NCBI GenBank assembly: GCA_913054475.1
Contig: CAJXJF010000011.1
Span: forward strand, 1-39,905
Direction: 5' to 3'
DNA: 39,905 nt
Source of the DNA: an uncultured Nitratifractor sp.
Lineage (GTDB): Bacteria > Campylobacterota > Campylobacteria > Campylobacterales > Sulfurovaceae
Shown here one piece after another: positions 1-39,905 of this stretch. The notes beneath the pieces were generated by a model. The model had not been told where the DNA came from. It worked only from the letters and a program-made list of their open reading frames with translations, and ran no database searches. Position 1 is the first letter of the stretch, and the number at the start of each line of letters is the position of its first letter. A program made the translations under genes and the position numbers.

Positions 1-21
1 ATGGACTTCAAAATTGATTTT

Positions 22-41
22 GCGACTGAAGTTGCGGCCCC
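22..41 (+). repeat. dispersed palindromic repeat, copy 1
   Basis: GCGACTGAAGTTGCGGCCCC. It differs at two bases from the 20-nt copy at 39856-39875 and shares its core with 3941-3954. The core forms a short hairpin around GACT-GA-AGTY. It lies just beyond the broken end of the sirtuin remnant, in a stretch (1-115) where I see no credible gene. Confidence 0.5.
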
Positions 42-115
42 GAAATGGTGGCAACACTCCCCCACGGGCAATCCCTATCCCAAAGAGGGGTCGATATGGG
101 GCTCTCGGGGATTGA

Positions 116-372
116 TTATGAGCGCTTACATTGGATCGGCACTGCGTGGCAGTCGGGGCAAAGGGGCGTATTCAGAGCGCGAAAGGCTTCGAAATCGATA
201 TTGGCAAGGTTGATGAAGTTCATCCCCAGCCTTCTCGCTTGGGGTAGGCTCTCCAGAAACCCTCATCCCCTCTGAAATCGGGCAGAGCGCTGTCCACCCC
301 CATCCCGGCGCCGGCACAGATGAGCAGAGCGTCGGACTCTTTCAGCCACCCGGAAGCCTCCCTATACTCCAT
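116..372 (-). pseudogene. sirtuin (SIR2 family NAD-dependent deacylase) N-terminal remnant
   Basis: The minus strand starting at 372 encodes 50 residues that match the NAD-binding N-terminus of SIR2 deacylases. The nucleotide-binding signature reads CAGAGMGVDSALPDFRGDEG and is followed by FWRAYP. The frame stops at 220-222. Shifting frame at about 223 gives a continuation (GMNFINLANIDF...) that resembles the next part of bacterial sirtuins for about ten residues and then loses similarity before a stop at 116-118. The rest of the roughly 250-residue family (catalytic His, zinc-binding Cys) is absent, and a dispersed repeat lies beyond the break. The start is 13 nt downstream of the flavin-reductase gene, so it was the last gene of that unit. 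I see the signature and the frame break directly; decay of a once complete gene is inference. A sequencing frameshift alone would not explain the missing C-terminus. Confidence 0.7.
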
Positions 373-385
373 AGTCCGCTCCTTC

Positions 386-988
386 TCACTCTTTAGGCAG
401 TTCGGGAGCCTCTATCTCCTCTCCGAGTCTGCGGTATCCGGGCCCCACTCTCGCAGGCAAATCGCAATCGAGATAAAATCTGTGCTCATCCACGATACAC
501 TCTTCGTCTATATATTGGGACTCTATCTCGAGGATAAGAGGAACCGTTTTGCTTCCCTCTAGCTCGATTTCACTGTGCAAAGTGGCGAAAAAAGCGACTG
601 GGGCCCCCGCTATACGGGGCGGGAAGCCCTCCCTGAGCTCTATGAGCTCTATATCGAAGCGCTCGGCCTCGCTCTCGTTTTCAGGAAGCGGTGCGGAGCT
701 TAGATGCAGGGAGTCCACTTGGGCGGGGGATGCCATACATATAGTACATCTACGGCTCTTTCTGATATTTCTGAGCGTATCCTTCTCTCTTCCGTCAGGG
801 CGGTGACCTATGGAGACCACCAGTACGGGAGGCTTGGAACCAAGGGGGGTGAAGTAGCTGAAGGGAGCGATATTGACGACACCCCTCTCATCCTCGCTCA
901 CAATCCACGCAATCGGCCGGGGAACGACCGTCTGCGCCATCAGTTTGTAGCGCTTAGCAGGCTCTATCTGCGAATAATCGACCAACAT
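386..988 (-). CDS. flavin reductase-like (flavoredoxin family) FMN-binding protein
   Basis: A protein of 200 residues with the fold of the flavin-reductase-like family, whose members bind FMN and reduce flavin or pass electrons. Family marks are the early PRPIAWIVSEDERG segment, then NIAPFSYFTPLGSKPPVLVVSIG, then the RPDGREKDTLRNI segment that in this family helps bind the flavin phosphate. There is no signal peptide or membrane segment, so it is cytoplasmic. I chose the ATG at 988 because AAAGGAG lies 7-8 nt upstream; an in-frame upstream start at 1030 would add 14 residues without an RBS. It lies 43 nt after hypA and 13 nt before the sirtuin remnant, consistent with one minus-strand unit ccoI-hypA-this gene. 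The physiological substrate cannot be read from sequence. Confidence 0.85.
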   Translation of the reverse strand: MLVDYSQIEPAKRYKLMAQTVVPRPIAWIVSEDERGVVNIAPFSYFTPLGSKPPVLVVSIGHRPDGREKDTLRNIRKSRRCTICMASPAQVDSLHLSSAPLPENESEAERFDIELIELREGFPPRIAGAPVAFFATLHSEIELEGSKTVPLILEIESQYIDEECIVDEHRFYLDCDLPARVGPGYRRLGEEIEAPELPKE

Positions 989-1031
989 AGACTCTCCTTT
1001 TTTCATATTTGATTCACGGGAGGATAGCACC

Positions 1032-1373
1032 CTACTCCATCTCGAGACTCATCAGATACATATCCTCGCCATCTATGACGCTTGTATCGAGACTTCCGCA
1101 CTTCGGACATGCCAGAGCCATACCCTCCACGCTCGATTCGACACCGCAATCTGGGCATCGTATCACGATACTCTGCATATTCATCACCAGCTCGGCCTCC
1201 TCGCAGAGAGTCCCCTCCCTGAAGGTCTCGAAAGCCCTTTGCAACAAATCGGGCTCAACACCGCTGAGGACACCTATCTTTGTGACCACCTTCAATATCC
1301 TGTCGGCTCCGTTTCTCTGGGCGTGCTCTTCGCACTGATTCAGTAGAGCCTGTACTATGGAGTATTCATGCAT
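1032..1373 (-). CDS. hypA: HypA, nickel insertion factor for [NiFe] hydrogenase
   Basis: A protein of 113 residues, the usual HypA length. It starts with MHEYSIV, in which the N-terminus and His2 form the nickel site. The zinc site is two CxxC pairs, C73/C76 (CPDC) and C89/C92 (CPKC). HypA hands nickel, with HypB, to the large subunit of [NiFe] hydrogenases; in Helicobacter it also serves urease. No other hyp or hydrogenase genes are in the window, so here it is separated from them. It lies 49 nt after ccoI on the same strand. Its presence supports a hydrogen-metabolising host. Confidence 0.95.
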   Translation of the reverse strand: MHEYSIVQALLNQCEEHAQRNGADRILKVVTKIGVLSGVEPDLLQRAFETFREGTLCEEAELVMNMQSIVIRCPDCGVESSVEGMALACPKCGSLDTSVIDGEDMYLMSLEME

Positions 1374-1422
1374 AGGATTCCTTTCTTCACTTCACGATTT
1401 GCATATCCGAAATATCCATCCT

Positions 1423-3837
1423 CTATCCTCTCTCTCCCTCGAATTTTATCCTCATCGAATTTCCGACCACTATCAGAGAACTGAGACTCATCGAGAGAGC
1501 GGCCACGAGAGGATTCACATGGCCCGCTACAGCCATCGGTACCGCCACCATATTGTAGAGCAGTGAGAGAGTGAGATTCTGCTTGACACTCCTGAAGGTT
1601 CTTACGGATATCTCGAAGGCATCGGCAAGAGCGGCGGGTTTGTCTTCGAGCAGTACGATATCGCTTACCTCTATCGCTATATCCGCTCCACCGCCCATAG
1701 CTACAGATATATCGCTTCTCGCCAGTGCCACCGTATCGTTTATGCCGTCTCCGGCCATAACCACGATATGTCCATCCTGCTGGAAACGCTCTACAAGCTC
1801 TGCCTTCTGCTGGGGAAGCAGGGCGGAGTGGACCCGTTTTATACCGGCCTCCCGTGCCACTATTTGTGCACTTCTGTCGTGGTCCCCCGTAAGCATCACT
1901 ATCTCCACTCCCATGCGCTCTATCCTGCGCAGAGCGTCCACCACTCCCTCTCTTATCCTGTCTCTGAGTTCGAACTCCGCCAGCACCCTCGAATCTACTG
2001 CGAAGATATATATGCTGTGTTGGGCTTCGAAATCGCATACGATACCATTCTCCTGCATCAGTGCCGGATTTCCGCCTATGATTTTTCTCTCTCCATAGGT
2101 GGCGCAGACCCCTTTGGCCTGGATACTTTTTATCTCTTTCAACTCCGGCTCATCCGAAACTTCGTAGTGCTCTCTCAGGTATCGTGCCACCCCCCTGCTC
2201 ACGGGGTGGTCCGAGCTTTCCGCCAAGGCCACTGCCAAAGCAGGGTCGAAGCCTTCGTCCGCCCGGAAGCGTACCACACTGGGGCGACCCTCCGTTATGG
2301 TTCCCGTCTTGTCGAGGGCCAGCAGATCGCTCCTAGCCACGGTTTCGAGCTGTGAAGCCTCTTTGAAGAGTATTCCCCGCTGGGCGGCTCTGGATATACC
2401 TACGAGAGTGGACATCGGAGTCGCGAGCCCCAAAGCGCACGGACAGGCTATGACGATGACGGAAATGGCGATAATGAGAGCCTTTTCGAAAGAGGCGCTA
2501 TAGTAGAGCCATCCGGCGAATGTTACAAGCGCGATAGTCAAAATCGCCAGCGAGAAGTAGCCAGATACGGTATTGGCCAACTGCTCTATTTTCGGTTTTT
2601 TCGTGATGGCATCGTTCAAAAGCTCCGTAATCGTATGCAAAAGAGATTCGTCGGCTCTCTTCGTCGCCCTGTAGCGCACCACGGAATCTATACATATAGT
2701 GGCGCTGAGAATCTCGTCTTCGGGCTCTTTCAATACAGGTTCGCTCTCTCCAGTGAGGGGACTCTCATCAAAAAGCGCACTGCCGCTCGTGAGTACACCA
2801 TCGACAGCTACCTTCTCTCCGGGCTTGAGCTCTATGATATCGCCGACTTCGATATTCTCTATCGAAACGAGTGTCTTCTCTGCTTCTCTGACGACGGTGG
2901 CTTCGGTAGGCATGGTCCCAGTTATCCTATCCATCGTATCGACCGCCCTCTTTTTGCTGAGAACTTCGAGATATTTACCCACGAGTACGAAGGTTATTAT
3001 CATGGTGGCCGAATCGAAATAGACTTCGCCGTGCATTGTCACCATCGCATATATAGAGTAGATATAGGCGAGTGTCGCTCCTGCGCTGACGAGGAGATCC
3101 ATATTGACGAAACGGTTCTTCAGACCGTACCATGCACCCCTGAAAAATATCCATCCGCTATAGAAGAGCGTAGGAGTGGCGAGGATGAACTCCGCTATGT
3201 TGAGTATGTTTTTGTGCCCTCTCTCCATACCGGTGAAGTAGCCCGCATACTGGGCGATGGCGATCCACATTATATTCATCGTCGCGAAGACCCCCACCAG
3301 TATGCGGGAGTAGTAGTCGTTCCTCATCTTCACCGCTCTCTCCTCCTGGAGTCTCGGGTCGTAGGGGTAGGCGTTGTAGCCTATGGAGCGAATCTTCTCT
3401 ATGATGGAGGAGAGTTTCACCACATCGGGATCCCATACCACATGGGCTTTGTTGTTGGAATAGTTTATCACCGCCTCCACCACTCCCTCCATCTGGTGCA
3501 AAACCTTTTCGTTGAGCCATACACAGGCCGAACAGTGTATCCCCTCGATAATGAGGTTTATCTCATTGAAACCTTCGGCAGTCTCTCTTACATATTTTCG
3601 GCTAAAGCCCTCGAGATCGAAACGCTCGAGATCGTCACGCTCTCTCTGCGCCGGTTCGAGACTGTTGTTACCGAGTTTTTCATAGAAGGTATCAAGGCCC
3701 TCCTCTTTGAGCAGATGATAGACTCCCTGGCAACCCTTGCAACAGAAATAGAGACTCTCTGCACCCTCACTCTTCTCCTCTATCATCACCGACTCATCGA
3801 AATCGAGTTGACAGTGCGAACATCGAACCTTGGCCAT
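1423..3837 (-). CDS. ccoI: CcoI/FixI-type copper-exporting P1B ATPase
   Basis: A protein of 804 residues in the inner membrane. In order it has: an N-terminal cysteine-rich domain with C6xxC9 and C32C33xxC36, typical of FixI/CcoI proteins; an HMA domain with GIHCSACVWL (C102, C105); the transmembrane CPC motif (ACPCALGLATP); the phosphorylation site DKTGTITEG; the HP locus SDHPVSRG; and the hinge GDGINDT. In the family it moves copper across the membrane to supply the CuB centre of cbb3 oxidase. The ATG at 3837 has GGTGGAGAG just upstream. No ccoNOP or ccoGHS genes are nearby, so it is separated from its usual cluster. It begins the minus-strand unit with hypA. A general CopA-type detoxifier is the alternative, but the double Cys N-terminus favours CcoI. 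Confidence 0.88.
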   Translation of the reverse strand: MAKVRCSHCQLDFDESVMIEEKSEGAESLYFCCKGCQGVYHLLKEEGLDTFYEKLGNNSLEPAQRERDDLERFDLEGFSRKYVRETAEGFNEINLIIEGIHCSACVWLNEKVLHQMEGVVEAVINYSNNKAHVVWDPDVVKLSSIIEKIRSIGYNAYPYDPRLQEERAVKMRNDYYSRILVGVFATMNIMWIAIAQYAGYFTGMERGHKNILNIAEFILATPTLFYSGWIFFRGAWYGLKNRFVNMDLLVSAGATLAYIYSIYAMVTMHGEVYFDSATMIITFVLVGKYLEVLSKKRAVDTMDRITGTMPTEATVVREAEKTLVSIENIEVGDIIELKPGEKVAVDGVLTSGSALFDESPLTGESEPVLKEPEDEILSATICIDSVVRYRATKRADESLLHTITELLNDAITKKPKIEQLANTVSGYFSLAILTIALVTFAGWLYYSASFEKALIIAISVIVIACPCALGLATPMSTLVGISRAAQRGILFKEASQLETVARSDLLALDKTGTITEGRPSVVRFRADEGFDPALAVALAESSDHPVSRGVARYLREHYEVSDEPELKEIKSIQAKGVCATYGERKIIGGNPALMQENGIVCDFEAQHSIYIFAVDSRVLAEFELRDRIREGVVDALRRIERMGVEIVMLTGDHDRSAQIVAREAGIKRVHSALLPQQKAELVERFQQDGHIVVMAGDGINDTVALARSDISVAMGGGADIAIEVSDIVLLEDKPAALADAFEISVRTFRSVKQNLTLSLLYNMVAVPMAVAGHVNPLVAALSMSLSSLIVVGNSMRIKFEGERG

Positions 3838-3940
3838 AATCTCTCCACCTTCATTTATTCGGAGATATTTTATCGTAAATATCGATACGACAGAGTTTGG
3901 AAAATCACGAATTTCAACAAAGAGAGAGAAAGAGAGAACT

Positions 3941-3954
3941 GGACTTCAGTCGCC
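3941..3954 (-). repeat. dispersed palindromic repeat, copy 2 (core only)
   Basis: GGACTTCAGTCGCC on the plus strand, the reverse complement of GGCGACTGAAGTCC. It shares the core of the repeats at 22-41 and 39855-39875. It lies in the 238-nt divergent gap between ccoI and the lipoprotein gene. Confidence 0.4.
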
Positions 3955-4021
3955 AACGATTTTACGCATATGGCGCTACCTTCGCAAAATAGGATTTCCT
4001 CATCGCATAGGCCTCCTACGC

Positions 4022-4027
4022 TATAAT
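4022..4027 (+). promoter_or_regulatory. candidate -10 box for the lipoprotein gene
   Basis: A perfect TATAAT 48 nt before the ATG at 4076. No recognisable -35 hexamer at the usual distance. Confidence 0.4.
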
Positions 4028-4075
4028 CTCCCAAGCGGTAACGAGCTATCGCAAAAACCGAAATTGGAGTATCAG

Positions 4076-4432
4076 ATGAAAAAGAGTCTCGTCGCCTCCC
4101 TGTGTATTGTTGCCCTCTTTTCGCTCTCATGTACGGACGAAGCGTCTCTCGTAGAAATGATGCAAAGAGGCAAAGCGGTGAGGAGCAGTTTCATAGGAAG
4201 AAAACTCAGCGCTTTCGAACTCTATGCCGGTCCCACCTACAAATGGAAAAATCTGCCCAACGGAGATAGCATACAGTACTGGCGCTCCGATATAGCGGGT
4301 TTTGTAGCTTCGAGAGGCGATGACGGACAAGGTACACTCTGTAGGTTGATTATTCTTACGGATGCTCAAAAGTATATAAAAGAGATAAGAGTGATCGAAG
4401 ACGGTATAGCCTGTGGGCCGGCATTAAGATAG
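4076..4432 (+). CDS. small lipoprotein of unknown function
   Basis: A protein of 118 residues. The first 19 form a lipoprotein signal: MKK, a hydrophobic stretch, then the lipobox LFSLSC with Cys20 followed by TDE, so the mature protein is lipid-anchored on the periplasmic side. The mature part (about 98 residues) contains a VEMMQRGKAVRSSFIGRKLSAF segment and two Cys (in TLCRLIIL and GIACGPALR) that could form a disulfide. I do not recognise a family. The ATG at 4076 is chosen because GGAG lies 6 nt upstream and the signal starts there; the open frame extends further upstream without one. It has its own terminator overlapping the stop codon and probably its own promoter, so it is likely monocistronic. 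Confidence 0.75.
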   Translation: MKKSLVASLCIVALFSLSCTDEASLVEMMQRGKAVRSSFIGRKLSAFELYAGPTYKWKNLPNGDSIQYWRSDIAGFVASRGDDGQGTLCRLIILTDAQKYIKEIRVIEDGIACGPALR

Positions 4433-4445
4433 GCCGGCCCTTTTT
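4415..4445 (+). terminator. Rho-independent terminator of the lipoprotein gene
   Basis: Perfect 8-bp stem GGGCCGGC (4415-4422) / GCCGGCCC (4433-4440), a 10-nt loop containing the TAG stop codon, then TTTTT (4441-4445). The T tract is only on the plus-strand side, so it serves the lipoprotein gene and not the convergent glnB. Confidence 0.9.
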
Positions 4446-4473
4446 ACCGGCAAAAGGAGCTGGGGAAAGGAGC

Positions 4474-5321
<848 letters not shown>

Positions 5322-6140
5322 ATGAAAAATGAAAAATATATTGATACGCTGATTCCAGAAAAGAGACTCCCAAAAGAGAAGGTCTTCAATAAAAAGGGGA
5401 AAATGAAGAGGGAGTTTTATGAAAAGGAGCTCGAAAAACTGCAGATTGAACTGGTCAAACTCCAAAATCATATCAAAGAGTACAATCTGAGACTGATGGT
5501 ACTCTTCGAGGGTATAGACGCCGCCGGCAAAGGAGGCACCATCAAGAGAATCACCGAACATCTCAATCCAAGGGGTGCCAGAGTCGTAGCGCTCGGCAAA
5601 CCGAGCGATATTGAGAAGACAGAGTGGTATTTCCAGAGATATGTAAAACATTTTCCCTCGGGGGGTGAGATAGTGCTCTTCGACAGAAGCTGGTACAACC
5701 GTGCCGGAGTGGAGAGAGTGATGAACTTCTGCTCCCACGAAGAGTATCTGCGCTTCATGAGGCAGTGTCCGAAGTTCGAAGAGCTCATAGTGGACGACAA
5801 GATAATATTTTTCAAATATTGGCTAGATATAGACAAAAAAGAGCAGAAAAGAAGGCTCGAAGCCAGAAAGACCGACCCTTTGAAGCAGTGGAAACTAAGT
5901 CCGATAGACCTCAAGTCCAACGGTGCCTACGACAAATATGTGGAAGCCAGAGACGATATGTTCATGGCTACCCACACTGCCTACGCTCCTTGGATAATGG
6001 TCGATGCCAACGACAAGAAGAGGGCTAGAATCAATGTCATCAGAGACCTGCTCAGCCACATAGACTATGAGGGGAAAGATGAGAGAAGTGCCAATCTCGC
6101 GGTCGATTACGAGATAGTCAAACTCTATCAACAGAGATAG
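5322..6140 (+). CDS. ppk2: polyphosphate kinase 2 (class I PPK2)
   Basis: A protein of 272 residues, the length of a one-domain class I PPK2. These enzymes transfer phosphate between polyphosphate and nucleoside diphosphates and in cells often make ATP or GTP from polyphosphate. Walker A is GIDAAGKGG (residues 64-72). The Walker B region holds the DRSWYNRAGVERV segment with Asp121 and Arg122. The lid region follows KYWLDIDKKEQKRRLEAR. A basic helical N-terminus of about 50 residues precedes the P-loop. It is soluble. The ATG at 5322 has a strong GGAGGAG RBS. No other phosphate genes adjoin; it probably forms its own transcript, convergent with the secretion operon. Confidence 0.93.
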   Translation: MKNEKYIDTLIPEKRLPKEKVFNKKGKMKREFYEKELEKLQIELVKLQNHIKEYNLRLMVLFEGIDAAGKGGTIKRITEHLNPRGARVVALGKPSDIEKTEWYFQRYVKHFPSGGEIVLFDRSWYNRAGVERVMNFCSHEEYLRFMRQCPKFEELIVDDKIIFFKYWLDIDKKEQKRRLEARKTDPLKQWKLSPIDLKSNGAYDKYVEARDDMFMATHTAYAPWIMVDANDKKRARINVIRDLLSHIDYEGKDERSANLAVDYEIVKLYQQR

Positions 6141-6193
6141 GATACGAGAAACGCGCTTCGCTTCGTCGGGGTGCTTTTCGAAAGTGAAAGCTC

Positions 6194-7525
6194 TCAGCGA
6201 GAGAGCGAGGAGAGGAAACTCTTTTCAAATTTGGCTATGGTCTTGTAGTCGGCTTTGCCTATTATATAGTAGATATTCAAAATCGCCTTCAGAAGGTCCG
6301 CAGCACTGTTTATCCTCTCTACTATACTGTTGTAGTAGTCCGCTTCGGCTATATATGCGTCGGTCAGGCTCTGTAAGCCTTGCTTGTATGCGTTTTTCAT
6401 CGATTCGAAATATGTCTTGGCGGACTTTTCGGCAATTTTCTGCGCTCTGTAGGTCTGCAATCCGCCCTTTATCTGCACCCAGTACTTCTCGAGCGATATC
6501 TCACTCTCGGCAATCCTATCATCCAAGTCTCGACTTGCCGAGAGATAGAGCTCTCTGGCCTCGTCAACCCTGTCGCTCACATAGCCACCTTGAAAAAACG
6601 GAAAATCGACGCTCAAAACTCCTCTAATATCGTTCTGTCTTCTCGTATTGTCAGCGGCACGGTTGGACGAGTAGTTGACTCTCATACTGAGTGTAGGATA
6701 GCGCTCCGCACGCCTTGCCTCTATATCCATCTCGGCTATATCGACATAGAGTTTCGAAAGTCTCACCATGGTATTCTCTCTTATCATCTTCCTGAATCTC
6801 TCGATACCAGCCCTCTCGAACTCTCTTTCGACTCTATCTATCCTGTATCTCTTTTTGAAGATGGATTGCGGAATCTTTTTCATCTTGGTGAGAAGTTTCA
6901 GGTTGGCATCCGTCATCATAATCATCTGCTTGGTTCTTGCCAACTGTGCTATGGAGCTCTGGAGTCTCGCCTTGGCCTGGCTCAACTCGGCACTGTTGGA
7001 TAGCCGCATCGAAAATTTGGAGGCTATCTGCTTCATAGCCTTTCTGTAGAGCTCCACCTTCCTCTTGTTGAGCTCTCTGATACGCTCCAGCCTTATTCTC
7101 TCTATCGCTGTCTGGGCTATCATCGTCGTAAGTCGGGCCTCTTCGTCTCTCTTTTGCATCTGCGCCGCTCTCTTTTTGAGTTTGGAGCTTTGAATCTCCT
7201 TCAGGAGTCTGGGCCTGTATATGGCCTGTTCGACAGTGGCGCCGTAGTTGTATATATGATCGCTATACTCTATACTCTTGTAGCTGTATCTCTCTTCATA
7301 CTTTTCATATCCGCCGCTTGCCGATATCGATATCTGCGGTTTATAGCGGTCATAACCCTGCTCCACTCTATACCCAGAAGCCTTCGTCTTGTGGGCGAGA
7401 GAGAGTATTTTGGGGTTTTTCTGTGTCCCCTGACGGCAAAGTTCGGATATACCGCCACCCGAAAGTGTGCAAGAGAGGAGTACGAGCGCAGTCGAAAGCG
7501 ATACGAAAGTGAAATCAGTTCGCAT
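6194..7525 (-). CDS. TolC-family outer-membrane channel of a type I secretion system
   Basis: A protein of 443 residues with an N-terminal signal (hydrophobic residues 5-22, LSTALVLLSCTLSGGG) and two long helical repeats as in TolC: SISASGGYEKYEE then helices around 105-210, and TLSMRVNYSSNRA then helices around 325-435. The barrel strands SISASGGYEKYEE and RGVLSVDFPFFQGG are typical of the family. It forms the outer-membrane tunnel of the exporter. Its start overlaps the end of the HlyD gene by 11 nt, so it is the third gene of a translationally coupled unit. There is a Cys at position 19 in LLSCTLSG, so a lipid anchor is possible, although most TolC of type I systems are not lipidated. Confidence 0.9.
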   Translation of the reverse strand: MRTDFTFVSLSTALVLLSCTLSGGGISELCRQGTQKNPKILSLAHKTKASGYRVEQGYDRYKPQISISASGGYEKYEERYSYKSIEYSDHIYNYGATVEQAIYRPRLLKEIQSSKLKKRAAQMQKRDEEARLTTMIAQTAIERIRLERIRELNKRKVELYRKAMKQIASKFSMRLSNSAELSQAKARLQSSIAQLARTKQMIMMTDANLKLLTKMKKIPQSIFKKRYRIDRVEREFERAGIERFRKMIRENTMVRLSKLYVDIAEMDIEARRAERYPTLSMRVNYSSNRAADNTRRQNDIRGVLSVDFPFFQGGYVSDRVDEARELYLSASRDLDDRIAESEISLEKYWVQIKGGLQTYRAQKIAEKSAKTYFESMKNAYKQGLQSLTDAYIAEADYYNSIVERINSAADLLKAILNIYYIIGKADYKTIAKFEKSFLSSLSR

Positions 7526-8867
7526 GGAAAGCCCTTTTGAGCAGAGATTCCAGAGGTGAGAGAATATAGCTCATAAAAGACCTCTTGCCTGCCTTTATAT
7601 AGGCGGAGACAGGCATTCCAGGAACGATATCGAAACCGTTCTTCCTGATAGCTTCCATCCCCGCCGGTGTTATTTCGAGAAGTGCTTTATAGAAGCTTCT
7701 TTTCGCTCCCGGAGGCCGGAAGGTATCCGCGGAGACATATGTCACATTTCCCTCTATCGGGAGAGCACTCGGATCAACATAGGAGGGAAACTTTATATCG
7801 GCCTTCTGCCCGAGATGCACCTTGTCGATATCCGTGGGATTGATTACCAGCTCCAGCATGAGAGCGTTTTTCGTCGGTACTACGAAGGCAATGGGCTTTT
7901 GCGGAGGTATGACCTCTCCTACAGCATGTACCGTCATCGATGTAACGGTACCAGAATCGGGAGCCTTGAGAAGCATATGCTCCTTTTCCACTCCGAGAGA
8001 CTTTATCTTGTTCTCCAGCATAACGATTTTGAGCTCAATATCCTTGAGCTGCATCCTCGCACTCTGTTCGAAAGAGGCCTTCTCGAGCTCCATCTGGTTC
8101 ATATTGGCGTCTATCCTCTTCCTATACTCCCCTATTCTCGATTTCGCATCGGCGATATCGGCCCTAATCTGCTCTATCTTTCTCTCTCTATCAAGAAGCT
8201 TCATCTCGTCCGTCATATTTCTGTCGTAGAGAGACTGCCACTTCTTCAACTCTTTCTCGTAGGAGCGCATTATCTTTTCGTTGGATGAGATTCTCTCCTC
8301 GAGACCATCTATCTGCTGTTTCAATATCTCATTCTTCTCTTTCAGTAGCGAGACTTTCAAATCCAGGGTTTTGAGTTCGGCCCCTAGGAGCCTCTTCTCC
8401 TGCTCTATCGTCTCTACAGAAGAGTTCAAATCTATCAATCCCGATTTGACAGCTTCGAAATCGGGGCTTTTGGAGAGAGCGGCTTCGGCCTCGAGTCTGG
8501 CACTCTGTATCAGCAGCGTATCGTGCTGTTTTACGGCATTTTTCAGTTCACTTTTTATATTACTGTTATCCAACTCCAACAAAGGGGAGCCCTTGTGGAC
8601 ATAATCTCCCTCTTTTACATAGATATTCGTAACCAGCCCTCCCCTAGGGTGGGCCACACTCTTCTTGTATCCTTTGGATATCACTTTTCCCGAACCCACT
8701 ACCGAAGTATCCACTTCGGCCAGTATCGCCCACAAACCGAAGAGTCCGAAGATAAGACCTATAGTCAGGAGTCCGAGCATATGAGGCTTTTTGCTGTCGA
8801 GGGCGGGATGGTTCTCCAGCGACTCCACCTTTGTCTGCAATGCCACTTCATTGTTACCTTTTCTCAT
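7515..8867 (-). CDS. HlyD-family membrane fusion (adaptor) protein of type I secretion
   Basis: A protein of 450 residues: a short cytoplasmic N-terminus, one membrane helix (about residues 30-50, LGLLTIGLIFGLFGLWAILA), a biotinyl-lipoyl half (GSGKVISKGYKKSVAHPRGG, then YVKEGDYVHKGSPLLELDN), a long coiled coil of about 190 residues rich in Lys, Glu and Leu, the second lipoyl half (LKAPDSGTVTSMTVHAVGEV) and a C-terminal beta barrel with PGMPVSAYIKAG. This is the PrtE/HlyD layout. It bridges the ABC transporter and the TolC channel across the periplasm. It overlaps the ABC gene by 4 nt and the TolC gene by 11 nt. Confidence 0.92.
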   Translation of the reverse strand: MRKGNNEVALQTKVESLENHPALDSKKPHMLGLLTIGLIFGLFGLWAILAEVDTSVVGSGKVISKGYKKSVAHPRGGLVTNIYVKEGDYVHKGSPLLELDNSNIKSELKNAVKQHDTLLIQSARLEAEAALSKSPDFEAVKSGLIDLNSSVETIEQEKRLLGAELKTLDLKVSLLKEKNEILKQQIDGLEERISSNEKIMRSYEKELKKWQSLYDRNMTDEMKLLDRERKIEQIRADIADAKSRIGEYRKRIDANMNQMELEKASFEQSARMQLKDIELKIVMLENKIKSLGVEKEHMLLKAPDSGTVTSMTVHAVGEVIPPQKPIAFVVPTKNALMLELVINPTDIDKVHLGQKADIKFPSYVDPSALPIEGNVTYVSADTFRPPGAKRSFYKALLEITPAGMEAIRKNGFDIVPGMPVSAYIKAGKRSFMSYILSPLESLLKRAFHAN

Positions 8868-10645
8868 TCGCTATCCACCCCTTTATTGGACTCGTTTTCA
8901 AGAGCCTGAGCTCCATCATTTTTAGGCGCATTCCCACTTAGGGCTGCAATCACCTGCTCTTTGGGGCCATACATCTGAATCATTCCGTCTCTGACTATGG
9001 CAATCTTATCCGCAAGGGCAAGGAGGTTCTTTCTGTGTGTGATATAGAGCAGAGTGGAGCCTCTCTGTTTCAATATTCTCATAGCCATCATCAGGGCATA
9101 CTCCCCTGCATCATCGAGGTTGGAGTTGGGCTCGTCGAGGACCACTATCCTAGGTAGTCCGTAAACGGCTCTCGCCAAACCTATACGCTGTTTTTGCCCT
9201 CCAGATAGCGAGGCGCCCCCGGGACCGACCTTGGTTTCATATCCGTGAGGTAGATTCAGAATGAGATCGTGTGTTCCGGAGAGTTTGGCTGCCTCTATTA
9301 TCTTTTGTGGATCCTCCTCTCTGAATCTGGCTATATTCTGCGCGATAGTACCCTCGAAGAGCTCTATATCCTGCGGCAGATAACCTATATGCTGCCCCAG
9401 CTCGTCACGGTTGTACTGGTGTATATCGGCACCATCTATGCGTATATGTCCATTGACTGGATGCCAGACACCCACGGCGGTTTTGGCTATGGTCGATTTG
9501 CCGGCGGCACTCGGCCCTATGACACCCACACTCTCTCCTGGCTCTATGAGCATATTTATACCTTTGAGTACCGGCTTCTGCCCCAGAGGAGGAACCACCA
9601 CCACATTCTCGAAGGCTATCCTCCCCTCTGGATTGGGGAGAGTGAGCTTCTGGCTATGCTCTTCGAACTCCAGCAGAAGTTCGTTCAGTTTTCTATACGA
9701 TATTCGCGCCGAGGAGAAATTTTTCCATGTCGCCACCAGCTGGGAGATAGGCGCCAGCGCTTTGCCAAGCAAAACGGCACCGGCGATAATCATACCTGGA
9801 GATATATCTCCATTTATCGCCAAGAGGGCCCCGACACCGTACATCAGCGAAGAGGACATCATTCGGAAAGTTTTGGATGCATTCGTGTACATAGAGGCCA
9901 CACCGCTGGCTTCGGTATGGGTCTGGATGAATTCGAAGTGCTTCTCCATCCACTTCTTGAAGAGAGGCCGCCGCATACCCATGGCTTCGACCACCTCAAC
10001 ATTCCTTACAGTATTGCTGAAATGCTCCATCGATTTCTGATATACGCTGTTGGAGTGCTCCAGCCCCTTCCTAGTAGCCCTTTCGTTCATCACCGTCAAA
10101 AGTATGATTATCACGGTCGCCCCCAGACCGTAGAAACCGTAAACGGAATCGAAAACGAACATTATGGCTATATATATCGGAAACCAAGGGGCATCGAAAA
10201 AGGCGAAAACCGCAGGACCGGTGAGAAATTGCTTTATCGTATTGAAGTCTCTCATCGGCGCCGCTCCGGCTTTGCCTGGATATTTCGATACCATATCGAA
10301 GGAGGCATCGAAAATTCTTTTGTTGAGTGCCGCATCGAGTTTGTTGCTTATATGCATCATTATTCTCGATCTGACATACTCGAGCAGTGCCATTCCGATG
10401 AAAAATATCAATATCACCAGTGTGACTACGAAGAGTGTATCGAGACTCTTCGAGGGCATGACGATATCATAAACCGCCAGCATGTAGATTGTGGAGGAGA
10501 GCATCAATATATTGAGAAAAAAACTATAGATACCAATCGATATGAATGATGACCTTATCTTTTTCAGAGCTTTTTCGAGGTCGGAATATTCCACCTCTCT
10601 TCCATTTCTATTTCTTTTGATTTGCACAGATATGTTCCAATTCAT
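8864..10645 (-). CDS. type I secretion ABC transporter (PrtD family permease/ATPase)
   Basis: A protein of 593 residues with an N-terminal membrane domain (helices from about residue 35 to 300) and a C-terminal ATPase. Walker A is GPSAAGKST (377-385), the signature is LSGGQKQR (480-487), Walker B is RIVVLDEP (499-506) and the H-loop His is 537. There is no N-terminal C39 peptidase or C39-like domain, so it belongs to the PrtD/AprD/RsaD group that exports unprocessed proteins carrying a C-terminal secretion signal. It is the first gene of the unit, has a TATAAT box about 26 nt before the start, and is divergent from gmd. No RTX-type substrate gene is next to it. Confidence 0.93.
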   Translation of the reverse strand: MNWNISVQIKRNRNGREVEYSDLEKALKKIRSSFISIGIYSFFLNILMLSSTIYMLAVYDIVMPSKSLDTLFVVTLVILIFFIGMALLEYVRSRIMMHISNKLDAALNKRIFDASFDMVSKYPGKAGAAPMRDFNTIKQFLTGPAVFAFFDAPWFPIYIAIMFVFDSVYGFYGLGATVIIILLTVMNERATRKGLEHSNSVYQKSMEHFSNTVRNVEVVEAMGMRRPLFKKWMEKHFEFIQTHTEASGVASMYTNASKTFRMMSSSLMYGVGALLAINGDISPGMIIAGAVLLGKALAPISQLVATWKNFSSARISYRKLNELLLEFEEHSQKLTLPNPEGRIAFENVVVVPPLGQKPVLKGINMLIEPGESVGVIGPSAAGKSTIAKTAVGVWHPVNGHIRIDGADIHQYNRDELGQHIGYLPQDIELFEGTIAQNIARFREEDPQKIIEAAKLSGTHDLILNLPHGYETKVGPGGASLSGGQKQRIGLARAVYGLPRIVVLDEPNSNLDDAGEYALMMAMRILKQRGSTLLYITHRKNLLALADKIAIVRDGMIQMYGPKEQVIAALSGNAPKNDGAQALENESNKGVDSE

Positions 10646-10670
10646 ATAAAGATTTTAAGAATAGCGCGAT

Positions 10671-10676
10671 ATTATA
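10671..10676 (-). promoter_or_regulatory. -10 box of the secretion operon in the divergent gap
   Basis: TATAAT on the minus strand, 25 nt upstream of the ABC transporter start, in the 62-nt gap shared with gmd. No clear -35. The two transcripts must start within a few dozen nt of each other, so they may influence each other. Confidence 0.5.
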
Positions 10677-10704
10677 TCCAAACTAATTTAATGCGAGGGT
10701 ATGA

Positions 10705-12655
<1,951 letters not shown>

Positions 12656-13738
12656 CAGACCCGGCGGTGCCGAACGGGTAATAAAGAGCCTCCTCGAAAT
12701 ATATCCGCAAGCCGATCTCTTCGCGCTAGTCGATCATTTCAGCGAAGCAAATAGAGAGAAATATCTCTTGGGCAAAAGGGTCGAAAGCTCCTTCATTCAG
12801 TCTCTACCCTTCTCCTCTACGAGATTCAGAGACTATCTGCCCCTCTTTCCTCTCGCTATCGAACAGCTGGATCTGAGGGGTTACGATCTTGTCATCTCCT
12901 CTTCTCATGCCGTCGCCAAAGGTGTCATCACACACCCCGGACAGCTTCATATAAGCTACTGCTACACTCCCATGCGCTATATCTGGGATATGCAGGAGAG
13001 CTACTTCGTCGATCATCGCATAGGGCCCCTCAAGCGCAAATTCCTCAGATATCTCTTCTTCAAGCTCAGACAGTGGGATAGACTCTCTTCCGAGAGAGTC
13101 GAGCGTTTCATATCGATCTCCTCCTTCATACAGCGAAGAGTACGCAAATATTATGGTAGAGATTCTGTCGTGATACACCCGCCGGTAGATACAGCCGCTT
13201 TCGGCTTCCATGCCGACAAAGAGGATTACTATTTCACGGCTTCGAGGCTGGTGCCGTATAAAAAGTGTGCCATGATAGCTCGTACATTCGCACGAAACGG
13301 AAAAAGACTCGTTATCGCCGGAGACGGGCCGGACTACTTGGAGATAAAGAGAAATCTGACTCCCAATATCACTCTTCTTGGTGCTGTAAGTGACGAAAAG
13401 ATGATCTATCTGATGCAGCGCGCCAAAGCCTTCGTTTTCGCCTCTTTCGAAGATTTCGGAATCGTGCCCGTAGAGGCTATGTCCTGCGGTACGCCCGTAA
13501 TAGCGTACGGCAAAGGGGGCTCGCTCGATACGGTAGTGGACACAAAAACTGGAATTTTCTTTCAAGAACAGAGCGAAGAGTCTCTCGATAGAGCGCTCAG
13601 TCGCTTCGAAAAGAGCGATTTCGACTATAAATCGATATCGGAGCATGCGCAGAGATTCTCCGACGAGAGGTTCAAAAGGGAATTTGCCGACTATGTGCGC
13701 AAATGTATATCCAATTTTGACAATCGAGGAATTTGAAG

Positions 13739-14668
13739 ATGATAAAAAGCATACTACGACTTTTCATTTCACTCTCTCTTCTCTTCTCACTCATATCTTC
13801 GAGAGTACTCTATTCATCGAGAGATCTAACGCTTCGATTCGGTCCCGATGTGTATATCGACGGTAGCAATGCCAAAACGATCTTTTTCGGTGGTGAGCGT
13901 GCCGCTTTGTGCACCGTTGTCATAGGAGCTTTCGCCAAACCCTTTTTCCTCGATGCCGATGGGTGTAGATATTCGAGCAATTCTCGGGGAGAGAAGATTG
14001 TATGTACCTCCGATAGACTGGTGTGCAAAACCAAAAGGGAGCTGATAGATTTCGCATCGAGTGAAGACTCGAGCGCCAAGTTCACTCCCCGGCCATCCTG
14101 GTGTCGCTCGAACAATTTGAATATTACGGAGCGAAGCATATGTGAGCACCCATATCTTTGTAAATTGGATCTTGAAATGTCCGAACTCTACAAGAGATCG
14201 ACACAGGTACAAAAGAGCCTATTTCAAAAAAGGTGGCTTCTTCAGCAGCGCAATAGTTGCAATGCAGACATCGAGTGTCTCGAGCGTGTCTATACTCGGC
14301 GTATCGAAGAGTTGCGAAGTACAGTAGGAGCTACCTTGAATGACGATACAATCGACGAGACAAAGCTCTTCGTAGAGAAGAGAGATAAGCATCTTATCTT
14401 GGAAAGGGTCATAATTCCAAAAAGCGCATATATCAAAAAGAGTGCATACGATATGAAGATTGCACTGATTGTTTGGGATATATCAGGCAGAAGCGAAGCC
14501 AATTGGAAGGTAGAGAATTTAATCGGAGGATTACATTTCAAAAACAATATCAAAGGCATAACGACACAATGTTATGGAAAAGATGGGCTCTCCTTCTGTG
14601 GTGTGGAAATAGGAGCGAAAGATCTGGTCTATGTAAGGGTAAAAGATCTGATTTTTATCGACAGATGA
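13739..14668 (+). CDS. secreted protein with an LprI/DUF1311-like domain
   Basis: A protein of 309 residues. Residues 1-20 are a signal or anchor (ISLSLLFSLIS). The middle part, about 125-200, matches the LprI N-terminal (DUF1311) pattern: ITERSICEHPYLCKLDLEMSELYK, then RWLLQQRNSC and CLERVYTRRIEEL, with Cys pairs placed as in that family, some of whose members inhibit lysozyme. The flanking parts are not recognised. The last 110 residues may form a beta-rich domain (KIALIVWDISG, GLHFKNNI). The ATG at 13739 has GAGGA 8 nt upstream; a TTG at 13733 is possible. It follows the GT4 gene by 2 nt, so it is the last gene of the sugar unit. Role unknown; lysozyme defence is only a family-based guess. 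Confidence 0.65.
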   Translation: MIKSILRLFISLSLLFSLISSRVLYSSRDLTLRFGPDVYIDGSNAKTIFFGGERAALCTVVIGAFAKPFFLDADGCRYSSNSRGEKIVCTSDRLVCKTKRELIDFASSEDSSAKFTPRPSWCRSNNLNITERSICEHPYLCKLDLEMSELYKRSTQVQKSLFQKRWLLQQRNSCNADIECLERVYTRRIEELRSTVGATLNDDTIDETKLFVEKRDKHLILERVIIPKSAYIKKSAYDMKIALIVWDISGRSEANWKVENLIGGLHFKNNIKGITTQCYGKDGLSFCGVEIGAKDLVYVRVKDLIFIDR

Positions 14669-14770
14669 ATATAGATTTGAAGAAAAACTTGCTTTGCGGC
14701 TCGATTTGAACGCTTATGGGCGAAGATTGGGTTGACGCAAAATACCCAAAAGTCGAATCCTTCGACAATC

Positions 14771-14839
14771 CCCCCTATGCAAGGAGGAAGGAGGGATATC
14801 GAAATAACCCGAACACCCCCTTATGCGAGGTACAGGAGG
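14771..14839. repeat. pair of imperfect 24-nt direct repeats
   Basis: 14771-14794 and 14816-14839 both read CCCCC-T-ATGC-AGG-AGGAGG with small differences, 45 nt apart, in the gap between the LprI-like gene and the convergent polysaccharide operon. No clear terminator is visible for either transcript in this gap (14669-14839). Confidence 0.35.
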
Positions 14840-16687
14840 TTACTTTTCATAATTCAACATCAAAGTTATGCTTGAATTTGGCGAGAGAGTCTTTATAGAT
14901 ATGTCGCTATATCTCTCCTTTTTATTCTTTGCAATCACTTTGGCTTGCGTTTTGAGCATCTCGGCCTTTAGGGAGCCTACACTCTTCATATTATGCCAAT
15001 AGAGTCTAAATTTGAAATTCTTCACCTTGTGCTTATTTCTATTCTCTATATTCAATATGATATTTCTCGTCGTCATCTCGGTGGTGATTTTTATTCCGGA
15101 GAGAGTATTTGCCCTATATGCCAGATCTTTTCCTTTTAGAGTCACAAGCTCATCGTGCCTCTTGAGGTAATCGAAATAGGATTTTAGGATATGCAGATTT
15201 TTTGGTGCACTCATTATATGAGTATGGACACTCAGAGTATATAAGATATTCATCGAACTCAACATTTCAGTCTCGAATTTCATACTCTCAAGTATCTCTT
15301 TGTCGCTGCTGCCCATCTTTACAAAGTATTGAAAGTCGTCAGTTCCGTGTCTTGGTATAGTAATAAATCCCTCATGCTCCATAGTAGGAAGTAAGAATGT
15401 TTTTGTATGCTCCATCGTATATCCATAGCCCGATTCCTTCATACGCAAAGCCATAGCCTTGTCTATCTCTTCACGAGGCGGTCTGAAGCCTAAAACTTTC
15501 TTTCCTGTAATCTTTTCGAGCAATTTCTTGGAAAAATCTATCTCCTTCGTCATCTTCTCTTTGCTTGTTCCCATTATTTTGGTATGTGAATAGCTATGTG
15601 AGCCTATCTCTACATTCGGAAGTTTCGATATCTCTTTTGTAAGTTCCGTATTTTTTTCAGCATACTTACCCACACAAAAGAGTGTGGTATTGATATCATA
15701 CTTTCTTGCCAGCATGGAATAGCCATACATATTTCTATATTTATACTCCGTATCTTCCGAAATGAAAATCGCCTTACTACAATCGAGAAACGGATATGGG
15801 ACCACCCAAAACGGTTCTCTCAAAAATCGCACTGCACTACCGACTATAGAATCGAAAATCTTCTCTCCTCTCAATTCTATGAATGAATAAGCTGGAAACG
15901 AAAAGTAGTACCAGCTACCGCGACCATAGTTCCCATGCCATGCCACTGCTGCTTGTGATAGCTTCAATTTTTTGGAATGGACTTTCGGAGTAGAGGTAAC
16001 TTCCCAGTTGCTCAACAAGATATCGCCTGAATTTCCATTAGAGTCGAAGATAGGCAGAGGATCATATAAAATCAGATCATTTCTTGTGGGCACCGATTTG
16101 ATTGCACCAATAGGTGATAGGCTCTTTTGTATCATAAAAAATGCACCATTCTCCTCTTTGCTCAAGCTTTTATCCATGAACTTGAGATTTGTGATAGCTC
16201 TCACTCTCTTGTACGAATCGAATGGGCGACCATCGCTATTGCCGAAATATCCGAATCGATAGTTGAAAAAGAGCTTTCCTCCCTTTTTGACAAAGGACTT
16301 GATCTTTTCGAAATTGATATCACTCAATACATAAGTATCCAGTGCTATGAGCAGACTTCGGGCGGGTAGTTGCCCCAAAGCATCTTCGGAGACCATTTTT
16401 GTCTCGATACCAACCTTCTTGAGCCGTTTCGCAAAATTGTTGATTATCTTTTTGTACGAATCGGCGCTACCATTGCCCTTGATTAGATACTTCTCGGTCT
16501 CTTTCGAATACAATAGATAGACAGACTCGTTTCTCGCAAAAGGGAAAACAGCATTTTGCGAAAAGTTCAAAATTGGCAGCAGTTGATAAAATATCAATCC
16601 AGATAGAAGTGCAAAAAAGGTTATCACTCCAAAAACGATAGGCATATCGAGTTTGCTATCTCTACTATTCGTAATAGATATAGTCAT
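14840..16687 (-). CDS. membrane-anchored polysaccharide deacetylase (NodB fold) of the EPS operon
   Basis: A protein of 615 residues with one membrane helix at about 15-40 (VFGVITFFALLSGLIFYQLL) and a large periplasmic part. Residues 50-300 form a domain I do not recognise, with some look of a class-I amidotransferase-like fold (LLIALDTYVLSD, KKGGKLFFNYRFG). Residues 305-500 are a NodB deacetylase: motif 1 is SEDTE (310-314), where the usual first Asp is Glu311 and metal ligand Asp312 is kept; motif 2 is H364-S-Y-S-H368; motif 3 is FRPPREE (401-407); the last motif has VHTH (487-490). About 100 C-terminal residues look beta-rich. The RBS AAAGGAGGTG lies inside the 62-aa gene, which it overlaps by 23 nt. 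Role by analogy with PgaB, IcaB or PelA: partial deacetylation of an amino-sugar polymer during export. Confidence 0.85.
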   Translation of the reverse strand: MTISITNSRDSKLDMPIVFGVITFFALLSGLIFYQLLPILNFSQNAVFPFARNESVYLLYSKETEKYLIKGNGSADSYKKIINNFAKRLKKVGIETKMVSEDALGQLPARSLLIALDTYVLSDINFEKIKSFVKKGGKLFFNYRFGYFGNSDGRPFDSYKRVRAITNLKFMDKSLSKEENGAFFMIQKSLSPIGAIKSVPTRNDLILYDPLPIFDSNGNSGDILLSNWEVTSTPKVHSKKLKLSQAAVAWHGNYGRGSWYYFSFPAYSFIELRGEKIFDSIVGSAVRFLREPFWVVPYPFLDCSKAIFISEDTEYKYRNMYGYSMLARKYDINTTLFCVGKYAEKNTELTKEISKLPNVEIGSHSYSHTKIMGTSKEKMTKEIDFSKKLLEKITGKKVLGFRPPREEIDKAMALRMKESGYGYTMEHTKTFLLPTMEHEGFITIPRHGTDDFQYFVKMGSSDKEILESMKFETEMLSSMNILYTLSVHTHIMSAPKNLHILKSYFDYLKRHDELVTLKGKDLAYRANTLSGIKITTEMTTRNIILNIENRNKHKVKNFKFRLYWHNMKSVGSLKAEMLKTQAKVIAKNKKERYSDISIKTLSPNSSITLMLNYEK

Positions 16688-16853
16688 TTTCCACCTCCTT
16701 TAAGATCTCTTCGTAACTTTTTATTTCGACACCAAGATCCTTCTTTTTTCTCTTCTCTCTGGCTTTGTATAGAAAATATGCTATCACCCCAAAGATTAGA
16801 GTGACAATCGTAATCACCAGTATCAAAACCGACAGAAAACTCAATAAATTCAT
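16665..16853 (-). CDS. 62-aa single-helix membrane protein, PgaD-like partner of the synthase
   Basis: MNLLSFLSVLILV, continuing into one membrane helix (about residues 5-29), then a basic patch KAREKRKKKD and an acidic tail EEILKEVENDYIYYE. The helix plus cytoplasmic tail is the expected form of a small synthase partner. It overlaps the GT2 gene by 4 nt (ATGA) and the deacetylase gene by 23 nt, so it is translated with both. It is about half the length of E. coli PgaD (two helices), so the analogy rests on position, not homology. I regard it as a real gene because of the tight coupling and RBS-like AAAGGGAA upstream. Confidence 0.75.
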   Translation of the reverse strand: MNLLSFLSVLILVITIVTLIFGVIAYFLYKAREKRKKKDLGVEIKSYEEILKEVENDYIYYE

Positions 16854-18169
16854 AGATTCCCTTTTCGTTCAAGTTTGCCCCAGCTCATCTCTATTCCGAA
16901 CCACTCCTCGACTGTAGGAAAGATCTTGGCTATATTTATCACCTCTATGAAAAAGAGGCGATAGAACAGAGCGTAGAAAGCCAGCGAAAGCCTCTCTCCC
17001 GTAATCAAAACACAATAGAGCGCTCCAGCCATATCGAGAATACCGAAAAGCGCCCACCAGTAGAAGAGTAGAATACTCACTCCAGAATTGATGGCCAGAT
17101 AGATCATGAAGATATTGGCCCAGACATCTATGAACGGCCAGAAGATAGCTTCGAAGAGCATATACCACAGCACGAACGACACCGAAGGCTTTTTGCCTAT
17201 ATGCCAAAGAGCTCTCTTGTGTTTTCTGATAGCCTGTAGGATACCGCGTGTCCATCTGTATCTCTGTTTTATCAGATCCAGAAGGTTTTCGGGAGCTTCC
17301 GTGTAGGCCACAGCATCGGATTCGAACTCTATCCTGTAGTTGTGGCTTATCAGCTTGAGAGTCACATCGCAATCCTCGGCGAAGGTGTCATCGTCGTAGA
17401 GTCCCACTTCGTACAGAGCGCTCTTTCGAAACATACCTATAGGGCCGGGGATGATATTGACCAACTGCAAAAAGGCCTGTCCGTTTCTGACCATATTCAG
17501 GCCCTCCACATACTCCAGCGCCTGTAGTTTGGTAAGGAGCGAGTTTTGATTGCTTACATATACCGAGCCTGCCACAGCGGCTATTTCAGGGTCGTCGAAG
17601 TATGCCGCCATAAGCATGACGGCGTTGGGATCAAGTCTCGAATCGGCATCGACCACCATTATCAGTTCACCGCTGGAGTGCTCTATGCCGTAGTTTATCG
17701 CATTGGCCTTGCCGCCGTTTTTTTTGCGCAACACTCTGAGGCTTCTATCTCCGGTAGTAAACTCCATACGCTTGGCCTTGAGAAAGGTCCTATCCGAAGA
17801 GCCGTCGTCTATGACGATGATTTCCAGATTGGGATAGCTCTGCTTCAGGAGTGAGCGCAAAGCCTTTTCGATGACGACCTCTTCGTTGTATGCGGGTACC
17901 GTGATGGTGACTCTTTTGAACTTTCTTCGCTTTGTACTCAACTCCTCTATGGTATCGGCACTCTTGAAGATTGTCTTTACCATCGAAAAGAATAGTAGAA
18001 GCATATATCTCATGATAACCAATGCGGTGAAGATAAGCACAATAACCACACCGCTTTTTACAAAGAGATCTTCTACTTTGTAGAAATGATAATAGAAATA
18101 ATATAGGGCTATCGCCAATATCAAAACCAACGGCAAAGCCACCATTGCCGCTATGATAGGTCTTATCAT
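16850..18169 (-). CDS. processive GT2 polysaccharide synthase (PgaC/IcaA-like)
   Basis: A protein of 439 residues, close to E. coli PgaC. Two N-terminal helices (about 5-30 and 37-62) are followed by the GT2 catalytic domain: VPAYNEE (91-97), DDGSSD (121-126), DAD (174-176), the base in AEDCD (264-268) and QRYRW (302-306, the QxxRW of processive synthases). Then come about three more helices (330-420). Family members polymerise UDP-GlcNAc or related sugars and push the chain through the membrane. No PilZ domain is present, unlike BcsA, so any c-di-GMP control must come through partners. It overlaps its neighbours by 4 nt on each side. The sugar specificity is not readable; a deacetylase in the operon argues for an N-acetylated sugar. 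Confidence 0.9.
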   Translation of the reverse strand: MIRPIIAAMVALPLVLILAIALYYFYYHFYKVEDLFVKSGVVIVLIFTALVIMRYMLLLFFSMVKTIFKSADTIEELSTKRRKFKRVTITVPAYNEEVVIEKALRSLLKQSYPNLEIIVIDDGSSDRTFLKAKRMEFTTGDRSLRVLRKKNGGKANAINYGIEHSSGELIMVVDADSRLDPNAVMLMAAYFDDPEIAAVAGSVYVSNQNSLLTKLQALEYVEGLNMVRNGQAFLQLVNIIPGPIGMFRKSALYEVGLYDDDTFAEDCDVTLKLISHNYRIEFESDAVAYTEAPENLLDLIKQRYRWTRGILQAIRKHKRALWHIGKKPSVSFVLWYMLFEAIFWPFIDVWANIFMIYLAINSGVSILLFYWWALFGILDMAGALYCVLITGERLSLAFYALFYRLFFIEVINIAKIFPTVEEWFGIEMSWGKLERKGNL

Positions 18170-21100
18170 AGATATTTCCTAAAAGTTATGGAGCAATTAA
18201 GACTTCTATAACCGCTACCGCTACCGCCTGCACCGGTACCATTATCCATTTCGCAACCTATTTTGGATTCAAAGCCCGCATTCTTGCTGCTCTTGAGCCA
18301 CAATCCGCCATTGTACAAAACACTTTGATCTTCGAGGCTATAGCCAAGCGATACTTCTCCTTCGAGATTCCAATTTTTCGTAAAGGGCTTCCCAAGCCTT
18401 ATGGCAAAAAGCGTATTGTCAACTTTTTTCGGAGAATAGTAGCAATCCGTACTAAGAGAGTTTAGCTGATACCATCCGTACACTACAAAAACAAAATCAC
18501 TATTCCACTTCTGGATATTGTAAAACTCATAATCATACTGGAGCGTCAATACCCTATTACCATCATCGATATCCTCGAAAGCCAAGGACCACCACAAACC
18601 TTTGTGTTCGGCTATGTAGTGATATCCGCTTATTCGTGCTCTTGTCTGCATATGCTTGGCCGAACATGATGTCCGCTTATAATAGAGTAGATTACTTCTC
18701 TCGAGCGAGAGAGTGATAGAATCTCCAAACAGAGTGGTCTCATATCCCAAAGACCATCCCAGCTTACCCTTCCCTTCGAGATAGTTTTCGACAACTTTTG
18801 CCGACAAGCCCTTGTATTTCGCTCCCAAACCATAAAATCCACCTCTATATTTGGCATGATCGTCATCTACACGATAGGCTCCACCCAAGAGTGAAAGCCA
18901 CATATCGTCCCCAACTTCATTAGAGAGCGAAAAGCTCGAGTCATACATCGATATACCGGCATTGTCTCGAAAATAGTTAGTGTCGAGGTCTATGGATATG
19001 CGCCGTCGGTCGTCCTCTTTTTCCGACGGCGCTTCCAACTTTCCCGAGACACTATCTCCATTCAATTTACGATGCCTATTTCGTCGATGCACTCTATTGT
19101 TGCCTTCTCTTTTTTTCAGAAATAAGTTTTGCGTCTTCTCTGCTTGCAGCTCTTCGAGTCGCTGTGCAATCTCTTTTCCTAAAGGATCACTGTTTCGAGA
19201 CGGTATATACTTCGACTCTTTAAAACTTTCCGATTCTATCAGGCAACTATCATCCGTACACTCTACGACAAGCTCCACATAGCCGTTTCTCTTTTCGATC
19301 TTGGAGGCATATGTCTCATAAAAGCCAAGCCTATATCTATCGTTTTCCTGTTTCAGAAGCGTCGAATCATATATACCAATCGATATAAAATCACTTTTTC
19401 TAAACAGATTCTCCACCTTAAGCAGCATATCACTCATTTGAGAGTCGTTTACATCATACAAAGATACATACGCTCGCGCATCCAGCTTCTCTTGTGCATT
19501 TTTCCAACGCTTGAGAAATGACTTTAGCAGCACAGGCGGATCTTTTGGCAATCTCTCAAGAAGCTTTCTATATACCTTCTGAGCTCTTTGAGGTTCGTTC
19601 GATTTCTGAAGATTGTAGGCATAGTGATAGATGATATTTTCATCATCAACCATCCACTGCATCAGATAAAATTCCCCCGCAGCCTCTTTGTATCTACCGC
19701 TTTTCTCCAGCGCCATGGCATATCTCTCTCTGGCGCTGTAGTCTTCGGGCTCCTCTTGGATATAGCTCCAGTAGTAGTCGGCGGCAGTCTTAAAGAGCCC
19801 TCCTTTATAGGCTCTATCGGCCATCTCGAGAAGTCTTCTATCGGCCTTCTTGCCACCGCCTCCTCCTTCGTCTTCTTTATTCTTGTGTCTAACGAGATTT
19901 AGATATCTCGGTCTGCTCTTGAGTGCTTTGGCCTTGAGTACCATAGCTTTCCTGTCATCGGGATAGAGCCTGAGCAGATCGTCGAGTACGGATACAGCCG
20001 CATCCTCATAGCCGTACCAAATATACCTCTGTGCCAACTCATAGAGAGATTTTCTACTGGAGAGAAAATTGCCATAATACTCCCAGTCTCCAAAGCCTTT
20101 GTATAGATTTTTGGTTTCCAAATAGAGATCTCCGGCGCTCTTGTAGGTATCTATATTGTGCGGATTCTCCTCTATCATCTTTTCATAGATAGAGAGTGCT
20201 TTTTTCTTCTCCCCAGCCGCAGAATATAGCTCTGCAAGCCTACTTCTTATCTCGCTATTTTGTGGGTCTTCTTGTAGTCTCTTCTCATATTTTCGGATAA
20301 GTTCATCTGTTTTGCCTCTGAGCAACAATAGCGACTCTTTTATCTCTTGATCATCCTTCATCACCTTTTCAAGCTTCTCGAAGAGCTCTCTTGCCATATC
20401 TTTATTACCGCTCCACAGATATATATTGGCCTTGAGCTTCAAAGCTTCGTATCTCTTTTTGGTCTTATCGCTCCCTTGGATTTTATCGATAATATCGAGT
20501 GCCCTTTTGTATTCTCCCTTCCAAGCAAAGACCTTGGCCTTGAACAATCTTGCGTCGGAAAAATGCAAATCGTCTATCGAATCGATCATCTTTATCGACT
20601 CATCATACTTTCCCATCCACGCAAGCAGTTTGGCACCCAGCAATCTGCCTTCCCTATCTTCGGGATGAGAGAGAGTATATTTCCGCACTATATCGAGGGC
20701 CTTGGGAGGATTCTCCTCATAGAGTGCAAAAGCCAACGGTTCCAGATTTCTGTAGCTCGGCTCTTTACGGTAAATCTCTTCGAGCTTTTTGAGATTTTGC
20801 TTGAGTTTTTTTTGCAACTTTTTCGTTATCGCACCGCTGCCTTTGCAAATTTTACCTCTCTTTTTAAGATATTTAAGGAATCTCTTCGTATCGTACAATC
20901 TACCATCTTCGAGATAGATCTTCATTATCTTCGTAGCATATCTACACTCACCGGTTGTGAAATAGAGTTTTTTCAATATTTTTATAGCACATGCCGAATC
21001 TCCAAGCTCTTTACAATCTTCGGCTTTTATCTCATACGCATCGAGATTATCTTTTTCGACTCTGTTTAAAACCTCGAGAGAGAGTTTATATTTCCCATCC

Positions 21101-21534
21101 CACATAGCCACTCTTGCTATGTTGATTAAACTCTTTACAGATAGCCCAATCTTCGAGATTGTATCGGTATTTTTAAAATGTAGATAGAGTGAAATTATTT
21201 TTTTGTATTGCTCTTTTTCGTAGAGTTGTTGAATATACTCATTGATATCCCTCTTACCCTCTATCGCCTCTTCAATCAAGACATCCACTCTCGCCTTTTC
21301 ATATAACTTTTTTGCAGTCTCATTTTTCGGATCGATTTGTAAAACCTTTTTTATAAGTGATAGCGATTTGATGCTCTCGTTGTGCTCCATATAGTATCTG
21401 GAGAGAGCGAGTCTATTTTTTATATCCTCTGGGTTGAGCTTTACACTCTCTTTAAGATCGTTTTCATTCACCTCCAATGACGAAAGCGACAATGTAGAGG
21501 CTATCCACAGTAGGCCCCAAACTACTTTTCGCAT
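18166..21534 (-). CDS. outer-membrane TPR/beta-barrel polysaccharide exporter with an NTF2-like insert
   Basis: A protein of 1122 residues. Signal peptide at 1-20 (VVWGLLWIASTLSLSS). Many TPR-type helix pairs from about 25 to 665 (for example NRLALSRYYMEHNE, RLAELYSAAGEKKKALSIYE, ARERYAMALEKSGRYKEAAG). Residues about 672-770 look like an NTF2/SnoaL-type domain (RWKNAQEKLDARAYVSLYD ... YRLGFYETYAS ... ELVVECTDDSCLIESESF). A very basic linker follows at about 808-824. The last 275 residues are alternating strands of a beta barrel ending in FRKYL. PgaA, BcsC and PelB likewise combine periplasmic TPRs with a barrel that exports polysaccharide. I chose ATG 21534 because GAGGAGAAG precedes it and the signal peptide starts there; the open frame allows a start 24 nt earlier. 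It overlaps the regulator gene by 13 nt and the GT2 gene by 4 nt. Confidence 0.85.
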   Translation of the reverse strand: MRKVVWGLLWIASTLSLSSLEVNENDLKESVKLNPEDIKNRLALSRYYMEHNESIKSLSLIKKVLQIDPKNETAKKLYEKARVDVLIEEAIEGKRDINEYIQQLYEKEQYKKIISLYLHFKNTDTISKIGLSVKSLINIARVAMWDGKYKLSLEVLNRVEKDNLDAYEIKAEDCKELGDSACAIKILKKLYFTTGECRYATKIMKIYLEDGRLYDTKRFLKYLKKRGKICKGSGAITKKLQKKLKQNLKKLEEIYRKEPSYRNLEPLAFALYEENPPKALDIVRKYTLSHPEDREGRLLGAKLLAWMGKYDESIKMIDSIDDLHFSDARLFKAKVFAWKGEYKRALDIIDKIQGSDKTKKRYEALKLKANIYLWSGNKDMARELFEKLEKVMKDDQEIKESLLLLRGKTDELIRKYEKRLQEDPQNSEIRSRLAELYSAAGEKKKALSIYEKMIEENPHNIDTYKSAGDLYLETKNLYKGFGDWEYYGNFLSSRKSLYELAQRYIWYGYEDAAVSVLDDLLRLYPDDRKAMVLKAKALKSRPRYLNLVRHKNKEDEGGGGGKKADRRLLEMADRAYKGGLFKTAADYYWSYIQEEPEDYSARERYAMALEKSGRYKEAAGEFYLMQWMVDDENIIYHYAYNLQKSNEPQRAQKVYRKLLERLPKDPPVLLKSFLKRWKNAQEKLDARAYVSLYDVNDSQMSDMLLKVENLFRKSDFISIGIYDSTLLKQENDRYRLGFYETYASKIEKRNGYVELVVECTDDSCLIESESFKESKYIPSRNSDPLGKEIAQRLEELQAEKTQNLFLKKREGNNRVHRRNRHRKLNGDSVSGKLEAPSEKEDDRRRISIDLDTNYFRDNAGISMYDSSFSLSNEVGDDMWLSLLGGAYRVDDDHAKYRGGFYGLGAKYKGLSAKVVENYLEGKGKLGWSLGYETTLFGDSITLSLERSNLLYYKRTSCSAKHMQTRARISGYHYIAEHKGLWWSLAFEDIDDGNRVLTLQYDYEFYNIQKWNSDFVFVVYGWYQLNSLSTDCYYSPKKVDNTLFAIRLGKPFTKNWNLEGEVSLGYSLEDQSVLYNGGLWLKSSKNAGFESKIGCEMDNGTGAGGSGSGYRSLNCSITFRKYL

Positions 21535-22916
21535 AACTTCTCCTCTATAGATTTCCAATTGAGCACATCACTTATCTCTTCTATTTCGAAACTATCGAGC
21601 GAATCGAATTTGACATCCACAATCCTCTTTACCGTATCTACCCTACTGTTGATAAAGGCAATTATAACACTATTGCCCACTTTGCATACGACATCCCGCT
21701 CCCTTATCTTCGTTTCGATAGACTCTATATCTATATCGCCTATCGCCGTCAAAAGCGAAAAATATATACCTTGAGTCTGTAAATCACGCAGAAATTCGCA
21801 CAACTCCCCAATTTTATCTCCATACTTTTTCTCACTTAGAGATAAATTCTCTATTTTGGAAGAGTAGAATCTACTATCGAGTATTCTCTCGATCGACATT
21901 ATATACTCTTCGAATATAAAGTTTCTGGAGAAGATATCGTAACAACCCATCTTTGCCGCATCGAGTTTATCTGTAGATCTCACATACTCTTTATCCAAAA
22001 TAGATATGATTTTCGATTTCAGACCATATTGCGATATAAGTTTGGATATCTCCACTATTTCACTACTATCGGAGGTGTCCAGTATTATCAAATCGGGCCC
22101 CTTCATTACCGCAGTGGCCACGGCGACTGGAGAGGATACGACACTAAGATTTAGTTGCGAACCCCCAAAGATGAATCTGTTTAATGCCACAAACTCTTCT
22201 TCTCGGGCTATAAGGAGAATTTCACAACTCTCGCTCTTGGTGACACTAGTGCTATAGTCAATCTCTTTCGACTTCGCTTCTTCCATCGTAGTCAGCTTCA
22301 ATTTGTTGTCAATCTTACAAAAAGTATATCCACCCTCTTTCACAGGATAGATAGAGCTAAGCACCTCCACCTCTCTTGCATTATTACCCTTTTTAACCAT
22401 TAGATTCATATCCATATAGTTTTCGAGTATGTCGTGAATGAAACTCTGCTCATCCCCAATCATACCGGTAGTGATGAACAATTTGAACTCTCTTCTCTTT
22501 TTTATGGATATGATTGTCTCGATAAACCACTCCGCATCAGAGCTCTCTTGTATTTCAAACATCGCATCGAGTCTATGAAGTATCACTATATTGGCAGATA
22601 CTTTCTCTATGGCCTTTTCTATATCGTTGGCGATAAATTCCAAACCATAAAGAGCCTTCAATTCTCGATAGTTCTCCTTTAGACACAAAAGCTCTATTTG
22701 CTGCAAACACTCACGCAATTCATTGTCAGCAAAATCGGATATTATAGATATCCTTTTATTCATGAGCGACCTTGGAAAAGGAGAGAATATAACCACATGG
22801 GAGCTATCATCTATAAGTTTACAAGAACAAAAGAGAGTAAAAGTGAGCTTACCCTGCTTTTTTCCACCCTCGACGAGCAAAAATTCCGAATTTTCAATAG
22901 CTTCTTCTAAGTTCAA
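21522..22916 (-). CDS. BcsE-like three-domain c-di-GMP receptor candidate heading the EPS operon
   Basis: A protein of 464 residues, no signal or membrane helix. Residues 1-200 look like a degenerate RecA/KaiC-type NTPase: the P-loop position reads EGGKKQGKL (Leu24 where Ser/Thr is needed) and NIVILHRLDAMF (109-120) stands at the Walker B position. Residues 231-346 resemble a receiver: PDLIILD with Asp280 is kept, but the acidic pair is Ala237-Arg238 and the conserved Lys is Arg331 (FSRNF). Residues 355-455 resemble GGDEF, but the signature is GNSVI (414-418), so it cannot be a cyclase. Exactly five residues before it is RERD (405-408), the RxxD I-site that binds c-di-GMP. This order of three degenerate domains is that of BcsE. 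The start is TTG at 22916 with AGGAAGG upstream. Function is inference from architecture. Confidence 0.7.
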   Translation of the reverse strand: MNLEEAIENSEFLLVEGGKKQGKLTFTLFCSCKLIDDSSHVVIFSPFPRSLMNKRISIISDFADNELRECLQQIELLCLKENYRELKALYGLEFIANDIEKAIEKVSANIVILHRLDAMFEIQESSDAEWFIETIISIKKRREFKLFITTGMIGDEQSFIHDILENYMDMNLMVKKGNNAREVEVLSSIYPVKEGGYTFCKIDNKLKLTTMEEAKSKEIDYSTSVTKSESCEILLIAREEEFVALNRFIFGGSQLNLSVVSSPVAVATAVMKGPDLIILDTSDSSEIVEISKLISQYGLKSKIISILDKEYVRSTDKLDAAKMGCYDIFSRNFIFEEYIMSIERILDSRFYSSKIENLSLSEKKYGDKIGELCEFLRDLQTQGIYFSLLTAIGDIDIESIETKIRERDVVCKVGNSVIIAFINSRVDTVKRIVDVKFDSLDSFEIEEISDVLNWKSIEEKLCEK

Positions 22917-22997
22917 TATATCACCTTCCTCTTTTTTGTCGGACTATGAAACCGAAAATCTCTTTTGGCCGTACTCGAGATGGTGACGGCGGGCAAA

Positions 22998-23510
22998 TCA
23001 ACTTTTGCGTATATAGGTCAGGAAACTCTCTTCGTTCACCTTTTCGCAATAGACATCGAAACCCTTCTCTTTGAATGTGGAAATCAGAGGCGAGGGTAGA
23101 AAATCCGATTTTACGAGCACTATTTCACCCTTTTGCAAAGAGTTGAGCAGGCTGTTCGTATGGGCGAGAGGATTCTCCTCTCTATCGAGAAGCTCATTGG
23201 CGTCAATCGTCTCCTTCGGCTCCTCTTTCAGCCAGTCGGGAGCCTCTTTGGAAAACTCCTCGTCCGACTCCAGCTCTCCTCTCTTCAAACTCTCCTGACC
23301 CACCTCGGCTCTGAGCATATTGACCAGATCGAGCGTATTGTATCCGCCAATCATCGCCACCTGCGAGAGAGTCGCAATTCTGGCGACCGTCCGTCTGAGG
23401 ATGGGATTTTTGAGCTTTTTGTACTTTTTGTTGAGCTTCATCAGAAACTCTTCGAGCTGAGGATAACTCTCCAGCAGATCGTGAATTTTACTCTCCGGCA
23501 ATATCTCCAT
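22998..23510 (-). CDS. DUF1858-type protein with a possible DUF2249-like C-terminus
   Basis: A protein of 170 residues, soluble. The N-terminal 70 residues (ILPESKIHDLLESYPQLEEFLMKLN ... RRTVARIATLSQVAMIGG) match the DUF1858 helical domain also found at the N-terminus of ScdA/RIC-type di-iron proteins. Residues 75-120 are an acidic linker. The last 50 (LQKGEIVLVKSDFLPSPLISTFKEKGFDVYCEKVNEESFLTYI) resemble a DUF2249/TusA-like fold, but without the CPxP motif. The function is not known; the family occurs near redox and nitrogen-oxide genes. AAGGAG lies 5 nt before the ATG at 23510; the in-frame GTG at 23516 is part of that RBS. It follows the peptidase gene by 21 nt and precedes the EPS operon by 81 nt. 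Confidence 0.7.
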   Translation of the reverse strand: MEILPESKIHDLLESYPQLEEFLMKLNKKYKKLKNPILRRTVARIATLSQVAMIGGYNTLDLVNMLRAEVGQESLKRGELESDEEFSKEAPDWLKEEPKETIDANELLDREENPLAHTNSLLNSLQKGEIVLVKSDFLPSPLISTFKEKGFDVYCEKVNEESFLTYIRKS

Positions 23511-23531
23511 AGGCACTCCTTGTCTCCTCTT

Positions 23532-24554
23532 CTATATACCGAGTATTTCGGCTCTTCCTCTCCTCATTACCACGGTATCTTCCACCCTTATACCGAACTC
23601 TCCGGGTATGTAGATTCCAGGCTCTATAGTAAAGACCATGCCATCTTCTACGCTAATGTCGGATTTTGCGGAGATATAGGGCATCTCATGTATATCGAGC
23701 CCCACTCCGTGCCCGGTGGAGTGTACGAAATATCTCCCAAAGCCCGCTTTCTCTATCACCTCTCTGGCCAAGGCATCTATCCTGGCGGCCTTCATACCGC
23801 TCTTTGCCCTGGCGATGGCTCTGTCGTGAGCTTTGAGAACCGCATCATAAGCTCTCTGCACTCTTTTGGAAGAGAATTTCTGTTCATAATCGAAGGAAAA
23901 ATTCCTTCCGACAAAAGCCGTCCTGGTCCTGTCGGAGCAGTACCTTTCATACTTCAGTCCCGCATCCAAAAGGAGCAGCGAACCCTTTTTCACCCTCTTT
24001 TTGGATGCCGTCGCATGCGGTTTGGCCGCATTCTCGTCAAGAGCCACTATGGGGTCGAAACTCAGAGGGTATTTCCCCTTTTTTCCGAGTAGAGATTCCG
24101 CTACGAAAGATAGCTCTCTCTCACTCTTGCCCATACCCTTGCGGCGTATATATTTCGCGAAGGTGTCGAAAGCTTTGGCACCCAGTCTCGCGGCTTTGTC
24201 GAGCCTGGCTATCTCCTCTTCGCTTTTGACTATCCGTCTTTTGTGGGAGAAGTCGTTTTCGAAGCGAAAATCCACTCCGCTCTCTTTGAGTCTCTCATAG
24301 GCTCGCAGACTCCACTCACCCGGGTCGAGAACGACTTTCGAGACTCCAGAAGAGGAGAGAATCTCCACCGCTTTTGCGTAGAGGTCGGAGGTTATGAGCA
24401 CCTCCGCCCCCACGACTCTCTCCCTAGCTTCTATTTCATACCTCGCATCGCTTATGAACCATGCGTCGCGACCGAGTCGTATATAGATGGCGTTGTCACA
24501 CGAAAACGAGCATTCGTAATAGATGGCGTTTTCGTTTGCGATTATGAAATTCAT
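23532..24554 (-). CDS. Xaa-Pro aminopeptidase/dipeptidase (M24 family)
   Basis: A protein of 340 residues. N-terminal creatinase-like domain at 1-120, then the pita-bread M24 catalytic domain. Metal ligands: Asp in LLLLDAGLKYERYCSD and the following CSDRTRT, His in STGHGVGLDIHE, Glu in FTIEPGIY and Glu in GIRVEDT. It cleaves peptide bonds before or after proline in the cytoplasm. The ATG at 24554 (MNFIIANENAIYYE) is chosen because it fits the usual start of the family in Campylobacterota; an upstream in-frame start would add 18 residues running into aroQ. It follows aroQ by 7 nt, so the two are co-transcribed. PepP and PepQ types cannot be separated with certainty. Confidence 0.9.
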   Translation of the reverse strand: MNFIIANENAIYYECSFSCDNAIYIRLGRDAWFISDARYEIEARERVVGAEVLITSDLYAKAVEILSSSGVSKVVLDPGEWSLRAYERLKESGVDFRFENDFSHKRRIVKSEEEIARLDKAARLGAKAFDTFAKYIRRKGMGKSERELSFVAESLLGKKGKYPLSFDPIVALDENAAKPHATASKKRVKKGSLLLLDAGLKYERYCSDRTRTAFVGRNFSFDYEQKFSSKRVQRAYDAVLKAHDRAIARAKSGMKAARIDALAREVIEKAGFGRYFVHSTGHGVGLDIHEMPYISAKSDISVEDGMVFTIEPGIYIPGEFGIRVEDTVVMRRGRAEILGI

Positions 24555-24561
24555 CTCTTGC

Positions 24562-25035
24562 TTATGCGTTTTGCTGCTTCTGCATCTCTCTTGCCGCCCT
24601 GATTTCATTGAGTATCTGGCTCATGGCCACCATCGCCAGATGATAACCGAAAGGTCCCACACCGGCTATCACACCCGCACAGACTTCGGCGGTGAGAGAG
24701 TGCTTTCTGAAGTCTTCCCTTGCGTGAATATTGCTGATATGCACCTCGATAGCCGGTATCTGAACGGCGGAGAGGGCATCTCTGATGGCTATCGATGTAT
24801 GGGAATAGGCGGCCGGATTGATGATGATTCCGTCGGCATCTCCGAGACACTCCTGGATACGGTCCACTATTTCACCCTCGAGATTGCTCTGAAAAAACTC
24901 TATCTCGAATCCATTGTCGGAAGCGAACTTCTTCATCTGCTCATGTATCTGCTCGAGTTTCATCGGTCCGTAGATATGCTGCTCTCTTATTCCGAGCATA
25001 TTGAGATTGGGGCCTTGTATGACTACTACTTTCAT
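24562..25035 (-). CDS. aroQ: type II 3-dehydroquinate dehydratase
   Basis: A protein of 157 residues of the dodecameric type II enzyme that dehydrates 3-dehydroquinate in the shikimate pathway. Motifs: [11 protein letters not shown], catalytic Tyr in HIYG (about residue 22), [16 protein letters not shown] with the active-site His, [14 protein letters not shown], and [17 protein letters not shown] lies about 8 nt before the ATG at 25035. First gene of a minus-strand unit aroQ-peptidase-DUF1858, divergent from greA. Confidence 0.96.
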
Positions 25036-25164
25036 CTGTCTATCCTTGTTTTTGATTTATCCGACTTTGCGAAGATGCATAATTTTAGTCAAATATACTT
25101 AATAATCCGAAAGTTCGAGACGATTCAGGGCCCGAAAGAGACTTTTTGCCTTCGGCATTTTGGT

Positions 25165-25170
25165 TATAAT
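25165..25170 (+). promoter_or_regulatory. -10 box of the greA-argC-lpxH-like unit
   Basis: TATAAT, 44 nt before the greA start, in the 179-nt divergent gap with aroQ. No convincing -35 at 16-18 nt. Confidence 0.55.
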
Positions 25171-25214
25171 AGCGCTGGAATAGAAATCGACAAGTAAAAG
25201 AGGAGGGATGCAAA

Positions 25215-25715
25215 GTGCAAAAAGAGCCCATGCTCGAGCAAAGCTATAAAAAGCTGAGCGCCGAACTTGAATATCTGAAAAACGAAGAGAGAGCCAAGAT
25301 AGCCAAAATCATCGACGAGGCACGCGCTCTGGGTGATTTGAAGGAGAATGCCGAATATCATGCCGCGAAAGAGAAGCAGGGGCTGATGGAGGCCCGTATC
25401 ACGGAGTTGACCGATATCATAGGAAGGGCTCATGTGATAGACCCCTCCGCACTCTCGCACGAGAAGGTCAGTTTCGGCTCCACCGTGCTTCTGACCGACC
25501 AGGCGAGCGGAGAGGAGGTTCGCTATGTCATAGTCGGTACGCAGGAGTCCGACCCTGCGAGGGGACTGATATCGGTACACTCTCCCATGGCTAGGGCTCT
25601 GCTGGGCAAAGAGGAGGGAGACGAAGTGACCCTTCAGCTGCCGGGAGGCAGAAAAAGCTTCGATATAGAAGAGGTCTTCTACGAAGAGATCGTATTGGAT
25701 GGCGACAATGGGTGA
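25215..25715 (+). CDS. greA: transcription elongation factor GreA
   Basis: A protein of 166 residues. The N-terminal coiled coil (about 8-75) carries the acidic tip IDEARALGDLKENAEYHAAKE, which enters the RNA polymerase secondary channel and rescues backtracked complexes by transcript cleavage. The C-terminal FKBP-like domain has FGSTVLLTD and ending HSPMARALLGKEEGDEVTL. The start is GTG at 25215 (MQKEPMLEQ), with GGAGGG 7 nt upstream; the ATG inside the RBS region (25208) is out of frame. It overlaps argC. Confidence 0.95.
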   Translation: MQKEPMLEQSYKKLSAELEYLKNEERAKIAKIIDEARALGDLKENAEYHAAKEKQGLMEARITELTDIIGRAHVIDPSALSHEKVSFGSTVLLTDQASGEEVRYVIVGTQESDPARGLISVHSPMARALLGKEEGDEVTLQLPGGRKSFDIEEVFYEEIVLDGDNG

Positions 25716-26724
25716 AAAGATCACCGTCGGAGTCGTCGGGGCCGGAGGCTATACGGGTCTGGAGCTCATCAAGATGCTCATGAGACACCCCAATTTCAAA
25801 TTGAGCTATCTGGCCACCACGGAAGGAGGGGTGGGAGTGGAGCAACTGCATCCGTCTCTTTTGAATCTTCTGGATATTCCCGTAGAAAAGGCGGATGCCA
25901 AAGAGATTTCGAAACGATGCGAACTCGTTTTTCTGGCACTCCCCCACAAAGCTTCGATGGGACTGGCCAAAAAGCTCCTCGACGAGAATGTGAAGGTCGT
26001 GGACCTTTCAGCCGACTACCGTCTCGAAAGAGAGACCTACGAAGCGACCTACTGCCCCCACGAAGACCCCGAACATCTCGAAGAGGCGGTATATGGACTT
26101 GTAGAGTACTACAGAGAGGAGTTCCGAAATGCCCGTATAGTCGCATGTCCGGGCTGCTACCCCACAGCGACTCTGCTTGGAATCCTCCCCTTCATCCCAT
26201 ATATAGACAGTAGCGTACCGCTCATCGTAGATGCGAAATCCGGTGTAAGCGGAGCGGGGAAAAAACTCTCCGAAAAGACGCACTTCGTGACGATAGATGA
26301 AAATATTTTCGCATACAACCCTCTAAAACATCGTCACTCTCCGGAGATAGCCGAAAAGATAGAGAAGATTCATTCTATAGAGATTGCTGTCAACTTCGTA
26401 CCCCACCTGATTCCGGCGACAAGAGGCGAGCTGGTGAGTGTATATGCACAGCTCAAAGAGAAAATAGAGCCGATGGAGATTCTGAAAGAGGCTTACGGCG
26501 ACGAGCGTTTCATCCGCTTGAGAGAGAGTCCCGTAGATGTAAAAAGCGTTGCCGGAACCCACTTTTGCGATATATTCAGTGCCTGCAACGGCACTACGCT
26601 CTTCGTAAGCTCGGCTATAGACAATCTGCTCAGAGGAGCCGCATCCCAGGCTGTGGCGGCCGCCAATCTCATGTGTGGTCTGCAGGAGGATCTCTGCGTG
26701 CCGGATATCCCGTATATGCCCTGA
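25708..26724 (+). CDS. argC: N-acetyl-gamma-glutamyl-phosphate reductase
   Basis: A protein of 338 residues. It reduces N-acetylglutamyl phosphate to the semialdehyde with NADPH in arginine synthesis. It has VGVVGAGGYTGLELI at the N-terminus (nucleotide binding), FLALPHKASMGLAKKLL, the catalytic Cys in ACPGCYPTATLLG, DAKSGVSGAG, and HLIPATRGELVS near the substrate site. An ATG at 25699 would add three residues; I prefer 25708 because GGATGG stands 5 nt before it, but the choice is weak. Its start overlaps the end of greA by 8-17 nt. No other arg genes are near. Confidence 0.93.
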   Translation: MGEKITVGVVGAGGYTGLELIKMLMRHPNFKLSYLATTEGGVGVEQLHPSLLNLLDIPVEKADAKEISKRCELVFLALPHKASMGLAKKLLDENVKVVDLSADYRLERETYEATYCPHEDPEHLEEAVYGLVEYYREEFRNARIVACPGCYPTATLLGILPFIPYIDSSVPLIVDAKSGVSGAGKKLSEKTHFVTIDENIFAYNPLKHRHSPEIAEKIEKIHSIEIAVNFVPHLIPATRGELVSVYAQLKEKIEPMEILKEAYGDERFIRLRESPVDVKSVAGTHFCDIFSACNGTTLFVSSAIDNLLRGAASQAVAAANLMCGLQEDLCVPDIPYMP

Positions 26725-26731
26725 CGAAGCC

Positions 26732-27427
26732 GTGTTGAGACTGAAAGAGGGGACAATCTTCGTCGCGGATGCGCACTTTCCGCACCATGGAGAGGAGTTT
26801 TCGGCTCTTCTTAAAGCTCTGCACAGCGGCGGGATAGATACTCCCATGCTCGTGCTCATGGGAGATATCTTCGATCTCCTCTTCGGATACAACGACTACA
26901 TCCTCGGTTTCTATGAAGATACGATATCTCGTCTCGATGAACTATCCCGTAAAATTCCAATCGTATATCTCGAAGGCAATCACGACTTCTGCCTCAAAGA
27001 GATTTTTGCCGATATGGAGGTGATAGCAAGAGAGAGACAGCCTCTCGAGGCACTCTATGCAGAGAGCAAAATCATGCTCTCACACGGTGATTTGTACGAA
27101 ACCGGCTTGGCCTACGAACTCTATACGCACATTCTGCGAAGAAGAAGCACACTCAGAATACTGCGTCCCTTCCAAAAGAGTATCATCGATGCGGTAATGA
27201 AAAGACTTGCGGGCAAAAAGATATGTCCGCAAAAAGAGAATTTCGAAACAAGAGCCCGAAAAATCCTCTCACACTATCCGGCGGATACCACGGTCGTGGA
27301 GGGTCACCACCATATGGGTATCGCTCTGGGACGCTACATCTCTCTCCCCTCCCTCGCCTGCGACCGCAAGGTGGCACTCCTGAGAGAGGGGAAGATGGAG
27401 TTTCTCGATATCGACTCCCTGCTATGA
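26732..27427 (+). CDS. LpxH-like metallophosphoesterase (UDP-2,3-diacylglucosamine diphosphatase candidate)
   Basis: About 231 residues of the calcineurin-like phosphoesterase family. Metal motifs in order: ADAH (DxH), MGDIFD, EGNHDF, LSHGD and GHHH. The length and the GDIFDLLFG ... GNHDF pattern resemble LpxH, which hydrolyses UDP-2,3-diacylglucosamine to lipid X in lipid A synthesis. LpxH proper usually has GNRD rather than GNHD, so a relative with other substrates is possible. The start is uncertain: I use GTG at 26732 (TTG at 26735 is adjacent); the longer frame from 26675 would overlap argC by 50 nt and has no RBS. Third gene of the greA unit. Confidence 0.75.
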   Translation: MLRLKEGTIFVADAHFPHHGEEFSALLKALHSGGIDTPMLVLMGDIFDLLFGYNDYILGFYEDTISRLDELSRKIPIVYLEGNHDFCLKEIFADMEVIARERQPLEALYAESKIMLSHGDLYETGLAYELYTHILRRRSTLRILRPFQKSIIDAVMKRLAGKKICPQKENFETRARKILSHYPADTTVVEGHHHMGIALGRYISLPSLACDRKVALLREGKMEFLDIDSLL

Positions 27428-27440
27428 AGTACGGGGCCCT

Positions 27441-27938
27441 CTACGGTGTCCCACCATGGCTGATGATATACTCGTCTATCATCTTCATCGCGCTCGTAAC
27501 GGACTCTTCGTTTTCGTCTATATTCTCGAGTACTCTTCGAGCCAGTTGGAAATCTGCAATATTGTGCAAGGCGTAGTAACCTCCCACATCGGTTTTGTTC
27601 TCGAGAACCTGTGCATCCTCCCCTTGCGCTCCGTTGATTACGGCGAGTATGAATCTACCTCTGGGAATCCTGCCGCTCTCTATCTCCTCTTTCCAGTACC
27701 TCACCCCCTCCTGCTCGGCTTCTCTATTGAAAAGGTTTCTATAGACAGCCTTTATGAAACTATCCGTTGAACTACCCGGCGGATAGAGTGCCTGAGTCTC
27801 AGGCTGCTGGAAGAAACTCTCAGCCACCCCTGCCAGAGGCAGACCGGAGTCGTAAACCCAATACCACAGACCCGGAGTATCGGGAGCTCTATTGAATGTA
27901 GCTACATAAAGCTTTACCACCTCTCTTTCGTTCAACAT
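27441..27938 (-). CDS. DUF4214 domain protein
   Basis: A protein of 165 residues. The DUF4214 repeats are clear: LYVATFNRAPDTPGLWYWVYDSG and, 60 residues later, VYRNLFNREAEQEGVRYWKEEIESG with GRFILAVINGAQG. This domain is common in secreted or surface proteins of bacteria with type I secretion and in phycobilisome-linker-like folds. Here it stands alone, with no signal peptide, no glycine-rich calcium repeats and an Asp/Glu-rich end. It could be a type I export substrate or a cytoplasmic protein; the sequence does not decide. The ATG at 27938 has AAAGGAG 6 nt upstream; the in-frame GTG at 27944 overlaps that RBS. It is convergent with the LpxH-like gene (13 nt). Confidence 0.75.
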   Translation of the reverse strand: MLNEREVVKLYVATFNRAPDTPGLWYWVYDSGLPLAGVAESFFQQPETQALYPPGSSTDSFIKAVYRNLFNREAEQEGVRYWKEEIESGRIPRGRFILAVINGAQGEDAQVLENKTDVGGYYALHNIADFQLARRVLENIDENEESVTSAMKMIDEYIISHGGTP

Positions 27939-28250
27939 TGGCACTCCTTTTTTTAAAAATCGATACCATTATGCCATATCTCTCATCCTTTCCCGCACTA
28001 ACAAGCTTTTTCGAGATAGTGGCGACCTTTTTCGACCGGCAAAAGAGTCACGCAAGACAAGTCGTTCCTCTATCCTATCAGTCGTCAAAGCTATTTTGAT
28101 TCTTACTTTTGTATCGAGCTAAACTCTTTCACAGCAAAATCTACACGAGCTGTTTATCAACATAAAAAGTGAAAATCCGGCTACTTAAAATAGGGACTTC
28201 GGTGTCGTTTTATTTCGAAAACCGAAACAGCCCCACTCCCGACAGTCGTA
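27939..28250. other. 312-nt gap between pepD and the DUF4214 gene
   Basis: No gene seen. It holds the leader of the DUF4214 gene, with a possible extended -10 (TGGCATAAT, minus strand, 27968-27976). I see no terminator with a T tract after pepD. Confidence 0.4.
27968..27976 (-). promoter_or_regulatory. candidate extended -10 of the DUF4214 gene
   Basis: TGGCATAAT on the minus strand, 29 nt upstream of the chosen ATG; one mismatch to TATAAT. No clear -35. Confidence 0.35.
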
Positions 28251-29525
28251 CTACACGAAGCTCTCCACAATCTCCAGGAGCGCTTCGAAGGTCCTTCCTA
28301 CCGACTCTATATTCACCCTCTCTCTCGTGGAGTGAGGGTTTTCGATGAGGGGCCCTATCGAGGCCATCTGCATATGGGGATATCTCAACGACAATATCCC
28401 ACACTCCAGCCCAGCGTGTATGGCCCTGTAAGAGCACGAAGTAAAACGCTCTCTCATGATATCGTGCAGTGCCCGGCTCAGTCGGCTCTTTTCGGGTCTC
28501 CAGGCCGGATATCTATCTTCTACAGATACCGACATCTCATACTTTAGCAGCTGCGCCGAAAGCTCCTCTTCGAGGGCGAGGAGAGTCTCGTCGCTCATAG
28601 CCCTCAAACTATAGTCGATTCTCCCCCTTCCCTCTTTTATCTCGACTATGGCGAGATTGAGACTGCTATGGGGTATTGCGAGCTCCTCGTCTATGCTGAT
28701 TACGCCGTGGGGCAGAGAGGAGAGCATGCGAAGAATCTTTTCGGAGTCTTTGCATATATGGCCGTAGTCACGATCACACTCGAGCACCTTCACTCCGCCT
28801 CTCTCTATCGGCGGCTTCTCCGCCTTGACTATAGCCGAAGCATTGGCCGCTATCGAGTTTCTGCGCTCTCCTCCTTCGAGAGAGACTATATCGACTCTCT
28901 CTTCGAGAAGATATCTACAAAGCAGCTGTATAGCGTTTGGTATATTCTTATCTATATCCACTCCCGAGTGACCACCGGGCAGATTCTCCACCGACACTAT
29001 CCAACTCTCTCTACCGTCGTCTATCACCCCGAAATCTCTGGATGCCACGATATCGCTGCCGCCTGCACAGCCAATATATATCTGCCCCTCCTCTTCGGTA
29101 TCGAGATTCAGAAGATAGTCTCCACGGAGTTCGAAATCGAGAGCCTTCGCCCCTATCAGGCCAATCTCCTCGTCGTTGCTCAGGAGATACTCCAGCTCGT
29201 AGCGCTCCTCCATCAGTACCATCATCATGGCCACCGCCATGCCGTTATCGGCCCCGAGAGAGGAGTCTCGGGCTCTCAGCCAACCCCCCTCTTCGTATAT
29301 CTCGATATCGGGGGCCCTGCCTACGCAGACCATATCGTAGTGTGCCTGCAGTGTCAGAGAAGGAGTACCCCTCCTTATCAGAATATTACCGGCCCCATCC
29401 ACCTCGACTTCATAATCGAGTCTCTCGGCGAAATCCACAAGATACTCTCTCATCGCATCCGTAGCTCCACTACAGTGCGGTATGGCCGACAACTCCACGA
29501 AATATTTCAAAACTCTATCCATCAT
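28251..29525 (-). CDS. pepD: aminoacyl-histidine dipeptidase (PepD, M20 family)
   Basis: A protein of 424 residues of the M20C peptidase group, which cleaves Xaa-His and other dipeptides in the cytoplasm. Zinc ligand motifs: QAHYDMV (His and Asp), GADNGMAVAM (Asp bridging the metals), SNDEEIGLIGA (catalytic Glu and ligand), LLNLDTEEEGQIYIGCAGG, and a C-terminal IENPHSTRERV with the last His. The family length is about 480, so this is a slightly shorter form. The start is ambiguous between ATGs at 29525 and 29522; AAAGG is adjacent. No operon partner. Confidence 0.93.
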   Translation of the reverse strand: MMDRVLKYFVELSAIPHCSGATDAMREYLVDFAERLDYEVEVDGAGNILIRRGTPSLTLQAHYDMVCVGRAPDIEIYEEGGWLRARDSSLGADNGMAVAMMMVLMEERYELEYLLSNDEEIGLIGAKALDFELRGDYLLNLDTEEEGQIYIGCAGGSDIVASRDFGVIDDGRESWIVSVENLPGGHSGVDIDKNIPNAIQLLCRYLLEERVDIVSLEGGERRNSIAANASAIVKAEKPPIERGGVKVLECDRDYGHICKDSEKILRMLSSLPHGVISIDEELAIPHSSLNLAIVEIKEGRGRIDYSLRAMSDETLLALEEELSAQLLKYEMSVSVEDRYPAWRPEKSRLSRALHDIMRERFTSCSYRAIHAGLECGILSLRYPHMQMASIGPLIENPHSTRERVNIESVGRTFEALLEIVESFV

Positions 29526-30206
29526 CCTTTCTGCCCCCTTTCGAATATCACAATTTTAACACGAAGGAGCTCGGGCAACAATGACGAGCCAAGTACTTTT
29601 ATATATAAACAGGAGTGATCGGGGTGCGATAGATTCAATCATCACCGCAGAATTTGCAAGTAGCTTACAGATAGCTTGATTGTCAATTCATCCTGCTCAT
29701 AGCTCCCCTCGATGCAAACACATTCAAGAACCCAAACCACCAAAACAGAAGAAAATCGGAGGTTTCAAGCCCGCAAAATGGTAAAAACAGAACTAAAATC
29801 CTTGCTCCAGATAGATGGACTTCTACTCTTCAAAGCAATAGTTGGCCTGCATGAACCTCGATGTCGATTCCGATTATGAAGTCCATACTCTCATCTTTTT
29901 TGATTCGATTATATCTCCCATCCTTTTTTAAAATCACCCTCATCTCATTGTTCCTATCACTCATACGAGGAGACTTCACCTTTGGTGTCTTGAAGACAAA
30001 AAGTCATCGTAGTGTTCAAAAAAATAACAAAAAATTTCACCTGATTAAAAAATAGTCAGCATAATTAAAAATTATTCTTCGATTGCTTATTACTGCCTAA
30101 TTTATAAGCAATTTTTCTAAAAATGTAGCCATCTGAAATATAGGGATATAAGCTCTCATATCTAATAATGCTATGCGGATTTACATCTATTTCAAAAGGA
30201 GGAGTT
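29526..30206. other. 681-nt intergenic region before the gNOR-like genes
   Basis: No convincing gene. A frame of 55 codons at 29712-29879 and one of 64 at 29861-30055 lack RBSs and family resemblance. The right half is AT-rich, with a 9-bp inverted repeat at 30082-30112. The RBS AAGGAGGAG of the downstream gene is at its end. Its length and base composition suggest a regulatory region, possibly with the remains of a lost gene on the left. Confidence 0.45.
30082..30116 (+). promoter_or_regulatory. inverted repeat with T tract upstream of the gNOR-like operon
   Basis: ATTGCTTAT (30082-30090) and ATAAGCAAT (30104-30112) form a perfect 9-bp stem with a 13-nt loop, followed by TTTTT. It may be an operator for a dimeric regulator or a weak terminator/attenuator. 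A TATAAG box at 30148-30153 lies downstream of it, which favours an operator or a terminator for an upstream transcript. Confidence 0.45.
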
Positions 30207-30803
30207 ATGACATTCGCAACCTCTGTGGAACTCCTGAAGTTCCATACGGTCGCCTACACAATCTATGCACTGCTGATTATTTCAGTCATTGCCTGGTTCG
30301 CCTACAACCTTACGAGGAAAGAGAAGGCAAAAACCGCAGTAAGAATACCTTTCTACGGATATATAGCCTTTCTCGTTGCCGGCGGGGTGGGACACCACAT
30401 CTTCACCTACAACGCCATTCCTTGGGTATCGCAAGATATCATGCGTCATGAGATCAAACCAGATTATGTATTCGATATAAAGGTACATGATCACAAATGG
30501 AAATTTCCCCAGCTTCCTATGAAGGTTGAAGCCGGTAAGAAGGTACTCTTCAATGTTAGTACCGACGATTTGACATACGGCTTCGGACTCTTCAGGCAGG
30601 ATGGCACACTTGTAACTCAGATGCAGGTGATTCCTCACCACAAAAACGATCTTCTATGGACATTCAACGAGTGCGGCAAGTTCAATGTCTATCCTACGGA
30701 ATATTCGGGACCTGCCGAATATGACGAAAAAGGAAAAGATCTAATGTTCGTAAAAGATGCCTTCGAAGTGACAGGCTGCGACGAAAAAAGCGCTAAGAGA
30801 TAA
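30207..30803 (+). CDS. gNOR-like reductase subunit II (cupredoxin fold without CuA)
   Basis: A protein of 198 residues: two N-terminal membrane helices (about 12-34 and 48-68) and a periplasmic cupredoxin domain (95-190). The pattern of oxidase subunit II is clear (DIKVHDHKWKF, LTYGFGLFRQDG, VTQMQVIP, YPTEYSGPAEYD), but the CuA ligands are gone: the first His is Tyr124, the two Cys of CxxxC are Pro163 and Ser167, and the later His is missing. So it cannot take electrons through CuA; quinol or another route is likely. The ATG at 30207 has AAGGAGGAG; an upstream in-frame ATG (30168) has none. It precedes subunit I by 9 nt. Confidence 0.85.
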   Translation: MTFATSVELLKFHTVAYTIYALLIISVIAWFAYNLTRKEKAKTAVRIPFYGYIAFLVAGGVGHHIFTYNAIPWVSQDIMRHEIKPDYVFDIKVHDHKWKFPQLPMKVEAGKKVLFNVSTDDLTYGFGLFRQDGTLVTQMQVIPHHKNDLLWTFNECGKFNVYPTEYSGPAEYDEKGKDLMFVKDAFEVTGCDEKSAKR

Positions 30804-30812
30804 GGAGTGACG

Positions 30813-32468
30813 ATGCAAAAAGGTTTTATAAGTACCCTAATCAATGGGACCAATTTTGACCATAGAGAGCTGAGTGCCCTACAGAAGATGGTATTGCGTG
30901 CAGTCGTGATGAGTTTCCTCTTCTTCGGGCTTCTTGCAATAGAGGGGATGATTATGAGGCTGGTAGTCACTCCATCTATCAACCCGCTTCCCGATATGTT
31001 TAACCATCCTAGTCATTACTTTTCGATAATGACGGTACACCCGATAGTGGGAATCTTCGGTTCGACATATCAATTGGTATTTGCAGCATTCATGTTTCTG
31101 GTTCCTTATTTGACGAAAAAACCCCTATATAGTGTAAAGCTGGGTAACATCGTCTGGATCCTCATTACAGTCGGTACCGCTCTGGCATGGATAGCGGCAT
31201 TCATATGGCACTATGCTCCCCTCTATACTCTCTATTGGCCTCTACCGGCCGATACGAAGCAGTTCCAGACAATTGGCGGTATAGTCTTCATAGTGGGTGT
31301 GGCGCTTATCATGTTAGGAACTCTCGGCTTCATATACAATATCTACGCCACGATATTTGCCCGCGTGGGAATACACAAAAATAAAACCACAAAAGAGCTA
31401 CTCATCTCCGGTTTCGGTATAGACGGTATGCTCAATCTCTGGCACAAGATTACCGGCAAACCGCCCTACTCCAAAGAGCCTGCACTTGCACTGCCGGTAG
31501 TAGCCATCTTTAGAGGTACAGTCGATACATTCCTCGATGCCATCGTAATTCTGGCAGCTGGTATTCTGGTATTGGTCTATCTGCTCGCAGATGCGGGAGG
31601 ATTGAGCTGGGATGTACATGCGGTCGATTCGCTGCTGTATAAAAACTTCTTCTGGTGGGGACTTGACCTCGTCGCCGACGGTCTGGTACTCATATATGTT
31701 GCCGGTTCATGGTATCTTCTGGCTACTATTATCACTGGACAGAAGCTCTTCATGGAGAATGTTGCAAGAGCAGCTCTGATGCTCGAACTTTTGGTCTCAT
31801 GGATGGTTTGGTCTCACCACCTTCTGGCCGACCAGCCCCAACCTGAGATGATGAAGCTCGTCTCCGGTGAAATGGTAACAGCTTTCGAACTTCTTACACA
31901 GGGACTTGCACTCTTTATCACCCTCGTTACACTGTGGAGAGCCAGACCTCTGAAAATGACTCCGCAGTTGGCCTATCTACTCGGTGGTCTCGTCGGCTTC
32001 GGTCTCGCAGTACCAGCAGCCATCATTCAAGCCGATATGGGTATGAACAGAGTATTGCACAATACTCAGTGGATTAGCTTCGCCCACTTCCATATCGCAC
32101 TTATCGTGGGTCTGTATATGACACTCTATAGTGCGCTATATGTCCTCTGGCCCATGGTCACCAACAATACGACCATGTGGTCCAAGAAGCTTACATGGAC
32201 ACACTTCTGGCTCTATCTTATCGGAGGTGTTGGCATGGGTGCCTTCGCGGGTATGGGTGGTCTGCACGGAATGCTCAGAAGGCATCTCTATCTCAACGGT
32301 GAGTTCAATACCTATATGGTACTCGCCGCCATCTTCGGTACAATGGTACTCGTGGCATGGGCGCTCTTCCTCCTCAATGTAGTAATGAGCGTCGGGATTA
32401 AGGGTCTTATAGGTATCTTCCTGCCAGCACGAGACAAAAGTGCAAGTTACGGCATAGAAGAGAATTAA
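30813..32468 (+). CDS. gNOR-like heme-copper superfamily nitric oxide reductase, subunit I
   Basis: A protein of 551 residues with about 13-14 membrane helices. Heme ligands are kept: His76 (TVHPIVG) and His427 for the low-spin heme, His425 for the active-site heme (FAHFH). Of the three His that bind the active-site metal, the pair His335-His336 (WSHH) is present, but the one in helix VI is Asp285 (WWGLDLVADG, aligned with WWVVHLWVEG of NorB). As I recall, His-to-Asp at this place is the mark of the gNOR group proposed by Hemp and Gennis. There is no Tyr-His crosslink motif of oxygen reductases. Predicted role: NO reduction to N2O in the inner membrane. The ATG at 30813 has AAGGAG 5 nt upstream; the in-frame GTG at 30807 overlaps the RBS. 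Confidence 0.82.
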   Translation: MQKGFISTLINGTNFDHRELSALQKMVLRAVVMSFLFFGLLAIEGMIMRLVVTPSINPLPDMFNHPSHYFSIMTVHPIVGIFGSTYQLVFAAFMFLVPYLTKKPLYSVKLGNIVWILITVGTALAWIAAFIWHYAPLYTLYWPLPADTKQFQTIGGIVFIVGVALIMLGTLGFIYNIYATIFARVGIHKNKTTKELLISGFGIDGMLNLWHKITGKPPYSKEPALALPVVAIFRGTVDTFLDAIVILAAGILVLVYLLADAGGLSWDVHAVDSLLYKNFFWWGLDLVADGLVLIYVAGSWYLLATIITGQKLFMENVARAALMLELLVSWMVWSHHLLADQPQPEMMKLVSGEMVTAFELLTQGLALFITLVTLWRARPLKMTPQLAYLLGGLVGFGLAVPAAIIQADMGMNRVLHNTQWISFAHFHIALIVGLYMTLYSALYVLWPMVTNNTTMWSKKLTWTHFWLYLIGGVGMGAFAGMGGLHGMLRRHLYLNGEFNTYMVLAAIFGTMVLVAWALFLLNVVMSVGIKGLIGIFLPARDKSASYGIEEN

Positions 32469-32509
32469 GAGGCGATCGTAGTACAAGAGCGAAAGAAAAA
32501 AGATACTTC

Positions 32510-32529
32510 GCGGGGGCTTTAGCTCCCGC
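32510..32529 (+). repeat. GC-rich hairpin after the gNOR-like genes
   Basis: GCGGGGGC-TTTA-GCTCCCGC, an 8-bp stem (one G-T pair) 41 nt after the stop codon. No T tract follows, so termination is uncertain. It may reduce expression of the next two genes or be a small palindromic repeat. Confidence 0.5.
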
Positions 32530-32570
32530 TCCCTGTCAATCTTCATAAATTTATCGATAAAGGTTTCGAA

Positions 32571-33176
32571 TTGACCAATATAGAAAGAGTGGCACTTGAG
32601 ATAAGGAATGTAGGTTTGTACGACCTGGTTTTACAGGATGTACAGAAAATTGCCGGTAAAAACCGCCTTGAAGTCAAAGAGATAGAGCATATTCTCATAG
32701 ACTATCCCGAGATTCTGGAGAGCTACAAACAGACCAATGTCGAATACAATCTAAGCAATATCCACCTAAGAGATATTCCGCTGGATAATCTGAAGCCGGA
32801 GTGTATGCCAAGAGCCCGACAGGTAAACGAGAATCTCTCGATTTTGAGAGAGATCGAGAAATATACACTCGATTTCGAGCAGAGTTCTGTTTTGGTACTT
32901 ATCTTTTCGATAGAGTTTTTCGTACTCTTTTCCGTCCAGTATCTCATTGTTTTGTTAAGTCTAAAAGATTGGCAGTGGGAGATATACGGTGTGTTCGCAC
33001 TATCGATACTCTTCTCATGGTGGTACGCCAAGAAAGAGAGAAAAAAATTCGCCAGAGAAAAAGCGAGATTCGAAAAGCTATACGAGGAGACTCTCGAACT
33101 GATAGGAAGCCTCGAAGACGACGGCTGCATACGCAAGGAGGATCTCTGGATAATGGAGAGTGACGAACATGTCTGA
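32571..33176 (+). CDS. two-helix membrane protein of unknown function
   Basis: A protein of 201 residues. Residues 1-105 are a soluble, charged domain (ALEIRNVGLYDLVLQDVQK, IEHILIDYPEIL), then two membrane helices (about 107-129 and 137-152) and a basic helical tail (AKKERKKFAREKARFEKLYEE). I recognise no family. The start is TTG at 32571 with AAAGG 7 nt upstream. It ends 8 nt inside the next gene, so the two are coupled. It sits 103 nt after the NO reductase genes, separated by a hairpin; a functional link is possible but not shown. Confidence 0.65.
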   Translation: MTNIERVALEIRNVGLYDLVLQDVQKIAGKNRLEVKEIEHILIDYPEILESYKQTNVEYNLSNIHLRDIPLDNLKPECMPRARQVNENLSILREIEKYTLDFEQSSVLVLIFSIEFFVLFSVQYLIVLLSLKDWQWEIYGVFALSILFSWWYAKKERKKFAREKARFEKLYEETLELIGSLEDDGCIRKEDLWIMESDEHV

Positions 33177-33693
33177 TATAGAAATCTCACTCAAGTGGAG
33201 CAAGGAGCTCTATCTCAAAGGTGCCAAGACAGCATACGATCTTCAGATGAGAGAGAGCTGGCGCCGATATGCGGGCTGGTTTTTCATCGCCCTCTTCCAA
33301 TTCGGTGTCGTAGGAGCACTCAGGGCCAATAGCTTCGGCCTTCTTCTACTCTCATCTTTTCTACTCATATACTGGTACTACCTCAGATGGTATATCAGAA
33401 AGATCTTCATAGAAAAGAGCTACGAGAAGTCGAAATTCAAAGACAAAGAGCTCCAGATAAGTCTGGAAGAGGAGGGAATCTGCATAGATGGTATCTGCAC
33501 ACCATGGCGGGAGTTTACAAGAGCCGTTTCCACCAAATCCGGTTACCTTCTGGATTTGAACGACGCTTTTCTCTTCATACCTTCGGATGCCTTCGCAAAC
33601 AAAGACGACAAAAGTCACTTCTATACCATTTTGAAGGAAAATCTAAAAACCTTCATCCGTTTCCAGGAGGACGGAGTACGCAATAGCAGATAA
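33169..33693 (+). CDS. YcxB-like two-helix membrane protein
   Basis: A protein of 174 residues. Two close membrane helices (about 36-53 and 55-73, FFIALFQFGVVGAL and LLLSSFLLIYWYYLRWYI) are followed by a cytoplasmic beta-rich domain with LQISLEEEGICIDG, CTPWREFTRAV and GYLLDLNDAFLFIPSDAF. The order of helices, then a PH-like domain and the F-I-P-x-x-A/R-F ending, is that of YcxB-like proteins, whose function is unknown. The GTG at 33160 sits too close to the GGAG; I prefer ATG at 33169. It overlaps the preceding gene. Confidence 0.65.
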   Translation: MSDIEISLKWSKELYLKGAKTAYDLQMRESWRRYAGWFFIALFQFGVVGALRANSFGLLLLSSFLLIYWYYLRWYIRKIFIEKSYEKSKFKDKELQISLEEEGICIDGICTPWREFTRAVSTKSGYLLDLNDAFLFIPSDAFANKDDKSHFYTILKENLKTFIRFQEDGVRNSR

Positions 33694-33747
33694 ACGCTTC
33701 TGCTTTATGCTACACAAGCCTATTTCATCGATATCTTTTTCAAAGAG

Positions 33748-33770
33748 AGGGCGAAAGTCAATGTCGCCCT
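33748..33770. repeat. intergenic hairpin between convergent genes
   Basis: AGGGCGA / TCGCCCT, a perfect 7-bp stem with a 9-nt loop, in the 122-nt gap between the YcxB-like gene and the ABC-F gene. It lacks T tracts on either side; a bidirectional transcription end is possible. Confidence 0.35.
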
Positions 33771-33815
33771 ATAGAACTTCGCTCATATCTATTGCTTTTA
33801 CCTCTTATAAGTACC

Positions 33816-35408
33816 CTATTTCGCAAACTCTACGAAATCTTCGTAGTTTCCTTCGAAATCGCTTATCGTGCCGTCATCCTCTATCTTGATAATTCTGTTG
33901 GCAAAGGCGTCTATAAGCTCCCTGTCGTGGGTGACGCAGATCACTCCACCTCGATAGTTGTGTAGAGCCTCTCCGAGAGAGACTATCGCTTCGAGGTCGA
34001 GATGGTTGTCGGGTTCGTCGAGGACGAGGAAGTTAGCGCTATCCATCATCATCTTCGAGAGCATGATACGGTGCTTCTCGCCTCCCGAGCAGTCTCCTAC
34101 CCTCTTCTCCTGCTCCTCTCCGCTAAAAAGCATCCTCCCCAGACACTTGCGTATCTCGTCTATGTGCCACTTCATATCGAAGCCCTGTATCCACTCGTAG
34201 AGTTTCTGCTCTCCCCGCACGATATCGGTGCTATTCTGGGGAAAATATGTGCTGTGGATGGTCTGTCCCCATTTGAAACTCCCGCTGTCGGCTTCGAGAT
34301 TGCCCATCAATATCTCCAGTAGGGTACTCTTACCTACTCCATTGGAACCTATAAGGGCTATCTTATCCCCTTTGTTCACTTTGAAACTAAGATTTTCAAA
34401 AACCCTCTTGCCGTCGTAACTCTTGCTCAGGGCATTGACCTCCAGCACCTCGTTGCCTATCTCCCTGTTGGCTTTGAAGACGATGGATGGGTCTCTCCTG
34501 CTGGATATCTTTATCTCCTCTATGTCGAGTTTCTCCAGCTGTTTCTGTCTGCTGGTCGCCTGTCGGGCTTTGGAGGCATTGGCGCTGAAGCGGGCGATGA
34601 ACTTTTCGAGCTCCTCTTTCTCTTTGAGCTTTCTGCTTCTCTCCATCTCCTGCTGTTTGGCCATCAGATTGGCCGCTATGTACCAGTCGTCGTAGTTACC
34701 CGTGAACTCTCTGATGGTCTTGAAATCGAGGTCGAGTATATTCGTCACGACAGCGTTGAGGAAGTGGCGGTCGTGGGAGATGACCACCAGCACCCCTTCG
34801 TGCCGTCTCAGCTCGTTTTCGAGCCAGGCTATCGTCTCCATGTCGAGGTTGTTGGTGGGCTCGTCGAGGAGTAGAATATCGGGTTTGAGGAAGAGCACCT
34901 GCGCCAGAAGTATCTTGAATTTGTCCCCTCCGGTGATGGAGCTCATGAGATTGTCGTGCATCTCTACTGGAAAGCCCAGAGCGGTAAGAAGCTTCTCTAT
35001 ATGCACATCGCTCTCGTAGGTGGGGTCCTCTTCGGCGCAGACAATCTCCAACTCGGCGAGTCTGTTGTTTACGGCGTCGTCGTCGAAATTGCCCTCCATA
35101 TAGAGCCTCTCTTTTTCCTTTTGGGCTTCATAGAGTCTCCTGTTGCCGTAGAGTACGGCATCTTTGAGGGTGAAATCCTCAAATGCGTACTGGTTCTGCC
35201 CCAGCATCCCGAGCTTTGCGCCGGGCTGTATCTGCACCTCTCCTTCGCTCGGCTCGAGCTCACCGGCAAGTATCTTCATAAATGTCGATTTTCCGGCACC
35301 GTTGGCGCCTATGAGTCCATATCTCTTGCCGGCATCGAGAGTGATGTTTATCTTGTCGAAGAGAACACGCTTGCCGTAGCGCTGTGTCAGATTGACGGTA
35401 CTTATCAT
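33816..35408 (-). CDS. ABC-F family ATPase (YbiT-like)
   Basis: A protein of 530 residues with two ATPase domains and no membrane helices, the mark of ABC-F proteins that act on ribosomes. First domain: Walker A GANGAGKST (34-42), signature SSITGGDKFKI (Thr in place of Ser and Asp for Gln), Walker B LLLDEPTNNLD. A linker of about 80 residues rich in Lys and Glu follows (SRKLKEKEELEKFIARFS), as in ABC-F. Second domain: GSNGVGKST, CSGGEKHRI, LVLDEPDNHLD. Closest in type to YbiT. It is likely a translation factor rather than an antibiotic resistance protein. Start ATG 35408. Confidence 0.92.
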   Translation of the reverse strand: MISTVNLTQRYGKRVLFDKINITLDAGKRYGLIGANGAGKSTFMKILAGELEPSEGEVQIQPGAKLGMLGQNQYAFEDFTLKDAVLYGNRRLYEAQKEKERLYMEGNFDDDAVNNRLAELEIVCAEEDPTYESDVHIEKLLTALGFPVEMHDNLMSSITGGDKFKILLAQVLFLKPDILLLDEPTNNLDMETIAWLENELRRHEGVLVVISHDRHFLNAVVTNILDLDFKTIREFTGNYDDWYIAANLMAKQQEMERSRKLKEKEELEKFIARFSANASKARQATSRQKQLEKLDIEEIKISSRRDPSIVFKANREIGNEVLEVNALSKSYDGKRVFENLSFKVNKGDKIALIGSNGVGKSTLLEILMGNLEADSGSFKWGQTIHSTYFPQNSTDIVRGEQKLYEWIQGFDMKWHIDEIRKCLGRMLFSGEEQEKRVGDCSGGEKHRIMLSKMMMDSANFLVLDEPDNHLDLEAIVSLGEALHNYRGGVICVTHDRELIDAFANRIIKIEDDGTISDFEGNYEDFVEFAK

Positions 35409-35486
35409 AATCTATCCCTTTATATATCGTTTCGTGGCCGTAATATAGTGCTTTTCGCCGGAAATTTCAAGAGTGTCGTAGAGACT

Positions 35487-36318
35487 CTATCGCACCCTGG
35501 CCTCTGTGCAGCTTCTCTTCATCGGCGAAGCCTTTTGTAGTAGCTTTTCGAGCTTGGAGCCTCTGCCTCGGATATTGATTCTCAACTCCTGCAAAAAGCC
35601 TTTTTTGCAGAGCATGGAGAGACTGTTGCCCATACCCTTGCCGAAACTCCTCTCGAATACCTTTCTGATATTGCGCAGAGTCACCTTCCCTCCGATATTG
35701 GAGCGCTGTCGAGCTCTTCTACGAGAGATAAGGATCTAATCGTAGCTACTGCCGTGTTCAAGCCACTCGTGTCTGTACAGATTGGAGAGATAGCTGGGCA
35801 TATATACGAGCATCTTCCTCTTCAAATCGGGGGAGAGACTCCTGGGAGGCAGAGAGCCTCAGAGATCTTTTCTGTCTCTCTCGACGATATCTCCACTCAT
35901 CCAGCAATATTACCTCTTTTTGGGCTGTGGCCACAATCCATGCAGTACGAGTCGGTCTTTGGCACGGTTGTAGAGAGGTCGGCACTCCTTTTTGCCGGAG
36001 TGGGTGGAGCAGAAGGCGTTGTGCCAGCTGACGGCGAGCAGACTCTCCAAAGAGGCTTCGAATCCCCCCTCTTCTACACTTCAAGGCTTTCGGAGGGCTT
36101 CTCCGTATCTATCTTCTGCCTCTGTCGCCCGCGGATATCATATATTTCTCTCCGTAGCTTCTGGGATATCGTGGTGTCTGCCCTTTTCGAGCCTCATCTG
36201 CGCGCTGTTTCTCGTAGCGGCGAGTCGTCGAAGGCTTCACACTCCATCACCGCCACGGCATCCGTAACCCGGAAATAGAAGAGTATGACCGTAGCGGCAA
36301 AACAGGCTACGCACTCTC
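35487..36318 (-). pseudogene. decayed ribonuclease T2 gene
   Basis: Reading the minus strand through disruptions gives an RNase T2: VSWHNAFCSTHSGKKECR, the first catalytic motif LHGLWPQP, then MPSYLSNLYRHEWLEHGSSY (second motif, normally HEWxKHGTC, with the Cys changed to Ser), and a C-terminal part GKVTLRNIRKVFERSFGKG, ending at 35487. In that frame there are stops at 35910-35912 (TAA), 35859-35861 (TGA) and 35736-35738 (TAG). Upstream, a frameshift near 36070 and another stop interrupt the N-terminus, which still shows a signal-peptide-like stretch (CFAATVILFYFRVTDAVA) and MECEAFDD. RNase T2 enzymes are periplasmic RNases. The number of lesions rules out sequencing error as the only cause. 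No longer functional. Confidence 0.8.
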
Positions 36319-36880
36319 AGACCCTACCGCCAGAAAAGCTTTCGAAAGCCCCATAGAGTCTGCCTAGGGAGAGGGGCTTGGGTATATACCCGTCCATACC
36401 GCTGGAGAACATCTTCTCCACCTCCTCCTCGGAGCTCGAAGAGCTCAGCGCCACTATCGGAATCGTCGCTGTGGCTCTATTCTCCCTGATTTTCAAAGTC
36501 GCTTCGTTGCCATCCATCCTAGGCATCTCTATATCCATCAAAACCATATCGAAAGAGTCTCCCGCACTATCGATACATTTTCGTACAGCCTCGATACCAT
36601 CTTCGGCAAACTCCAGCACGACACCGCTCCCTTCGAGGATACCGGCGACGATTTTTCTGTTTATGGCATTGTCTTCGGCCAGAAGTACCCTCATACCGGC
36701 AAACTTGCAAAAGTGCTCCTTCTCTATACCCTCTTTCTCATCTATTATTCTCTTTTCGAGGGCTCTATCCCCTGTACGCACAGAAGCGACATCCTCCGCA
36801 CCCCCTTTCGAGCGCTTCATTATCAGAAACGCCGCTACCGCTATCACCGCTACACCCGCACCTATATATACGATATCCAT
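36317..36880 (-). CDS. membrane-anchored response-regulator receiver protein
   Basis: A protein of 187 residues: one N-terminal membrane helix (about 2-21, IVYIGAGVAVIAVAAFLI), a charged linker of about 35 residues and a complete receiver domain (63-183). The phosphorylation residues are all present: LLAEDN (Glu69, Asp70), MDIEMPRMDG (Asp116), ALSSSSS and IPKPLS (Lys168). No output domain. Receivers of this form are common in hybrid phosphorelays; here it is tethered to the membrane. The ATG at 36880 has AGAGG 7 nt upstream; an in-frame GTG lies two codons before it. It follows the next protein's gene by 39 nt on the same strand. The end abuts the RNase T2 pseudogene. Confidence 0.85.
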   Translation of the reverse strand: MDIVYIGAGVAVIAVAAFLIMKRSKGGAEDVASVRTGDRALEKRIIDEKEGIEKEHFCKFAGMRVLLAEDNAINRKIVAGILEGSGVVLEFAEDGIEAVRKCIDSAGDSFDMVLMDIEMPRMDGNEATLKIRENRATATIPIVALSSSSSEEEVEKMFSSGMDGYIPKPLSLGRLYGAFESFSGGRV

Positions 36881-36919
36881 TTTCACACCTCTTTTTCAAT
36901 TTGTCTGAAACTTCGAATT

Positions 36920-37729
36920 CTATCTCTTTTTCTCTATGAGATATAGCACTTTTTCCATCTCGTTGCCAAATTTGGCGATACTTGCCAAAATACTCTGCAT
37001 ATCATCCTCTCTGAGCATCTTCAGCATATCCTGAAGCAGTGCATGTAGAGATTTCGCTCCTATGGTTCCGCTCAATCCATCCAAATCGACTATGAACTCT
37101 TCGAGTTTTCTTCTATCTCCTTTGTAGAGTATCTCTATCAGCTTGATATACGAGTCGCGATAGTCTCGTACAAACTCGGAGAGAACATAAAGATATAGCT
37201 TCTCATCCCCATTCATATTGGCTATACCCTCTTTCGCGTCGAGTATCTCGATGGCTCTTTGCGCAATGAATATATCGAGTATCTCATATAGATGGCCGGC
37301 TGTCAGGGGTTTGAGGATAAAGGCATTGACACCGCTTTGCGTCATCACCGAACTCTCGGGCATACTCTGCGCATCCGACATAACGACAATCGCCATATCG
37401 CCGAATCTTCTATCCCCTCTTATCTTTTTCGCTATCTCGAGCGTTTTTTGTACACTCTGAGGCAGATCGAAAAGTACGATATCGTAAAACTTGCCAAACT
37501 CCTCTATCTCTTCATACGCCTTTTCGACATCAGGAATGACATCCACCATTATATTTCCATTTTCCAGAATGCTTTTTATCACTCTCACTTCGCTTGCATC
37601 TTTATCTACGAGCAGTATTCTGCTTCCTTGAAATTTTATAAAATCTTCACCTGCAACACTCTCTTTTGGTGTCAAAACACCACTTAGAACCGGCAAAGAC
37701 GACTCCGCTACACCCTCTCCTCTATCCAT
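36920..37729 (-). CDS. receiver protein with a degenerate Hpt domain
   Basis: A protein of 269 residues. Receiver at 36-155 with intact residues: LLVDKDAS (Asp42/Asp44), IVLFDLP (Asp88), VMSDA (Ser118) and LKPLT (Lys140). Residues 165-265 look like a histidine phosphotransfer domain: VLSEFVRDYRDSYIKLIEIL, then IVDLDGLSGTIGAKSLHALL, aligned with HTLKGxxGNIGA of active Hpt domains; the phospho-His is Val214 and the Lys is Asp217. So it cannot pass on phosphate. The pair of receiver proteins (this and the membrane-bound one) is probably co-transcribed. GGGAGGG lies before the ATG at 37729. Partner kinase not in the window. Confidence 0.8.
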   Translation of the reverse strand: MDRGEGVAESSLPVLSGVLTPKESVAGEDFIKFQGSRILLVDKDASEVRVIKSILENGNIMVDVIPDVEKAYEEIEEFGKFYDIVLFDLPQSVQKTLEIAKKIRGDRRFGDMAIVVMSDAQSMPESSVMTQSGVNAFILKPLTAGHLYEILDIFIAQRAIEILDAKEGIANMNGDEKLYLYVLSEFVRDYRDSYIKLIEILYKGDRRKLEEFIVDLDGLSGTIGAKSLHALLQDMLKMLREDDMQSILASIAKFGNEMEKVLYLIEKKR

Positions 37730-37788
37730 GAGATATCCCTCCCTTTGATATAAAAAACTTTTTAAGGCTCAACACTATCACTCTTTTT

Positions 37789-37794
37789 ATTATA
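37789..37794 (-). promoter_or_regulatory. -10 box of the receiver-protein unit
   Basis: TATAAT on the minus strand, 59 nt upstream of the 269-aa receiver gene, in the gap after mscS. No clear -35. Confidence 0.5.
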
Positions 37795-37804
37795 CAATAC
37801 CCAA

Positions 37805-39010
37805 CTACGCTTGCATATCTTTTTTCTCCAAGGTAGCCTTGACTTCGTAGATAGGAATGGCGAGTTCGAGTTCGGACTCTTCGATAATATTCATGATTTT
37901 ACCTATGACATTCTGCTTCACCCCGAGCCACTCCTCCCAGTTTACAGATATCGAAAAGGCATATACCAGTATATTCATCGAATATTTGTCGAGCTCGTCG
38001 AGATAGACCAGCAGTGTCCTTCTGACCCCGTACTTGTCGTCGAGATTGAAAAGGCCATCTTCATATGTCATCTTCATACTCTTGAGATAGGGCAGTTTGT
38101 TTTCGTTGACTATATCGGGATGGCGATGGAGCATCTCGTAGATTTCGTATATGACTCTCTCCACCTCTGCCATATCCTGAGTATATTTGATTCTGATATG
38201 AAACTTGATTCTCCTACCGACCATCCTTCGCGACCAGTTTTTGATATAGTCGTTCACCAGTCTGGAGTTGGGGACGGTGACCATGGCGTTGTCGAAAGTC
38301 CTTATCTTGGTGGAGGAGAGACCCATTTCTGTAACGAAACCCTCCAAATCTCTCGTCTCTATCCAGTCTCCCTGCCTGAAGGCATCTTCACTCACGAGTC
38401 TGATGGAGTCGAAAAAGTTGGTGAGGGTATCTTTGGCACTCAGACCGATGATGGCGCCTCCGATACCCAGAGAGGTCACAAGTGCCGTCAAATCGACTCC
38501 GAGATGCGAGAGTATGAAAATCACCAGAAGTATGGCTATGAAGACTCTCGTTATGTTGAGAAAGAGGTTGAAAAGCTCCATCCTAGCCATTCTCTGCCTC
38601 TTGAGCTTGCTCACGAGTGTGGTATAGAGGAGAAACTTTATCACCTCATAGACAAACCAGAAGAAAAAGAACCAGTATAGAGAGAAAAACAGCGTGTCTA
38701 TCATCTCCTGGACCGTAAAAATCTCTATAGATATCTTCAGCAGTATGACGGAGATAAAGAGTCTCAACGGTCGCATCAGCTTATCTATCCTATAGAAGAG
38801 AAAACGGAAAAACACCTCTCTTCTATGATGATAGAGATAGTGTCGTATCCAGCTGCGTACGGGCTTTCTCATGAACCAATTGAGGACTATGGCCAGCATA
38901 AGTACGAACACGGAGACCAACACTTCGCCAGGTGTGGTATGCACCCCAGCCCATAGCTTCAACACTCTATCCGGCACATTCATATTTATAAACTCAATGA
39001 TTGCATTCAT
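37805..39010 (-). CDS. MscS-family mechanosensitive channel
   Basis: A protein of 401 residues. About four to five membrane helices; the pore-lining helix is the glycine- and alanine-rich ALVTSLGIGGAIIGLSAKDTLTNFF, followed by GDWIETRDLEGFVTEMGLSSTKIRT and VTVPNSRLVNDYIKNWSRR of the beta domain, then an alpha/beta vestibule. In the family these release solutes under osmotic downshock. The gene is monocistronic or leads the receiver pair; a gap of 75 nt follows it. Divergent from the QueD-like gene. Confidence 0.92.
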   Translation of the reverse strand: MNAIIEFINMNVPDRVLKLWAGVHTTPGEVLVSVFVLMLAIVLNWFMRKPVRSWIRHYLYHHRREVFFRFLFYRIDKLMRPLRLFISVILLKISIEIFTVQEMIDTLFFSLYWFFFFWFVYEVIKFLLYTTLVSKLKRQRMARMELFNLFLNITRVFIAILLVIFILSHLGVDLTALVTSLGIGGAIIGLSAKDTLTNFFDSIRLVSEDAFRQGDWIETRDLEGFVTEMGLSSTKIRTFDNAMVTVPNSRLVNDYIKNWSRRMVGRRIKFHIRIKYTQDMAEVERVIYEIYEMLHRHPDIVNENKLPYLKSMKMTYEDGLFNLDDKYGVRRTLLVYLDELDKYSMNILVYAFSISVNWEEWLGVKQNVIGKIMNIIEESELELAIPIYEVKATLEKKDMQA

Positions 39011-39065
39011 ACTACGATTCTATCCAAAAGTGCAGGAGAGTGGAATTAGCGCCTAATCTTTAGTG

Positions 39066-39071
39066 TATAAT
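39066..39071 (+). promoter_or_regulatory. -10 box of the QueD-like gene
   Basis: TATAAT preceded directly by TG, 65 nt before the ATG. I looked for a preQ1 riboswitch in the leader and see none. Confidence 0.5.
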
Positions 39072-39136
39072 CCCGTTAGAGTCCGGAATTTTCGTAACTC
39101 TTCTACGCCAAAGAGATTTTTGAAGGGATATACAGT

Positions 39137-39694
39137 ATGAAGTGGTACATCGACAAATCTTTCGATTTCTGCTACGGCCACAGGGTATGGTCGCAGAAAC
39201 TCGATAGCAAATTCAGCCTCGATTCCTGCCTTGCGTGCAGACATCTGCACGGACATCAGGGCAGGATAGCCATTCATCTCGAGTCGGATACCCTTCAAGA
39301 CGGTATGGTCACCGATTTCAAACATCTCGACTGGTTCAAGGCGTGGCTGGACGCCGTCTTGGACCACAAGTTCATCATAGATAGAAACGATCCTCTCTTT
39401 TTCGACCTTATGAGCCACTTTTGCGACAAAGAGGGAAAGATGGACGAAGCTCTCATGCTCCGACACGAAGAAGGCTACTGGCTCGCCAATCTCTCCATAT
39501 TGCCGCAGAACTCTCCGGATGCACTGCTTGAAAAGTACCAAGGGATAGTGGTGGTGGATTTCGTACCCACGAGCGAAAATCTGACTGCCTGGATAGCGCA
39601 TATAGTTTCGGAAAAAATGAGAGAGTTGAAAGTGAAAGTCAAAGCGGTGGAGTTCTGGGAGACCCCCAAATCTCACTGCAGGGTGGAACTATAA
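39137..39694 (+). CDS. queD: 6-carboxytetrahydropterin synthase-like (QueD/PTPS family)
   Basis: A protein of 185 residues. Zinc ligands: His in FCYGHRVW, and the two His of HLHGH (CRHLHGHQGRI). The active-site Cys is in SCLACRH; later motifs are VTDFKHLDWFKAWLDAVLDHKFI (catalytic Asp-His) and VPTSENLTAWI (substrate-binding Glu region). QueD turns 7,8-dihydroneopterin triphosphate into 6-carboxytetrahydropterin in queuosine synthesis. It is longer than typical QueD (about 120-150): an insert of about 40 residues (residues 82-125, FFDLMSHFCDKEGKMDEAL and MLRHEEGYWLANLS) lies between the DHKFI and PTSEN motifs. No queC, queE or queF in the window. ATG 39137. Confidence 0.85.
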   Translation: MKWYIDKSFDFCYGHRVWSQKLDSKFSLDSCLACRHLHGHQGRIAIHLESDTLQDGMVTDFKHLDWFKAWLDAVLDHKFIIDRNDPLFFDLMSHFCDKEGKMDEALMLRHEEGYWLANLSILPQNSPDALLEKYQGIVVVDFVPTSENLTAWIAHIVSEKMRELKVKVKAVEFWETPKSHCRVEL

Positions 39695-39905
39695 AAAGCC
39701 ACTTGCAATACTTTTTTCTCTCTTTTCCCATACAAGAGACAACCTGCTCGCCGATATCACCGTTTATGCGGAGCTGAAACCTCCGACTCCTTTGGCTTTC
39801 GGACTTCATATCGAGATGGCTAAATCAGACCGATACTGTATATGAGACTCTACCGGCGACTGAAGTCGCCGCCCCATAGAATGCGTCGCCGTTTTGGGGC
39901 CGCGA
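39695..39905. other. intergenic end of window
   Basis: No gene supported. A frame at about 39739-39845 (DNLLADITVYAELKPPTPLA) has no start or family match and may be a remnant. It ends in the palindromic repeat copy. Confidence 0.3.
39855..39875 (+). repeat. dispersed palindromic repeat, copy 3
   Basis: GGCGACTGAAGTCGCC (39855-39870) forms a perfect 7-bp hairpin with a GA loop, continuing to GCCCC. 39896-39905 (GGGGCCGCGA) looks like the start of an inverted copy cut by the window end. Confidence 0.55.

Follow-up and report, generated by a model that had tools for sequence, protein, structure and literature searches.

To our knowledge, the only role described so far for BcsE is that of assisting cellulose synthase, an enzyme in which a PilZ domain acts as the direct sensor of c-di-GMP. 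In the Type II Bcs system of Escherichia coli (bcsEFG), the receptor gene comes first, followed by genes for a small one-helix protein (BcsF, 63 aa) and a membrane-anchored polymer-modifying enzyme (BcsG). E. coli BcsE has a RecA-like N-terminal domain (PMC7439463), which is termed catalytically incompetent (PMC11470070), and binds c-di-GMP through two RxxD motifs, R306ATD and R415TGD (PMC11470070). The pgaABCD operon encodes a TPR/barrel exporter, a deacetylase, a GT2 synthase, and a small membrane partner beside the synthase, with the PgaC-PgaD interface serving as the c-di-GMP receptor. In the Pel system (PelA, PelB, and PelD), a TPR/barrel exporter and a deacetylase are accompanied by a separate c-di-GMP receptor, whose degenerate GGDEF domain carries an RxxD site. 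Finally, the E. coli Nfr system (nfrBA-ybcH) comprises a c-di-GMP-controlled glycosyltransferase, a TPR/barrel exporter, and a membrane-anchored periplasmic protein; here c-di-GMP binds the MshEN domain of the synthase itself, and neither a deacetylase nor a separate receptor is present (PMC8669469).

The operon reported here has likenesses to each of these systems. It occupies positions 14840–22916 on the minus strand of the window (the whole 39,905-nt stretch of DNA analyzed), where an ORF check found all five genes in the order A-B-C-D-E. Genes A and B overlap by 13 nt when the ATG of B is used (37 nt with an alternative TTG), and the B/C, C/D, and D/E overlaps are 4, 4, and 23 nt, respectively. 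The original prediction of five same-strand genes with short overlaps was recovered in full, including all ORFs and their order. Strong purine-rich Shine-Dalgarno-like sequences are present at A, B, and E. A terminator-like hairpin with a T run lies about 75 nt 3' of E (14752..14766, minus strand; consensus scan), although this match is weak because such matches exceed those in shuffled sequences only modestly.

Like Bcs, the operon has a receptor with a three-domain fold and two RxxD motifs, starts with the receptor gene, and places a small one-helix protein before a membrane-anchored polymer-modifying enzyme. However, it lacks BcsA/B, PilZ, BcsQ/R, and a pEtN transferase, its synthase is PgaC/NodC-like, its modification is predicted to be deacetylation, and its Campylobacterota receptors are missed by the Pfam BcsE model. 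The other four parts of the operon are of the kinds found in Pga, whereas its putative receptor is a separate BcsE-like protein. A separate receptor, exporter, and deacetylase are shared with Pel, and the D312-x-E314 of protein E is spaced like D528-x-D530 of PelA. In contrast, PelD is a membrane GAF-GGDEF protein, PelF belongs to GT4, and nothing in the operon corresponds to the other inner-membrane Pel subunits; E also lacks a GH domain and retains the CE4 arginine (R402) that is missing in PelA. We consider it likely that the five proteins form one envelope-spanning, synthase-dependent exopolysaccharide (EPS) machine that is switched by c-di-GMP through A.

Fold and motifs of the receptor

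Gene A (21522–22916, minus strand; 464 aa, TTG start) encodes the BcsE-like receptor, a putative c-di-GMP binder. In the AlphaFold model, it consists of three alpha/beta domains, namely a RecA-like NTPase-like domain, a degenerate receiver (REC*), and a degenerate GGDEF domain (GGDEF*). In a fold search of this model against 350,542 PDB chains, the five top matches were all E. coli BcsE chains aligned over the whole length (about 498 columns; E = 2.5e-17 to 1.8e-14). The pTM of the model is 0.51, and the whole-chain TM scores against BcsE are low (about 0.3) because the domain orientation differs. The claim that the first gene is BcsE-like is thus borne out by structure prediction and comparison with BcsE, and the assignment of A as a BcsE-like receptor is well supported by the modeled fold.

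At the sequence level, no Pfam model (including the BcsE model PF10995) matched A at E<1, and PF10995 had no match in the 14 carrier genomes. A single-sequence search with A recovered almost no family members, and the PDB chains matched by its sequence were mostly receiver domains, such that the BcsE match required fold comparison. The profile of A matched BcsE weakly (52% probability, E = 1.4e-4 for one comparison), with a BcsE profile that contained two sequences because homologue searches yielded only one more. However, the syntenic receptors of Burkholderiaceae are recognized by the Pfam BcsE model at 199.5 and 223.7 bits (cut-off 25), and their first RxxD motif reads RHAN.

Two RxxD motifs were located in A by alignment. 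The first (R313-S-T-D316; 21969..21980, minus strand) lies in REC* and aligns with R306ATD of E. coli BcsE, and the second (R405-E-R-D408; 21693..21704, minus strand) lies in GGDEF* and aligns with the I-site R415TGD. For both motifs, the arginine is present in 33 and the aspartate in all 34 of the sequences aligned. KaiC chains rank next after BcsE in the fold search, and the RecA-like domain carries a Walker-A-like GxxxxGKLT (residues 17–25; 22842..22868, minus strand; alignment of 34 receptors). These features would fit a KaiC-like ATPase or scaffold that senses a nucleotide, with regulation by an upstream histidine kinase and response regulator. We regard this alternative as very unlikely. 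The loci found have two layouts, A-B-C-D-E and B-A-C-D-E; the Walker-like motif is mostly kept in the former and lost in the latter, which nevertheless keep both RxxD motifs, indicating that selection retains the RxxD sites. In addition, a RecA-like domain is equally a feature of BcsE itself. One relative (L056) does have an intact KaiC P-loop. A kinase gene lies beside or near 11 loci and an OmpR-type regulator gene beside or near 15; the window and many of the loci have no such kinase.

Synthase, exporter, small protein, and deacetylase

Gene C (16850–18169, minus strand; 439 aa) encodes a processive GT2 synthase, as recognized by Pfam, with 57–76% identity to ten relatives. The catalytic motifs DDGS, DAD, ED, and QRYRW are invariant in 11 sequences, and the protein has no PilZ domain. 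C is nearest to PgaC (31% identity over 286 aa, E = 6e-42), and its best-scoring models are PgaC/IcaA and NodC, both of which are GlcNAc polymerases. Its score with the PgaC/IcaA model TIGR03937 is 204.5 bits, which is under the cut-off of 422.3 bits (E. coli PgaC control, 648), compared with 78 bits for the cellulose synthase model. In the GT2 tree, the E. coli PgaC and BcsA branches have a length of 10, so the outgroup placement was not used and only the grouping by layout was read.

Gene B (18166–21534, minus strand; 1122 aa) encodes a predicted outer-membrane exporter with a signal peptide, a TPR superhelix (TPRs recognized by Pfam), and a C-terminal barrel-like region. It scores 42.6 bits with the PgaA model TIGR03939, over the TPR part only (cut-off 366.65; E. 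coli control, 979), and a profile of the barrel region had no match to PgaA and BcsC. Nearly all relatives of B have a terminal Trp, a common feature of outer-membrane barrels; the window copy ends in Leu. In three loci (L018, L021, and L022), the TPR and barrel parts are encoded by separate genes.

In the loci found, gene D (16665–16853, minus strand; 62 aa) follows C and precedes E, and its product ranks second in conservation among the five proteins. Based on the sequence and alignments, D has one predicted TM helix, a positively charged segment, and a tail with a conserved aromatic strand at its end. The PgaD models did not match D (controls, 58 and 298 bits), and PgaD has two helices rather than one. 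D is comparable to BcsF in length and in its position within the operon, and its topology and conserved terminal strand fit a BcsF-like anchor, a type of protein in which one TM helix is joined to a cytosolic tail that contributes a strand to the N-terminal domain of the receptor, although a sequence match to BcsF is absent. D is a candidate BcsF-like anchor that resembles BcsF more than PgaD.

Gene E (14840–16687, minus strand; 615 aa) encodes a predicted membrane-anchored CE4-type polysaccharide deacetylase, with a TM helix at residues 15–36 and a Pfam Polysacc_deac_1 domain. The AlphaFold model (pTM 0.80) and a fold search indicate a Rossmann-like domain followed by a CE4 domain and a beta-sandwich. 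Residues D312, E314, H364, H368, R402, and H488 are conserved in 47/47 sequences. As judged from the residues in motifs 1, 2, 3, and 5, E has the metal-binding and catalytic positions of CE4 enzymes, with an unusual motif 1 (SEDTE in place of TFDD). The PgaB model did not match E (E. coli PgaB control, 880 bits), and the modeled E has the Rossmann-like domain instead of the PgaB hydrolase (GH) domain. Plasmid searches with the deacetylases gave partial matches or none.

These comparisons bear on whether the locus is a divergent PNAG operon, in which C, B, and E would be PgaC, PgaA, and PgaB, D would be a PgaD analogue, c-di-GMP would act at the C-D interface, and A would be accessory. The similarity of C to PgaC, the kinds of function that B and E share with Pga parts, and the position of the well-conserved D directly after C all point in this direction. 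However, identity with Pga was rejected: C and B score below the NCBIfam thresholds, and the PgaD and PgaB models leave D and E unmatched, whereas all four E. coli controls (PgaC 648, PgaA 979, PgaB 880, and PgaD 58 bits) pass theirs. The architecture of E, the single helix of D, the GH8 gene after E in many relatives, and the presence of A as invariably as C also argue against a PNAG operon, and we consider this reading improbable. The earlier description of the parts as "Pga-like" accordingly holds for C, but not for B, D, and E, which family models do not place with PgaA, PgaD, and PgaB.

The GH8 gene (BcsZ family) lies 3' of E in 13 loci. Together with the ties of BcsE to cellulose and the acetyl xylan-active CE4 enzymes among the PDB fold matches of E, this gene may suggest a cellulose variant that has kept its BcsE, in which the chain made by C would be a beta-glucan or resemble cellulose, and E would be an O-acetyl esterase. 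The preference of C for the PgaC model over the cellulose synthase model, the lack of PilZ on C, and the lack of any bcsB-like gene in the A-to-E interval, both in the window operon and in its relatives, make this explanation unlikely. Moreover, E is present throughout, and GlcNAc polymerases usually pair with a de-N-acetylase; the GH8 family also includes chitosanases. For another downstream gene (F1), no Pfam or PDB match was found, so a hydrolase role for it would be a guess.

Distribution and gene neighborhood

Loci were located through searches with E, since A alone retrieved almost nothing. Among the 397 genomes of the phylum Campylobacterota, E and full-length A are found in an identical set of 10, and all five genes adjoin in every contig that reaches far enough. 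The gene set was found in every long-enough Campylobacterota contig recovered, as well as in Gammaproteobacteria (Marinobacterium jannaschii, Pontibacterium sinense, and a Methylococcales MAG) and Burkholderiaceae, where loci with the same five-gene order have a Pfam-recognized BcsE in the A position. That A and E share one set of genomes, and that the five genes are neighbors in all long-enough contigs, indicates that this grouping is not due to chance. A search of open-licence papers turned up neither the locus nor the gene combination, nor any locus with a matching gene order. The original prediction thus withstood the conditions set for its refutation, namely first-gene homologues that have no BcsE fold or do not sit with the other four genes, or a gene order already known from another EPS locus, and its core, a BcsE-like protein heading a non-cellulose synthase-dependent EPS operon, is supported by both fold and synteny.

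GGDEF and EAL proteins were found in all 14 carrier genomes searched (nine and seven matches, respectively, in the window's own genome). Such proteins are common, and their presence is a weak test of c-di-GMP control.

Proposed mechanism and implications

In the proposed machine, C in the inner membrane would polymerize a nucleotide-activated sugar, most likely a UDP-N-acetylhexosamine, and extrude the chain. E would sit on an inner-membrane anchor, its catalytic part facing the periplasm, and strip acetyl groups off the chain, which B would lead along the TPR superhelix and release through the outer-membrane barrel. The product is probably a deacetylated amino-sugar polymer, and it may play a part in surface attachment or biofilm formation. 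In the cytosol, A would bind c-di-GMP through the two RxxD motifs of REC* and GGDEF*, as in E. coli BcsE. The cytosolic tail of D probably tethers A to the synthase in the manner of BcsF and BcsE, such that c-di-GMP-loaded A may turn on C. Because the operon has no BcsQ/BcsR-like gene and the synthase has no PilZ domain, the contacts that BcsE makes in E. coli cannot be used here.

A is the only visible putative c-di-GMP receptor in this operon, which suggests that the BcsE-type switch is a module used beyond cellulose. A broader possibility, for and against which we see about equal weight, is that BcsE and a BcsF-type anchor form a portable c-di-GMP switch for EPS synthases in general, with cellulose as one output and an undescribed family of deacetylated, perhaps chitosan-like EPS as another across Campylobacterota, Gammaproteobacteria, and Burkholderiaceae. 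The operon also points to a so far undescribed polymer of the matrix in Campylobacterota, a group with many hydrothermal-vent members. The pairing of a PilZ-free synthase with a BcsE-like receptor makes a direct BcsE-type effect on a synthase testable without a BcsA background, and experiments are possible since the operon is present in the type-collection strain M. jannaschii DSM 6295.

The five-gene operon and its receptor

The operon comprises five head-to-tail genes on the minus strand (positions 14840–22916 of the window). These genes encode a BcsE-like receptor (A; 464 aa), a TPR/barrel exporter (B; 1122 aa, counted from the ATG at 21534), a GT2 synthase (C; 439 aa), a one-helix protein (D; 62 aa), and a CE4-type deacetylase (E; 615 aa). 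All five were recovered at the coordinates of the original prediction, and its gene descriptions were correct. Adjacent genes overlap by 13 (A/B), 4 (B/C), 4 (C/D), and 23 nt (D/E), and strong ribosome-binding-like sequences are present ahead of A, B, and E. By our own reading of the translations, one flank of the operon holds housekeeping genes and the opposite flank holds genes of sugar-nucleotide and type I secretion functions. The G+C content is 0.34–0.47 in the operon, compared with 0.47–0.50 in the longer flanks, and 12 further genomes from the same genus yielded no receptor A. Taken together, these patterns suggest possible acquisition of the operon by transfer.

The AlphaFold model of A (pLDDT 84, pTM 0.51) has three alpha/beta domains. 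In a fold search covering 350,542 PDB chains, the top five matches were all Escherichia coli BcsE (9fo7, 9fp0, 9fnn twice, and 9fp2; E 2.5e-17 to 1.8e-14); KaiC came next in the ranking. In E. coli BcsE, the RxxD motif R415TGD in the degenerate GGDEF domain (GGDEF*) is required for c-di-GMP binding, and a second motif, R306ATD in the degenerate receiver domain (REC*), improves the affinity from about 2.5 μM to about 140 nM (PMC11470070). The motifs R313-S-T-D316 and R405-E-R-D408 of A fall on both BcsE motifs in an independent profile alignment as well as in a multiple alignment; they are kept in 33–34 of 34 relatives and are among the few conserved columns in the alignment of these sequences. 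A Walker-A-like loop in the first domain is mostly kept in one of the two gene orders of the operon and lost in the other, whereas the RxxD sites are retained in both, which suggests that c-di-GMP binding, rather than ATP binding, is the property under conservation. The curated Pfam BcsE model does not match A; the likeness of A to BcsE therefore lies in its fold and motifs and not in a sequence-model match. Proteins with GGDEF and EAL domains occur in all 14 carrier genomes searched (nine GGDEF and seven EAL matches in the genome of the window). Their presence is needed for the proposed c-di-GMP control but supports it weakly, since these proteins are widespread.

Distribution, gene order, and remote relatives

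Gene E is present in 10 of the 397 genomes of the phylum, representing eight genera. The other four genes lie beside E in all nine loci outside the window and in G048, a genome from the family of the window in which a contig end truncates gene A. In the reverse direction, a profile of A found full-length relatives in exactly the ten E-carrying genomes; its other matches are receiver domains, except for stand-alone proteins in two genomes. When GTDB genomes were scanned with the alignment of E, 35 loci were obtained, some of them the same places, and all five genes are neighbors at every locus with sufficient contig reach. The loci without A end at contig ends, with the exception of the two most remote, L056 and L057. 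Two gene orders occur. A-B-C-D-E is the layout of three Gammaproteobacteria and of a Nautiliaceae-like group to which the window belongs. B-A-C-D-E is that of thirteen other Campylobacterales loci; these cluster together in the tree of C (13 rows, support 99/100). Sequence identity among relatives is 57–76% for C, but only 21–38% for A.

Burkholderiaceae genomes link the operon to BcsE by sequence. In L057, a remote locus in a MAG, an E-like deacetylase adjoins a Pfam BcsE protein (199.5 bits, cut-off 25), and a TPR/barrel exporter is also present. This receptor scores 154 bits against the NCBIfam BcsE model (below the cut-off of 245), and its first RxxD is replaced by RHAN while the second is intact. 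The L057 contig shares an identical 127-nt end with a second contig of this MAG; that contig begins with C and continues with D and E. A second Burkholderiaceae genome has an unbroken A-B-C-D-E on one contig, in which A is BcsE (223.7 bits) and C scores about 490–500 bits against the profile of the window family. The five-gene order thus also exists in a form whose receptor is recognized as BcsE at the sequence level. The core of the original prediction, a BcsE-like receptor in a non-cellulose exopolysaccharide operon, is supported by the BcsE fold, the RxxD motifs, synteny, and this Burkholderiaceae bridge.

In L056 (uncultured TVG05_bin235), a protein with a KaiC-type ATPase (intact P-loop) and a receiver domain (L056:3072-4547, plus strand) precedes B and occupies the place of A; it is possibly a form near the origin of the BcsE architecture. 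Stand-alone proteins of 266–269 aa (L077:7603-8403, minus strand; L078:5726-6535, plus strand) correspond solely to the REC*-GGDEF* portion of the receptor, in which the two RxxD motifs are intact. Their neighbors are housekeeping genes, with no exopolysaccharide genes nearby, and they are possible free c-di-GMP receptors. Two operon copies occur within one MAG in two cases (L047 and L049; L038 and L055). In 11 loci, A lies next to a histidine kinase that has FecR-like and TPR parts, and in 15 a response regulator of the OmpR type is close by (e.g., L013:10117-12012 and L013:13465-14112, both minus strand); neither is present in the window.

Synthesis, modification, and export components

C carries processive GT2 motifs and is nearest to PgaC/IcaA. 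However, it scores 204.5 bits against the PgaC model, far under the cut-off of 422 (E. coli control, 648), and B scores 42.6 bits against the PgaA model (cut-off 367; control, 979). E does not match the PgaB family model; besides its membrane anchor, it has a Rossmann-like domain, which resembles the trimerisation domain found in GH42 enzymes, as well as a CE4 domain and a beta-sandwich. Human NDST1, a heparan sulfate N-deacetylase, gives the fold match of widest coverage (9f6z; E 2.3e-11, 557 columns); the match spans most of E (window:14840-16687) with a poor global superposition. All 47 sequences compared share the likely catalytic residues D312, E314, H364, H368, R402, and H488. Motif 1 is SEDTE in place of TFDD, with the same D-x-acid spacing as D528 and D530 of PelA (PMC12022489). 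Unlike PelA, E has the CE4 arginine.

D does not match the PgaD family model. It has a single helix followed by a positively charged stretch, which under the positive-inside rule would form a cytosolic tail, and its end is conserved in both gene orders (e.g., Y-[ILV]-[FY]-F-E) after a variable linker. The 63-aa BcsF of E. coli is also single-pass, and its cytosolic tail extends the sheet in the N-terminal domain of BcsE by one strand and thereby recruits BcsE (PMC11470070). Moreover, the bcsE-bcsF-bcsG series, which runs from receptor through small membrane protein to membrane-anchored modifying enzyme, parallels A...D-E. Given these parallels, an economical reading is that D would anchor A. 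Equally, the main role of D could be that of a synthase subunit, given that it is conserved along with C.

Placement among known systems and the putative polymer

The receptor part of the operon is predicted to work as in Bcs, and the part for synthesis, modification, and export as in Pga or Pel. Defining features of these systems were looked for and not found, and the operon is therefore a member of none of them. No description of it was found in the open literature searched; as far as the open literature shows, it is a previously undescribed variant of synthase-dependent exopolysaccharide secretion.

GlcNAc polymers are the products of the synthases closest to C, and E is a deacetylase; the polymer made here is therefore likely a partly deacetylated amino-sugar chain. 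A GH8 (PF01270) gene directly follows E in 13 loci (L034:6973-8172, plus strand, and 12 others), all with B-A-C-D-E where the layout is visible. The GH8 family includes chitosanases and endoglucanases, and such a neighbor would be more in keeping with a beta-1,4-linked chain than with PNAG. In 18 other loci (L013:1029-2024, minus strand, and 17 others), E is directly followed by a gene whose secreted product, about 330 aa long, lies outside any known family, with no match in Pfam or PDB. This protein has invariant acidic residues (NPE, FQEMR) and is perhaps a new glycoside hydrolase family. Neither gene adjoins E in the window, and the genome of the window has no GH8 match. Elsewhere in that genome and outside the window, G000:C4:33139-33528 is a remote fragment match to the secreted protein (28% over 127 aa).
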